Assembly: GCA_021413735.1 (NCBI GenBank)
Contig: JAIOPV010000179.1
Span: 1 to 51,270 of the forward strand
Source: Planctomycetota bacterium
GTDB taxonomy: Bacteria; Planctomycetota; Planctomycetia; Gemmatales; Gemmataceae
DNA: 51,270 nucleotides
Direction: 5' to 3'
Shown here: piece after piece, positions 1-51,270 of the stretch
Layout: every line of letters starts with the position of its first letter
Numbering within the stretch: the stretch's first letter is position 1
Translations under genes and position numbers: made by a program
The notes under the pieces: model-generated
What the model saw: only the letters and a program-made list of their open reading frames with translations
Databases searched by the model: none
Told to the model about the DNA's origin: nothing

Positions 1-445
1 TGCAACATAGTAACGACTTGCGACAATTGCCTTGCATGCGGCATGTTTCCGTAAGTTCTGATTCAGTAAAGACTTACAGAAACCACTGCGTAACTCCTAC
101 TGTTTTGGGATGTCGCGAATCGCAGCCATTCTGACGAAAACTATTTCAGACGTGAATGAACGGTTCCGGGGCTGAAATGGGTGTTCCACGCGCGTTTTGG
201 GGTCATCCAGACGTGGGGTGGGCAGAACGCCTGGAAACGATGAGAAGCCGTCAGATTCCTTGACTCCCCACGAACGTTCACATCGCAATCCCGTCGCACA
301 CCCTTTGATCCTTTGATTCCGATACTACCGGAAGTCGTTGACCTTACCCCTTTCCGGGGGTAGCCTCATAGTGGAGTTCATCCGAACGACTTACCATGCT
401 CCCGCCGAAATTCACACTCAGCCCGTTCCGTCCCAGCGACCCACC
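1..445. other. Leading intergenic region, no gene seen
   Basis: The first 445 bases, up to the chosen start of the DUF1549 gene, hold no supported gene. Short open frames exist on both strands but have no recognisable domain, no convincing ribosome binding site and no codon pattern like the flanking genes. The region is less GC-rich than the neighbouring coding DNA and may carry the promoter of the downstream gene pair. No clear -35/-10 pair, terminator or repeat could be fixed by eye. Confidence 0.5.
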
Positions 446-2005
446 ATGCGATCCCTCACCAGCGTCGGTATCGCCCTGTGCTTCCTCGCGGTCGGTCCGA
501 CACCGTCACCGGTGTCTGCCGCCGAGAAGCCGAACCCCGTCGCACTCACCAAACTGATCGACGACGCGGTTCAGAAGCGACTCGACACCGCGAAGATTCC
601 CGTGTCGCCCGCGGCTTCCGACAGCGAATTCCTCCGTCGCGTGTATCTCGACATCGCGGGAGTGATTCCGCCAGGCGAGCGAGTCACGAACTTCCTCGAC
701 AGCACGGACACCGACAAGCGGGCGAAGTTGATCGACGAGTTGCTCGCTTCCCCCGAATATGCCCGACGCATGACCGACATCTGGAAGGCGCTGCTGATCC
801 CGAACACAGCCGCCAGCGCCCGGCAGAAACACGAGCCGATGACGCAGTGGCTCAACGCCTCGTTCACCACGAACAAGCGACTCGATGCGCTCGCCCGCGA
901 AGTCCTCACTGCTGGCGGGTTGCAAGACGAGAACGGGGCGGTCACGTTCTTCCTCACGCACGAGTCGCTGGATGAGATCACGGACCGCGTCTCGCGTGTG
1001 TTCCTCGGCGTTCAAATCCAGTGCGCACAGTGCCACAAGCATCCGTTCGGAAACTGGACGCAGGCCGAGTATTGGGGCATGGCCGCGTTCTTCAGCAAGG
1101 TGAAATCGGTGTACGTCAAGACCGGCGACGTGCAGCGATACGGTTCGAAGGAAGACGCGGCTTCCAAGTCGAAGCCGTTGCTGATGGTGCCGCCGTCGAT
1201 GAAGCCCACGCCGCCAACGTTCCTCCGTGGCGAGCGCCCGAACCTGCCCGCCGACGGTCCATCACTGCCGATCCTGGCAGAGTGGATCGCGTCGCCGAAG
1301 AATCCGTACTTCGCTCGGGCTAGTGTGAACCGGGTGTGGCATCAGTTCTTCGGCCGCGGGTTGGTGAATCCCGTCGATGACATGACCGAGGACAACGCCG
1401 CATCGCACCCTGAACTGTTGACCGCACTTGCTCGGGAGTTCGCCGCGAGTGAGTTCGACTTGAAGCAGATGATTCGCGGCATCTGCAACAGCAAGGCATA
1501 CCAGCGAACGAGCAAGCCCGTCAGCAGCAACGCGACCGACAAGACCTTGTACAGCCACATGGCGGTCAAGGTGATGACGCCGTTTCAACTCAGCGATTCG
1601 CTGGAATCGGTGTGGTCGCTGGCCAACAACGAGAAGACGCCTCCAGCCACGGACGCTACCCGCAAGGTGAAGGCCGGTGAGCGCAGCCGATTCGCGGCGT
1701 TCTTCATGGGCGAGGACGACCCCGATCCAACCGAATATCAGGCTGGCATCCCGCAGGCTCTTTACCTGATGAACGCCGGGCACCACTACTCGATCGCCCG
1801 TGCCGCGAACGAGGTGGCGAACCGAAAGAAGACTCCCGAGTTGATCGTGGAGACACTCTTCCTGGCAACGTTATCTCGCCGTCCGACCGAAGCCGAGGCG
1901 AAGGCGATGCTCGCTCACATCGCGAAGGCGACCGACAAGCGTTCTGCGAATCACGATGTCCTGTGGTCTTTGGTCAACTGTGCCGAGTTCACGAGCAACC
2001 ACTGA
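446..2005 (+). CDS. DUF1549/DUF1553 secreted protein
   Basis: A protein of about 519 residues with an N-terminal signal peptide ending near the VSAAEK segment. The first half fits DUF1549 (residues about 30-230) and contains a CxxCH motif, CAQCH at residues 193-197, followed by HPFGNW, the usual signature of this planctomycete family. The second half fits DUF1553, with the NRVWHQFFGRGLV segment and conserved residues after it. CxxCH may bind c-type haem, but no biochemical function is established. The ATG at 446 is preferred over an upstream in-frame ATG at 338 because it begins directly with the signal peptide. A DUF1501 gene follows within 20 bases; the two families are habitual neighbours in planctomycetes and probably act together outside the cytoplasm. 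Confidence 0.9.
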   Translation: MRSLTSVGIALCFLAVGPTPSPVSAAEKPNPVALTKLIDDAVQKRLDTAKIPVSPAASDSEFLRRVYLDIAGVIPPGERVTNFLDSTDTDKRAKLIDELLASPEYARRMTDIWKALLIPNTAASARQKHEPMTQWLNASFTTNKRLDALAREVLTAGGLQDENGAVTFFLTHESLDEITDRVSRVFLGVQIQCAQCHKHPFGNWTQAEYWGMAAFFSKVKSVYVKTGDVQRYGSKEDAASKSKPLLMVPPSMKPTPPTFLRGERPNLPADGPSLPILAEWIASPKNPYFARASVNRVWHQFFGRGLVNPVDDMTEDNAASHPELLTALAREFAASEFDLKQMIRGICNSKAYQRTSKPVSSNATDKTLYSHMAVKVMTPFQLSDSLESVWSLANNEKTPPATDATRKVKAGERSRFAAFFMGEDDPDPTEYQAGIPQALYLMNAGHHYSIARAANEVANRKKTPELIVETLFLATLSRRPTEAEAKAMLAHIAKATDKRSANHDVLWSLVNCAEFTSNH

Positions 2006-2022
2006 CCACGCAGGCTCACCAG

Positions 2023-3315
2023 ATGAGGACCGCGACCATGTTCACAATCCCTGCCGGTCTCTCTCGTCGCGATGCGCTGCGGCTCACGGCTGCTGGCGTG
2101 TCCGCGTCTTCGCTCACGGGCTGGCTTCCGGTGTTGGCGGCACGCGAAGGGGAAGCGAAGGCTCAGGCCAAAGCCAAGGCGTGCATCGTCCTGTGGATGG
2201 ACGGCGGACCACCGCACACCGACACCTTCGACATGAAGCCCGATGTGCCCGAGTGCGGCATCTACAAGGCCATTTCGACCGCCGTGCCGGGCATCTCGAT
2301 CAGCGAGTTGCTACCGAAGTTCTCGCAGCAAATGCAGCACGCGGCAATCGTTCGCGGCATGAGTACCATCGAGAACGAACACCTGCGTGCGCGGGTTCAT
2401 CTGCGGACCGGCTACCGCTCAGGGCAAGGTGGACTCACATACCCGAGCATGGGCTCCATCGCATCCGAGGCGATTGGCGTGCCCGACTTTCCGATCCCGA
2501 ATTATGTCGCCGTTGCCGATGTGCGTGATCGCAGCCACGGCCCCGGCTTCCTCGGTCCACGGTATCAGCCGTTGTTCGTTCATGACCCCAAGAAGGGCGT
2601 CGAGAGCCTCAAGGCAATGGTGAGCACTCCCACAGTGGACGCTCGAATCGGACTGCTGCAGGAACTGGATAAGGGGTTCGCTGGCGAGTATCAGGTTCCG
2701 TTGAGCACGGCTCATCGCAGCGTGTACGATCGAGCCGTGCAGTTGATGCGAACGGAGAAGGCCAAGGCGTTCGACCTGTCACTGGAGCCGATGAAAACTC
2801 GGTCGGCCTATGGAGAGAGTGCGTTCGGCCAGGGCTGTCTGCTGGCTCGGCGGCTCGTCGAAACTGGAGTGAAGTACATCGAAGTCGGGCTGGGCGGCTG
2901 GGACACGCACTTCGAGAACAACGAGGCGGTCAAGAAACTGTGCGGCACGCTCGACCACTCAATGACGGCGTTGATCGCCGACCTGCAGAACCGCGGTCTG
3001 CTCGACAGCACGCTCGTGATCTGGATGGGGGAGTTCGGCCGCACCCCGACCTTCAAGGGAAAGGGCCGCGATCACTTCGCAAAGGCGTGGTCCACCGTGT
3101 TCATGGGTGGCGGCGTGAAGGGTGGGCAGGTGATCGGTCGGACAGATAAGACCGGAGCCACGGTTGCGGAACGCCCGGTGTCCACCGCCGACTTTTTCGC
3201 CACCGTCTGCCGACTGCTCGGCATCGACCACGAACAGGAGAAGGATACGCCCGGCGGTCGCCCGCTGCCACGAGTGGAGAAGGGCGGAGTGCCAGTTCAG
3301 GAACTGTTCTCGTGA
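2023..3315 (+). CDS. DUF1501 protein, Tat-type leader
   Basis: A 430-residue DUF1501 protein of the alkaline-phosphatase/sulfatase-like fold. The N-terminus carries a twin-arginine leader (SRRDALRL, arginines at residues 15-16), which suggests folded export by the Tat pathway. Typical family segments are visible: the early CIVLWMDGGPPHTDTFDMK motif, the central GWDTH motif and the late GEFGRTP and GRDH motifs, which in the family include likely metal ligands. It starts 17 bases after the stop of the DUF1549/DUF1553 gene, so both probably share one transcript. A second ATG at 2038 (MFTIPAG) is also possible. The substrate is unknown; sulfatase-like hydrolysis is only inferred from the fold. 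Confidence 0.9.
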   Translation: MRTATMFTIPAGLSRRDALRLTAAGVSASSLTGWLPVLAAREGEAKAQAKAKACIVLWMDGGPPHTDTFDMKPDVPECGIYKAISTAVPGISISELLPKFSQQMQHAAIVRGMSTIENEHLRARVHLRTGYRSGQGGLTYPSMGSIASEAIGVPDFPIPNYVAVADVRDRSHGPGFLGPRYQPLFVHDPKKGVESLKAMVSTPTVDARIGLLQELDKGFAGEYQVPLSTAHRSVYDRAVQLMRTEKAKAFDLSLEPMKTRSAYGESAFGQGCLLARRLVETGVKYIEVGLGGWDTHFENNEAVKKLCGTLDHSMTALIADLQNRGLLDSTLVIWMGEFGRTPTFKGKGRDHFAKAWSTVFMGGGVKGGQVIGRTDKTGATVAERPVSTADFFATVCRLLGIDHEQEKDTPGGRPLPRVEKGGVPVQELFS

Positions 3316-3367
3316 CCTTTTCGTCTACGCCACAAGCGGCGAAGACCAGAAACCATCCCTCGACAGT

Positions 3368-4942
3368 TCACAGCTTCTTCAGCATCTCCGCGACTTTCTC
3401 GTAGAAGAGCTTTTCCCACTCGGGGGCCACAAGGCAATCGCTGTCTTCCTGGGCACCGCCGACGTTCTGGAGTTGCTTCGCGGTCGGCGTGTAGTAGATG
3501 TACCCGTTCGTGTAACCGGCCACGAATGTCGTCTTGTTTGGTGAGGTCTTCTTCACGTTCAACCCAATCTCGACGGTAAGTTCGCCAGGGAACGTGACCA
3601 GCACGAAGTCGCCGACCTGCAACGCCATCATTTCCACTTCCAGTGGCTTTCGGCCCGCAGCAAGGTTGGTCGTCTGGTGCTTCTTGAGAAGAGCGAGATT
3701 CGTCTGCAATCGGGTGAGCTTTTCCATCGTCAGGACATTGTCCGCGTACGCTTTCAGGTTCCGCCGGTTCGCCTCGTCGAGTTTGGCAAGATCGTCGCGG
3801 CCTTGCGCCTTCTCCGAGAGGTACCGGTGCGAGTAGTACGATGGAAAATCTTTCGACAGGTTGTACTTGTTCACCAGTTCAAGGAACGTCTTCAGATTGA
3901 GGCTCGTTCCCTGGAGTGATTTCAGCAGCCGTGATTGTTCGGCGAGCAGCGAGTCGATCCGTTCAGTGTTATCGGCCCGCGGCAGCTTGATCTTCTCGTT
4001 CAAAACCTTCAGCGATTCGTCGCCGCACTTGATCTTCCGCGCCGCCTGCAACGCACTCAGCCCGAGCATGTTGCCCAGCGGTTCGGCGCTGCGTGGCTGA
4101 TTGACATCCTTGTACAGCACCGGGTTGATGTCCCCGCCGCAGCCCTGAATGAACAGGGCGATCGTGCCATCACTGAGGTTATTCTCGATGACCTTGGACG
4201 CGAACCCCACGATATCGGCGGTGTTCTCGCCGCCGGGTACCCCCATGATCGGATGGCACGCGAAGTTGTACACCACGGCCAGAGTCTGCCCGTCTTTCTT
4301 GTCGAGACGCAGGATTCCGATCTGCGGGTCGATGGGGCCGATTTCCGCGACCTCTTCATCTGCAGGCAGCGAGTAAGCGTGCCGAACGTCTGCTTCCTTG
4401 CCGTTCTTCAGTTTGAGTCGGCGGTTCTCGGAGACGCGGTTCTCGTGGCCGACGCCCACTCCGACTTTCACCGGCACCATGTTCCGCGTTGCCTCTCTCA
4501 CGGCCTCGAACGTCTTCTCATCGACATCAGTACACACAATTCCGTGGCAATGGCTGGCGTTAATCATCACGCTTTCAGGCGCGATCTTGAGTTCCTTCTG
4601 AATCTTCGCACGCACTTTGCCCAGGTAGTCGTTGGGGATGTGACCGATCTCACCAATCGCAACGGCATCCACCGTGACAATCACGGCCGTCGCGACATCG
4701 TTCTTGAGGACCAGAGCCTTCGCATACAGCGGATCGTTGACCGCGATCGCCTTCTTGTTCGTGATCTCAACCTTGGCAACTCCAGCGAGAAGTGGTCCGC
4801 CCTTGAGCGGAGCGGCTGCTTGTTTCTCTCCCGGCTCCGGTGCGAGAGCATTTGGAGTTGGTGCTGTCGCGGCCGGTTGCTTGAAGTCGGCGCATCCCAG
4901 CAGTGAGAGGGCGAGGCACAGAAGAAGCGGGTGGCGGAGCAT
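3368..4942 (-). CDS. Neutral ceramidase-like lipoprotein
   Basis: A 524-residue predicted lipoprotein with a lipobox (LSLLGC, Cys17) followed by a Pro/Ala-rich linker. The rest resembles the N-terminal domain of neutral/alkaline non-lysosomal ceramidases: NASHCHG at residues 128-134 and ACHPIMG near residue 229 give the histidines expected to bind zinc. The segment corresponding to the ceramidase nucleophile region reads QGCGGDINPV, without the serine of the classical GD-x-S-P motif, so ceramide hydrolysis should not be assumed. Planctomycetes have many such paralogues of unknown substrate. It converges with the DUF1501 gene, and its start is 97 bases from the pdxJ stop on the same strand. 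Confidence 0.8.
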   Translation of the reverse strand: MLRHPLLLCLALSLLGCADFKQPAATAPTPNALAPEPGEKQAAAPLKGGPLLAGVAKVEITNKKAIAVNDPLYAKALVLKNDVATAVIVTVDAVAIGEIGHIPNDYLGKVRAKIQKELKIAPESVMINASHCHGIVCTDVDEKTFEAVREATRNMVPVKVGVGVGHENRVSENRRLKLKNGKEADVRHAYSLPADEEVAEIGPIDPQIGILRLDKKDGQTLAVVYNFACHPIMGVPGGENTADIVGFASKVIENNLSDGTIALFIQGCGGDINPVLYKDVNQPRSAEPLGNMLGLSALQAARKIKCGDESLKVLNEKIKLPRADNTERIDSLLAEQSRLLKSLQGTSLNLKTFLELVNKYNLSKDFPSYYSHRYLSEKAQGRDDLAKLDEANRRNLKAYADNVLTMEKLTRLQTNLALLKKHQTTNLAAGRKPLEVEMMALQVGDFVLVTFPGELTVEIGLNVKKTSPNKTTFVAGYTNGYIYYTPTAKQLQNVGGAQEDSDCLVAPEWEKLFYEKVAEMLKKL

Positions 4943-5039
4943 GATGTATACCTTAAAGCGAGCGAATCGAAGGTGTGGTTGCTCTCAAGTTTGTCGTTCG
5001 GCATCCCCTCCCACCACGTCTTACCCTCCCGCGACAACC

Positions 5040-5780
5040 TCATCCGCGTTTCGGATTCGGGTAGTGTTCGGTCATCGCTTGCTTCATCTCGCGGACGGCT
5101 CGTTCCATCCCAACCAGCACCGCTCGCGACACGATGCTGTGCCCGATGTTCAATTCCTCAACGCCGGGAATCCGCACGATCGGCTGCACGTTCCAGTAGT
5201 TCAGCCCGTGCCCCATGTGAACATGCAATTCCAGTGCAACAGCCTGCGCCGTCGCGGTTCGCAACTTCTCCAGTTCACGCTCAACCGCCACGGCTCCAAT
5301 CGCTTCGGAGTAGCTTGCGGTCTGGAACTCGATGGCGTCGGCTCCGAACTTGGCGCTCGCGGCAACCTGCGTGTCAGTCGGGTCGATGAACAGCGAAACG
5401 TGAATGCCTGCTGCCTTCAGGCGATCAATCGCGGGCCGCACGGCGGATTCGTTCGCGACCACATCCAACCCGCCCTCAGTGGTGAGTTCCTGGCGTTTCT
5501 CGGGAACGAGCGTCGCTTCGTCGGGCTTCACCTTGAGTGCGATGAGCAGAATCTCTTCGTAGGTCGCCATCTCCAGATTCAACCGCGTGGTGACTGTCTC
5601 ACGCATGACGTACACATCGCGATCCTGAATGTGTCGGCGGTCTTCTCGCAAGTGAATGGTGATGCCGTCTGCGCCGCCGAGCGTGGCGAGAACTGCAGCC
5701 GCAACGGGGTCGGGTTCCTTGGCACGTCGCGCTTGCCGGACGGTCGCCACATGATCGACATTCACACCGAGACGGATCAT
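5040..5780 (-). CDS. pdxJ: Pyridoxine 5'-phosphate synthase PdxJ
   Basis: A 246-residue protein that matches PdxJ along its whole length. PdxJ condenses 1-deoxy-D-xylulose 5-phosphate with 3-amino-2-oxopropyl phosphate to give pyridoxine 5'-phosphate in the DXP-dependent vitamin B6 pathway in the cytoplasm. Diagnostic segments are the N-terminal [15 protein letters not shown], the [17 protein letters not shown] segment, the SLFIDP segment and the late GHGLNYWNV segment. The ATG at 5780 starts exactly at the conserved N-terminus. No Shine-Dalgarno sequence is visible; instead a tandem 7-base repeat ends 6 bases upstream of the start codon. The gene lies downstream of a small membrane protein gene on the same strand. 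Confidence 0.95.
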
Positions 5781-5786
5781 CTTTGT

Positions 5787-5820
5787 GTTTGGTGTTTGGT
5801 GTTTGGTGTTTGGTGTTTGG
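5787..5820. repeat. Tandem 7-base repeat before pdxJ
   Basis: The heptamer GTTTGGT (plus strand) occurs four full times plus six bases of a fifth copy, ending next to a GCCGCTTGCGGC half palindrome. It occupies the pdxJ leader where a ribosome binding site would be expected. Copy-number change by slipped-strand pairing could alter leader length; this effect is inference. Confidence 0.85.
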
Positions 5821-5843
5821 CCGCTTGCGGCGTTGCACTGAAA

Positions 5844-6449
5844 TTATCGCGGTCCGTACCGTGCCAGGTAGTCGAGCACTTCGCGGTAGCGGCCAAGTTC
5901 ACGCATCATCATTTTGTAGCCCAGGATGCCGAGACCCACTGCGAGAAGGCGTTCCATAATCGGGCTGACAAACGCAATGCTCACCCACACCGAAAAGAAA
6001 AAGTAGTTGAACACGAGCAGCAACACGATTCCCGGAATGGCGAACTGCGTGGTTCGGCTCACACGGTAGTGCGGGTCGAAGTACATGCGGAAAATGAGCC
6101 TCGCCTCGGTCCAGAGTTGCCAGAAGAACCAGCGCCGTTGACCGGTTTCGCCGGGCGGCGTAGGCGGGTGCAACACCGCTCCGCGAGGGGGCGGTGGCGC
6201 GTCGTACGGCTGTGAATCGCCGCTCGCCAGAACCAGAACACGCTCTGCCACGGAACCCGCCCGCGACCCGGCAAGCGAGGACAGCTTCGCGATCACTTTA
6301 TCGGTCATGCTGTCTTCGTCGGGGGTCGCGGTTCGTTCAGCGAGAGCGGATTCGAGTTTGCGGATACGGTCTTCGAGCGCGGCCTCGCGCTCGCTCGTCG
6401 GCGGGGTTGCGGGTGCTTCTTCTGTCCCTGGCTCGGTCGGCCCATTCAT
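5844..6449 (-). CDS. Small membrane protein with coiled coil
   Basis: A 201-residue protein of unknown function. The N-terminal 45 residues are acidic and rich in Pro, Thr and Glu and contain a short predicted coiled coil (REAALEDRIRKLESALAERT). A Pro-rich stretch follows near residue 90. Then come an amphipathic WFFWQLWTEARLIFRMYF segment and two likely membrane helices: a strongly hydrophobic one around FAIPGIVLLLVFNYFFF, and a second around AFVSPIMERLLAVGLGILGY. The ATG at 6449 is chosen because it lies clear of the ThuA gene upstream; a longer frame would overlap that gene. It sits between the ThuA gene and pdxJ on the same strand. No function can be assigned. Confidence 0.75.
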   Translation of the reverse strand: MNGPTEPGTEEAPATPPTSEREAALEDRIRKLESALAERTATPDEDSMTDKVIAKLSSLAGSRAGSVAERVLVLASGDSQPYDAPPPPRGAVLHPPTPPGETGQRRWFFWQLWTEARLIFRMYFDPHYRVSRTTQFAIPGIVLLLVFNYFFFSVWVSIAFVSPIMERLLAVGLGILGYKMMMRELGRYREVLDYLARYGPR

Positions 6450-6504
6450 TCCCGTTCCTCGGGGATTCGTTCGCTCTGCTGGGAATCTGCAATCTGCGTT
6501 CCGC

Positions 6505-7470
6505 TCACTTCTCCGGAATGGGGCTTGTTTTCTCAGCGTTCGGGAACGCTTCGGGCAATGCAATCGTCACCTTGCCGGTGGCGGCCCATTCGGTGCCGCG
6601 TGTCAGCGTGCCCGCGAAGCCCCAACATCGCATCGCGTTCGCGTCGTGACCCATCGGCGTGTGAAAGACCCGACCCTTGCCGTAGCTCACCGTCCAGATC
6701 ATCGGTTCGTGCGCTCCGGTGCCCTTCTTCTCCTTGTCGGAGTAGGCCGTCGCCAGCACCTTCACGTTCTCGATGGGGCCACGCATGTTGTCGTACAGTT
6801 CGTCGCGAACGTGGAGCCATTCCTTCGGCATCCCCTTCGTGATCGGATGCTCCGAGTCGCGAATCGTGATCGTGAACGGACCAACATAGCGGTGGCCCGA
6901 ACCGTCGCCCTTACCCGACGGCACCTTCACTTCCTTGCCTTCCGCGTCGAGGTAGAGCCGGTCGCCGCCACTGTTACCACGCCAGCCCATGCCGATCATC
7001 TGGTTGTATTCCTTCCAGCCGCCGAACGCATTGTTCGCTGCGTGAACCACCACGAACCCGATCTTGCCTTCGCCAAGCAGCTTATCGAAGTCGGCGTTGA
7101 GTTCCTTGCCCCACGGCTCGCCATTGTAATTGCTCACGATCACGTCGTATTTCGCGAGTTCGGGGCGGAACTTCTCGAATGCCGCCTTGTGAGCTTTTTC
7201 CAACTCGGCGACCGTTTCCTTGTATTTCTTTTCGTCGGCGTCGTCGGCGTTTTTTGGCTTCACCGGCAGGGACAACCTGGGTGGGCTCGTGGCGACTTCC
7301 ACCGTGAAGTGTTTCGTGTCTTCGAGGATCTTCTTCAGGATTGGCGTGGTTTGCTGCCAGTTGTGGTTGTTCTGGCCGTCGATGATGAGCACCTTGATTG
7401 GTGCGGGATCGGCTGCCAGGATCGCGGGTTGAATCGCGACAAGCAACAGCAATGCGGAGAGGATTCGCAT
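6505..7470 (-). CDS. Secreted ThuA domain protein
   Basis: A protein of about 321 residues with a signal peptide (MRILSALLLLVAIQPAILAA) followed by a ThuA domain, a glutamine-amidotransferase-like fold first named from trehalose utilisation loci. Family features include the first strand KVLIIDGQNNHNW, FVVVHAANNAFGGW in the middle, and the C-terminal WTVSYGKGRVFHTPMGH segment. Planctomycete genomes encode many exported ThuA proteins that probably act on sugars or sugar derivatives, but the reaction is not known. The ATG at 7470 gives a clean signal peptide; an in-frame ATG at 7494 would add eight residues. No sugar-catabolic operon surrounds it. Confidence 0.88.
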   Translation of the reverse strand: MRILSALLLLVAIQPAILAADPAPIKVLIIDGQNNHNWQQTTPILKKILEDTKHFTVEVATSPPRLSLPVKPKNADDADEKKYKETVAELEKAHKAAFEKFRPELAKYDVIVSNYNGEPWGKELNADFDKLLGEGKIGFVVVHAANNAFGGWKEYNQMIGMGWRGNSGGDRLYLDAEGKEVKVPSGKGDGSGHRYVGPFTITIRDSEHPITKGMPKEWLHVRDELYDNMRGPIENVKVLATAYSDKEKKGTGAHEPMIWTVSYGKGRVFHTPMGHDANAMRCWGFAGTLTRGTEWAATGKVTIALPEAFPNAEKTSPIPEK

Positions 7471-7599
7471 GGTTGTGAGTCCGGGTTGTGGCACGTGTGG
7501 AGAAAGCTAATACCCGTGGTCCGATTGTTGCGTGCGTCAGCAACCGGTGTCAACCGAGTAGAATACTGACAGTGTCCATAACCGCGAGGAGAAACCCCG

Positions 7600-7932
7600 A
7601 TGAGTCGCGACCCGAACGATGTGGTGCGAGTTTACTCTGGACCGTTGGCGGAGGTGGAATCGTATCAGCAAGTGCTGCGAGAATCCGGCATCGAGAGCAA
7701 GGTGGTCGGAACCGCTTTGAGCGCGAGCTTCGGCTCGGCAATTTCAGATTCCATTGAACTGTGGATTCACAACGGCGACATGGAAAAGGCCGTGGCCGCG
7801 ATCAAGCTCTTCGAGGCCGAAAAGGGAAAGAAAGAACTGCACGGACACCCACACCCGACGAACGCTCGCAAGCCAGAACATGCGCCACAGCGGAAAGAGC
7901 CATACGTGAACCCAGACCCGGCTGGCGGATGA
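7600..7932 (+). CDS. DUF2007 small protein
   Basis: A 110-residue protein whose first 75 residues fit DUF2007, a small ferredoxin-like domain labelled putative signal-transducing protein. The pattern is clear: VVRVYSGPLAEVESYQQVL, then GIESKVVG, then IELWIHNGDMEKA. In the family this domain often acts as a small sensor or adaptor, sometimes fused to zinc ribbons, but its role is not established. The tail, from about residue 78, is rich in His, Pro and Lys and probably disordered. A GAGGAG ribosome binding site lies 8 bases before the ATG. It is monocistronic between a divergent ThuA gene and a convergent HU-like gene. Confidence 0.85.
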   Translation: MSRDPNDVVRVYSGPLAEVESYQQVLRESGIESKVVGTALSASFGSAISDSIELWIHNGDMEKAVAAIKLFEAEKGKKELHGHPHPTNARKPEHAPQRKEPYVNPDPAGG

Positions 7933-8014
7933 ATCCGAAATCCGAAGCGCGAAATCCCATGGAAGACAGATTCAATCGGCTGTCTCGGATGTCACGCTTC
8001 GGATCTCGTGCTTT

Positions 8015-8371
8015 TTACTTGAGAGCGTCTTTGAGCGCCTTCACGGGACGGAGCTTCACCTGGTTGTAGGCGGGCTTGGGCTTGGTGACGTATGGTTGCT
8101 GAGTGAGTCGGTTGATCTTCGTCTCGCCACCCTTCACGGCATCCTTGCGGGTGACGGTCACACGGCACAGGTTCGGGAACACGAACTTGCCAGGGCCTTT
8201 CGCCGAGACTTCACCCTTGATGACTTCGATGATCTCGTCGAGAACCGCGTTCACTTGCGTTTTGTTGATGCCGGCTTTCGTGGCGAGATGAGAGACGAAA
8301 GCCGACTTCGTCATCGCCTTCTTTGGGGCGGCGGCTTTCTTCGCCGCCGGCTTCGCTGCTGCCTTTGCCAT
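8015..8371 (-). CDS. HU-family DNA-binding protein
   Basis: A 118-residue histone-like protein. The first 20 residues are a Lys/Ala/Pro-rich extension (AAKPAAKKAAAPKKA) resembling the basic tails of some bacterial and eukaryotic histones. The remainder follows the HU/IHF fold: MTKSAFVSHLATKAGINKTQ, then VLDEIIEVIKGEV, then GPGKFVFPNLCRVTV, and a basic C-terminal arm. It is expected to bind and bend DNA as a dimer and compact the nucleoid. GGAG lies 8 bases before the ATG at 8371, and the family N-terminus starts there, so the longer upstream frame is rejected. It is convergent with the DUF2007 gene. Confidence 0.9.
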   Translation of the reverse strand: MAKAAAKPAAKKAAAPKKAMTKSAFVSHLATKAGINKTQVNAVLDEIIEVIKGEVSAKGPGKFVFPNLCRVTVTRKDAVKGGETKINRLTQQPYVTKPKPAYNQVKLRPVKALKDALK

Positions 8372-8707
8372 GCTGGAAACTCCGGAGTAAAAGGAGGGGG
8401 CGGCCCAGAACTGCCTGGAAACTAAGGTGTTTCGTGGGGTGTTGTCAACAAGACAACGACAATTCCCTTGAAATATCCAGCTTTTTCTCGTCTGCGCCAT
8501 GTGGTCAAGCCATTTCTTGCATGATTTCTCGCCTGTTTCGCCCGCATACCCCGCATCTCCGGCACACCACGACTTTCCTCGAATCCACCGCAAATCGGTC
8601 GCGGTAACCAATTCCGCATGAACCGGCGAACCGCCACCAACGTCACTGAAGGTGAGCGAATCCGCTCACTTCGTCATTTCAACTCATCTCTGTTGTGCGG
8701 GTGCATC

Positions 8708-10441
8708 GTGAACATCTTGTCTCGGATTTCCCTGTTTGCTGTCGCGCCGCTCGTCTCCAGTGCTTGCAGGGCCGCTGGCCTGTCGGCTCTTGGAGAGGGG
8801 GCCGCCACCATCTCTCGGTTCATCACGGACCGCGTGAACGATCAAAGTCTGCGAGTGGTTGAAGCCCTCGCGAATGCGTCGAATCAGGCCTGGCGAACGC
8901 TCGAACTCGCGCTCGTGGGCGAGTCGATTGCGACTGCTCTCGACCGCGCCGACGACAAAGCGTTCCGCGAACAGGTGCGGTTGTTCCTGCTGAACGCTCA
9001 GTTCGACGGTCGGGCCGCAGCCGATCGCGATTTCGTGGCTCGCTGTCTCGCGGAGTTGCAGGTTGCACGTTCCGGTGGCGTGCTGACCGGCGACGTTGAC
9101 CCCAGCAAGTTCGGCGACCTCACTCGCTTCGCAGACCCGGCTGGATTGCTGAGTGCCGAGTGGAAGGTTGCCGACGAACTGGCTGCGGATCTGCGAGTCG
9201 GTGGCTTCCCGACGCTCGCAGCGTTTCTGACGCTCCGCCCAGCGGGTGATCCGAGCGCGGTGCCGTTGCTGGCCGTGGCGGTTCGGCATCATTTCCGCCG
9301 CACGATCGAGGACGACCCGAAGCTGTTTCAAGGGCTTGCATTCGCGCAGTTGGAACGGATCGGTAAGGCCCAGGAACAGGGCACGGCACAGCTTGCGGAA
9401 CTGATGTCGCGGTATGTCGAACGCCTGGAAACGCGACTTGGCGAACTCAAGGACACGGCACTCACGACGCGGTCGGAGGTGAAGGAACTCAAGGCCATCA
9501 TGGCGAGCGGTGGGTGTCAACCCACTGTTCCTGTGATCAATGAGAACAGTGGGTCGACGCCCACCGCTCGCCCGGATGTCTTCACCGCACACACGGGAGC
9601 CGTCGCGTGCATCGCCATTTCACCCGATGGCACTCGCGCCGTCACCGGTGGAGCCGATCACGGCTTGTGGGTCTGGGATCTCGTCAACCGTCGCGAACTC
9701 CGTTGCCTCGCTGGGCACCGGGATCGCGTCTGTTCGGTCGCGTTCAGCCCGGACGGTCGGCGTGTGCTGAGCAGCAGTCTCGACCAAACCGTTCGGCTGT
9801 GGGATCTCGACGCGAGCATCGAGTTGAAGTGCTTCGACCGGCAGACCAACCGCTCCGTGGCGTTCGCGCCAGATGGCAAGACGGCGCTGTGCGGTTCGCT
9901 TTACGACGGCAAGTTGCGGTTCTTTGACACGACGACCGGCAAGGAAACGAAGCGACTTCCGGGGCACACGGATTGGGTCGTTTGTGTCGCGTTCGCATCG
10001 GATGGCAAGGTCGCACTATCCGGCGGACTCGACAAGACGATCAAGCTCTGGGACGTGCCGACGGGGCGACTGCTTCGCACGTTCACCCTGCGGAACGTGA
10101 TTATCTCCAGCGTGGCGTTCAGTCCGGATGGTTGGCGGGTGCTGTCGGCCGGCTCGGACTCGATCGTTCGCGGTTGGGACACGTTCACGGGGCAGGAGTT
10201 GTTCCGTCTCGTGGGCCACACGGATGCGGTGTCGAGTGTGGCAGTGTCGCCCGACGGTGATCGTGCGGCTTCAGCGGGGCACGACGGCACGGTTCGCATG
10301 TGGGATGTGCGTCTGAAGAAGGAGCTTCGGCGTTTCCAGGGACATGCGGGAAATGTGTTGTCGGTTGCGTTCACCCCGGATGGACAATCGCTGATGTCCG
10401 GCGGTGAAGACGGAACCGTGCGGATGTGGAACGTGGCGTAA
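8708..10441 (+). CDS. WD40 repeat protein
   Basis: A protein of about 577 residues in two halves. The N-terminal half is helical, starting with a hydrophobic segment (ILSRISLFAVAPLVSSACRA) and continuing with helices ending in a likely coiled coil (LMSRYVERLETRLGEL). The C-terminal half, from DVFTAHTGAVACIAISPDG, is a beta-propeller of about seven WD40 repeats, each with an SPDG-type turn and a W-D ending. It is probably a scaffold for protein interactions. The start is uncertain: an ATG at 8618 adds 30 residues that look unrelated to the domain, so the GTG at 8708 is preferred. A 69-base palindrome lies in frame between the two halves and encodes about 23 residues of linker. Confidence 0.82.
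   Translation: MNILSRISLFAVAPLVSSACRAAGLSALGEGAATISRFITDRVNDQSLRVVEALANASNQAWRTLELALVGESIATALDRADDKAFREQVRLFLLNAQFDGRAAADRDFVARCLAELQVARSGGVLTGDVDPSKFGDLTRFADPAGLLSAEWKVADELAADLRVGGFPTLAAFLTLRPAGDPSAVPLLAVAVRHHFRRTIEDDPKLFQGLAFAQLERIGKAQEQGTAQLAELMSRYVERLETRLGELKDTALTTRSEVKELKAIMASGGCQPTVPVINENSGSTPTARPDVFTAHTGAVACIAISPDGTRAVTGGADHGLWVWDLVNRRELRCLAGHRDRVCSVAFSPDGRRVLSSSLDQTVRLWDLDASIELKCFDRQTNRSVAFAPDGKTALCGSLYDGKLRFFDTTTGKETKRLPGHTDWVVCVAFASDGKVALSGGLDKTIKLWDVPTGRLLRTFTLRNVIISSVAFSPDGWRVLSAGSDSIVRGWDTFTGQELFRLVGHTDAVSSVAVSPDGDRAASAGHDGTVRMWDVRLKKELRRFQGHAGNVLSVAFTPDGQSLMSGGEDGTVRMWNVA
9503..9571. repeat. Palindrome inside the WD40 gene
   Basis: Two 28-base arms, 9503-9530 and 9544-9571, are reverse complements with two mismatches around a 13-base loop. 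The core arm sequence reads GTGGGTGTCAACCCACTGTTC-like. The palindrome falls exactly in the linker between the helical half and the propeller of the WD40 protein, without breaking the frame. It looks like an inserted REP- or MITE-like element, although no target duplication could be proven. Confidence 0.85.
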
Positions 10442-10448
10442 ATTGCCG

Positions 10449-10503
10449 TTTAGCGGTCGCCGCAACGCCGCGACGTGCTGCCCTGCTGGAGTGGCAGCTA
10501 AAC
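10449..10503. repeat. Cruciform palindrome after the WD40 gene
   Basis: An outer 7-base stem (GTTTAGC at 10448-10454 and GCTAAAC at 10497-10503) encloses at least one further hairpin (CTGCC at 10478-10482 with GGCAG at 10493-10497). The layout and several sequence blocks, such as TAGCGGT, CAACG and GCGACGTGC, match the element at 46070-46123, so the two are members of one family. It could serve as a terminator for the WD40 gene, but it also marks the truncation point of a DUF1559 gene remnant. Confidence 0.7.
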
Positions 10504-10666
10504 TATTTCGTGGCTGGCGGAAATGTGCCGACCGCTGAGTGATACGAGTGCATCGCGATGCCGATTTGCTTCAGGTTGTTCGAGTCAGAATCGCAATAAT
10601 CGCGATCACCACTAACAACTCGATGAGCGTGAAGCCTCGTCGAGCTGCGAGACGGGCATGGAGCAT
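10503..10666 (-). pseudogene. Remnant of a DUF1559 prepilin-like gene
   Basis: Reading from the ATG at 10666 gives a perfect prepilin-type start (RRGFTLIELLVVIAIIAIL) that stops after about 30 codons. One frame over, the sequence continues with SNNLKQIGIAMHSYHSAVG and then FPPATK, which is what follows about 20 residues later in an intact DUF1559 protein (compare the gene at 19461-20540). The intervening GLLLPAVQKVREAA part has been deleted and the frame shifted. The remaining 250 or so residues are missing, and the remnant ends where the palindrome at 10449-10503 begins. This is a clear gene wreck. Confidence 0.88.
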
Positions 10667-10901
10667 GAACGATGGCTCCCTGAGCGAATGGATTGAAGTG
10701 ACAAATCAAGCGGAATGGAACCCTTCGACGAGACCCGAAGCTCTGAGGACTTCCAACACATTTGACAGGTGATCGGATGTAAACCCAACCTTCGGGGTTG
10801 GCGTGGTTAGTTTTGTGTGACTTGCTTCACACCCCGGCGAACCGTTGCCGACTCCATATCATTTCCGTGACTGCATTCTCAACTCTCACCGCGAGACACC
10901 A
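10667..10901. other. Leader region of the transketolase gene
   Basis: This stretch between the DUF1559 remnant and transketolase holds no gene. It has a small hairpin at 10785-10801 (CCAACC, loop TTCGG, GGTTGG), about 100 bases before the transketolase start. The hairpin could be a terminator-like or leader structure; there is no T-run after it. Confidence 0.5.
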
Positions 10902-12950
10902 ATGGGCGAGTTCACCCCGCTTGACGTCACGTGCGTCAACACTATCCGCACCCTGGCAATGGACGCGGTCCAAAAGGCCAACTCAGGGCACCCCGGCGCA
11001 CCGATGGGGCTGGCTCCCGTCGCATACACGCTGTGGAATCGCTTCCTCACTTACGACCCCGCAAACCCGCTGTGGCCGAACCGCGATCGCTTCGTGCTGT
11101 CCAACGGTCACGCCTCGATGCTGCTGTATTCGCTCATTCACCTGACGGGCATCAAGAACATCGACGAACACGGCAAGGTTCTCGATGAGCCGTCGCTGCC
11201 GCTCGAGCAGTTGAAGCACTTCCGTCAGCTCGGAAGCAAGACCCCTGGTCACCCGGAACACGAATACACCGCAGGCGTCGAGACCACGACCGGCCCGCTC
11301 GGGCAGGGCATCGGCAACGCGGTCGGCATGGCGATCGCTCAGAAGTGGATGGCCGGTTACTACGGTCGCCCCGGTTTCGAGTCGCTGTTCGATCACCACG
11401 TTTACGTGATTTGCGGCGACGGCTGCATGATGGAAGGCGTTGCGTCCGAAGCGGCGTCGCTCGCAGGGCACTTGAAGCTCGGTAACCTCACGCTCATCTA
11501 CGACGACAACACCATCACCATCGACGGGCACACCGATCTTGCGTTCAGCGAGGACGTCGCCGCACGGTACACGGCTTACGGCTGGAACATCCTTCGCGTG
11601 AATGACGGCAACGACCTCGACGGCATGCAGAAGGCCATTGCCGCCGCGAAAGCCTGCACGGATAAGCCGACGCTGATCGTGCAGAAGACGGTTATCGGCT
11701 ACGGTGCGCCGCACAAGCAGAACACGCACGGGGCGCACGGCGAACCGCTCGGCCCGGACGAAATCAAACTCGCCAAGAAGTTCTTTGGCTGGCCGGAAGA
11801 CGCACAGTTCTTGGTGCCGGAAGGCGTGTACGACAACTTCAAGAATGGCATCGGCAAGCGCGGCGGTGACGCGGCTGCGGCGTGGAAGAAGCTGTACGCC
11901 GAGTACAAAACGAAGTTCCCAGAGCAGGCTGCCCAGCTCGAAGCGATCGAAACTCGCGGCTTGCCCGCCGGCTGGGAGAAGAGCGTTCCGGTTTACCCAG
12001 CCGATCCGAAGGGTCTTGCTTCTCGCGAAAGCTCCGGCCAGGTGTTGAACGCACTCGCAAAGGCGATTCCGTGGATCGTCGGCGGTGCGGCTGACTTGAA
12101 CCCATCGACGAAGACGTTCATGAAGGGCGAGGGCACCTTCACCGCGACGACGCCGGCTGGCCGAAACATTCACTTCGGCGTTCGTGAGCACGGCATGGGC
12201 GCGATCATGAACGGTATGGGCGTCTCGGGTCTGCGAGCTTACGGCTCCGGCTTCTTGATCTTCTCGGACTACGGCCGCCCGTCGATTCGCCTTGCCGCGA
12301 TCATGAATCTGCCGGTGATGTATGTGTTCACGCACGACAGCATCGGCGTCGGCGAAGACGGCCCGACCCACCAGCCGATTGAACAGGTGATGTCGCTGCG
12401 GGCGATTCCGGGCGTGATTATGCTGCGTCCGTGTGACGCCAATGAGGTCGCCGAGGCTTACAAGGTCGCGGTGCAGTCGAAGCACAATCCGATCGTGTTC
12501 GCGATGACTCGGCAGGCGTTGCCGACGCTGGACCGCACGAAGTACGCCCCCGCTTCGGGCTTGGCGAAGGGCGGCTACTCGCTGAACGACGTGGCGAAGC
12601 CCGACGTGATTCTGATCGGCACTGGTAGCGAAGTTTCGCTGTGCATCGAGGCTGGCGAGAAGTTGGCAGCTGAGGGCATCAAGGCTCGCGTTGTGAGCCT
12701 GCCGAGTTGGGAACTGTTCGAGAAGCAATCGCAGGAGTATCGCGATTCGGTGCTGCCGCCGTCGATCACGGCTCGCGTCTGCGTCGAGATGGGTGGTGCG
12801 TTTGGCTGGGAACGCTACGCCGGCCTCACGGGTGCGATCATCGGAATGCGGTCATTCGGAGCATCGGCTCCGTTGAAGGATCTGCTGCCGCACTTCGGGT
12901 TCACGGTTGCGGCGGTGGTTGCCGCCGCGAAGAAGCAAGCCGGGAAGTGA
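10902..12950 (+). CDS. tkt: Transketolase
   Basis: A 682-residue transketolase, close to the usual family length. It transfers two-carbon units between sugar phosphates in the non-oxidative pentose phosphate pathway, using thiamine diphosphate and a divalent metal. Visible signatures include [18 protein letters not shown] at the N-terminus, GDGCMMEGV (GDG at residues 172-174) for cofactor binding, and the second-domain segments [14 protein letters not shown] and [18 protein letters not shown]. The ATG at 10902 is chosen because MGEFTPLD is followed at once by the conserved N-terminus. The gene stands alone, ends at a hairpin (12970-12988), and converges with the STAS gene. Confidence 0.96.
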
Positions 12951-12964
12951 TTGTTGTTCGCGTG

Positions 12965-12988
12965 TAGCGGCCGCCCCAGCGGGGCGGC
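12965..12988. terminator. Hairpin after transketolase
   Basis: An 8-base GC stem (GCCGCCCC at 12970-12977 and GGGGCGGC at 12981-12988, loop AGC) lies 20 bases past the transketolase stop. It is preceded by GTGTAGCGG, the same opening as the cruciform element at 46070, so it may be a half copy of that family. No T-run follows. Confidence 0.55.
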
Positions 12989-13028
12989 ATGTCTGCCAAG
13001 TCGGAGCGAGCGTTAAGCAGTCTCAAAA

Positions 13029-13391
13029 TCACGCATCTCGAATCGCGCCGATTGCGTCTGCGCGGTTCGAGAACATTCTCAACACACGGTCAAGCTTCGT
13101 CAGTTCAACAACGATCTTCACGCCCGACGTCAGATTGCACATCGCGACGCCGCCTTCGCCCTTCACCTGATTCGACAACCCCACGAGCAGCCGAATTCCC
13201 AGGCTTCCGACATAGGCCAGATCCTTCAAATCGAACACGAACTTCCGGAATCCCGCGGCATACTGCGCCTTCAATTGCGGATCCAATTCTTCCGAAGCAA
13301 GCGGATCGAGTGAGCCAGTCAGCAACACGATGCACACTCGCCCGGTTTCGTCGGTCTCGAATCGGCTGCTGAATTTGGTCGTGCTACTCAC
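13029..13391 (-). CDS. STAS domain protein (anti-sigma factor antagonist-like)
   Basis: A protein of about 120 residues consisting of one STAS domain. The order fits: a first strand VCIVLLTGSLDPLASEEL, then FRKFVFDLKDLAYVGSLGIR with the serine (YVGSLG) that is phosphorylated in SpoIIAA-type antagonists, then GVAMCNLTSGVKIVVELTKL. Such proteins bind anti-sigma kinases in partner-switching systems and the serine state sets binding. No kinase or phosphatase partner is adjacent. The GTG at 13391 begins directly at the domain; an upstream ATG at 13454 would add 21 residues without similarity. The gene diverges from the toroid protein gene. Confidence 0.8.
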   Translation of the reverse strand: MSSTTKFSSRFETDETGRVCIVLLTGSLDPLASEELDPQLKAQYAAGFRKFVFDLKDLAYVGSLGIRLLVGLSNQVKGEGGVAMCNLTSGVKIVVELTKLDRVLRMFSNRADAIGAIRDA

Positions 13392-13501
13392 GTCGCTGTC
13401 CTCGGGAGCTGGGAAAGGCCTATGGCAGTATCGTAGCGGGTTTCGCGACCCCAAGAAACGGGCTATAACGAGAGAACTCTTACTCCCCCGCGGAGCCTGC
13501 C

Positions 13502-14458
13502 ATGTTGCCTGTCATCGTCGTGCTTGGTTTCTCGATCCCAATGCCGCCGAACCCGGTACACAATGCCGTCGCGTCGGCAGTGCCTCGTCTCGTCTCCGGA
13601 GCGAAAGGGCACGCGGACCAGAAGTCGTGCTTCGCCTGCCACAATCAGGGGTATCCGATGCTCGCCCTGACCGCGGCCCGCGACCGTGGGCACGAGTTGC
13701 CCGAGAAGTTTCTCAAGAGTCAGGGCGAACACATCGCGGCCTTCCTCGCGGCGAACAAGGAACGTTTCCGCGACGGTCGCGGCACCGGTGGCGAAGTCGG
13801 CACGGCCGCGTCCGCACTTCTCACGCTGGAACTCGCAGGCTACGCACCCGACGATTCAACCGCTGCGGCTGCCGAGTATGTGCTGAAGTTCCAGCCAGAC
13901 CGCGATCACTGGCGGCCCACCTCAGTTCGACCGCCAACCGAAGGAAGTCACTTCAACACGACCTACGTTGCGATGCGGGCCATGCGTGCATTTGGTGCCA
14001 CTGCCGACAAGGAGAAGATCGCGAAGCGAGTCGAGACGGCACGCGGTTGGCTCATCAAAACACCCGCGAAGGACACCGAGGATCGCGTCTTCCGACTGCT
14101 CGGATTGATGGAGGCTGGCGCACCTGAGAAGGAGATTGCCGCAGCCGCGTACGAGTTGCTTCAGACGCAACAAACCGACGGTGGTTGGTCGCAACTCGAC
14201 AAGAGCGACACGGACGCTTACGCAACCGGTTCGGCGTTGTTCGCGCTGCATCAGGGCGGGTTGAAGGCAGATTCGCCAGCGTTCAAGGCTGGGGTCGCGT
14301 ATTTGCTGAAGACGCAGCAAGCCGATGGGACGTGGAAAGTGAAGAGTCGGAGTAAGCCGATCCAGCCGTATTACGAGAGCGGCTTCCCATACGAGAAGGA
14401 TCAGTTCATCTCGATCAGCGCGACGGGGTGGGCCATCGCCGCACTCACGGTAAAGTAA
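13502..14458 (+). CDS. Terpenoid-cyclase-like toroid protein with CxxCH
   Basis: A 318-residue protein with a signal-like N-terminus and the motif CFACH about 40 residues in, a possible c-type haem site. The rest is built of alpha/alpha-toroid repeats like squalene cyclases and prenyltransferases: LLQTQQTDGGWSQLDKSD and LLKTQQADGTWKVKSRS are classic QW-type repeats, and ISISATGWAIAALT ends the protein. The catalytic DxDD motif of squalene-hopene cyclase is not seen, so it is probably not a cyclase. Similar toroid proteins with CxxCH occur in planctomycetes near cytochrome-like genes; the role is unknown. The stop is followed by a long inverted repeat. Confidence 0.8.
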   Translation: MLPVIVVLGFSIPMPPNPVHNAVASAVPRLVSGAKGHADQKSCFACHNQGYPMLALTAARDRGHELPEKFLKSQGEHIAAFLAANKERFRDGRGTGGEVGTAASALLTLELAGYAPDDSTAAAAEYVLKFQPDRDHWRPTSVRPPTEGSHFNTTYVAMRAMRAFGATADKEKIAKRVETARGWLIKTPAKDTEDRVFRLLGLMEAGAPEKEIAAAAYELLQTQQTDGGWSQLDKSDTDAYATGSALFALHQGGLKADSPAFKAGVAYLLKTQQADGTWKVKSRSKPIQPYYESGFPYEKDQFISISATGWAIAALTVK

Positions 14459-14471
14459 GAAGAGGAAGACA

Positions 14472-14738
14472 TAGCCACAGATGAAACACGGATAAGACCC
14501 AAGCAGAAACATTAGCCGCACGATCAAAACCCGATAAAGACACGATTCAGACAGAAAACCGAGAGAAATCATTGTTGAAAAACAGAAACCCAAGACCCAA
14601 GACGCAGTCAGATCAGGGTTTCAACAATGCTTCTCTGCTTTTCTTTTGATCGTGTCTTTTCTCGGGTTTTGATCGTGCGGCTAATTTCTCGTCTGTCTTT
14701 TGCCTTATCCGTGTTTCATCTGTGTTCATCCGTGGCTA
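14472..14738. repeat. 267-base inverted repeat between convergent genes
   Basis: The outer arms, TAGCCACAGATGAAACACGG near 14472 and its reverse complement ending at 14738, are followed inward by a second matching block (TTAGCCGCACGATCAAAACC at 14512 against its complement near 14664-14683). A third inner block is ATTGTTGAAA against TTTCAACAAT. The right arm carries a partial duplication of about 10 bases. The element fills the space between two convergent genes and is much more AT-rich than its surroundings. It resembles a folded-back, MITE-like element and could also stop transcription from both sides. Confidence 0.88.
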
Positions 14739-14749
14739 ATTCGTGAATC

Positions 14750-16360
14750 TCACTTCGTGGTGCCAATGCCCGTGTGGGCCGCGTTACCACCCCAGCACGA
14801 CCAACCCGTCAGCGTCTTGTCGCCGGTGTCGATGCAGATGAGCTTGCCGTCCTGCGTGCCGACATAAATTCGCCCACCCTCAACGGCAGCCTGGAACCGC
14901 GACGGACTCTTGGTTTCCCACTTCTTCACGATCTTGCCGTCGCCATCCATTCGCATGACGTCGCCCTTCAGCGTCGTCATGATGAGATGCCCACCCGCAG
15001 CGGCCGGCGGCGCTCCGAGGAAACCACCATCCTTCTTCAAGTCGCCGTCGAGCTTGTGACTCCACAGTTCCTTGCCAGTTTTCGGGTCGTTGCAGACGAT
15101 CTGATCACCCATGCAGTTGAAGTTCTTCCCGCCCATGTGAAGCACGCGCGACCCCTGGAACGCCTGCATTGTGCAGACATTCCCTTGCCCAACATTGGCA
15201 TATCCCGCACCGGGATTAGCGTTCGCAGGCGCACCGGCAGCGAAGCCGTTGCCAGCGTCGAGAGCTTTCGCCATCTTCGCCTGCTCGCTCCCACGCTGCA
15301 CCTTCTCATCGAGGTACACAGCGTCTTTCGCCTTACCTGTCGAACGCTGAGCGCCGCTCGAAGGACTCCATGCGATGCTCGTTTCCTGCGGACCGTCTTT
15401 GCCGTTGTCAGTGCGCCGGGTCAGGAACACTTCGCCATCAACCACCACGGGAGCCGAGGTTGCTCGTGTGCGAACCGCCGAGAGAACCTCGCCGTCCTTT
15501 TGGGCGAACTTGTAGACCACGCCGCCGAAACTGGTGCAGTACACGTCCTTGTCCACCGCGATCGGCGACGACATCACATCGCTTTCGAGCCAGCGCTGCC
15601 AGAGGATTTTGCCCGTCTTGAGTTCGAGCGCGATCAGGACATGCGAACACGGCGGACTGAGCTTTTCGATTGCTTTAGCGGGCGGTGCCGGCGGAGGCAC
15701 GGGCGGTTCGGGCTTGCCGTTCTGTTTCGGGGCAGGCTCTGGCTTCTCATCGATGTTGTTCTGAATTTCGCCGCCGCCGGCTGCCGGGTAAGAGGTGTAA
15801 ACGACTCCGTTCGCAATGGTTGGCGTGCTGGTGAGCGGATCGCCGAGGAAGTGCGACCAGAGTTGTTTTCCAGTTTCCGAGTCCACGGCGAAGATGGTGC
15901 AACTCTCGGTGTTGAACACTGCGACGCCGTCATCGACGACCGCAGCACTTGGGCCATCGTCATCGAGATCAATAGCCCACACCAAGGCACCGGTCCCGGC
16001 ATCGAAGCAGTAGAACTCTTTCGAGTGGAATCCGCCGCTGACGTAGACCTTGCCTTTGTGGACGGTTGGCGTGGGAATTGGAGCCTTGCTGGGCAACTGA
16101 ACGGTGAAGCCAACGTCGGTCTTGGCAATGGCCTTGGCGTCGAGTTTACGAGGCGTGACGTGGCCCGCGCGGAACTTCGTCGGCGGGCTCACGTACTTGT
16201 CGGTGCTCCAGGCCTTCACATCGGCGGTGATGTCCTTGTCAGCCGGTGCGACGGGGACAACTCGCGGCATGGGTGCTGTTGTTGGTGCCTCGGCACCGAT
16301 GCCGACGACGCCCAACATGAGCGTTCCGACCAATCCAATGGGCCAATACAAGCGAGACAT
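14750..16360 (-). CDS. Secreted PQQ-like beta-propeller protein
   Basis: A 536-residue exported protein with a signal peptide (MSRLYWPIGLVGTLMLGVVG) and PQQ-like beta-propeller repeats. Repeating elements such as KVYVSGGFHSKEFYCFDAGTG, TIFAVDSETGKQLWSH, LIALELKTGKILWQRW and QIVCNDPKTGKELWSH follow the usual D-x-x-TG-x-x-x-W pattern. A Pro/Glu-rich insert near residue 215 separates two parts of the propeller. Such proteins can be outer-membrane assembly factors, dehydrogenases or simple binding propellers. No PQQ-dehydrogenase active-site set is evident, so a scaffold or binding role is more likely. It converges on the toroid protein gene. Confidence 0.85.
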   Translation of the reverse strand: MSRLYWPIGLVGTLMLGVVGIGAEAPTTAPMPRVVPVAPADKDITADVKAWSTDKYVSPPTKFRAGHVTPRKLDAKAIAKTDVGFTVQLPSKAPIPTPTVHKGKVYVSGGFHSKEFYCFDAGTGALVWAIDLDDDGPSAAVVDDGVAVFNTESCTIFAVDSETGKQLWSHFLGDPLTSTPTIANGVVYTSYPAAGGGEIQNNIDEKPEPAPKQNGKPEPPVPPPAPPAKAIEKLSPPCSHVLIALELKTGKILWQRWLESDVMSSPIAVDKDVYCTSFGGVVYKFAQKDGEVLSAVRTRATSAPVVVDGEVFLTRRTDNGKDGPQETSIAWSPSSGAQRSTGKAKDAVYLDEKVQRGSEQAKMAKALDAGNGFAAGAPANANPGAGYANVGQGNVCTMQAFQGSRVLHMGGKNFNCMGDQIVCNDPKTGKELWSHKLDGDLKKDGGFLGAPPAAAGGHLIMTTLKGDVMRMDGDGKIVKKWETKSPSRFQAAVEGGRIYVGTQDGKLICIDTGDKTLTGWSCWGGNAAHTGIGTTK

Positions 16361-16437
16361 GGAGATACCCTCCCGAGTTCGACGAACTCAACCCGCTGCT
16401 ACTGTAAGCCAAACGGGGTAACGGGGGGGTAACTACT

Positions 16438-16531
16438 CTCGAAGGCGGAAGGCGAAAGGATGAAGGCGGAAAAAAGCAAGACGGCGGGTACTTTGTTCCG
16501 CCCTCCGCCTTCATCCTTCCGCCTTTCAAAG
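16438..16531. repeat. Palindrome of the GGCGGAAGG family
   Basis: Arms TCGAAGGCGGAAGGCGAAAG (from 16440) and CTTTCAAAGG-like at the right end are imperfect reverse complements over about 33 bases, with the shared core AAGGATGAAGGCGGA. The loop is about 30 bases. The arm sequence is closely related to the palindrome inside the UbiD-family gene at 36825-36895. Here it sits upstream of the propeller gene, only 3 bases from the stop of the next gene. Confidence 0.8.
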
Positions 16532-16533
16532 GG

Positions 16534-16797
16534 TCAGTCTCCCCCACCGTAGTCGGGTTCCGGGTAACCATCCTCCTGCATCGCGATCGCAGCAAGTCTG
16601 CGGGTCGGCCACCCTAACGTGACTGGCGTGCGTTCGTTGACCAGCGACGGAGAGACACGGGCCGGGATCAACCGGAGACGGATTGGCAAACTGCCACCGT
16701 CCGGTCGATCAACCGTTACCGACACTTCCTGTTCCTCCGAGAGAAGGAACCCAACGGGGACAACAACCCGCAGTTCACCAGAATCGAAATCGATCAT
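16534..16797 (-). CDS. Hypothetical small protein
   Basis: An 87-residue open frame starting MIDFDSGELRVVVPVGFLL. It encodes alternating hydrophobic and polar strands and ends in an acidic, glycine-rich tail (PEPDYGGGD). It may be a small all-beta domain of the PilZ-like or immunoglobulin-like size class, but no family could be recognised. The start is chosen as the ATG before the first strand; a longer frame from 16860 exists. No strong ribosome binding site is visible. It ends beside a palindromic repeat. Coding is likely but not certain. Confidence 0.45.
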   Translation of the reverse strand: MIDFDSGELRVVVPVGFLLSEEQEVSVTVDRPDGGSLPIRLRLIPARVSPSLVNERTPVTLGWPTRRLAAIAMQEDGYPEPDYGGGD

Positions 16798-17283
16798 GCG
16801 ACACCCACGAGAAGGGATGGGAAGGGCATCGACACCGACAGACGGTGTCAAACGACCCACGGGGAAGGTTGAGGATGAACCTCAGCGGATCCCGCGAGGA
16901 TCGAGGGCGTTGTGGGATGGCTGGGAAAGATTCCCGCCAGTTTGGTGGATGAGAACTCGGCAGGCCGTGTTCCCATCCAATGAGAGTCCCACTGTGAAGG
17001 GCATCCAAGAGGATACCGTGTCGTGGGACTGTGGGGAAGACCCTCCGAATGTTTCTTGAAGGAGGGGCATCGGGCGAGTTCTCACTGCCCAAACCGTAGT
17101 TCGGCTCAAGTCCGGATGACGAGGAACGAAGTGAAAATGCGTTTGGAAATGGTGGCCCGAGGTCAGGTCGAAGTGCGTAGCGAAAGTAGGCAAGAGCGGG
17201 GATTTCTGATTGCGGTTGCTGGTATTCGCCGCTTGCGGCTTCGCAGGTTGTGGCCTGCGAAGCCGCAAGCGGCAAAGACCATT
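16798..17283. other. Intergenic region with one perfect palindrome
   Basis: About 490 bases between two minus-strand genes. Several open frames cross it on both strands, none with a recognisable domain, and base composition is lower in GC than the coding DNA around it. The only defined element is the perfect palindrome at 17228-17273. Some of the sequence may be decayed coding DNA. Confidence 0.5.
17228..17273. repeat. Perfect 20-base inverted repeat
   Basis: GCCGCTTGCGGCTTCGCAGG at 17228-17247 and its exact complement at 17254-17273 surround a 6-base loop. It lies 10 bases past the stop of the gene at 17284-18045 and could end its transcript. Its core, CCGCTTGCGGC, recurs at 49776-49821 and as a half copy at 5821. 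Confidence 0.88.
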
Positions 17284-18045
17284 TCACCAATCCACATCGG
17301 GCGTGAACGCCTCCCCCGGCTCGGGTGGCGTGACAAACCGAGCGATCTTCGCCGCAATCTGCGGCGGCAGGCCGTTCCCGTTTCCAACGAGTTCCGTCTC
17401 CAACACCCACGCCCGTTTCCACATCTTGGTTACCGGGTCCAGTTCGAACCATCGCACTTGACGCCGCACTTTCCCGTTCCGACTGTACGTGATGAATAGC
17501 CCCACCTTTCCATCGTGTCTGACGGGTTCGTTCTCAATTTGGCTGCTCGTGAATTGCTCGCGAGCCTGGGGACCGATCAGCTTACTCTCGCGTTCGAACC
17601 TCGCGAGGTAATCACCGTCGGCCGCCATTCGCACAGACGACAAGTAGGCTTTTTCGGGCGTGCTGAAGTCGTATTTATCGAGACGACCTTTGAGCGGGTC
17701 GCGTGTCAGGGTGTACGCAGCCGTGCTCAGCGAGATGAGCAACGCCAGCAGCGAGAAGATAATCGGGAACGGCGAACCGCCACGGCGTTGTACAGGCTCG
17801 GGCGTCTCGCTTTTTCGCGGTCGAGCGTGAGTCGGGTCCGGGAATGGGCTTTCGGGCTTCGGAGTTGCACGACGCGGCAAGTCGGGCGCGACAACGCTTT
17901 CGGGAGTCGCCATTTCTTCGACCGTTCGCACGGCGAGACCGTTCGACGCGAGCTTGTTGCGGGCGTCGTCTGCAGTCGCGGCGTCGATGGTGCCGTCGTG
18001 GGTGGCGCCGGAGGAATCGGCAGCGGTGAACCTGAATCTGGGCAT
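17284..18045 (-). CDS. Membrane protein with GspF-N-like domain
   Basis: A 253-residue protein of mixed make-up. The first 45 residues (PRFRFTAADSSGATHDGTI, then AATADDARNKLASNGLAV) match the small N-terminal cytoplasmic domain of GspF/PilC-type secretion proteins. A Pro-rich linker follows, then one clear membrane helix (FPIIFSLLALLISLSTAAYTL, about residues 93-113). The C-terminal 135 residues form a mixed alpha/beta domain with KAYLSSVRMAADGDYLARF and a VGLFITYSRNGKVRRQVRWF strand pair. It lacks the multiple helices of GspF, so it cannot be a secretion platform. It is the last gene of a likely four-gene unit with a prepilin-like DUF1559 gene. Confidence 0.72.
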   Translation of the reverse strand: MPRFRFTAADSSGATHDGTIDAATADDARNKLASNGLAVRTVEEMATPESVVAPDLPRRATPKPESPFPDPTHARPRKSETPEPVQRRGGSPFPIIFSLLALLISLSTAAYTLTRDPLKGRLDKYDFSTPEKAYLSSVRMAADGDYLARFERESKLIGPQAREQFTSSQIENEPVRHDGKVGLFITYSRNGKVRRQVRWFELDPVTKMWKRAWVLETELVGNGNGLPPQIAAKIARFVTPPEPGEAFTPDVDW

Positions 18046-18121
18046 GGTTTAACCAAGGGAATCGGGAAGAACTGCAGGAAGTGCTTGAATTGGACCGCAC
18101 CCATCGCGTGCGGTCAAGCGG

Positions 18122-19012
18122 TCAGGGTTGATCGGTCGCAAGTATCCGTTCGATGACCCAGCAACCAGGGTAATGCGGCTTCTCGGCTCGACAGTGTTCG
18201 AGGATCTCGGGCTCTTCGCAGTCGGCGTCTTGCATGGCGTCCGCGAGAATGGGCATGGCGCTGAAATCACGCGATGCGAACAGCTCACGGGCCATCGCAA
18301 CAACGGTACTGGTTCGCCATTTCGGGTCGAACGTGATCGCGATTTCGGGATAGCTCAGGATGTCGCGAGCGATTGCGCACTGTGCGGCTTCCTCGGTGGC
18401 CATTACTCGCCACCGTTGCTTGTTGTACTCGGTCAACTCCTGCTCCAGATGATCGTAGGCGCGGCGGATGGGGTCATCATTGCTGCGGCGGGCCAGCACC
18501 GCGCCCATTCGCCCATGGGACAACTCTCGCACAACAGCCCGGCGATGTCGCTCCAGATCCGGAGGAAGCGAAAACGACATCAATTCACGGATTGGATGAT
18601 CTCGATTCGTGACTTCTTCGCGACGAATCCTGGCGAACGAGATGACAGCACGAAACAGCTCTGGCACATAGTTCCGTCGGGCCGCTAACAGAATGGGGTC
18701 CACGGATTGAGCGAATGGGTACCGACCCGCCTGAAGGGATACCGAACCTCGCTCGAACAACTCCGCGACTTCCTGAATTGATTCCGGCAAGAATTCTCTC
18801 GCGTGACGGATGCAACCGGCGGCAATCGCGAGAAGCTGTCGGACTGTGAGGTCTTTGGAGGCGTGAATCTGTTCTTCCAACCTGTCGATCTCTTCCCAGA
18901 GTTGGCGGGCACGAGATGGCGGCGGGCAGTGGTCGCACTTGCGGCCGTTCCAGGCGAACGAGAATCCGCAGCGGGGGCATCGCGGTGAAGGCATGACATC
19001 ATCCGGAAGCAC
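18122..19012 (-). CDS. Zinc-ribbon protein of unknown function
   Basis: A 296-residue protein beginning with a zinc ribbon (CPRCGFSFAWNGRKCDHC, four cysteines). A helical middle follows, with LWEEIDRLEEQIHASKDLTV and several arginine-rich helices. The C-terminal part, AMPILADAMQDADC, then EILEHCR, then GCWVIERILA, is a motif set often seen in planctomycete proteins of the TIGR02996 group. No enzyme can be assigned. A GTG start at 19012 has GGAG six bases upstream; an ATG at 18994 is the alternative. It is followed 77 bases later by the GspF-N-like gene and preceded by a small membrane protein gene. Confidence 0.72.
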   Translation of the reverse strand: MLPDDVMPSPRCPRCGFSFAWNGRKCDHCPPPSRARQLWEEIDRLEEQIHASKDLTVRQLLAIAAGCIRHAREFLPESIQEVAELFERGSVSLQAGRYPFAQSVDPILLAARRNYVPELFRAVISFARIRREEVTNRDHPIRELMSFSLPPDLERHRRAVVRELSHGRMGAVLARRSNDDPIRRAYDHLEQELTEYNKQRWRVMATEEAAQCAIARDILSYPEIAITFDPKWRTSTVVAMARELFASRDFSAMPILADAMQDADCEEPEILEHCRAEKPHYPGCWVIERILATDQP

Positions 19013-19057
19013 ATGGGTCTCCCGAATTCTAGCAGACTCAACCGCGATGCGTTCTTG

Positions 19058-19471
19058 CTACAGCTTCGACTTTGCGGGTTTCGCCTTTTCTCGCTTCGGT
19101 GGTTGCTCGGCGGCTCCCTCGCGACGCTGTGCCAACATGAAATCGTAAAGCCGTTCCGTTGCCGTCTCCCAACTGCCCGCACGAGCTTTCGCGATCACGC
19201 CAGCCAGCACTTCCGCTGACTCCTTCGGCAATTTCCCCGCGTCGCGGTAAGCGTTCAATCGCTGTTCGCATTCCCCGAGTCGCTTCTCATCCTTCATCCG
19301 AACGGCCGTGTACAAGGCATCGACCGTCTTGAACACTTCCTCGTCGGCAGTGAGTTGCGGCGGTGTTCGCAGTGCCAGCACGATTAACACCACGAACCCC
19401 AACGCGAACGCACCCAGGACAATCCACGCGACCTTCGCACGGTTCGTCGCGTCGAGCGTTTCAGTCGCCAT
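19058..19471 (-). CDS. Small membrane-anchored protein
   Basis: A 137-residue protein with a short polar N-terminus, one membrane helix (AWIVLGAFALGFVVLIVLAL), and a helical soluble part (VFKTVDALYTAVRMKDEKRL, then GECEQRLNAYRDAGKLP). It ends in a Lys/Pro-rich tail. The topology suggests a cytoplasmic start and an extracytoplasmic helical domain. Its start overlaps the stop of the upstream DUF1559 gene by 11 bases, which points to translational coupling and joint function. The family is not recognised. Confidence 0.75.
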   Translation of the reverse strand: MATETLDATNRAKVAWIVLGAFALGFVVLIVLALRTPPQLTADEEVFKTVDALYTAVRMKDEKRLGECEQRLNAYRDAGKLPKESAEVLAGVIAKARAGSWETATERLYDFMLAQRREGAAEQPPKREKAKPAKSKL

Positions 19472-20540
19472 TGATGACCTCCCCGCCGTTCCGTGTCGAG
19501 AGTGCGACCCACGCAGTTGGCTTGATGAACGTCGTGATGAAGCGAACGGAGCCGTCGCCGAGAAGCACGTTGCAGCCGTTGCCATGTTCGCCCCACATCT
19601 CGTCGGTGTGGCCGAATGGGTCGTTCGGTGCGTGAATGATGACTTCAGGATGGTCATGCGTGTCCGGTCCGCTGTGAACGCCGACCAAGCAGCCGGCCCC
19701 GTTGTTCTCGGATGGCCACGGTCGCAGGTCGAGTCGCGGCGGCGTCACGGCACCCGGAACGACGCCCACCCACGTCTTGTTGCTCAGGATGGAACTGTGT
19801 TCGCCAAGGAAGACGGTGTTCGAGAGGCCATCGGAAACCGCCGCAACGGTCGTGCGCGAATTGCGGTAGAACGGGCCGTCGATGCGAGCGAGCTGGCCCC
19901 CGTTCTCCTGCACCGGTTCGGGGATGTCGTAGTCGTAACAGTACGCGGTTGTGCGGCCCCACGGCTGATGGATGCCCGCGTTGGTGACGTAGTGCGAATG
20001 CGCGAAGAAGATTTTGCTGCCGTCGGCTCGCGTGATCGGAACGCCGTGGCGAACGTCGGCTCCTTCCTTCTGCACGTCGAAGCCGTCACTGCCGCCGGTC
20101 GCGGAAGGGCAGATGAACATCGCGACCTTTGTGCTAGCCGTCGCGGCGTTCGTGGGCGCCCAACACGGCTCTGTCAGCGTGAACTGCTTGTATACGTTGC
20201 CCTGTTCGATGTACGGCAATAGGAATACGCCCCAGGCCCAACCGGGAGGGCCGTTGCGGTAATCGTCGCCGAAACCGACGCCGCAAGCGGTGCCATCGGT
20301 GGTTGGGTTTGCGGTGACATACGCGGGCGGGAACATCTTGTAGACGCCCTCGTAGTTGTGCATCGCGGTGCCGAGTTGTTTCAGGTTGTTGCTGCACTTC
20401 ATTCGGCTCGCGGCCTCGCGAACCTTCTGCACGGCAGGCAACAGCAACCCGATCAGCACCGCGATGATCGCGATGACAACCAGCAGCTCAATGAGCGTGA
20501 AACCCCTGCGAAATGAGGCTTTCGGGATGTCCGGGATCAC
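19461..20540 (-). CDS. DUF1559 prepilin-like protein
   Basis: A 359-residue DUF1559 protein, a family expanded to dozens of copies in planctomycetes. It begins with a type IV prepilin-like leader and helix (RRGFTLIELLVVIAIIAVLI, then GLLLPAVQKVREAASRMKC), so a prepilin peptidase probably cleaves it. Typical blocks follow: SNNLKQLGTAMHNYEGVYK, a central SDGLSNTVFLGEHSS, and the C-terminal GDGSVRFI segment. It is likely an exported, pseudopilin-like surface or envelope protein; its function is unknown. It heads a minus-strand unit that includes a GspF-N-like membrane protein, consistent with a link to a secretion-type machine. Confidence 0.93.
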   Translation of the reverse strand: MIPDIPKASFRRGFTLIELLVVIAIIAVLIGLLLPAVQKVREAASRMKCSNNLKQLGTAMHNYEGVYKMFPPAYVTANPTTDGTACGVGFGDDYRNGPPGWAWGVFLLPYIEQGNVYKQFTLTEPCWAPTNAATASTKVAMFICPSATGGSDGFDVQKEGADVRHGVPITRADGSKIFFAHSHYVTNAGIHQPWGRTTAYCYDYDIPEPVQENGGQLARIDGPFYRNSRTTVAAVSDGLSNTVFLGEHSSILSNKTWVGVVPGAVTPPRLDLRPWPSENNGAGCLVGVHSGPDTHDHPEVIIHAPNDPFGHTDEMWGEHGNGCNVLLGDGSVRFITTFIKPTAWVALSTRNGGEVINGD

Positions 20541-20701
20541 AATGACCTCCTGCTGAGTAGGGGAGATGAACTGGATTGTTAGCGTAGGCTAAACATTTGG
20601 TTAGGGCAAGAATTAATCCTGATTCGCCGAGGCATTTTCGAGCAGAGAGTGAAATCCGCTGGTAATCTGGAGTGTGGTTATTCGGCGATGCGGAGCGTGA
20701 G

Positions 20702-22033
20702 ATGCAGACCGAGGCGGAAGCGTTCCTTCAGCGAATCCGGGCACACCCGGACGATGACGCTCCGCGCCTGATTTACGCTGACTGGCTCGAAGAGCAGGGC
20801 ATGGTGGGCAATCCCGAGTGGGGACCAGAACGGGCGTATCTGATTCGCATTCAGATTGCACTCGCTCGAATGACCCTGGAAGTTGAGCCGGATGAACCGA
20901 ACATCACTGCGAGCGTCCGCGCGGATCGTGAGTCAGCGAGAACCAAGCTGTACACCAAGTACCTTCTCGATGAACGTGATCTCCTCGATGCTTATCGCGA
21001 AGACTGGACCGTGCCGTTTCAGGGGTTGGCGACAGGGCTAGAGTTTCGGCGTGGCTTCGTGGAAGAGGCGAATGTCTCGGCTCCCAAGTGGATTCGCCAT
21101 GCACACGAGTTGTTTGTCGCCGGACCGATCCGCCACATCCACTTGCTCGACCTTGGGGGAAATCTCCCGCAAGCGTTTCAATGCCCATATTTGAATCGGC
21201 TGGTGGCGTTCACGGTCTACGCCTCGCACAAAGGCCGACCGCTTGCCCGAGCGGTTGCTGAGTCGCCGCATCTGTCCGGGTTGAGGGTTCTGCACCTCGG
21301 TCGCAATCGGTTCGAGGACAACTCAGCCGAACACCTCGCAACCAGTCCGACCCTCGCAAATCTGGAGGAACTCGACCTGTCCGAAAACGAACTCGGTGAA
21401 ACGGGTGCTCGCTCGCTGGCCGCTTCCTCATATCTCGGCAACGTGCGTTACTTGGAACTGCGGAACAACCGGCTTGGGCCGACGGGTGCCGAAGCGTTGG
21501 CGGGGTCAGAGCGCCTGACGTCGCTGCATCGGCTCGGCCTTGCGGGAAACGAGATCGGGGTCGCTCGGTTGTTCTCGCTCAGTCGGGCGCATGATCTGTT
21601 GCGAGTGCCGATTCTCGATCTCTCCGACAACGGGCTGACTTCGGCGGGGTTGCAGGTGATTCTGACGCGAGCAAGCCCGATGAACGATGCGAACGCGATT
21701 CGGGTGCAGGAACTTGATTTGGGCCAGAATGACCTGGGCACGGAAGGTGCTCGCGTGCTGGCTGCGTGTCCGCTTCTGAGCGGGCTGCGAGTGTTGCGGC
21801 TCGCTGGTTGCGGTATCACCGATGAGGGTTCACGAGCCCTGGCTGAAAGTCCCTACCTGAACCAACTGACAACTCTCGACCTGGGATACAACCCCCTCAG
21901 CGATACGGGTCTGCGGCCATTCCTGCGGACGCAACAGATGCGCTCGCTGCGTCGTCTGATTGTGCCGAGTATCGGAGTATCGCAGGGGATGCGTCGACAA
22001 CTGGAGATGCGGAACCTGCGTCCTCGCGGGTGA
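20702..22033 (+). CDS. TIGR02996 leucine-rich repeat protein
   Basis: A 443-residue protein with an N-terminal TIGR02996 domain (AFLQRIRAHPDDDAPRLIYA, then DWLEEQGMVGNPEWGPERA). Ribonuclease-inhibitor-type leucine-rich repeats follow, for example LRVLHLGRNRFEDNSAEHL, LEELDLSENELGETGARSL and VQELDLGQNDLGTEGARVL. TIGR02996 is a planctomycete domain named for its company with repeats. The protein is probably a cytoplasmic interaction scaffold since no signal peptide is seen. GGAG lies 7 bases before the ATG at 20702; a start at 20672 is less likely. It precedes cstA by 85 bases on the same strand. Confidence 0.88.
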   Translation: MQTEAEAFLQRIRAHPDDDAPRLIYADWLEEQGMVGNPEWGPERAYLIRIQIALARMTLEVEPDEPNITASVRADRESARTKLYTKYLLDERDLLDAYREDWTVPFQGLATGLEFRRGFVEEANVSAPKWIRHAHELFVAGPIRHIHLLDLGGNLPQAFQCPYLNRLVAFTVYASHKGRPLARAVAESPHLSGLRVLHLGRNRFEDNSAEHLATSPTLANLEELDLSENELGETGARSLAASSYLGNVRYLELRNNRLGPTGAEALAGSERLTSLHRLGLAGNEIGVARLFSLSRAHDLLRVPILDLSDNGLTSAGLQVILTRASPMNDANAIRVQELDLGQNDLGTEGARVLAACPLLSGLRVLRLAGCGITDEGSRALAESPYLNQLTTLDLGYNPLSDTGLRPFLRTQQMRSLRRLIVPSIGVSQGMRRQLEMRNLRPRG

Positions 22034-22118
22034 ACTGGACGCGGCTCGCCAATGCCAAAATTCGTCCGCGATGCTACGTTAGTGTGCGTCGGTTTCGCTC
22101 CTCGCACGCGGACGTATC

Positions 22119-24308
<2,190 letters not shown>

Positions 24309-24522
24309 GCCGGACCCGAGCGGAGTCTGATTTTCCGGGCTCCGCAGACCCTCGGCGTCGATGAACTTCTCTCGACCGCTCTCGCAGAAGTCGATCACGA
24401 AGTATAGAATTGAGTTGTCTCGCGTTCTGCCGCTGTTTTCTCCCCAAGCAACAGCCAAAACATCGAGACCTGGTCACTCCCACCAGAGTTGCACTCTCCC
24501 CATTCTCCCAAGTTCCCGCCCC

Positions 24523-26841
24523 ATGGGAATTCCCGCAAGTACGCCTGAATTTCTGGCCATCATCGCCCAGAGCAACTTGCTCGATGCCAGCACATTAAAT
24601 CAATACGTCTCCGCCGCGAACGCCAATCAAGGCGATTCCCCACCTGCCGACGATCCAACTCTTTTGGCCAGCGCTTTGGTCAGGGATGGGTTGCTGACCC
24701 AGTTCCAGGCCGAGCATCTCCTTCAGGGTAAGTGGCGTGGCTTCTTCATTGGTCGCTATAAGGTTCTGGGGATGCTCGGGTCTGGTGGCATGGGGAAGGT
24801 CTTCCTCTGCGAACACCCCGGAATGCGGCGACAGGTTGCGGTCAAGGTTCTGCCACCCAAGCAGGCCAGCGACCCCGAGACCGTGGAGCGTTTCTACCGC
24901 GAAGCGGAGGCGATTGCCCGCCTCGACCACCGCAACATCGTCCACGCCTTCGATGTGGCGCAGGATGGAGCGGTTCACTACCTTGTCATGGAATACGTCA
25001 AGGGAGTTACCCTTGAGGATTGCGTCAGGCAGGATGGCCGCCTCGGAGCAGACCGCGTCCTCGACTATCTGCGGCAGTCGGCTCTTGGCCTTCAGCACGC
25101 TTACGAATCCGGCGTTGTCCACCGCGACATCAAACCCAGCAACCTGCTGATTACCGAGACTGGGATCGTGAAGATTCTGGATCTGGGGCTTGCGCGGTTC
25201 TTTGAGCAGGATGCCGAACTGTCGAGTCGATTCGGCGGTGCGATGATGGGCACCATCGACTACATGGCTCCGGAACAGGCGCTCAACAGCAGCGACGTGG
25301 ACATCCGCGCCGACATCTACAGCCTCGGAGCAACCTTCTACTTCGCGCTCACGGGCCGGTTGCCATTCGAGGGAGCGACAAGCACTCAGAAACTGCTGTG
25401 GCATCAGGTCCGCGATCCGGAACCGCTCCAGAACATTCGACCCGAGTTGTCGCCGGAACTCGTTGGTCTCATCGCAAAGATGATGGCAAAAGATCCGGCC
25501 AATCGCTTCCAGACGCCTGATGAACTGCTCGCCTCAATGCGGATGCCCGCTCCCGAGACGGTTGTGGATGTCGCCCGTGCCAATGTCGATACATCCCCGG
25601 AGCTGCCGCGTGAGGTGCTCGCTGTTGCCCGAGCAAACCGACCCACTCGCGTGAAGGAGCCGACTCGCCGGTTCCCGAAGAAACTTGCCCTCGTGGTCTG
25701 CTTGTGCGTGATCTCGGCTGCCGTGGGCGTGGCCGTGAACGAGATGCCCGAAACTGCACCTCCCGTGGTCGAAACCGCCGAAACGCCAACCCCGCCGAAA
25801 CAGGTCACCCAGGAGAAGCAAGGTACTCTGCAAACTCCTGCTTCTCTCAAGCCGGTATACCTTTCCGAACTGACTGAAGGGGATGCCTTCGTGGGACGGG
25901 GTCAGTTCGGAAAAGCGGGTTCGCTCGGTTACGACAATCGACGCATCACCGTAAACGGCGTCGTGATGACTCAGGGTTTGTCGATGCATCCGCCGGAGAG
26001 TGGGTCGGCGCGGGCTCGTTACAATATTCAAGGCTACTTTCGCACTTTTGCCGGCTCGGTTGCCATCAACGACACGGGCGTTGGAAAGCCAACCGTGGGA
26101 CAGTTTTTCATCGTTCGGGGTGACGGCAGACAGTTGTGGGAATCACGACAGGTTCGCGCGAAGAAGGACCAACAACACTTCGCAATTGATGTGACTGGCG
26201 TGCGTCGGTTGGAACTCGAAGTTCGCTGCCCTGGGAGCAACGCCAACGCGCATGCGGTCTGGTGTGACCCCAGACTTTACAGAACCCCGGTCGCATTGTC
26301 TGATCTCACTGCCACGAAGGCGATTGACCAGGATGGATTCATCCACACGTGGTTGGTTCTCGCTCCGGTCCCGAACGGCGGCGAGTTCAATCAAGCGGTG
26401 GATAAGCAACTCGTGAAAGATGAAGCTAAGCTCGCCCCGAAAGAAGGCGACAAAGTGAAAGTGGGGGACAAAGAATTCGTGTGGGAGAAACTGCAGACCG
26501 ACGATTTTTACTTTGATCTGGGCGAGAATTATCCAGCCGATAACTGCACGGCCTACGCTGTGACGTACATTGTGGCTCCGGACGAGATGAAGGACGTTTC
26601 TTTGCGAATTGGCAGCGACGACGGCGCGAAGGCTTACGTTAATGGCAAGGAAGTTGGGAAGTTTGTTGGGCCGCGGGGTATGAACAAGGATCAGAACTCG
26701 TTCCCGGTGACTTTGAAAAAGGGCGTGAATATCATCGTCTTCAAGGTTGTGAACGGGAACGGGAAGTGGGGTGGAGCCGCCCGGCTCGTGGACAAAGACG
26801 GCAACCCTCTTCAGGGGATTAACGCTCAACTCACGAAGTGA
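24523..26841 (+). CDS. Ser/Thr protein kinase with NPCBM domain
   Basis: A 772-residue transmembrane kinase. Residues 1-75 form a helical domain common in planctomycete kinases (LVRDGLLTQFQAEHLLQGK). The kinase domain, about 79-340, has the glycine loop LGSGGMGKV, Lys108, HRD at 200-202, DLG at 220-222 in place of DFG, and APEQ at 249-252. One membrane helix lies at about 386-404. Outside it, an NPCBM-type domain (about 446-587, a putative carbohydrate-binding fold) is followed by a further beta-rich domain with SDDGAKAYVNGKEVG. The layout suggests that binding outside the cytoplasm regulates the kinase inside. The first ATG before the helical domain is chosen, at 24523. Confidence 0.9.
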   Translation: MGIPASTPEFLAIIAQSNLLDASTLNQYVSAANANQGDSPPADDPTLLASALVRDGLLTQFQAEHLLQGKWRGFFIGRYKVLGMLGSGGMGKVFLCEHPGMRRQVAVKVLPPKQASDPETVERFYREAEAIARLDHRNIVHAFDVAQDGAVHYLVMEYVKGVTLEDCVRQDGRLGADRVLDYLRQSALGLQHAYESGVVHRDIKPSNLLITETGIVKILDLGLARFFEQDAELSSRFGGAMMGTIDYMAPEQALNSSDVDIRADIYSLGATFYFALTGRLPFEGATSTQKLLWHQVRDPEPLQNIRPELSPELVGLIAKMMAKDPANRFQTPDELLASMRMPAPETVVDVARANVDTSPELPREVLAVARANRPTRVKEPTRRFPKKLALVVCLCVISAAVGVAVNEMPETAPPVVETAETPTPPKQVTQEKQGTLQTPASLKPVYLSELTEGDAFVGRGQFGKAGSLGYDNRRITVNGVVMTQGLSMHPPESGSARARYNIQGYFRTFAGSVAINDTGVGKPTVGQFFIVRGDGRQLWESRQVRAKKDQQHFAIDVTGVRRLELEVRCPGSNANAHAVWCDPRLYRTPVALSDLTATKAIDQDGFIHTWLVLAPVPNGGEFNQAVDKQLVKDEAKLAPKEGDKVKVGDKEFVWEKLQTDDFYFDLGENYPADNCTAYAVTYIVAPDEMKDVSLRIGSDDGAKAYVNGKEVGKFVGPRGMNKDQNSFPVTLKKGVNIIVFKVVNGNGKWGGAARLVDKDGNPLQGINAQLTK

Positions 26842-26867
26842 TCGGGTTCGCGGCATCGGGAGATGAC

Positions 26868-27290
26868 ATGGGAAGCGAGACCAGCAACGTGGCGCGGCGG
26901 TGGTTCGAGGAAGTGTGGAACCAACGCCGTGCGGAGACGATCGACGAGTTGCTGACGAACGAGAGCGTGTGCTACACCGATGAAGGGCCCCTTCGCGGAC
27001 CAGACGAGTTCCGGCAGAAGCAGTTCGTGCCGTTTCTGGCAGCCTTTCCTGACTTCTGCATCAAGATCTAAGGCATACACACTGAAGGCGACAAGGTCGT
27101 TGTGCGCTGGAGCGTGTCGGGTATTCACGCGGGCGACGGGTTAGGGTTCAAGGCGACGCAGCAGAAGATTCTGCTTGAGGGAATGACCTGGATTCGGGTT
27201 CGCGATGGCAAGATGATGGAAGGCTGGCAGAGTTCAAACATTTCTGACGTGATTCGCAAGTTGGCAGTTCACGCGAACGCTCCCTCCTGA
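26868..27290 (+). pseudogene. SnoaL-like ester cyclase, in-frame stop
   Basis: Two adjacent frames in the same register together give a complete SnoaL-like polyketide-cyclase/ester-cyclase protein of about 140 residues. The first part holds RRWFEEVWNQRRAETIDELL and GPDEFRQKQFVPFLAAFPDF. A TAA codon at 27069-27071 follows CIKI, and the second part continues with GIHTEGDKVVVRWSVSGIH and ends WQSSNISDVIRKL. The family normally has an acidic or polar residue where the stop is, so one base change would restore it. A GGGAG ribosome binding site precedes the ATG at 26868. It is probably a recent pseudogene, unless the stop is a sequencing error. Confidence 0.85.
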
Positions 27291-27305
27291 TCGCGGCGTG
27301 TCTCG

Positions 27306-28451
27306 TCATCGCTGCGTTTTCAGCGTTCCCCAATCCTTGAACGGATACGCCACCGGCTTGCTCGTCGTGTACTTGTGAGCCGTCATCCACGCAAATTCCC
27401 GTTTCGTCGGGTCTGCCGGATCAGGAAGCGGTAACGGCTTGCCGTCTGCCTCCGCGTAGATCGTCGGCACCAGCGGCACCTTGCTCGCAGCCTTCGGTGC
27501 GAGATCGTAATCCGTTCCCTTCGTCATCATCAGCCAGGTATTATCCCGGAAGCCACGCCGCAAGCGAGCCACAGCCGCTGTGGCCAGTTCCTTCTTCTCG
27601 GCAACTGTCAGTTTGTCGGCTGCCTCGATTGCCTTCACGAGTCGCTGCGTTTCGGAGACGTCGAAGCTCACCCAACCGTGCGGTGGCAAGTACGCTTCGA
27701 GTTTGCAGTGACATGGCAGATTCTTCGGGAAGAGATGCAACCCGTAGGTGACCCGTGTCGGCACTCCGAGCACGCGACCAAGCGACGAACAGAGTCCATG
27801 GTAATCCGAGCAGTCGCCGCGTTTCTTTGTGAGTGCGTGTTCGGTGCTCGCCACCAGCGACGTGGTGCTGTGGTCGTAGGTCATGTTCGCCTGAACCCAG
27901 TCCATCACCGCTGAGAGTTCACCAGTCGGCCCCGCTTTACCAGCGATGTCACCGGCGAGTGTCTTCACGCGGTCGTTGATTACGATGCCACGCTCGGCTC
28001 GGCGATATGCGTCGAACGCGGCTGGCCACTTCTCGACACGCTGCACTTTCGCGGAATCGACGTTCCAGTCGAGTTGCCAGACCGTGGCCGTGAACGTGTG
28101 CGAAATGATCTGTGCACCCTGCGGGTTCGCGATCTCGAAGTATGCGAATCGGTTTCCGAATACCTTCTCGCTCTGGAACGTCGGGTTCACATTGTCCGGA
28201 AACACCGACCAATCACCTGCGGTTACTTTCTGACCGAGATCGTCAAGCGCGATGGGCACCCACACACGCAACTTCTTCGTGCCGACGGGTGCGGTCACGA
28301 TCACGCGGAAGTCGATATCGTAGATCACGGGCGCGGACGGTGTCGCAGTGTACGGCTGCTCCGGACTCGGTTCAGGATCGCTGGCAGATGCAGCAACCCC
28401 AAACACGAGCGGAACAGCAAAAACGAACCAACACAGCGACGACCGAATCAT
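27306..28451 (-). CDS. Secreted transglutaminase-like protein
   Basis: A 381-residue exported protein with a signal peptide (MIRSSLCWFVFAVPLVFGVA). The N-terminal part is beta-rich (VIYDIDFRVIVTAPVGTKKL, WVPIALDD), and the C-terminal half is a transglutaminase-like cysteine-protease fold. The catalytic cysteine is in KKRGDCSDYH, the histidine probably in CHCKLEAYLPPHGW, and the aspartate in VSFDVSE. Bacterial members hydrolyse or cross-link peptides, often in the envelope. Its ATG overlaps the stop of the large WD40 gene upstream by 4 bases (ATGA), so both are probably co-translated. It converges with the broken ester-cyclase gene. Confidence 0.88.
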   Translation of the reverse strand: MIRSSLCWFVFAVPLVFGVAASASDPEPSPEQPYTATPSAPVIYDIDFRVIVTAPVGTKKLRVWVPIALDDLGQKVTAGDWSVFPDNVNPTFQSEKVFGNRFAYFEIANPQGAQIISHTFTATVWQLDWNVDSAKVQRVEKWPAAFDAYRRAERGIVINDRVKTLAGDIAGKAGPTGELSAVMDWVQANMTYDHSTTSLVASTEHALTKKRGDCSDYHGLCSSLGRVLGVPTRVTYGLHLFPKNLPCHCKLEAYLPPHGWVSFDVSETQRLVKAIEAADKLTVAEKKELATAAVARLRRGFRDNTWLMMTKGTDYDLAPKAASKVPLVPTIYAEADGKPLPLPDPADPTKREFAWMTAHKYTTSKPVAYPFKDWGTLKTQR

Positions 28452-31400
28452 GGCAGTTCCAGGACATACGCGGTGCCGTCGGCGTTCGCGGTCACGACTT
28501 GCTTGCCGTCGGGTGTGTATGCCAAGGCATTCACTCCAACCGGGAAGTTCCAGGTGCGAATCGCCTTCGGTTCTTTCAAGTCGCCAGCCGCCAGCGACCA
28601 CGCCTTCACTTCGCGGTCGTTACTGACCGTCATGAACGTCGTTCCCGTCGGCGACACCAGCAGTGTTCGCACACCCGACTTGTGAGCGGCTACCGTGCCC
28701 AGAACTTCACGTTTCTCGATGCCAGCGATCTTCACATCGCCCTTGCTGTCTACGGCAACGAGCAACTTCTTGTCTGCCGTGATGCCGAGATCCTGCACCG
28801 CGTTCGCGAACAGCGGCCAGTTCGCACCCACCGGCTCCTTCTTCGTCATGTCCCAGATACGAACGCCGCCAGACTCATCGCCCGAGATCGCCCAGTCCAG
28901 ATCAGCCGAGAACGTCGCGGCCAGCACCTTCCGCCCCTTGTCCGAGATGGTCGTTTTCGGAGTCCCGTTGTCCTTCACGTCGTACAGTTCGTAGGTGTTG
29001 TTCTTCACCGTGTCGCCAACAGCGGGCCGACTTGCCCAGGCCGCGATCTTCGATCCGTCCTTGTTCGCAACCAGACTGTACACCTCTCCCGTTGGCACGG
29101 ACTTCGTCAGCCGACCGGGGTTCGTGCTCCAATAGTGAAGCCGTCCCGTGTCGCGTGTCTGAAGGCCGACGCCCATCACGAGCGAATCATTGGTCAAGTA
29201 GGTGAGGCTGAACGGAATGTCGGCGTTGCCGATCAGGGTGCCAACCTCCTTGCCAGTGCCGAGATCCCAGATCTTGATGGTCTGGTCCGTTCCTGCGGTC
29301 GCGGCGAACTTCCCATTCGGGCTGACTGCAACCGCATTCACACCCTGAACGTGTCCGCCGCCGCTGGATGTCTCCAACGGGGGAAGCTCGAAGATTCGCA
29401 GCACCTTGTCCTTCTCCACCCCCACCGAGGCGAGGAAGCGACCATCCGGGCTGAACGCCACGCTGGTCACCCAGTCGGTGTGCCCGCGAAGCCCACGCAC
29501 TTCGCTCTTGGTCTGGATGTCCCACACTCGCACAACCGAATCGGCTCCAACGCCAGCGACGTAACGCCCGTCTGGGGCGAATGCGACACCCGTCAGTGGC
29601 GAGAAGTTGCCGCCGGGCTTCGATTGCCCATCGAACTTCACCAACTGCGTGAGCGTTCCGTTATCCGCAACGGTCCAGACTCGTAAGGCTCCGTCACCAC
29701 CGACGGTGGCGACGCGGTTCCCGTCGGGGCTGTATGCGATGCACGCCACGCCCGCGACGTGAGCCGATTGCAGGAACAACTCCTTGGGCGTTTTGACGGT
29801 CACGTCGAGCACGACGAGTGACCCGTCGGCAAGGCCGATCGCCACAGTCTTGTTTCCCTTGCGAATCGCGACGGCACACACCGCCGAGCGACCGTTCCAC
29901 GCCCACACGGGTTTATTGGTTTCGCCGTCGTAGCCGCGAGCAGTTTTGTCTGCGGACCCCGAGACGATTAACTTGCCGTCTTCCGACGTGGCCACCGAAA
30001 GCACAGCCGACTCGTGCCCGGTCAGTTCCTCGATGACCTTCTGCTTCTGCACATCCCAAATGACAACAACCTGATCGCCGCCCGCCGCGACGAGTTTGTT
30101 CGAGTCGGGCAGGAACGCCAGCGACGTGATCGCGGACTTCGCCCCGCTGAGAGTGGCTTCGAGCTTGCCGGTCTCGGGGTTGTAAACGCGAATGTTCTTG
30201 TCGGCTCCGGCCGCGGCAACATGCTTACCATCAGGACTGAACGCAACCGCCCACAGGGAATCACTGGCTTCGGACAGCGCCCGGTGTTCGTCGTCGGTGC
30301 TCAGATCCCACATGCGGATGGCCCCGTCCTCGGATGCCGACGCGATCTGCTTTCCGTCACCGCGAGTCGCAACGGCGGTGACGCGGCCGAGATGTCCCTG
30401 CAAGGAACGCACTTGCTTGCCTGACCCGATTTCCCACACTCGAACGGTCTTGTCTTCACCGCCGGTCACCATCAACGAACCGTCGGGAATGACCGCGAGG
30501 CAGGTCACTGCGCCGGAGTGGCCGCTGTATTCTCGCAGTCGCGTGCTTGTGTTCCCGGCGGTTGAGCCGTCGGGTTTCGGACCAGCAGTGAGCCGCACGA
30601 TGCCGTCACGCCCACACGTCAGGACGTTCGCGTTATCCGGAGTGAACGCAACGCCCATCACCTCGCCGGTGTTGACTGCCTGTGCTGTCATTGCGAGCGG
30701 ATTCGGGGTCGTCGGTGCGTACACCGCTGCGAATGTGTTGCTGTCGCCGACCGCGACCATGAGGCCGTTCGGACTGAACGCGACCCGTTCGATTCGTGCG
30801 TTGCGAGTTGGGCTGGTGTAGGTCGCCTTGCCGGTGTCCGACTCGTAAACGCGAAGGATGCCGTCATCGGAGCCGACCGCGAGTTGCTTTCCGTCCGGGC
30901 TGTACGCGATGGACTTCACCGGCTTGTCGGTCTTGCCGAGGTTCACGAGCGTCTTGATCGGCTTGCCGTTGGCGGGGTTCCACAGGTGAACCTGATTGCC
31001 GCACGCCGAGGCGATGACCTTCGCGTCCTTCGGGTGGAAGGCCACATCGGTTACACCGAGGACGTTCGTGCCGCCGGCGGTGCCGCCCTTCGTGGGGTCG
31101 TCGGGTTGGTCGATGTGAGCGCGGTAAGTGGTGATTTCGCGACCGTTGCCGAGATCCCAAACCTTCACGGTGCCATCCTTGGAACAAGAAGCGAGGCGGG
31201 TGCCGTCGGTGCTGTAAGTCACGGCGTTCACGCGGTCGGCGTGCCGCATCCGCGATTCGCCCAGCACACGGCTGACGTGGTCGGGCAACCCCACGGGGAG
31301 ATACGGAAGCTGCCAGCGAGCATCGCGGAAGTATTTGGCTGCGGCTTTCGGGCTGTCGGATTTGAGGGCAGCCTCCGCTCGTTTGGCGAGTTCATCGGCT

Positions 31401-31570
31401 CGTGTGAGGGTGTCTGTCGGGAACTTGGCCTTTACGGCTTGTTCACGCTCGGCGAGGAATTTCTTCTGGAGTTCCTTGGGGTCGGGTGCGTCCGACTGTG
31501 CCTGTGCGAGCGGGACAACGACCCCGGCGACGAGCGCGAACAGAACCATCGCGCGAACCACAGTCAGCAT
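28448..31570 (-). CDS. Secreted giant WD40 repeat protein
   Basis: A 1040-residue protein with a signal peptide (VRAMVLFALVAGVVVPLAQA) and a helical region of about 80 residues (LQKKFLAEREQAVKAKFP). At least thirteen WD40 repeats follow to the C-terminus, probably forming two propellers. Examples are DGTVKVWDLGNGREI, DKTVRVWEIGSGKQVRSL and DGAIRMWDLSTDDEHRAL. Repeats are separated by the common SPDG turn. It is likely a large exported scaffold. The downstream transglutaminase-like gene overlaps it by 4 bases, suggesting that the two work together in the envelope. A 170-base palindrome lies about 100 bases upstream of its start. Confidence 0.9.
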   Translation of the reverse strand: MLTVVRAMVLFALVAGVVVPLAQAQSDAPDPKELQKKFLAEREQAVKAKFPTDTLTRADELAKRAEAALKSDSPKAAAKYFRDARWQLPYLPVGLPDHVSRVLGESRMRHADRVNAVTYSTDGTRLASCSKDGTVKVWDLGNGREITTYRAHIDQPDDPTKGGTAGGTNVLGVTDVAFHPKDAKVIASACGNQVHLWNPANGKPIKTLVNLGKTDKPVKSIAYSPDGKQLAVGSDDGILRVYESDTGKATYTSPTRNARIERVAFSPNGLMVAVGDSNTFAAVYAPTTPNPLAMTAQAVNTGEVMGVAFTPDNANVLTCGRDGIVRLTAGPKPDGSTAGNTSTRLREYSGHSGAVTCLAVIPDGSLMVTGGEDKTVRVWEIGSGKQVRSLQGHLGRVTAVATRGDGKQIASASEDGAIRMWDLSTDDEHRALSEASDSLWAVAFSPDGKHVAAAGADKNIRVYNPETGKLEATLSGAKSAITSLAFLPDSNKLVAAGGDQVVVIWDVQKQKVIEELTGHESAVLSVATSEDGKLIVSGSADKTARGYDGETNKPVWAWNGRSAVCAVAIRKGNKTVAIGLADGSLVVLDVTVKTPKELFLQSAHVAGVACIAYSPDGNRVATVGGDGALRVWTVADNGTLTQLVKFDGQSKPGGNFSPLTGVAFAPDGRYVAGVGADSVVRVWDIQTKSEVRGLRGHTDWVTSVAFSPDGRFLASVGVEKDKVLRIFELPPLETSSGGGHVQGVNAVAVSPNGKFAATAGTDQTIKIWDLGTGKEVGTLIGNADIPFSLTYLTNDSLVMGVGLQTRDTGRLHYWSTNPGRLTKSVPTGEVYSLVANKDGSKIAAWASRPAVGDTVKNNTYELYDVKDNGTPKTTISDKGRKVLAATFSADLDWAISGDESGGVRIWDMTKKEPVGANWPLFANAVQDLGITADKKLLVAVDSKGDVKIAGIEKREVLGTVAAHKSGVRTLLVSPTGTTFMTVSNDREVKAWSLAAGDLKEPKAIRTWNFPVGVNALAYTPDGKQVVTANADGTAYVLELP

Positions 31571-31936
31571 GACAAACCCCGGTGCTGGTCACAAAGCGGC
31601 AATACGTCTGAGTATATCGTGACGAGCGAGACGAAGGGAAGTAACAAGCGGGCAGTTCAAACAGACCGTGGGGAAGAGGGAAAGACAGAATTTCGGGCAC
31701 GGGTAGGGGCACGGGTTCGGGCACGGACAAGAGACAACCGGGGAAAGACAACTCGGGCTGCCTTTCCCGCTTCCCGTCTTGGTTTTGTCCGTGCCCGAGC
31801 CCGTGCCCCTGCCCGAAATTCTGTCTTGGTCGCCTTCTCTCTTCCTTTTCCGACACCTGTTCGGACGCGCTCCTTGTGGCTCAGGCAACGCAGTGATATC
31901 GTTAAAAGAATTGAGGAACACCAACGAGGGGCCATC
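31571..31936. other. Divergent intergenic region with palindrome
   Basis: About 366 bases separate the start of the large WD40 gene (minus) from the response regulator (plus), so both promoters should lie here. The inverted repeat at 31672-31845 fills almost half of the region. No clear promoter boxes could be placed; GAGGGG lies 6 bases before the response regulator ATG. Confidence 0.55.
31672..31845. repeat. 174-base inverted repeat in a divergent promoter region
   Basis: The left arm (GGGAAGAGGGAAAGACAGAA, then TTTCGGGCACGGGTAGGGGC, then ACGGGTTCGGGCACGGACAA) matches the complement of the right arm (TTTGTCCGTGCCCGAGCCCG, then TGCCCCTGCCCGAAATTCTG, then TCTTGG). There are scattered mismatches. 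The centre is AT-richer and about 45 bases long. It is a fold-back element unrelated in sequence to the other palindromes listed. Confidence 0.87.
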
Positions 31937-32353
31937 ATGGCCGATCAGAAACTGATCCTGGTGGTTGACGACGACCGCGAACTGGTCGAAGGCGTGCGAG
32001 CGGTTCTGGAACGCCAAGGCTACAAGGTGATCCAGGCCCACGACGGGCACCAGGGTAAGCAAGCCATCTACAACCAACAGCCCGATCTCGTCATCCTCGA
32101 CATGATGATGCCGCGAATGGGTGGGTATCCGCTGCTAGAACACTTCCGCGACAAAGCTGAGGCACCGCCGATCATCATGATTACGGCTAACGAAGGCAGC
32201 CGGCATAAAGCCTACGCGGAATGGCTCGGCGTCGTCGATTACATCCGCAAGCCGTTCGCGATGGAAAAGCTGCTAGAAACCGTGACCCGTGCATTCGCGA
32301 CAGCAGCGGCGAAAGCTGCCCCCAAAACGGAAGCCCCAAAAGCCGCCGAGTGA
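31937..32353 (+). CDS. Single-domain response regulator
   Basis: A 138-residue receiver domain with no output domain. The key residues are present: acidic cluster DDD at 11-13, phospho-acceptor Asp55 in LVILDMMMPRMGG, Thr83, and Lys105 in YIRKPF. The last 20 residues are an Ala/Lys/Pro-rich tail (AAAKAAPKTEAPKAAE). Such lone receivers act as phosphorelay shuttles or bind targets directly. No histidine kinase is adjacent; the nearest is the hybrid kinase at 38501. A GAGGGG ribosome binding site lies 6 bases before the ATG at 31937. A hairpin between it and the convergent gene may stop transcription from both sides. Confidence 0.92.
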   Translation: MADQKLILVVDDDRELVEGVRAVLERQGYKVIQAHDGHQGKQAIYNQQPDLVILDMMMPRMGGYPLLEHFRDKAEAPPIIMITANEGSRHKAYAEWLGVVDYIRKPFAMEKLLETVTRAFATAAAKAAPKTEAPKAAE

Positions 32354-32357
32354 ACAA

Positions 32358-32426
32358 TTTGTCTGAGCCCGAGCGCCAAGCGAGGGTTCAAGCACGCCCT
32401 TCGCTTGGCGCTCGGGCTCGGACAAA
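32358..32426. repeat. 29-base-arm palindrome between convergent genes
   Basis: Arms at 32358-32386 and 32398-32426 are reverse complements with two mismatches around an 11-base loop; the core reads GAGCCCGAGCGCCAAGCGA. It lies directly between the stops of the response regulator and the small membrane protein gene. It may act as a two-way terminator, but its length and clean ends also fit a REP-like repeat. Confidence 0.85.
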
Positions 32427-32441
32427 CCAAACCGCCGTGGC

Positions 32442-32762
32442 TCACTTCGGTTGATCTGTCGGCGGTTCGTCTCGTCGCGTGAAATCGAGTTCCGGGTTCG
32501 GCTTCTCTGGTCGCACAACCGACGGATCAGGCTGAAGCGGCGTGCGAACTGGCGTCGCCAGCATCCGTCGATGCGACCACACCACATACCACTTCACCAG
32601 ATTCAGGCCGGCGAACACCAGAGCAAGCACGGCACCGAGATTCATCCGAAGCGGATCGAATCTGGCTCCGAGGCCAGGCAGGAACATATCGCGAGCGAAA
32701 ATCGCTCCCGCCAAGCACAAGAACATGATCCCCAGCACCAACCGCATCGTGTGGACCGACAT
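32442..32762 (-). CDS. Small two-helix membrane protein
   Basis: A 106-residue protein with two membrane helices (MRLVLGIMFLCLAGAIFARD and AVLALVFAGLNLVKWYVVW). A positively charged segment WSHRRMLATPVRTPLQPDPS and a Pro/Glu-rich tail follow. The two-helix hairpin with a cytoplasmic tail is a common small-membrane-protein design in planctomycetes, but no family was recognised. It diverges from the oxidoreductase gene 101 bases away. An in-frame ATG six codons later (MRLVL) is an alternative start. Confidence 0.68.
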   Translation of the reverse strand: MSVHTMRLVLGIMFLCLAGAIFARDMFLPGLGARFDPLRMNLGAVLALVFAGLNLVKWYVVWSHRRMLATPVRTPLQPDPSVVRPEKPNPELDFTRRDEPPTDQPK

Positions 32763-32863
32763 CGTCGTTCCTCCGTCGATTTCTTTTCCATGATACTCAC
32801 AGCCACCAGTTGCGGGCTACCTTCTGGCGCGCGACAATTCGGCACCAACACCCAGAGGCCGTC

Positions 32864-33967
32864 ATGAAAGAGAAATACCGCGTTGCTGTGATCGGTCGCA
32901 CTGGCAAGGGCGGCTACGGTCACTCGCTCGATACCGTCTGGCTGAAGTGCGACAAGGCCGAGATCGTCGCCGTTGCCGACGAAAACGAAACCGGTCTCGC
33001 CGCTGCCGCGAAACGCCTCAAGGTCAAGAATACCTACGCCGACTATCGGAAGATGCTCGAAAAGGAGAAGCCGCAGATCGTCAGTGTCTCGGACCGCTGG
33101 CCGGATTGTCACCGCGAGATGGTGATTGCATGTGCCGAGTTCGGTGCGAGCATCTTCCTCGAAAAGCCTGCCGCTCAGAATCTGCAACAAGCTGACGAGA
33201 TGGTTGCTGCGTGCGAGAAGCATCACGTCAAGGTCGCGGTCGCGCATCAGACACGCTACAGCCCGCGTGTGAAGGTGATAAAAGACCTGATCGGCGAAGG
33301 CAAGATCGGCGAGATCGTCGAACTTCGCGGTCACGGTAAGGAAGACAGACGCGGCGGCGGCGAAGATCTCATGGTGCTCGGCACGCACACCTTCGACCTG
33401 ATGCGGCACTTCGCCGGCGACGCGAAATGGTGCTTCGCTCGCATTCAGCAGAGTGGTCGCAAGGCGGTCGCTGGCGATGTGCGACAGGCGGGCGAACAGA
33501 TCGGCCCGATCCTCGGCGATCACATCACGGCGACCTACGGCTTTGCGGGGCTGGCGACCGGTAGTTTCGTGACGCACGTTGCGAAGGAAGGCATCGGTTC
33601 GCGGTACTGGCTGGAGGTTCGCGGTACGAAGGGCGTCATTCACGTTGGGTTCGGCATCTTGCCGGTGGCGATGTTGTGCGAAGACCCGAGCGGCATGTTC
33701 GGCAAGTCAAAGGCGCCTTGGCAGGAGATTACGTCGGCGGGGTTGGGCAAACCCGAGACGCTCGACGCGAAGGCGCTCGAGAACGGGAACATCTTCATCG
33801 TGGATGACTTGATCGAAGCGATCGAGAAGGACCGTGCGCCATTGGATAGCCTCGCCGACGGGCGGGCGTCGCTGGAAATGATAATGGCCGTGTATGAGTC
33901 GCATCGGTTGGAGAAGCCAGTCGATTTGCCATTGAAGAACCGGAAGCATCCGCTCGCGTCGATGTGA
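32864..33967 (+). CDS. Gfo/Idh/MocA family oxidoreductase
   Basis: A 367-residue NAD(P)-dependent oxidoreductase of the Gfo/Idh/MocA family. The nucleotide-binding start (RVAVIGRTGKGGYGHSLDT) has an altered glycine pattern but the correct position. The catalytic EKP lysine appears as FLEKPAAQNLQQADEMVAAC. The second half has the family beta-sheet domain, beginning around GEIVELRGHG. Members oxidise sugars, inositol or amino sugars; the substrate here is unknown. No signal peptide is present, so it is probably cytoplasmic. The ATG at 32864 starts directly at the Rossmann fold. The gene is not in an operon. Confidence 0.9.
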   Translation: MKEKYRVAVIGRTGKGGYGHSLDTVWLKCDKAEIVAVADENETGLAAAAKRLKVKNTYADYRKMLEKEKPQIVSVSDRWPDCHREMVIACAEFGASIFLEKPAAQNLQQADEMVAACEKHHVKVAVAHQTRYSPRVKVIKDLIGEGKIGEIVELRGHGKEDRRGGGEDLMVLGTHTFDLMRHFAGDAKWCFARIQQSGRKAVAGDVRQAGEQIGPILGDHITATYGFAGLATGSFVTHVAKEGIGSRYWLEVRGTKGVIHVGFGILPVAMLCEDPSGMFGKSKAPWQEITSAGLGKPETLDAKALENGNIFIVDDLIEAIEKDRAPLDSLADGRASLEMIMAVYESHRLEKPVDLPLKNRKHPLASM

Positions 33968-33985
33968 TGATTTGGTCTGTGGACT

Positions 33986-34005
33986 GCGGGCGGCTCGCCG
34001 CCCGC
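33986..34005. terminator. Hairpin between convergent genes
   Basis: GCGGGCGG at 33986-33993 and CCGCCCGC at 33998-34005 form an 8-base stem with a CTCG loop, 18 bases past the oxidoreductase stop. It may serve the convergent thioredoxin-like gene as well. No T-run is visible. Confidence 0.6.
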
Positions 34006-34033
34006 GGCCAAGTTCACCGTTCCTTTCGTTTCG

Positions 34034-34606
34034 TCACTTCTTGTCGGTCGCCTTCTTCAACTCTTCTACCACGGGCTTCACGTCAGTTTCGTTCACCGAC
34101 TCGTAGGCGAACGACTTCACCACCTTGCCCTTGTTCACCACCACGACCGTCAGGTGAGCGTCGGCGTTCACGCCCCAGTTGTTCGGGCCAGTCTTCTCGC
34201 CATCGAACGCAGCCAGCGATGTTTTCTCGAACGACAGCGACTTATTGATCTTCGGCAGGTATTCCTTGTGCTTGTCGAATGCCTTGTCGCCGAGCCACAC
34301 CGCAACCACAACAACACCCTCGTGCTTTGCGACCTCGGTATCCAGCACCTTCATGAACCGCCCCAGGGGTCGCCCACCTACAGGAAGCCCACCCTCTTCG
34401 GCCTTCACAAACAGATAGATCGTCGGTGCATCCTTGCGGTCGGCCGCGAAGTCTGCCTCTTTGCCTTCCACGGTGCCGACCACGCCAAACGCCTTGAGCG
34501 CCGGCACCTTCTCGCCCGCCTTCGGACCAGATTCCACATCGGCTCGAATCGCGGGTGTGAACACCAACGCAACCGCGAGGGTCGCCAACACGCCGAACGC
34601 CTTCAT
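34034..34606 (-). CDS. Secreted thioredoxin-fold protein without CxxC
   Basis: A 190-residue exported protein with a signal peptide (MKAFGVLATLAVALVFTPAI). The mature part follows the redoxin layout: GEKVPALKAFGVVGTVEGKE, then a central strand (PTIYLFVKAEEGGLPVGG), a long helix and the strand VVVVAVWLGD, ending LTVVVVNKGKVVKSF. The usual Cys pair is absent, so it should not act as a disulfide oxidoreductase; in planctomycetes such proteins may bind peptides or metals. Its start overlaps the stop of the upstream gene by 4 bases (ATGA), so the two genes form a coupled pair. Confidence 0.8.
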   Translation of the reverse strand: MKAFGVLATLAVALVFTPAIRADVESGPKAGEKVPALKAFGVVGTVEGKEADFAADRKDAPTIYLFVKAEEGGLPVGGRPLGRFMKVLDTEVAKHEGVVVVAVWLGDKAFDKHKEYLPKINKSLSFEKTSLAAFDGEKTGPNNWGVNADAHLTVVVVNKGKVVKSFAYESVNETDVKPVVEELKKATDKK

Positions 34607-34965
34607 GATGAAGTCTCCGAATCGGGGGTCACGGATAACGGGTACTCAGGCACGGAAAGTCCGAGCCTGGGGATCGCTTGTAATCGTCGCCAAGCGCGAG
34701 TGACACGGCGCTCTTCTGCGTGAACAAACGCTGGGTCGAGTTCCGCTTTGCCAAATGGCCCCGCACACACCACCGGCTCGAACGCGGCGTCGGCGATGTA
34801 CTGCGCGAGTGCCGCGTTGCAGCGGATGTGCCGTTCGCGGAGCCTGTGAAGCATCTCCAACGGCACTTCGCCCAGGACGTACCGCAGATAAAGATCGGAG
34901 TCGATGATCGCTTCGACATCGTTCCCGCAGACCTCGCACCGATAGCCTTCGTCGCACTTCGCCAC
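34603..34965 (-). CDS. Conserved CxxC protein of unknown function
   Basis: A 120-residue cytoplasmic protein starting MAKCDEGYRCEVCGNDVEAI, with three cysteines that could bind a metal with a fourth from further along. The middle contains SDLYLRYVLGEVPLEMLHRL, then RERHIRCNAALAQYI, and the end EERRVTRAWRRLQAIPRLGL. This arrangement is familiar from planctomycete genomes but has no assigned function. It is the first gene of a pair coupled by a 4-base overlap with the thioredoxin-fold gene, which suggests a shared role. It diverges from the TraG-like gene. Confidence 0.75.
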   Translation of the reverse strand: MAKCDEGYRCEVCGNDVEAIIDSDLYLRYVLGEVPLEMLHRLRERHIRCNAALAQYIADAAFEPVVCAGPFGKAELDPAFVHAEERRVTRAWRRLQAIPRLGLSVPEYPLSVTPDSETSS

Positions 34966-35157
34966 CTGTGATTCTCCGGCGTCATCTTGGGAATTCGTTC
35001 GATGATATTAGTTTCGTGTCTAAGCCGTATGCGTGTCCAGCGGCATCTCGTCGGAGAAACGTGAGGTATCCAACTCCGAACATCCCATCCTCTTCCCGTG
35101 TCGGGTAGAATGGGGTATCAGTAATTACCGCTCCCGGTTCGTTCCTGTCTGCCCCCG

Positions 35158-36543
35158 ATGGAGCACTTGCCAATGTTGGACCCGGCCGAAGACTCAACAC
35201 ACAGCAAAAAGGCTGGGCGAAAACGCAAGCCCCGGAACGGAAACAGCAAGCTGCCGGACGACGGTTCCGCGTTGTTCCTGGGTTGGGACGGCACCGAACA
35301 CGTACCCACGCTCGGGTTTAAGCCAAGTTCGGCGCAAGCCGTCACTCGTTCCCCACTCACCTACAGCGGCGACGGCCACCTGATGACCATCGCGCCAACC
35401 GGCGCGGGCAAGGGCGTCGGCGCGATTATTCCGGCGCTGCTGACGTATCCGGGTTCGATCATCGTCACCGACATCAAGGGCGAAAACTATCAGGTCACGG
35501 CTCGGTATCGTCGGGAGTTGGGTCAGCAAGTCGTGGTCCTTGACCCGTTCGGCTTGGTCACCGCGAAGGACAAAGCTGACAAACTGAATCCGTTCGACCT
35601 GTTCAAAGTGCCAGGCTCGGACGCGGAATCCGATGCCGAGATGGTCGCGGCACAGCTCGCGGTTGGTCACGAGTTCACCTCGGACCGCTACTGGGAAGAC
35701 ACCGGCCGCGGCTTGGTTTCCGGCCTGGTCGCGGACATTGCCACGAGCTACTCGCTGGAGAAACGCAATCTCTGCAGCCTGCGGGAAATGCTCTACAACG
35801 ACGACCTCGACTACACGCTCGCTGTGGCGCTCGACACACGCAAAGCGAAGATGTCGCCATTGGCTCGTGACGAGTTCGTGGCATACCTGGCCGCACCTTC
35901 AGACAAGACTCGCCCGTGTATCCGCACCACCGCGACGACGTTCGTGAAGTGCCTCGGCAGCAGTGCCGTGTCGCGGAGCCTGGAGAAATCCACCTTCGAC
36001 CTGTGCGACCTGTTGAACAACAAGCCGATGACGATCTACTTGGTGCTGCCACCGGAGAAATTGCTGAGCCACCGCGGACTGATGCGGCTGTGGGTTGTCA
36101 CGCTGATGACAACGGTGATGCGACGCACGCGACTGCCGAAGCAGCGAACATTGTTCCTCTTGGATGAAGCGGCACAGCTGGGGTCGCTCGACCTGCTGCC
36201 GCAGGCGGTGAGCCTGTTGCGGGGTTACGGCTTGCAGATGTGGACGTTCTGGCAGGATCTGAGCCAGTTGATCAAGCTGTACCCGAACAACTGGGAAGCA
36301 ATCGTGAACAACGCGGCGGTGTTGCAGGCGTTCGGCGTTCCTGGCCACGCGGCTCGCATTGGCTGGCGTGCGATGTTGGGCGATTTCGAAGCTCAAATGG
36401 CGAGCGACCTTCACACTGACGAAATGCTCGTGGCGATCACGGGTCAGCCGACGAGCCGCCATACTCGGGCGAACTACCTGAACGACCGTGCCTTCGCTGG
36501 CCGCTTCGACTCCAACCAGCGATTCCTTGGCCCGGAGATGTGA
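35158..36543 (+). CDS. Solitary TraG/VirD4-like coupling ATPase
   Basis: A 461-residue protein of the TraG/VirD4 conjugative coupling family. It has Walker A APTGAGKGVG (79-88), the TDIKGENYQVTARYRRELG segment that follows in TraG proteins, and Walker B TLFLLDEAAQLGS (DE at 336-337). The final WTFWQDLSQL segment, with its sensor-type glutamine, also fits. Classic VirD4 proteins have N-terminal membrane helices; here the N-terminus is basic and polar (KKAGRKRKPRNGNSK) with none. No relaxase, mating-pair gene or oriT is near, so a conjugation role is doubtful. It may pump or remodel DNA or protein. An ATG at 35173 is an alternative start. Confidence 0.87.
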   Translation: MEHLPMLDPAEDSTHSKKAGRKRKPRNGNSKLPDDGSALFLGWDGTEHVPTLGFKPSSAQAVTRSPLTYSGDGHLMTIAPTGAGKGVGAIIPALLTYPGSIIVTDIKGENYQVTARYRRELGQQVVVLDPFGLVTAKDKADKLNPFDLFKVPGSDAESDAEMVAAQLAVGHEFTSDRYWEDTGRGLVSGLVADIATSYSLEKRNLCSLREMLYNDDLDYTLAVALDTRKAKMSPLARDEFVAYLAAPSDKTRPCIRTTATTFVKCLGSSAVSRSLEKSTFDLCDLLNNKPMTIYLVLPPEKLLSHRGLMRLWVVTLMTTVMRRTRLPKQRTLFLLDEAAQLGSLDLLPQAVSLLRGYGLQMWTFWQDLSQLIKLYPNNWEAIVNNAAVLQAFGVPGHAARIGWRAMLGDFEAQMASDLHTDEMLVAITGQPTSRHTRANYLNDRAFAGRFDSNQRFLGPEM

Positions 36544-36548
36544 GGCTG

Positions 36549-36824
36549 TCACTTCTCGATGCCGTGCAGCGGACCGCCGCGTGCGAACAGCGCATCGACC
36601 CGGCGAGTCACGGCAGCGTCCTCTTCCAGCGGTGGCGGCATGTGCGGCTTGAGTCGTGCGTCGATCACAACTGGCCCGACACACCCCCAGTGCTTCTTCG
36701 CAGTGAACGCTCCGACGCCGTAAATGTCATTCGCGGGGTCGGAGCGTGTGAACGTCATCCACAGCCAGTTGTTGAGATTCCGCGACGCTTCAAGCGAATC
36801 ATCGACCACAACCACAAGCGGAAA
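36549..36824 (-). pseudogene. Displaced C-terminal part of the UbiD-family gene
   Basis: This frame encodes the natural C-terminus of a UbiD-type decarboxylase: FPLVVVVDDSLEASRNLNNW, then LWMTFTRSDPANDIYGVGAF, ending VDALFARGGPLHGIEK. It is out of register with the main UbiD frame by the palindrome at 36825-36892. If 68 bases (36825-36892) are removed, the two parts join as TGPFPLVVVVDDS, which is the expected family sequence. It therefore belongs to one ancestral gene with 36755-38377. Confidence 0.88.
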
Positions 36825-38377
36825 CCCTTCGAGGGCGGAAGGCGGAAGGCGGGAGGCGGAAACAAGACAATCCACCGCCTTCCGCCCTCGAAAGGCCCCG
36901 TCAGGGCCAGCACTCCCGGCATCACGACTCGCGGCTCTGCGAATCCATCTGGCAATTTCAACTCCGACGGAACTGTCGTGCCGAGCTCCCGACGCTTCGG
37001 ACCCGCGGCCGCAATCACGACCTTGCTACCCGCGTTCAAGCCCATACCAGCCGAGTAGTCGAGCGTGTCGATCGTGGTGCGTGTCTGGAAGTGCAGATCC
37101 GTTTCGGGGTCGAAGCGTTCGAGGATGTGCCGCAGGAATCCTCGGATGTCGTGGATGTCGAGTTCAGGTGCGTCCTCTTTCGCGGCGATGAACAGATACT
37201 TCGCCAGCGACAGTTGCCCTTGCCCGAGGATCGCGTTCGCCAGCGTGAGAAGTTCTTGCGGTCGGCGAGTCGCGGCATACGGCACATAGCGTTCACTGCC
37301 GATCGCGAGCAGCAACGGATGCACACCGGCCGCATCGACAGCGTGAACCGCGTGCAGTCCCGGTAGCACCGTCGGGATGATCGGCCCCGTGAGTTCGTGG
37401 ATCAACTCGCCAAACGACGTGTCTTCCTGCGGCGGTCGTCCAACCACAGTGAACGGCCAGATCGCTCCAGGACGGTGATAAACGCCCGTCACGGTCATCA
37501 CGGGGAAATCGTGCGTCAGGCTGTAGTAGCCGAGGTGATCGCCGAACGGCCCTTCGGGCTTCGTGCGTGTCGGGTCGATGTACCCCGAGATGACAAAATC
37601 CGCGTCGGCAGGCATCGGCAGCGGTTTCGTCGCACACATCCGCAATCGCCGACCACCGAGCGCCCCCGCGAACGCAAGTTCGGGCAATCCCTCGGGCAGT
37701 GGCATCACCGCAGCGACAGCCAGTGCTGGCGGTCCGCCAATCACCACGTTCACCGGAAGCAGTTCACCACGTCGCCGAGCGGCTGCGTGATGCACTCCGA
37801 TGCCACGGTGAATCTGGTAGTGCAGGCCGCACTCGCGATCCGGCTCGAAGTCGTTTCCGCTGAACTGTACGCGATACATGCCGAGGTTTGACTTCATCCA
37901 GCCCGGGCGGTCCGGGTGTTCGGTGTACACCTGCGGCAACGTCACGAACGAGCCGCCGTCGAGTGGCCAGCACTTGAGTTGCGGCAGTTGCGTGAGCGTG
38001 GTTTGGTGTGTCAGAATGGCCCCGGATCGCGTGAACTTCGGACGCAGCTTCCACGCCAGGAACGGCACATTCCAGTATCGACCGGGACGCCGCATCAGGT
38101 TCGACGGATCGGTCTTCAACTCGACCAGCTTCCGAACGCCATCGAGGGCATCGCGGAACATGAACCGCGTGCGTTCGATGGTGCCGAACAGGTTCGACAC
38201 CATCGGAAACGCTGTCCCCTTCACTCGCTCGAAGAACACTGCTGGCCCGCCAGCGCGATAAACGCGCCGCTGCACCTCCGCGGCTTCGAGGTGCGGGTCG
38301 ATCTCCTGCGTGATGCGCACGAGTTGGCGTGCGCGTTCGAGGTCCGCGACGCACGCCGAGAGATTGCGATAACCCAT
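36755..38377 (-). CDS. UbiD-family decarboxylase, frameshifted
   Basis: The main frame of a UbiD-family (de)carboxylase, which uses prenylated FMN made by a UbiX partner. Family segments are ITQEIDPHLEAAEVQRR, ERVKGTAFPMVSNLFGT, GPFGDHLGYYSLTHDFPVM (part of the active site), and the later GSKVVIAAAGPKRRE. The frame then runs through a palindromic insertion and ends in an unrelated tail (KGFRLWLWSMIRLKRRGIST). The real C-terminal domain, needed for assembly in this family, continues in another frame at 36549-36824. The product is probably inactive unless decoding or sequencing explains the shift. The ATG at 38377 is the start before YRNLSACVADLERAR. No ubiX neighbour is present. Confidence 0.85.
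   Translation of the reverse strand: MGYRNLSACVADLERARQLVRITQEIDPHLEAAEVQRRVYRAGGPAVFFERVKGTAFPMVSNLFGTIERTRFMFRDALDGVRKLVELKTDPSNLMRRPGRYWNVPFLAWKLRPKFTRSGAILTHQTTLTQLPQLKCWPLDGGSFVTLPQVYTEHPDRPGWMKSNLGMYRVQFSGNDFEPDRECGLHYQIHRGIGVHHAAARRRGELLPVNVVIGGPPALAVAAVMPLPEGLPELAFAGALGGRRLRMCATKPLPMPADADFVISGYIDPTRTKPEGPFGDHLGYYSLTHDFPVMTVTGVYHRPGAIWPFTVVGRPPQEDTSFGELIHELTGPIIPTVLPGLHAVHAVDAAGVHPLLLAIGSERYVPYAATRRPQELLTLANAILGQGQLSLAKYLFIAAKEDAPELDIHDIRGFLRHILERFDPETDLHFQTRTTIDTLDYSAGMGLNAGSKVVIAAAGPKRRELGTTVPSELKLPDGFAEPRVVMPGVLALTGPFEGGRRWIVLFPPPAFRLPPSKGFRLWLWSMIRLKRRGISTTGCG
36825..36895. repeat. Palindrome inserted in the UbiD-family gene
   Basis: Arms of 21 bases, 36825-36845 (CCCTTCGAGGGCGGAAGGCG, then G) and 36875-36895, are reverse complements with one mismatch; the loop is 29 bases. 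The sequence is related to the palindrome at 16438-16531 (shared GGCGGAAGG core). It breaks the gene exactly between the TGP and FPLVVVV segments. Removing 68 bases restores one continuous frame. Confidence 0.9.
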
Positions 38378-38500
38378 AAGCTTTTTCACCGCGAGAGTTA
38401 GCCCAAGGCGAAAACTCAAGCTAACATTACGAGAGCAGATTTCCGCCCGTTCTCTCGCCCGAGTACGCCAATCTTCAACTCACATTTTCTCAATCGGACC

Positions 38501-40666
38501 GTGTTCCCGGCAGCAGCCGTGTTCCTGGGCGTGATGCTGCAAGTCGTGGTGCCCACGGTCTCGTTCGCGTTCGTCGGCGGTTTGCTCGCCGTCGCGCTTG
38601 TGGCTCTGTGGCTGCAACGGCCGGTCACGATCGTTTCACCGATCCCCAAGAGTTCAGCACCCGCAGACGCGCTCATCGTACCGACCGCACGGGTCCGGCT
38701 CCTTGAATCGGCCGTCGTTCACGCGCACGATGCGGTCGTCATTCTCGAAGCTCAACCGCGTGGCGGTGCTGGCCGGGCCGTGCTGTACGTGAACGATGCC
38801 TTCTGCCGGATGACCGGCTACGAGTGGGATGAAGTCGTTGGGCGGTCGCTGCACTTTCTGCGTGGCCCCGGCTCCGACCCCGACACGCTCGACGCGATTC
38901 GCGAAGCGCTCACGCTCGGCCGTCCGCTCCAGATCGAGTTACGGAACTACCGCAAGGACGGCGCGGAGTTCTGGGTGGATCTCAGTCTCGTACCCGTGCC
39001 CGATCCTGCCGGGCAGGCGGCTCACTGGGTCATGATTCAACGCGATATCACCGACCGCAAGAAAGCCGTCGATGCCGTTCGCCGTAGCGAAGCGTTGTTC
39101 CGTGGCGTGTTCGAGACGGCCCCCGCTGGTGTCGCACTCACCAACGCTGCTGGCAAGTATGTCGAATGTAACCCGACGTTCGCCGCGATGGTTGGCCGCA
39201 CCCCAGATGAGTTGTCGAGCCTCACCCCGGACGACATCGTTCACCCGGATGATCTCGCCGAACACAATCGCTTCGCCGCCGAGGTTCTCGCTGGCACGCT
39301 GGACCGCTACAGCCACGCGAAACGCTACGTGCGGCCCGATGGCGAAGTGGTCTGGGTCGAGTTCTCGTTCGCGGCGATTCGTGGCACGGGCGGCCGCTTC
39401 GAGTACGGTCTCGGTGTGTCGCTCAACGTCACCGAACGCCGCAAGCTCGAAGACCAACTTCGACACGCTCAGAAGATGGAAGCGGTCGGGCAGATGGCCG
39501 GCGGTGTTGCCCACGACTTCAACAATCTCCTCACAGCGGTGATGTGCAATCTCGCACTGGTTCGGTTGCCCGAAAATCACCCACAGGCGTCACATCTCGC
39601 GGCAGCGGAACAGGCTGTCGTTCGTGCCGCGGAACTCACCGGCAAGCTGCTCGGCTACGCTCGCCGCAATCAGCTTGTGTCGGTGCCGGTGCCACCAGAA
39701 GATGCATTCCGCGAAGCCGTCGGCCTGCTGCGGCACACGCTCGATCCGCGTATCCAGATGGTCGTGAACGTAGCCCCTGATTGTGGTCCAATTCAGGCCG
39801 ACCCCGCGTTGCTGTCGCAAGTGCTGCTGAATCTGTGCCTCAACGCTCGTGACGCAATGCCCACCGGCGGCACTCTCACGTTGAGTGCCGCACCTGTCGA
39901 AGTAACCGAAGGTGAAGCCGCGACACAACCCGACGAAGCACGCCCCGGACCGTTCATCCGTTTGAGCGTCCAAGACACTGGGTTCGGCATGACCGACGAA
40001 GTGAAAGCGAGACTCTTCGAGCCGTTCTTCACCACGAAGGGCATCGGCAAGGGCACGGGTCTTGGGTTGCCGATGGTGCAGGGTATCGTGAAGCAACACC
40101 GCGGCTGGGTGACGTTCACTTCCACGCCCGGCATCGGAACCAAACTCGATATGTTCTTCCCGCCGGCGGAGGTCGAAGTTGGTCGGCGTGCGGTCGCTCG
40201 ATCCTGGCACACGATTGCGATGCCGGATGTTGTGCCGACTCCGCCCGTGATGCCGCAACTGGAACCCGTGGAGCAACTCACCAACGGCACACAAACGACG
40301 ATCCTGCTTGTCGATGACGAGTCGATGATTCGCGACATCGGCCAAATTGTGCTGGAGCGTGCGGGCTATCGTGTGCTCTCGGCCGAAGACGGAGCGGAGG
40401 CGGTGGAGGTCTTCGCACGGGAACACGCCGGGATCGACCTCGTGGTTCTCGACGTGACGATGCCGCGAATGTCGGGGCGAGATGCGTTTCGTCGGATGGT
40501 CGAAATCGCTCCGGATGTGAAGGTTCTGTTCTCGACCGGCTACTCATCCGAGGACATCGCGGAGTTGGACGGCTCGGTCGGCTTGTTGGGTAAGCCGTAT
40601 CGTGCTCATGAACTGCTGGCGGCCGTGCAAACAGCTCTACAGGGCGAACCGCTGCCAACGGCCTGA
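38501..40666 (+). CDS. Hybrid histidine kinase with two PAS domains
   Basis: A 721-residue membrane hybrid kinase. It opens with one or two hydrophobic segments (about residues 1-38). The first PAS domain (about 65-188) is LOV-like (LRNYRKDGAEFWVDLSLVPV) but has GRSLHFL where a LOV domain has its photoactive Cys, so it should not sense blue light by the usual adduct. A second PAS domain (about 195-314) follows, then a dimerisation helix with His338 in GGVAHDFNNLL, an HATPase domain with the N-box LLNLCLNARDAM, DTGFGM and GTGLGLPM, and a receiver with Asp651. The start is GTG at 38501; an ATG at 38534 is possible. It diverges from the UbiD gene. Confidence 0.93.
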   Translation: MFPAAAVFLGVMLQVVVPTVSFAFVGGLLAVALVALWLQRPVTIVSPIPKSSAPADALIVPTARVRLLESAVVHAHDAVVILEAQPRGGAGRAVLYVNDAFCRMTGYEWDEVVGRSLHFLRGPGSDPDTLDAIREALTLGRPLQIELRNYRKDGAEFWVDLSLVPVPDPAGQAAHWVMIQRDITDRKKAVDAVRRSEALFRGVFETAPAGVALTNAAGKYVECNPTFAAMVGRTPDELSSLTPDDIVHPDDLAEHNRFAAEVLAGTLDRYSHAKRYVRPDGEVVWVEFSFAAIRGTGGRFEYGLGVSLNVTERRKLEDQLRHAQKMEAVGQMAGGVAHDFNNLLTAVMCNLALVRLPENHPQASHLAAAEQAVVRAAELTGKLLGYARRNQLVSVPVPPEDAFREAVGLLRHTLDPRIQMVVNVAPDCGPIQADPALLSQVLLNLCLNARDAMPTGGTLTLSAAPVEVTEGEAATQPDEARPGPFIRLSVQDTGFGMTDEVKARLFEPFFTTKGIGKGTGLGLPMVQGIVKQHRGWVTFTSTPGIGTKLDMFFPPAEVEVGRRAVARSWHTIAMPDVVPTPPVMPQLEPVEQLTNGTQTTILLVDDESMIRDIGQIVLERAGYRVLSAEDGAEAVEVFAREHAGIDLVVLDVTMPRMSGRDAFRRMVEIAPDVKVLFSTGYSSEDIAELDGSVGLLGKPYRAHELLAAVQTALQGEPLPTA

Positions 40667-41021
40667 TTCGCCGAAACGGGAACTGCAAGCGGTTCTCATT
40701 GGTTCCGGGCGACATCCACACCCCACGTCCGGAACCATCCGTTTGAGACCCGGAACCATTTCTCTCGTCCGGAAGAAAGATTGTCAGATTCGGCGTGACG
40801 GTAACACATCAGGCTCAGGGCCAATAGGTTGCGGCCAACTCCAGTAATTTGATAAACTCGCAATGCCTTTCCATCACGCCCGGAACCACCTCTCTCGTCC
40901 GGAAGAAATACCATCAGAGCATTTCGCATTTCAGCGTGCTTCAACGTCTGAACATACGGTGACATTTGGGCTATTCTGAAGACAGAACGCGAGGTTTCGA
41001 GGCGAAGGCAGAGGTATTTCA
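40667..41021. other. Intergenic region with direct repeat
   Basis: About 355 bases between the hybrid kinase and a small hypothetical gene. A block of about 38 bases containing CCGGAACCA and TCTCTCGTCCGGAAGAAA occurs at 40749-40787 and again, diverged, at 40879-40917, exactly 130 bases apart. A partial third copy (GTCCGGAACCATCC) lies near 40727. No gene is supported; the region may be decayed or regulatory. Confidence 0.6.
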
Positions 41022-41354
41022 ATGGAAGAAGACGATGAGGAACTTGAGGACGAATGGCGAGCGCGAATCACGCCGCACTTGCCGCCGGATGTTGGCCCCG
41101 ATGATTGGGTCGTGAAGGCTTTCAATTCTGGGAGCGTGATCGCTGTCGCGTTGACGCTCGAAGACGAGAACGCGGACGAGACAGACGAACCGATCACTGT
41201 GGCGGCTCTGGCGAAGATCGAAGCTCGCGATGTCGCGGGTGAAACGGCGTGGTTCTTCGCAGGTTGTCGCGAATGGACAAGCGAAACCGCGGCTGAATCC
41301 TGGGACGCGGCAGCGGCGTACCTTGCTGGTGAGATTGCGAAAGCCGCGAAGTGA
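41022..41354 (+). CDS. Hypothetical acidic protein
   Basis: A 110-residue strongly acidic protein starting MEEDDEELEDEWRARITPHL. Its middle reads WVVKAFNSGSVIAVALTLED and PITVAALAKIEARD, which suggest a small alpha/beta domain, and it ends SWDAAAAYLAGEIAKAAK. No family was recognised. The reading frame, codon use and a purine-rich stretch before the ATG support it as a real gene. It is followed by a large palindrome and then the toxin-antitoxin pair. Confidence 0.6.
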   Translation: MEEDDEELEDEWRARITPHLPPDVGPDDWVVKAFNSGSVIAVALTLEDENADETDEPITVAALAKIEARDVAGETAWFFAGCREWTSETAAESWDAAAAYLAGEIAKAAK

Positions 41355-41370
41355 AGAACCCCGAGTGCCA

Positions 41371-41569
41371 TTGTCTTTGCCCTGAAAGGGCAGAACAGCA
41401 TAGCCTGGGGCAAGCCGAAGGCGCCGCCCCAGGAGACCTGCCGGGGAAATGCGAACGTGTGTCGCACCCCGTTGGGGTGCATTAGGTTTCTATTGTCGGT
41501 CCCGGGGCGGCGACCGCTTCGCGGTCTTGCCCCGGGCTATGTTGTCCTGCCCTTTCAGGGCAAAGGCAA
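41371..41569. repeat. 199-base palindromic element
   Basis: The left arm (TTGTCTTTGCCCTGAAAGGG, then CAGAACAGCATAGCCTGGGG) matches the complement of the right arm (CCCCGGGCTATGTTGTCCTG, then CCCTTTCAGGGCAAAGGCAA). An inner GC-rich block (GGCGCCGCCCC against GGGGCGGC) also pairs. The centre carries a small hairpin (GCACCCCGTTGGGGTGC). It begins 17 bases past the stop of the hypothetical gene and ends 27 bases before the TATAAT box of the toxin-antitoxin pair. Similar sequence with CCCTGAAAGGGCA ends is, to my knowledge, common in planctomycete genomes. Confidence 0.9.
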
Positions 41570-41595
41570 CGGCGGTCCTGATACTCCAGTCTCGC

Positions 41596-41601
41596 TATAA
41601 T
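41596..41601 (+). promoter_or_regulatory. Likely -10 box of the toxin-antitoxin pair
   Basis: A perfect TATAAT lies 30 bases before the antitoxin ATG. No good -35 TTGACA could be found 17 bases upstream. Between it and the start, CGGAGGG provides a strong ribosome binding site. Confidence 0.55.
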
Positions 41602-41630
41602 TTCGCTTCCCAGTGAACGGAGGGTACACA

Positions 41631-41843
41631 ATGAGCGTCGATGCACTCCTCAAGGAAGTCGAAGCATTAAGCGTCGCAGAGCGAACCGAGTTCATGACTC
41701 GGTTACGTGAACGCTTCGAGGATGCGGAAATCTCAGACGAACTGAAAGCAGAACTCGATCGCCGTGTCGCGGAAGCAGAGGCCAACCCGACGGTCGGCTA
41801 CACACTGGATGAAGTTGTCGCGTATGTAAAGCGAAAGAAATGA
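41631..41843 (+). CDS. Addiction-module antitoxin
   Basis: A 70-residue helical protein of the putative addiction module component family (TIGR02574-like). It reads MSVDALLKEVEALSVAERTE, then LKAELDRRVAEAEANP and the C-terminal TLDEVVAYVKRKK. In such pairs the antitoxin binds the toxin through its C-terminal part and may bind its own promoter. GGAGGG lies 7 bases before the ATG at 41631; a start six codons upstream is less likely. Its stop overlaps the toxin start by 4 bases (ATGA), which fits translational coupling and explains the gene order antitoxin then toxin. Confidence 0.9.
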   Translation: MSVDALLKEVEALSVAERTEFMTRLRERFEDAEISDELKAELDRRVAEAEANPTVGYTLDEVVAYVKRKK

Positions 41844-42136
41844 GCGCCTCCTACATTATCCGACCAGCGGCTCGCCAAGACATCGACGATGCTTACGACT
41901 GGTATGAGTTGCAAGCCGTTGGTCGGGGAGATTCGTTTCTCATCGAGCTGCGTCAACTGATCGATGCGATCAGCCAAGCACCCGAACTGTATGGGCGAGT
42001 TTACGGCGACTTGCGAGCCGCACCATTACCGGCTTCAAACTACATCGTTTACTACCGAATCGAAGCGACCAGCGTGTCTGTCTACGCTGTGATTCACGCC
42101 ACCGCCAACCCCCGAAAATGGCAACGACGACGGTGA
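41840..42136 (+). CDS. RelE/ParE-family toxin
   Basis: A 98-residue RelE/ParE-superfamily protein. Typical parts are YIIRPAARQDIDDAYDWYEL, the helix FLIELRQLIDAISQAPELYG, and the C-terminal strands NYIVYYRIEATSVSVYAVIH. RelE members cleave mRNA on the ribosome, and ParE members poison gyrase; the sequence alone does not decide which. The domain is complete and no disruption is seen, so the pair may be active. A perfect hairpin terminator follows 7 bases after the stop. The pair sits beside a 199-base palindrome. Confidence 0.92.
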   Translation: MSASYIIRPAARQDIDDAYDWYELQAVGRGDSFLIELRQLIDAISQAPELYGRVYGDLRAAPLPASNYIVYYRIEATSVSVYAVIHATANPRKWQRRR

Positions 42137-42143
42137 AACGCAC

Positions 42144-42171
42144 GCAACCCGCCTGTTGTCAGGCGGGTTGC
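42144..42171. terminator. Terminator after the toxin gene
   Basis: GCAACCCGCCTG at 42144-42155 and CAGGCGGGTTGC at 42160-42171 form a perfect 12-base stem with a TTGT loop. A short T-run (GTTTTC) follows 7 bases later. It lies between the convergent toxin and sigma-factor genes, so it may work in both directions. Confidence 0.8.
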
Positions 42172-42214
42172 GGTAGAGTTTTCGTTCCCCAGGTAGACCC
42201 AGAGCTAACTGAAC

Positions 42215-43915
42215 TCACAGTGCTTCGACGTTCTCCTTCGCGGCCCATTCGCGAAGCTGCTTCATGCCGCGAACGTTGATCTGGCGCACTCGCTCCTTCG
42301 TGATCCCAAAGTGCTGGCCAATCTGCTCCAGCGTCATCTCCTGCGAACCGTCCAGGCCAGTCCGCATCCGGATCACTTCCCGCGTTCGGGCGTCCAGGTG
42401 TTGCAACAACTTCGTCACCCGCGACTTCGCCGCGTCCGCTGTTGCCAGCACTTCCTGCTCGTCCGTTCGCACGTCGGCTTTTGCTTCAAACAACTCGTCG
42501 TGACCCGTCATGTAACGCTGCTTGTGCGTCTTCGAGTCCGGGATCGAACGAGCGAAGTTCTTCATGATCGCCCACGTCGCGTAGGTGCTGAACTTGAACC
42601 CACGGCCGTAGTCGAACTTCTCAACCGCTCGCATCAGCGACAGGTTGCCGTCGCTCACCAGGTCGTCGATGCTCTCGCCCGATGCGAGCTTCATCTTCGC
42701 CTGAGCATACACCAACCGCTGATTGCAACTGATGAGCAGATCACGACACTCCTTGATGCCTTCCTTCAGGTTCTCGACAAGAACCAGATCCTGCACGCGA
42801 GCCTTCGTCGGGTCCAGCGATTCCTGCAACTTGTGCAGTTTGTGCTTCAAGAAGTTCATCTTCCGGAACACATGCTGTTCCTGATCCTTGGAAAGCAGCG
42901 GCCATTCGTACAGGTGCATCATCTGCGGAGGCACATCCTTGGGCGCGACCTTTCCGACACGCTTCGCCTCGAATTCAGCCTTGCCGGGCATATCCGCCAG
43001 CATCTCGGCTTCCTTCTCGGGATTGTCGAAGTCCGCATTGTGGATGTAATCCACGCTCGTGCGGACGAGAACCTTGGCTCGCACTTCGTTTACCACGCGA
43101 TACATACTTGAACGGGTCCGTCCGAATTGTTTGGCGATTGTTGTCACAGTATCCTCCACGGTATCACCCGTGAGTTTGGCTTTTTCTCTGGCGTTCATTG
43201 CGATCACGATCTGCTCCTTGGCTGTGGCGGAGAGCGGACCTCCGACGGCTGGAAACAGCGCGTCGTCTGGGTGAACACGATCGAAGTTTTTGATCGTATA
43301 ACGGATCGCTTCGGGGCTACGGCCCAACTTGACCGCGACCTTCTTGCTCACTTCCGTGAGCGTCATGCCAACATCTCGCAACTCTCGTGCCTGTTGCAGA
43401 ATACCGTCTTTTTCGTCTTCGCTCAGGTGGCTAAATTTCGCGCCCTTTGCGACCAGCGCCGGATGTTCGTTCACGAACTTCTCGACGGCGATCCGTGGGA
43501 ACCCAAGCTGGCTCCGTCCATTCACTTTGACGCGGCGAGAGGTCAAACCCTTCACGCGCCATCGGGAAATTGTCTTCGTCGAAACGTTAAACCGTTTGCT
43601 CACTTCTTCGAGCGTGAGCATTGGCTCGATGGCCTGCTCAATCGGAAGCGGCGGAACGGACTTTTCGACTCGGCGTGCGAACAACTCAAGGTCGTGCTTG
43701 AGTGCTTCGCCTACAATCAACAGGTCCGGGTATGCTTCAGAACGATAATCCGTGAGGCGGAAGCAGACGTACTGATACGGGTACTGCTTACCGGACTCGA
43801 TCTCACCGAGCAATTTCAGCGCCGCGGCGACTTGAGTCTGCCGACGGGCGGGTGGGGTGAACCGAGTTTGTTGCTCGGCTAACTCTCTCAGGGCTGTTGT
43901 GTTGAATTCGCTCAC
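42215..43915 (-). CDS. Sigma-70 factor with N-terminal HTH domains
   Basis: A 566-residue sigma-70-family factor of unusual build. The N-terminal 280 residues contain three helix-turn-helix segments: a MerR-like one (LTLEEVSKRFNVSTKTISRW, about 98-150), one at about 180-212 (LTEVSKKVAVKLGRSPEAIR) and one at about 250-285. Region 1.2-like sequence lies near 340. Region 2 (about 395-460) includes FDYGRGFKFSTYATWAIMKN, and region 4 (about 498-558) ends ITKERVRQINVRGMKQLREW. In region 2 the usual TWWIRQAIT is TWAIMKNFA, so -10 recognition should differ from housekeeping sigma. No region 3 is evident. GTG start at 43915, with GGAGG five bases upstream. Confidence 0.88.
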   Translation of the reverse strand: MSEFNTTALRELAEQQTRFTPPARRQTQVAAALKLLGEIESGKQYPYQYVCFRLTDYRSEAYPDLLIVGEALKHDLELFARRVEKSVPPLPIEQAIEPMLTLEEVSKRFNVSTKTISRWRVKGLTSRRVKVNGRSQLGFPRIAVEKFVNEHPALVAKGAKFSHLSEDEKDGILQQARELRDVGMTLTEVSKKVAVKLGRSPEAIRYTIKNFDRVHPDDALFPAVGGPLSATAKEQIVIAMNAREKAKLTGDTVEDTVTTIAKQFGRTRSSMYRVVNEVRAKVLVRTSVDYIHNADFDNPEKEAEMLADMPGKAEFEAKRVGKVAPKDVPPQMMHLYEWPLLSKDQEQHVFRKMNFLKHKLHKLQESLDPTKARVQDLVLVENLKEGIKECRDLLISCNQRLVYAQAKMKLASGESIDDLVSDGNLSLMRAVEKFDYGRGFKFSTYATWAIMKNFARSIPDSKTHKQRYMTGHDELFEAKADVRTDEQEVLATADAAKSRVTKLLQHLDARTREVIRMRTGLDGSQEMTLEQIGQHFGITKERVRQINVRGMKQLREWAAKENVEAL

Positions 43916-44710
43916 CGGCTCCTCCCGGCCACGGACTTACGTCCTTAAACTGGCATTTTTGTTCGTTCGTCGGGAAAGTCATCCCGGCGTGGTATTGTGG
44001 TGTTCTCGCTGGCCTCTCGGTTATTCGCTCGAGCTCGCTTCAGGTTTCGCTACCGGAGATACTCCCTCGTGGGGCTTTTCTTTCCCAAACTCTCCAAATC
44101 TCGCCTTTGTGACTCAATTCGCTCTTGCATGTCACACGAGAGTTGGATACATCTCCCCGGCCTTCGGGTTCGCTTATTCGGCAAACCCAGAAGATTAATC
44201 TGAATCCGACGCATTCAACGGACACTTCCGCTGCCTGTTCTCGGAGTCGGGTTGCGGGACGGTCTGCTGCGAGTTATCGTGCGATCCGCGAGGTCGAGAG
44301 AGTCCTTTGCACTTCACTTGCCAATCCAAATTCGTGACCGACTCCCACCGAAAAATCTGGCCCGTTCTACTGCCGTGACATGATGTTGCGACGAGTTTAA
44401 TTTTCCGGATTTCCGCTCGTCAGACATTTTCGTAGCGTGCGTTGGCCGCTGGAGGTGGTCGCTTTTACACGTCTACTGTGCTTTGTTGCAATCGCTCCGT
44501 TCAATCTTCGGACGCCCTTGATTTATCCGCAAACTCATCGCCTCTTAACTATTCCACACAAGTTCTGAGATTCCTGTCGAGATTTGCATTTCGATGTCAG
44601 TTTGTCGCCGGAATCGCCGGCACCCGCGCTACAATTGCGGAAGTTTGTGGCTCGGTCTGAATGTGTTGGTATTGCGAAGCCGCAAGGGGCCAAGAACCGC
44701 GGAGTCCTTC
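43916..44710. other. Long intergenic region, no gene
   Basis: About 795 bases separate the divergent sigma factor and secreted-protein genes, the longest gap in the window. The sequence is clearly AT-richer than its surroundings and breaks all six frames into short pieces with no known domain. It probably holds promoters and long 5' leaders, perhaps a small RNA; none could be defined by eye. Confidence 0.6.
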
Positions 44711-46060
44711 ATGCGTGCAACCGCCTTCTTTCGCCGAATTCTCGTTTCGCTCACGGTCCTTGGGTTGGTTGCCGGGCTTGCACATGCTCAGGAAGCGGTC
44801 ACGCTTCAGGAGAAGTTCGAGCCTGGGCACACTTCAAAAGTCGATGTCGTCGTGAAACTGACGGGCAAATTGTCGGTGCCGCTCCAGAAGGGAAAGGCAC
44901 CCGAGCTGGTCACGATTGCGGGCGTTAGTCGCGTTACATATGAGGAGCGGGTTCTGGTTCCCGACGACGTGGGGACGTTGAAAGCTGTGCGGGCGTACCG
45001 TGATGTGCAGTTTGAACGCACAGTGGGCGATAACACACAGGACGCGGGAATCAGGCCGTCGGTTCGCAGAATGGTCGTAATTAAATCGGAAAATCGGCGG
45101 GCACCGTTCTCACCCGACGGTCCGCTGACCTGGGGCGAGATTGATGTTGTGCGAACCGACGTGTTCAATCCGGCCGTGATTCCGGGCATTCTTCCAAGCG
45201 GCCCCGTCAAGAAAGGCCAGACCTGGAAGGTGTCGGCTGCGGCCGTCGCGGAACTGACCGACATGGAGAAGATCGAAGAGGGCGACATCACGGTTGAACT
45301 CGTCGGCGTCACGGAAATCGGCAAGCAGAAGATGGCCAAACTGCGGGTGTCGGGTTCAGTTCGCGGAGTGAATCAGGATGGCCCGAGCCGTCAGCGACTC
45401 GAAGGCAGCGCGTACTTCGATCTCGACGCGAACCTGCTGACGTATCTTTCGCTGAAGGGAACGCACGAACTCCTCGACGGCACCGGTCAGGCTGTGGGTC
45501 GCATCGAGGGGCAGTTCACGATGACGCGGTCGCGGCTGGACAAGATGCCACCGGATCTGTCGGATGCGTCCTTGCGTGGGCTCGAATTGCGACCGACGTT
45601 CGAGAACACTCTTCTTCTGTACGACGACACTCGCCTCGGGGTTCGCTTCCTGTATCCGCGGGGCTGGCGTGTCGGTGCGGTGCAGGGCAAGCAAGTGACG
45701 CTCGATCACGCTCGCGGGTCGGGCGTCCTCATCACGGTGGAGCCCGACACGAAGGTTCCCACAGCGGAAGACTACGCGAAGGAAATCACGGCGTTCCTCC
45801 AGAAGCAGAAGGCGACGATCACGACAACCGAGAAAGCAACGCGAGTGCGAGCGGAGCCTGTGCAACTCGACCGCTTCGCGTTCGAGGCAACGTTTGGCAC
45901 GGACAAGGTGCGATTGGAGTATGCCGTGCTGAAGCAGACCGACGGCGGCGTGACGGTAGCTGGTCGCATTCCGGCTGCCGACATCGCGGCGATGAAGCCC
46001 GAAGTGGAACGAGTGATCCGCAGCCTGTCGGTGACGAAGAAGATCGAAGAGATGAAGTGA
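44711..46060 (+). CDS. Secreted protein of unknown function
   Basis: A 449-residue protein with a signal peptide (RILVSLTVLGLVAGLAHAQE). The mature part is beta-rich with repeated short strands; it holds PSVRRMVVIKSENRRAPFSP, SGPVKKGQTWKVSAAAVAEL and a C-terminal half from LLLYDDTRLGVRFLYPRGWR. The latter resembles the start of a PsbP/MOG1-like fold. It ends in helix VERVIRSLSVTKKIEEMK. No enzyme motif was recognised. GGAG lies seven bases before the ATG at 44711. It ends at a cruciform palindrome and converges with the dehydrogenase gene. Confidence 0.75.
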   Translation: MRATAFFRRILVSLTVLGLVAGLAHAQEAVTLQEKFEPGHTSKVDVVVKLTGKLSVPLQKGKAPELVTIAGVSRVTYEERVLVPDDVGTLKAVRAYRDVQFERTVGDNTQDAGIRPSVRRMVVIKSENRRAPFSPDGPLTWGEIDVVRTDVFNPAVIPGILPSGPVKKGQTWKVSAAAVAELTDMEKIEEGDITVELVGVTEIGKQKMAKLRVSGSVRGVNQDGPSRQRLEGSAYFDLDANLLTYLSLKGTHELLDGTGQAVGRIEGQFTMTRSRLDKMPPDLSDASLRGLELRPTFENTLLLYDDTRLGVRFLYPRGWRVGAVQGKQVTLDHARGSGVLITVEPDTKVPTAEDYAKEITAFLQKQKATITTTEKATRVRAEPVQLDRFAFEATFGTDKVRLEYAVLKQTDGGVTVAGRIPAADIAAMKPEVERVIRSLSVTKKIEEMK

Positions 46061-46069
46061 GATGTGGTG

Positions 46070-46123
46070 TAGCGGTTGCCCCAACGGGGCGACGTGCGGA
46101 CCGCCCCGAGGGGGCGGCCGCTA
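46070..46123. repeat. Cruciform palindrome between convergent genes
   Basis: An outer stem (TAGCGG at 46070-46075 with CCGCTA at 46118-46123) holds two inner hairpins. The first is GCCCC/GGGGC (46078-46090) and the second CCGCCCC/GGGGCGG (46101-46117). It begins 10 bases past the stop of the secreted-protein gene and ends 12 bases before the stop of the convergent dehydrogenase gene. A related element lies at 10449-10503. Confidence 0.85.
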
Positions 46124-46134
46124 AACGTGGTTGG

Positions 46135-47187
46135 TTACGCCGGAAGGGCCACCTTCAGTTCGCCCGCGGTTTTCGCGATCAGTTCCCACGTCCCATCCGG
46201 AACCGGAATCCCCTCGACGAGTCGCTTCGCCTTGCTCGCACGTTCGGGGTCGCCTGGCAACGTGATCGCACCCACGCCCGCAGAGGTCGGGCAAGAGCGA
46301 ACGTAACTTGTCAGTCCGTCGGTTTCTTTCAGGAAGTGGTCGCTGCCGCCGAAGAGCGCCGGGTTGAACAGCACGAACACGGCCGCGTTGCCTGCACCCG
46401 GAAGTGGAAACGTCGGATTGCTACACGACCCACCGGAAAGCCCACCGCACAGCAGATCGAGCAGCAACCCCAGACCGAAGCCCTTGTACGCTTGCGTGCC
46501 GCCAAACGGGACGAGGCTGCCGCGGGGCTCGTTATAGAGCACGCTCGGATCGGTCGTCGGGTTGCCCGCGTTATCGACAAGCCAGCCATCCGGACACGGT
46601 TGCTTCTTCTGGAACTGTGCCCGCACCTTGCCTTCAGCCGCGGCGCTCGTGCCGAAGTCGAGCACAACTGGTTCGGTGGTCGTCGGCGCTCCAAAGCAGA
46701 TCGGGTTCGTGCTGATGCGGCCTTCGGTGCCGCCCGGGGGAGCCACGCGACGCCCCGACCCGTGCGAGTTCACCGCTGCGAACAACGCCATCTTCTCGCG
46801 AGCCGCGAACTCAGCGTACTCCCCGAGCCGACCGACGTGGCCGCACTGCTTCAGCGTGCCGGCTGCGATTCCAAGCGATTTCGCTTTCGGCATCAGCCGA
46901 TCGAGCAGGCGATATGTCTGAACCTGACCAAGTCCCCAGTTCGCATCAACGGCGAGCACGGCAGGGGTCTCGCTGAGAACCGTCAGCGGAACCCCCGGTT
47001 TGAACGTGCCTTTTCGCAGGAAATCGACATACTGCGGTATCCGCATGACGCCGTGCGAATCGTGTCCGCAGAGGTTCGAGTCCACGAGGCTGTTCGCGAC
47101 GACAGCCGCATCCGCAGCCGGAACGGCTGCTGCCTCGAAGAGTGATCGCGCCAGAGTGATAAGCGTCGCAGCGGGAAACGTCGGCAT
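46135..47187 (-). CDS. Ldh-family NAD(P)-dependent dehydrogenase
   Basis: A 350-residue protein of the malate/L-lactate dehydrogenase (YbiC/Ldh2) family, unrelated in fold to the classical lactate dehydrogenases. The catalytic histidine is in CGHDSHGVMRIPQYV, and other family blocks are VDANWGLGQVQTYRLLDRLM, AAVNSHGSGRRVAPPGG and KGFGLGLLLDLLCGGLSGG. Members reduce 2-oxo acids such as 2,3-diketo-L-gulonate, or oxidise hydroxy acids, with NAD(P). The substrate here cannot be read from the sequence. The ATG at 47187 is the natural start. It diverges from the aldose epimerase gene 88 bases away, which hints at sugar-acid metabolism. Confidence 0.9.
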   Translation of the reverse strand: MPTFPAATLITLARSLFEAAAVPAADAAVVANSLVDSNLCGHDSHGVMRIPQYVDFLRKGTFKPGVPLTVLSETPAVLAVDANWGLGQVQTYRLLDRLMPKAKSLGIAAGTLKQCGHVGRLGEYAEFAAREKMALFAAVNSHGSGRRVAPPGGTEGRISTNPICFGAPTTTEPVVLDFGTSAAAEGKVRAQFQKKQPCPDGWLVDNAGNPTTDPSVLYNEPRGSLVPFGGTQAYKGFGLGLLLDLLCGGLSGGSCSNPTFPLPGAGNAAVFVLFNPALFGGSDHFLKETDGLTSYVRSCPTSAGVGAITLPGDPERASKAKRLVEGIPVPDGTWELIAKTAGELKVALPA

Positions 47188-47274
47188 GAGAGGCACCGTG
47201 GGGTGAGTGGCTACACACAGCAATGCTCACCCTACAATGACCGGCACGAATCGTCAGCCACACCGAGACTTGTC

Positions 47275-48306
47275 ATGGCTTTTGAAGTCCACATCTCGCA
47301 GAAGCAAGCCGGCGACCGAACCGGCGACGTCTACGAACTCACCGACGCGGCCGGCACCGTTCGCGCTGAAGTCTGGCCACAATGGGGCTTCAACTGCCTT
47401 CGCTGGCAAGTCCGCCAAGACGACGGACGCTGGGCCGACATCATCTTCACGATGCCCGACTGGGAATCGAACCCCGTTCCCACTCGCAGCGGGCACCCGA
47501 TTTTGTTCCCGTTTCCGGGGCGCCTCCGCGATGGCAAGCTCCGCTTCGAGGGGCAGGAATACCAGCTCCCGCTCAACGATTCGACCAAGCAGCACGCGAT
47601 CCACGGCTTCACGCCCCGCAATCCTTGGCGCGTTATCGAGTGGAACGCCGATGAAGATTCCGCCTTCGTCACCGGTGAGTTCAACCTTGCCAAAGACCTT
47701 CCTGCGGCGCTGCCGACGTGGCCGAGCGACTTCAAACTGACCGTGACGTACCGCCTCTTCAAGAACAAACTGCGAGTGGAAGCGAGCGTTGAGAATGTCG
47801 GCAGCAAACCGCTGCCGTTCGGGATCGGCTATCATCCGTACTTCCGGCTACCCGGCGTGAACGACACGAACATCAACGATCACGTTTTGCAGGCGAACGT
47901 CACCGAACTCTGGGAAGCCGAGAACAACCTGCCAACCGGCAACCGAATCCCGTTGCCGCAAAAGCTCGACTTCCGCGACCCGAAGCCAATCGGAACGATG
48001 GAACTCGACAACGTTTTCACCAGCATCCCGACGGACTCTTCCCGCGTCGCCGGAATGGGCGAACTCGCGGTGCTGTCGCACCCCGAAGCGACGGGTTGTG
48101 TACAGTTTCTAATCAGCCCATCGTTCCGCGAGTTGGTGCTGTTCACGCCTGCACACCGGCACGCAATCGCGATCGAGCCTTATACGTGTTCAGCAGATGC
48201 GTCGAATCTTGCGGCCCGCGGCATCGAATCGGGCTGGAAAGTGATTCCTGTCGGCTCGAAATGGAGTGAATCGGTCGAGTATCGTTGGATCGTGGCGGAA
48301 TTGTAA
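47275..48306 (+). CDS. Aldose 1-epimerase family protein
   Basis: A 343-residue aldose epimerase-like protein of the galactose mutarotase fold. Family features are HPILFPFPGRLRDGKLRFEG, the catalytic histidine segments STKQHAIHGF and GIGYHPYFRLPG, and the acidic residue region near IAIEPYTCSAD. It would interconvert alpha and beta anomers of a sugar in the cytoplasm; the exact sugar is unknown. The ATG at 47275 begins directly at the domain; the upstream ATG at 47203 would add 24 residues of unrelated sequence. It is probably monocistronic and is followed by a Ser/Thr kinase gene. Confidence 0.92.
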   Translation: MAFEVHISQKQAGDRTGDVYELTDAAGTVRAEVWPQWGFNCLRWQVRQDDGRWADIIFTMPDWESNPVPTRSGHPILFPFPGRLRDGKLRFEGQEYQLPLNDSTKQHAIHGFTPRNPWRVIEWNADEDSAFVTGEFNLAKDLPAALPTWPSDFKLTVTYRLFKNKLRVEASVENVGSKPLPFGIGYHPYFRLPGVNDTNINDHVLQANVTELWEAENNLPTGNRIPLPQKLDFRDPKPIGTMELDNVFTSIPTDSSRVAGMGELAVLSHPEATGCVQFLISPSFRELVLFTPAHRHAIAIEPYTCSADASNLAARGIESGWKVIPVGSKWSESVEYRWIVAEL

Positions 48307-48403
48307 CCCGGGCGGAACCTGACCAGATGTTTGCCAGAGCGAAAATCTCGCACTAGAGTTGCGAGTGACGCGGGAAATGATCCCGCCCTGTGAGGATTCG
48401 CGT

Positions 48404-49768
48404 ATGCAGGGTAAAATCGCCCTGGGGAAGTATCGCCTCCTCCGAGTCCTCGGCCGGGGGAGCAACGGCGAAGTTTATCTGGCTGAACCGCTCGTCAACC
48501 CCGCCCATCGGGTGGTGGTGAAGCTGGTTCACCCACACGTCCTCGAACACCCCAAATTTGAGCAATTGTTCGAGGCCGAAGTCAAGTCGATGGCGAAGTT
48601 CTCGCATCCCTACGCCGTGCAGTTCATCGAAGCAGCCTACAAAGATCCGCTCGGCCCGTGCCTCGTCATGGAGTACGTTCCGGGAATCACGCTCGAAGCG
48701 GTGCTGGAACCGGCCCGCGTTCTTGATGTCTACCGCGCCGGTCAACTGCTCGGATACTTCTGCCACGCTCTGCAAGCCGCCCACGATGCTGGCATCATTC
48801 ACCGCGACTTGAAGCCCGCGAACCTCATGGTCGTGGATGCTGGCAAGCCGAACGAGACGATCAAGGTCATGGACTTCGGTTTCGCTGGCTTTGCGGCGAA
48901 ACCTCACCTTCAGCTTGCGGCGCTCACGGGCGAAGGGCCGATCGTCGCGATGGGCACTCCTGCGTATGTCAGCCCCGAGATGATTCGTGGCGACACCGTG
49001 GACTGGCGCAGCGATCTCTACTCGGTTGGCGTGATTCTGTACGAGATGCTCACTGGCCGCCTGCCGTTCATGGACGACAATCAAGACGACCTGCTCGACG
49101 CGCACGTGAACAAGCCACCGCCCAAGTTCGCGAAGGTCGGGGCAGGGGGCGTTCCGCCAGCGATCGAGGCGACGGTCCAGATGGCGCTGTCGAAGTTCCC
49201 GAACGAACGACCACAATCGGCTCAGGAACTCGCTCAGATGTACGGTCGCGCTTTGTCCGCGGACCTCTGGGGCGTCACCGCTCCCGTTGGCTGGGAATCC
49301 ATGCCGATGGCTGTGGAGATAACGCCGGAACCTCGCGTCGCACCGAACTTGCCTCTCGATCCATACAAGATTATCGAGGAGTTCGAGGTGCTGATGCCGG
49401 AGCGACTGGCAGCAGCGAAGATCAAGGGATTCGTCGATGACCTGAGCGGCGCGGTCGTGGGGAGCGAACCCGGCGTGATCTGTTTGCAGATCGGCCTGCC
49501 ACCGGGAACCAAGCCGAAAGCACCGTCCGACGCCGTGGCCAGCGGCAGTGGTAGCGGCATCTTGAACTGGTTCCGCCGCAAGCCGCACGTTCCGCCGGGC
49601 CAGGAGCCGATTCAGGTTGAACTTCACCTGGAGAAGCCCGATCAATCCCAGGCACGGATGAATGTGAAGGTCGTCTTCAGCCCGCTCGACGAGTACATGC
49701 CGACGAACCCGCGGGTGTGGCGAACTCGCTGCGATGCCCTCTTCGCCTCGCTCCGCCGATACCTATGA
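48404..49768 (+). CDS. Soluble Ser/Thr protein kinase
   Basis: A 454-residue kinase with no membrane helix. The kinase domain, about residues 8-260, has the glycine loop LGRGSNGEVYL, Lys40, HRD at 133-135 (IIHRDLKPANLMV), DFG at 157-159, SPEM in the activation segment, and YSVGVILYEMLTGRLPF. The C-terminal 190 residues are a separate alpha/beta domain (LDPYKIIEEFEVLMPERLAA, then VVGSEPGVICLQIGLPPGTK) of unknown family. A GAGGA ribosome binding site lies 8 bases before the ATG at 48404. It is followed by a perfect palindrome and then the phosphofructokinase gene. Confidence 0.9.
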   Translation: MQGKIALGKYRLLRVLGRGSNGEVYLAEPLVNPAHRVVVKLVHPHVLEHPKFEQLFEAEVKSMAKFSHPYAVQFIEAAYKDPLGPCLVMEYVPGITLEAVLEPARVLDVYRAGQLLGYFCHALQAAHDAGIIHRDLKPANLMVVDAGKPNETIKVMDFGFAGFAAKPHLQLAALTGEGPIVAMGTPAYVSPEMIRGDTVDWRSDLYSVGVILYEMLTGRLPFMDDNQDDLLDAHVNKPPPKFAKVGAGGVPPAIEATVQMALSKFPNERPQSAQELAQMYGRALSADLWGVTAPVGWESMPMAVEITPEPRVAPNLPLDPYKIIEEFEVLMPERLAAAKIKGFVDDLSGAVVGSEPGVICLQIGLPPGTKPKAPSDAVASGSGSGILNWFRRKPHVPPGQEPIQVELHLEKPDQSQARMNVKVVFSPLDEYMPTNPRVWRTRCDALFASLRRYL

Positions 49769-49775
49769 CTCTGGG

Positions 49776-49821
49776 CGCCGCTTGCGGCGTCGCCCGACTG
49801 AGCGCGACGCCGCAAGCGGCG
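49776..49821. repeat. Perfect 18-base inverted repeat
   Basis: CGCCGCTTGCGGCGTCGC at 49776-49793 and its exact complement at 49804-49821 form a stem with a 10-base loop, 8 bases past the kinase stop. Its core matches the palindrome at 17228-17273. It may terminate the kinase transcript. Confidence 0.88.
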
Positions 49822-49914
49822 AGTATCATTTCTCAGCCTGAATCGCACATCGCGAATACACTTTCTGTTGCCATGCCCTCTCCCAACTCAACCCAAACCC
49901 CCTGAGGGCGGCGG

Positions 49915-51270
49915 ATGAAGCGGATCGGTATTCTGACAGCAGGCGGCGACACTCCCGCATTGAACGCGACGATTCACGGTGCCGTTACGCGGGCGAGTCA
50001 GCGGAAGATCGAGGTCATCGGACTCATCAAAGGGTTCAGCAGTCTGTTCAACCCGCGTGTGCCTCACGTTCTTCTCAATCCTCTCTACAGCCCCATTCCC
50101 GAACTCGACCCCACCCTCGGCGGCACGCTCATCGGTGCGTCACGGGATTACGTCGATGGCAACGACAAAGCGAGTGTTGATCTGGTCGCGGGACGGCTCC
50201 AGAAACTCGGCGTCGAAGGGCTCATCTGCGTCGGTGGCGACGGCACCCTCAACGGCATGCAGGCGCTGTGCGATCGCCTGCCAACGGTGTTGGCTCCGAA
50301 GACCATCGACAACGACCTCGGGTTGAACTACCGCAACGAGGCCGACGAGTGGGTTCGCCACGCGGATGGTGCCAACGTGAGAAACGCCATCGAGAAGGAT
50401 GGCTTCGTCTACACTCGCTCGGATTCGCACGCACGCTTCGATCTCGACCAGATCGTGAATTATGTCACGCCTGGTTACGCGACGGCCGTGTTCGTTTCAG
50501 CGTTGGGTGTGCAGCGTGTGCGTTCAACGGCTGAGAGTCACCGCCGAATCGCGATTGTCGAAGTGATGGGTCGGCACTCGGGCTATCTGGCGCTCGGGGC
50601 GGCGTATGGGCAACCGGACATACTGCTCGTTCCCGAACACCGGTTGAACGTGGACGCACTCGTTGAGCGAATCAAGGAGATCTACGATCTTCAGAAGCAT
50701 TGCGTGATCGTCTGCGGCGAGGGCATCGTGGACGCGACCGGTCAGGAACTCGGCGCTGAACTTTCCAGCACCGACCCCGCCGGCAACCTGATGTTGAGCG
50801 GAGCATCGGAGACGTTGCGTTCCGTGCTGATTCAGCGTCTTGGTGACACGTACTTCACGAGCAAGCGACGCAACGAGTCGGCGAAGGCGGCGATCTTCAC
50901 TCGTAAGCTCGGGCACACGCAGCGCGGTGGCCGCCCGATTTTGTTCGACCGTTTCCACGCAGGTCAGCTTGGCGGTCACGCGGTTGATATGCTCATTCAG
51001 GGCACGGTGAACGCGGTTGCGATTCTGCAGTACACGCGAGAGAAGGGCTTCCATTTGGGTCATGCGTATGCGAACGATTTCCGCGACCGTTGGGGTTTAA
51101 TTCACGCACGCACGATGCACCCGAGTTTCTACGATCCACTGGCGATGAAGCCGAGCCGAACGGGTATCGACTACCTCCTGCCGATCTTCACGCGAGCGAT
51201 CGGAGCCGACGACGTGGAAGTGATGCGGGCGGAGTTGTTCGATCCGAGCCATTTGAAGATGCCGTATCAG
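49915..51270 (+). CDS. 6-phosphofructokinase, partial at window end
   Basis: The frame is open from the ATG at 49915 to the last base (452 codons without a stop), so the 3' end is missing. It fits the long phosphofructokinase group: GILTAGGDTPALNATIHGAV at the start, ICVGGDGTLNGMQAL, APKTIDNDLGLNYRNEADEW, and IVNYVTPGYATAVFVSALGV. The GGDGT glycine and the PKTIDND lysine match the pattern of ATP-using plant and trypanosomatid-type enzymes rather than the GGDDT of PPi-dependent ones. It phosphorylates fructose 6-phosphate to the 1,6-bisphosphate in glycolysis. It lies 146 bases downstream of a Ser/Thr kinase gene. Confidence 0.93.
   Translation, partial: MKRIGILTAGGDTPALNATIHGAVTRASQRKIEVIGLIKGFSSLFNPRVPHVLLNPLYSPIPELDPTLGGTLIGASRDYVDGNDKASVDLVAGRLQKLGVEGLICVGGDGTLNGMQALCDRLPTVLAPKTIDNDLGLNYRNEADEWVRHADGANVRNAIEKDGFVYTRSDSHARFDLDQIVNYVTPGYATAVFVSALGVQRVRSTAESHRRIAIVEVMGRHSGYLALGAAYGQPDILLVPEHRLNVDALVERIKEIYDLQKHCVIVCGEGIVDATGQELGAELSSTDPAGNLMLSGASETLRSVLIQRLGDTYFTSKRRNESAKAAIFTRKLGHTQRGGRPILFDRFHAGQLGGHAVDMLIQGTVNAVAILQYTREKGFHLGHAYANDFRDRWGLIHARTMHPSFYDPLAMKPSRTGIDYLLPIFTRAIGADDVEVMRAELFDPSHLKMPYQ

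Follow-up and report, generated by a model that had tools for sequence, protein, structure and literature searches.

A candidate alternative sigma factor with a built-in helix-turn-helix module, near-universal in a class of planctomycetes

Introduction

What is a sigma factor doing with three helix-turn-helix (HTH) domains of its own? The question is raised by a gene in a 51,270-nucleotide stretch of DNA from a Planctomycetota bacterium of the Gemmataceae (GCA_021413735.1, contig JAIOPV010000179.1, positions 1 to 51,270; hereafter the window). The cell plan of planctomycetes is unusual, and little is known of the regulators that act globally in them. An earlier note, made from the letters alone, had proposed that the product, here called the HTH-sigma protein, combines a sigma factor carrying an altered region 2 with a DNA-binding regulator, and that half of its length is HTH sequence foreign to ordinary sigma-70 factors. 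The following sections consider the predicted domains, their distribution and evolution, the DNA upstream of the gene, and the alternative explanations that such a layout invites.

Architecture of the protein

The gene (window 42215..43915 in the ORF list, reverse strand, as are all features below unless marked as forward) opens on a GTG codon and encodes 566 residues; all 18 same-genus loci inspected have a strong Shine-Dalgarno sequence ahead of the start codon. Residues 1-296 were modelled with AlphaFold2 at a pLDDT of 88.6, giving a helical domain with two short strands (domain 1, residues 1-90, 43646..43915, delimited by the models and by forms in which it alone precedes a sigma core) and three HTH units at about residues 97-150 (43466..43627), 160-214 (43274..43438) and 228-285 (43061..43234). 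Together with domain 1 these units take up about 300 of the 566 residues. Several N-terminal HTH units are predicted, as had been postulated, and Pfam matches near residues 99-150 and 255-281 agree with the models, as do matches to BldC.

The first unit is a winged HTH by both fold and sequence profile (Pfam HTH_23 and MerR_1), resembling BldC and MerR. Its sequence matches Streptomyces BldC (6ama, E 7e-4; 6amk, E 1e-3), and chain 6ama_B was recovered by Foldseek (probability 0.99, E 0.11, TM 0.66 by target length) and by a separate structure comparison (Z 6.4). The second unit is drawn from the models, with a middling structure match (Z 7.7). The third is recognised by Pfam (HTH_7/HTH_29), by the models and by a match to 2lvs, an uncharacterised HTH protein (E 1.2e-4), with weak matches to the Sleeping Beauty transposase (0.013) and gamma-delta resolvase (0.21). 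For the HTH half as a whole, Foldseek returned no match at E 0.001 or better and structure Z values stayed below 8 (up to 7.7); cyclin D and spliceosome chains among the structure matches were set aside as chance helical matches.

The C-terminal half comprises three recognisable parts: a region 1.2-like stretch (residues 329-360, 42836..42931), sigma domain 2 (residues 391-461, 42533..42745) and sigma domain 4 (residues 500-556, 42248..42418). Both sigma domains exceed their Pfam cut-offs (Sigma70_r2 at 394-453, E 4.6e-15; Sigma70_r4 at 503-556, E 1.7e-20), and they do so in 17/17 aligned relatives, all of which also match HTH_23 and MerR_1. The region 1.2-like stretch corresponds to model helices at 330-336 and 343-366 and to the point near residues 325-332 where phmmer alignments to SigA begin; under MAFFT it aligns poorly with five RpoD-like proteins. 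Among solved structures the protein comes nearest to chains of RpoD, with matches over about 352-461 and 486-559. Together with the placement in a sigma-70 tree described below, these matches point to a genuine sigma core, in keeping with the identity first assigned. The whole-protein model, built from 17 sequences, reached a mean pLDDT of 83.8 with a pTM of 0.47, so that the domains are predicted individually and their relative placing is not.

A sigma core with an altered reading head and no sigma-3

In an alignment with five RpoD-like proteins, of which the same genome supplies two, the HTH-sigma family lacks the sigma-3 stretch, from the end of region 2.4 to the acidic finger-like segment before domain 4. 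In its place stands a short linker that keeps the finger-like segment (residues 462-485, 42461..42532), and pLDDT falls below 50 over residues 458-484. Sigma70_r3 is absent from the Pfam families listed, up to 25 each, for the protein and its 17 relatives, and the sole short paralog in the RpoD-like alignment likewise skips the stretch.

Within domain 2, the segment associated with promoter melting and the -12 position reads TWAIMKNFA (residues 447-455, 42551..42577), as had been pointed out; the two RpoD-like proteins of the same genome have TWWIRQAIT and TWWVRQGIT there. All 33 fused sequences fit W-A-I-x-[KR]-N-x-A-R and 21 of them, counted by eye, are exactly [ST]WAIMKNFAR, so in these alignments the altered region 2.3-2.4 is a trait of the family. 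In E. coli numbering (E. coli 446 being residue 461 here) the changes are W434 to A, R436 to M, Q437 to K, A438 to N, I439 to F and T440 to A, among them the two residues, Q437 and T440, that we take to read -12. F419, R423, K426, T429, Y430 and W433 are retained in columns that are invariant or nearly so, with E420 as D, and the retained six are presumably those that form the pocket for the flipped -11A. More broadly, the positions of the sigma part that we assume to contact core polymerase or to line this pocket are largely invariant among the relatives. The proposal that residues reading the -10 element have been lost therefore stands in part: W434, R436, Q437 and T440 are changed, but the residues aligned with the -11A pocket are kept, and the alignments suggest an altered reading head, with loss of -10 reading as such going beyond the evidence.

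Distribution and phylogeny

A survey of homologues, which had been suggested as a check, found the family almost everywhere in one class and the HTH module in some genomes of other classes of the phylum. At a threshold of E 1e-90 or better, a family match was found in 292/297 class genomes of at least 90% completeness, in 285 of the 289 cleanest and in 154/157 genera; we infer the class to be Planctomycetia. The five genomes with no match are all drafts, in 320 to 1420 contigs. As we read the tabulated results, two to four matches occur in nine of the 292 and a single one in each of the rest. Among near relatives the ortholog is full length in 39/41; one of the remainder holds a piece only, and the other, a 75% complete draft, has none. 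Being near-universal, the gene is probably a core, and unstudied, gene switch of the class.

With the HTH half as query, 52/294 genomes of the phylum carry the module, exactly once each: 21 in the window's class and 31 in other classes. Named loci led to another 37 genomes, among which the module was found in 10/10 planctomycetes (in one as two pieces on two contigs) and in none of the 27 genomes from other phyla. A scan of named genomes with sigma-part peptides as the only queries, of which the best 80 matches were kept, gave 17 loci that match beyond the sigma part, all recorded as planctomycetes or simply as 'bacterium'. A phage origin was rejected: of 46 viral stretches with a peptide pattern, 3 match the module, each over part of it. 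Matches were found in 251 plasmid records, in no case across 80% of the query; in the 25 that were listed they lie in the sigma part.

In a maximum-likelihood tree of 98 sigma cores, midpoint-rooted and including 26 other sigma factors (four from the window's genome), the fused, short and domain-1-only forms make one clade with support of 100/100. Within it the 33 fused class sequences group at 98/92; kinship assigns 17 of them to the class and similarity the other 16, which are named records. The position of the short forms inside the clade is tentative. The short forms are paralogs without HTHs, with 302-483 open codons and one or two per genome, occurring in many planctomycetes; in those from other classes the counterpart of W448 is replaced (FSTYACRAILK). 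The domain-1-only forms, found in two genomes of the phylum set, carry residues 1-85 ahead of a sigma core with no HTHs between.

Evolution of the two halves

Outside the class the two halves have had separate histories. The 31 carriers there comprise 15 fusions with recognisable sigma-2 and sigma-4 (one of them borderline), 12 in which the sigma part has decayed, 2 domain-1-only forms and 2 cut fragments. The 10 named carriers divide equally: in 5, of which two are Phycisphaerae, the sigma part is intact, and in the other 5 it has decayed; one of the decayed is recorded as 'Planctomycetia bacterium', so either that title or a strict rule that the sigma part is intact in the class must be wrong.

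Identity to the class consensus was compared between 17 decayed members, mostly from outside the class, and 17 intact members from outside it. Across domain 1 and the three HTHs the decayed members score 0.30, 0.36, 0.34 and 0.26, close to the 0.34, 0.43, 0.31 and 0.29 of the intact ones, the winged HTH being somewhat lower in decayed members. From intact to decayed, identity drops from 0.40 to 0.24 in region 1.2, from 0.55 to 0.21 in sigma-2 and from 0.50 to 0.17 in sigma-4. HTH motifs (such as R-W/Y-R-x-x-G-L) are retained in the decayed members, whose reading frames hold 461 to 639 open codons, and 897 in one case, so they do not look like dead genes. Since HTHs persist on a decayed sigma part in 17 relatives, the module would appear, on this pattern of conservation, to have a function separate from that of the sigma half, which favours the regulator role suggested for it at the outset. 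Short HTH-less paralogs, one or two per genome, occur in 11 of the 12 genomes of the phylum set whose fusion has a decayed sigma part, and the FSTY motif of sigma-2 is present in every short paralog inspected (nine genomes). Such paralogs also accompany intact fusions within the class, and their presence alone is therefore no proof of replacement.

This history lends itself to two other explanations of the whole protein. The first is that it is mainly a DNA-binding transcription factor whose sigma-like part docks on RNA polymerase and never opens a promoter; the decay of the sigma part where HTHs persist makes a non-sigma life of the chain possible. Set against this, domain 2 (0.78 identity to consensus) and region 1.2 are its most conserved parts within the window's class, the FSTYA..W core of domain 2 is invariant in alignments of relatives, and domain 4 is found in all 17 of the aligned relatives, so that we regard this explanation as unlikely. 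A comparably small chance attaches to the second, that the N-terminal half serves as a cap for autoinhibition or sensing, with an effect like that of sigma-1.1, and that its HTH folds do not read DNA. The half does lie where RpoD has sigma-1.1, ahead of region 1.2, and in two genomes domain 1 alone is fused to the sigma core; the decayed members, however, have kept the HTH motif with no sigma activity left to inhibit.

Upstream region and neighbourhood

Promoters recognised by sigma-54 have a -24/-12 consensus in which GG and GC lie 12 apart. Such an element, TGGCAAGTGAAGTGCA, with this GG-to-GC spacing, lies 408 nt before the start codon (44308..44323), and a similar one lies 336-446 nt ahead of the start in 18/18 same-genus loci. 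Across 87 distinct upstream regions a weighted score of at least 19 was reached in 51 in the sense orientation, in 7 in the antisense orientation and in 9.7% of shuffles, and a score of at least 20 in 37, 0 and 2.4%, respectively. Because the motif was noticed in the genus before the score was defined, and because the 87 regions are not independent but related, the antisense orientation offers the fairer control. Below 19 lie 36/87 regions; outside the genus, 34/69 reach at least 19 and 22/69 at least 20, and three loci of the set (L030, L037, L040) carry full-score elements. The window's genome encodes a single sigma-54 with its DNA-binding domain. Judged by this enrichment, the gene is probably under sigma-54. 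An activator palindrome, TGTC..GACA, occurs at a fitting distance in 5/18 loci only and is not claimed.

Between the element and the start codon (44015..44175) short conserved words form an array whose spacing, roughly 21-22 bp, is nearly constant: GAACC to TATC is 21-22 bp, TATC to CAAG is 22 bp in 17/18 loci, AAACC to CGAAT is 20 bp in 14/18 and 19-21 in three, and CAAG to GTAAG varies from 24 to 45. The words recur in a second genus, at three loci (L174, L175, L181). A three-word pattern of the array is present in 18/19 genomes of the genus, in 17 of them upstream of the HTH-sigma gene. Elsewhere in those genomes it gives six matches against five for a reversed control pattern; no regulon emerges, and use of the array as an operator at other sites was rejected, the other matches being at chance level. 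With its spacing of about two turns of the helix, the array resembles a set of protein sites; that the HTH module itself might bind there is a guess.

A structured RNA leader was also considered for these blocks and rejected. They have no Rfam match up to E 10, and the block region, folded as a consensus, did not outperform column-shuffled alignments (z from -0.25 to +2.05 in windows starting at -480 to -240). The windows at -600 and -540 (z -2.15 and -22.93) were not used because their energies are -1.8 and -0.6 with almost no spread among shuffles. The last two windows before the start, spanning the final 120 nt or so, fold well (z -3.42 and -6.12). Hairpins lie directly before the Shine-Dalgarno sequence (43919..43990) and their stems differ from genome to genome by two-sided changes (GGAC/GTCC versus GGGC/GCCC). 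We read the blocks as DNA sites and only the last hairpins as RNA, with a possible role in translation control.

The divergent neighbour (44594..46060, forward strand) has no Pfam match; its N-terminus suggests a probably exported product, and 11/21 loci compared have a homologue close to the sigma gene. Two further genes of the window were recorded, both on the forward strand: a ParE-type toxin gene of a toxin-antitoxin system at 41840..42136 (Pfam, E 3e-10) and a gene for a conjugative coupling protein at 35158..36543 (T4SS-DNA_transf, Pfam, E 1e-51).

Proposed function

Our preferred reading, to which we give a probability of roughly 0.6, is that the HTH-sigma protein is a sigma-54-driven alternative sigma factor with a DNA-binding module built in before region 1.2, and a core component of the class. 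Its mechanism might run as follows. A sigma-54 promoter, and hence an activator and its signal, would switch the gene on; the sigma part would use domains 2 and 4 to dock on core polymerase, would open promoters by the usual flipping of the -11 base, and would read the -12 position and the -35 box with a specificity of its own. Because sigma-3 is missing, such a factor would be unable to use an extended -10. The HTHs may replace the missing grip by binding specific DNA near target promoters, which would put sigma factor and operator recognition in one chain. The module may also act as a regulator in its own right, as its persistence on decayed sigma parts suggests.

We hold more tentatively, and a little short of even odds, a wider evolutionary interpretation: that this is a further sigma-70 architecture, core to the class, whose own operator module occupies the place of sigma-1.1 and offsets the lost sigma-3, with promoters chosen jointly by the -10/-35 elements and an operator; and that in other planctomycete lineages the ancestral fusion split, the sigma half decaying to leave a pure regulator and the HTH-less paralogs keeping the sigma role. 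That the protein might be an ordinary RpoD-like or stress sigma factor with an unimportant N-terminal extension we consider very improbable: RpoD-type profiles do match domains 2 and 4, and alternative sigma factors vary at the positions altered in region 2, but all of the 25 NCBIfam models listed except the superfamily model TIGR02937 fall far below their cut-offs, sigma-3 is missing, the clade is separate and the extension is single-copy across the phylum's carriers.

The loss of sigma-3, the class-wide conservation and the sigma-54-type element extend what the earlier note had seen. The matches in 292/297 class genomes and the probable sigma-54 drive make the gene a prime candidate for a global regulator. 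Moreover, with intact fusions, decayed fusions, domain-1-only forms and HTH-less paralogs in one series, the change from sigma factor to plain transcription factor becomes directly testable.

Comparison with known systems

The planctomycete, sigma-factor and HTH literature that we searched, limited in coverage and including the available text of PMC10632474 and PMC9523054, holds no description of the family. A lead comes from Rhodopirellula baltica, whose RB12251, a 567-residue 'RNA polymerase specialized sigma factor', is tabulated among the genes repressed by heat, cold and salt, and is named beside rpoN as salt-repressed (PMC2754498); its length fits membership of the family.

By E-value the best NCBIfam profile is that of MzaA, from the MZA anti-phage system (7.5e-45, over the sigma part and residues 299-461), and PADLOC also returns MzaA (E 4.2e-32). 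The NF041931 score, however, is 154 bits against a cut-off of 800, and the match of the first stretch ends at profile position 547/726; on that score, membership and a defence role were rejected.

With the BldC family, which includes a developmental regulator of Streptomyces, the protein shares a winged HTH in sequence and fold. BldC is described as a lone protein of 68 residues that multimerises on 9-bp direct repeats (PMC5859096), whereas here the winged HTH shares its chain with a sigma factor and several other domains. Nor do the blocks upstream of the gene, at a spacing of about 21-22 bp, fit such repeats. Sigma factors with an extra domain in the same chain are also known among the ECFs: there the extra part is a C-terminal extension in ECF41 (PMC4598750) and WD40 repeats in planctomycete ECFs (PMC8567305). 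In the HTH-sigma protein, by contrast, the models make it a predicted DNA-binding module, and fusion of a sigma factor to such domains is a further reason for interest.

Among sigma factors proper, those of groups 1 and 2 (RpoD, RpoS, actinobacterial SigB) have in common with this protein the region 1.2-like stretch, the FSTYATW domain 2 and domain 4. They differ from it in having sigma-1.1 and sigma-3 and TWWIRQAIT for TWAIMKNFA, while half of the HTH-sigma protein is HTH module, its clade is separate, and its score against the RpoD profile TIGR02393 is 130.8 bits, under the cut-off of 354. The sigma-3 domain that marks groups 1, 2 and most of group 3 is absent from it, as it is from group 4 (ECF), with which it shares sigma-2 and sigma-4 joined by a linker that holds no sigma-3. 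ECF factors are said to lack the first helix of region 1.2 (PMC4598750), whereas the HTH-sigma model predicts helices in the region 1.2-like stretch, poorly as MAFFT aligns it with RpoD-like proteins, and the closest profiles are RpoD-type. With a region 1.2-like stretch as in groups 1 and 2 and no sigma-3 as in group 4, the predicted architecture places the HTH-sigma protein outside a clean fit to the four textbook groups.
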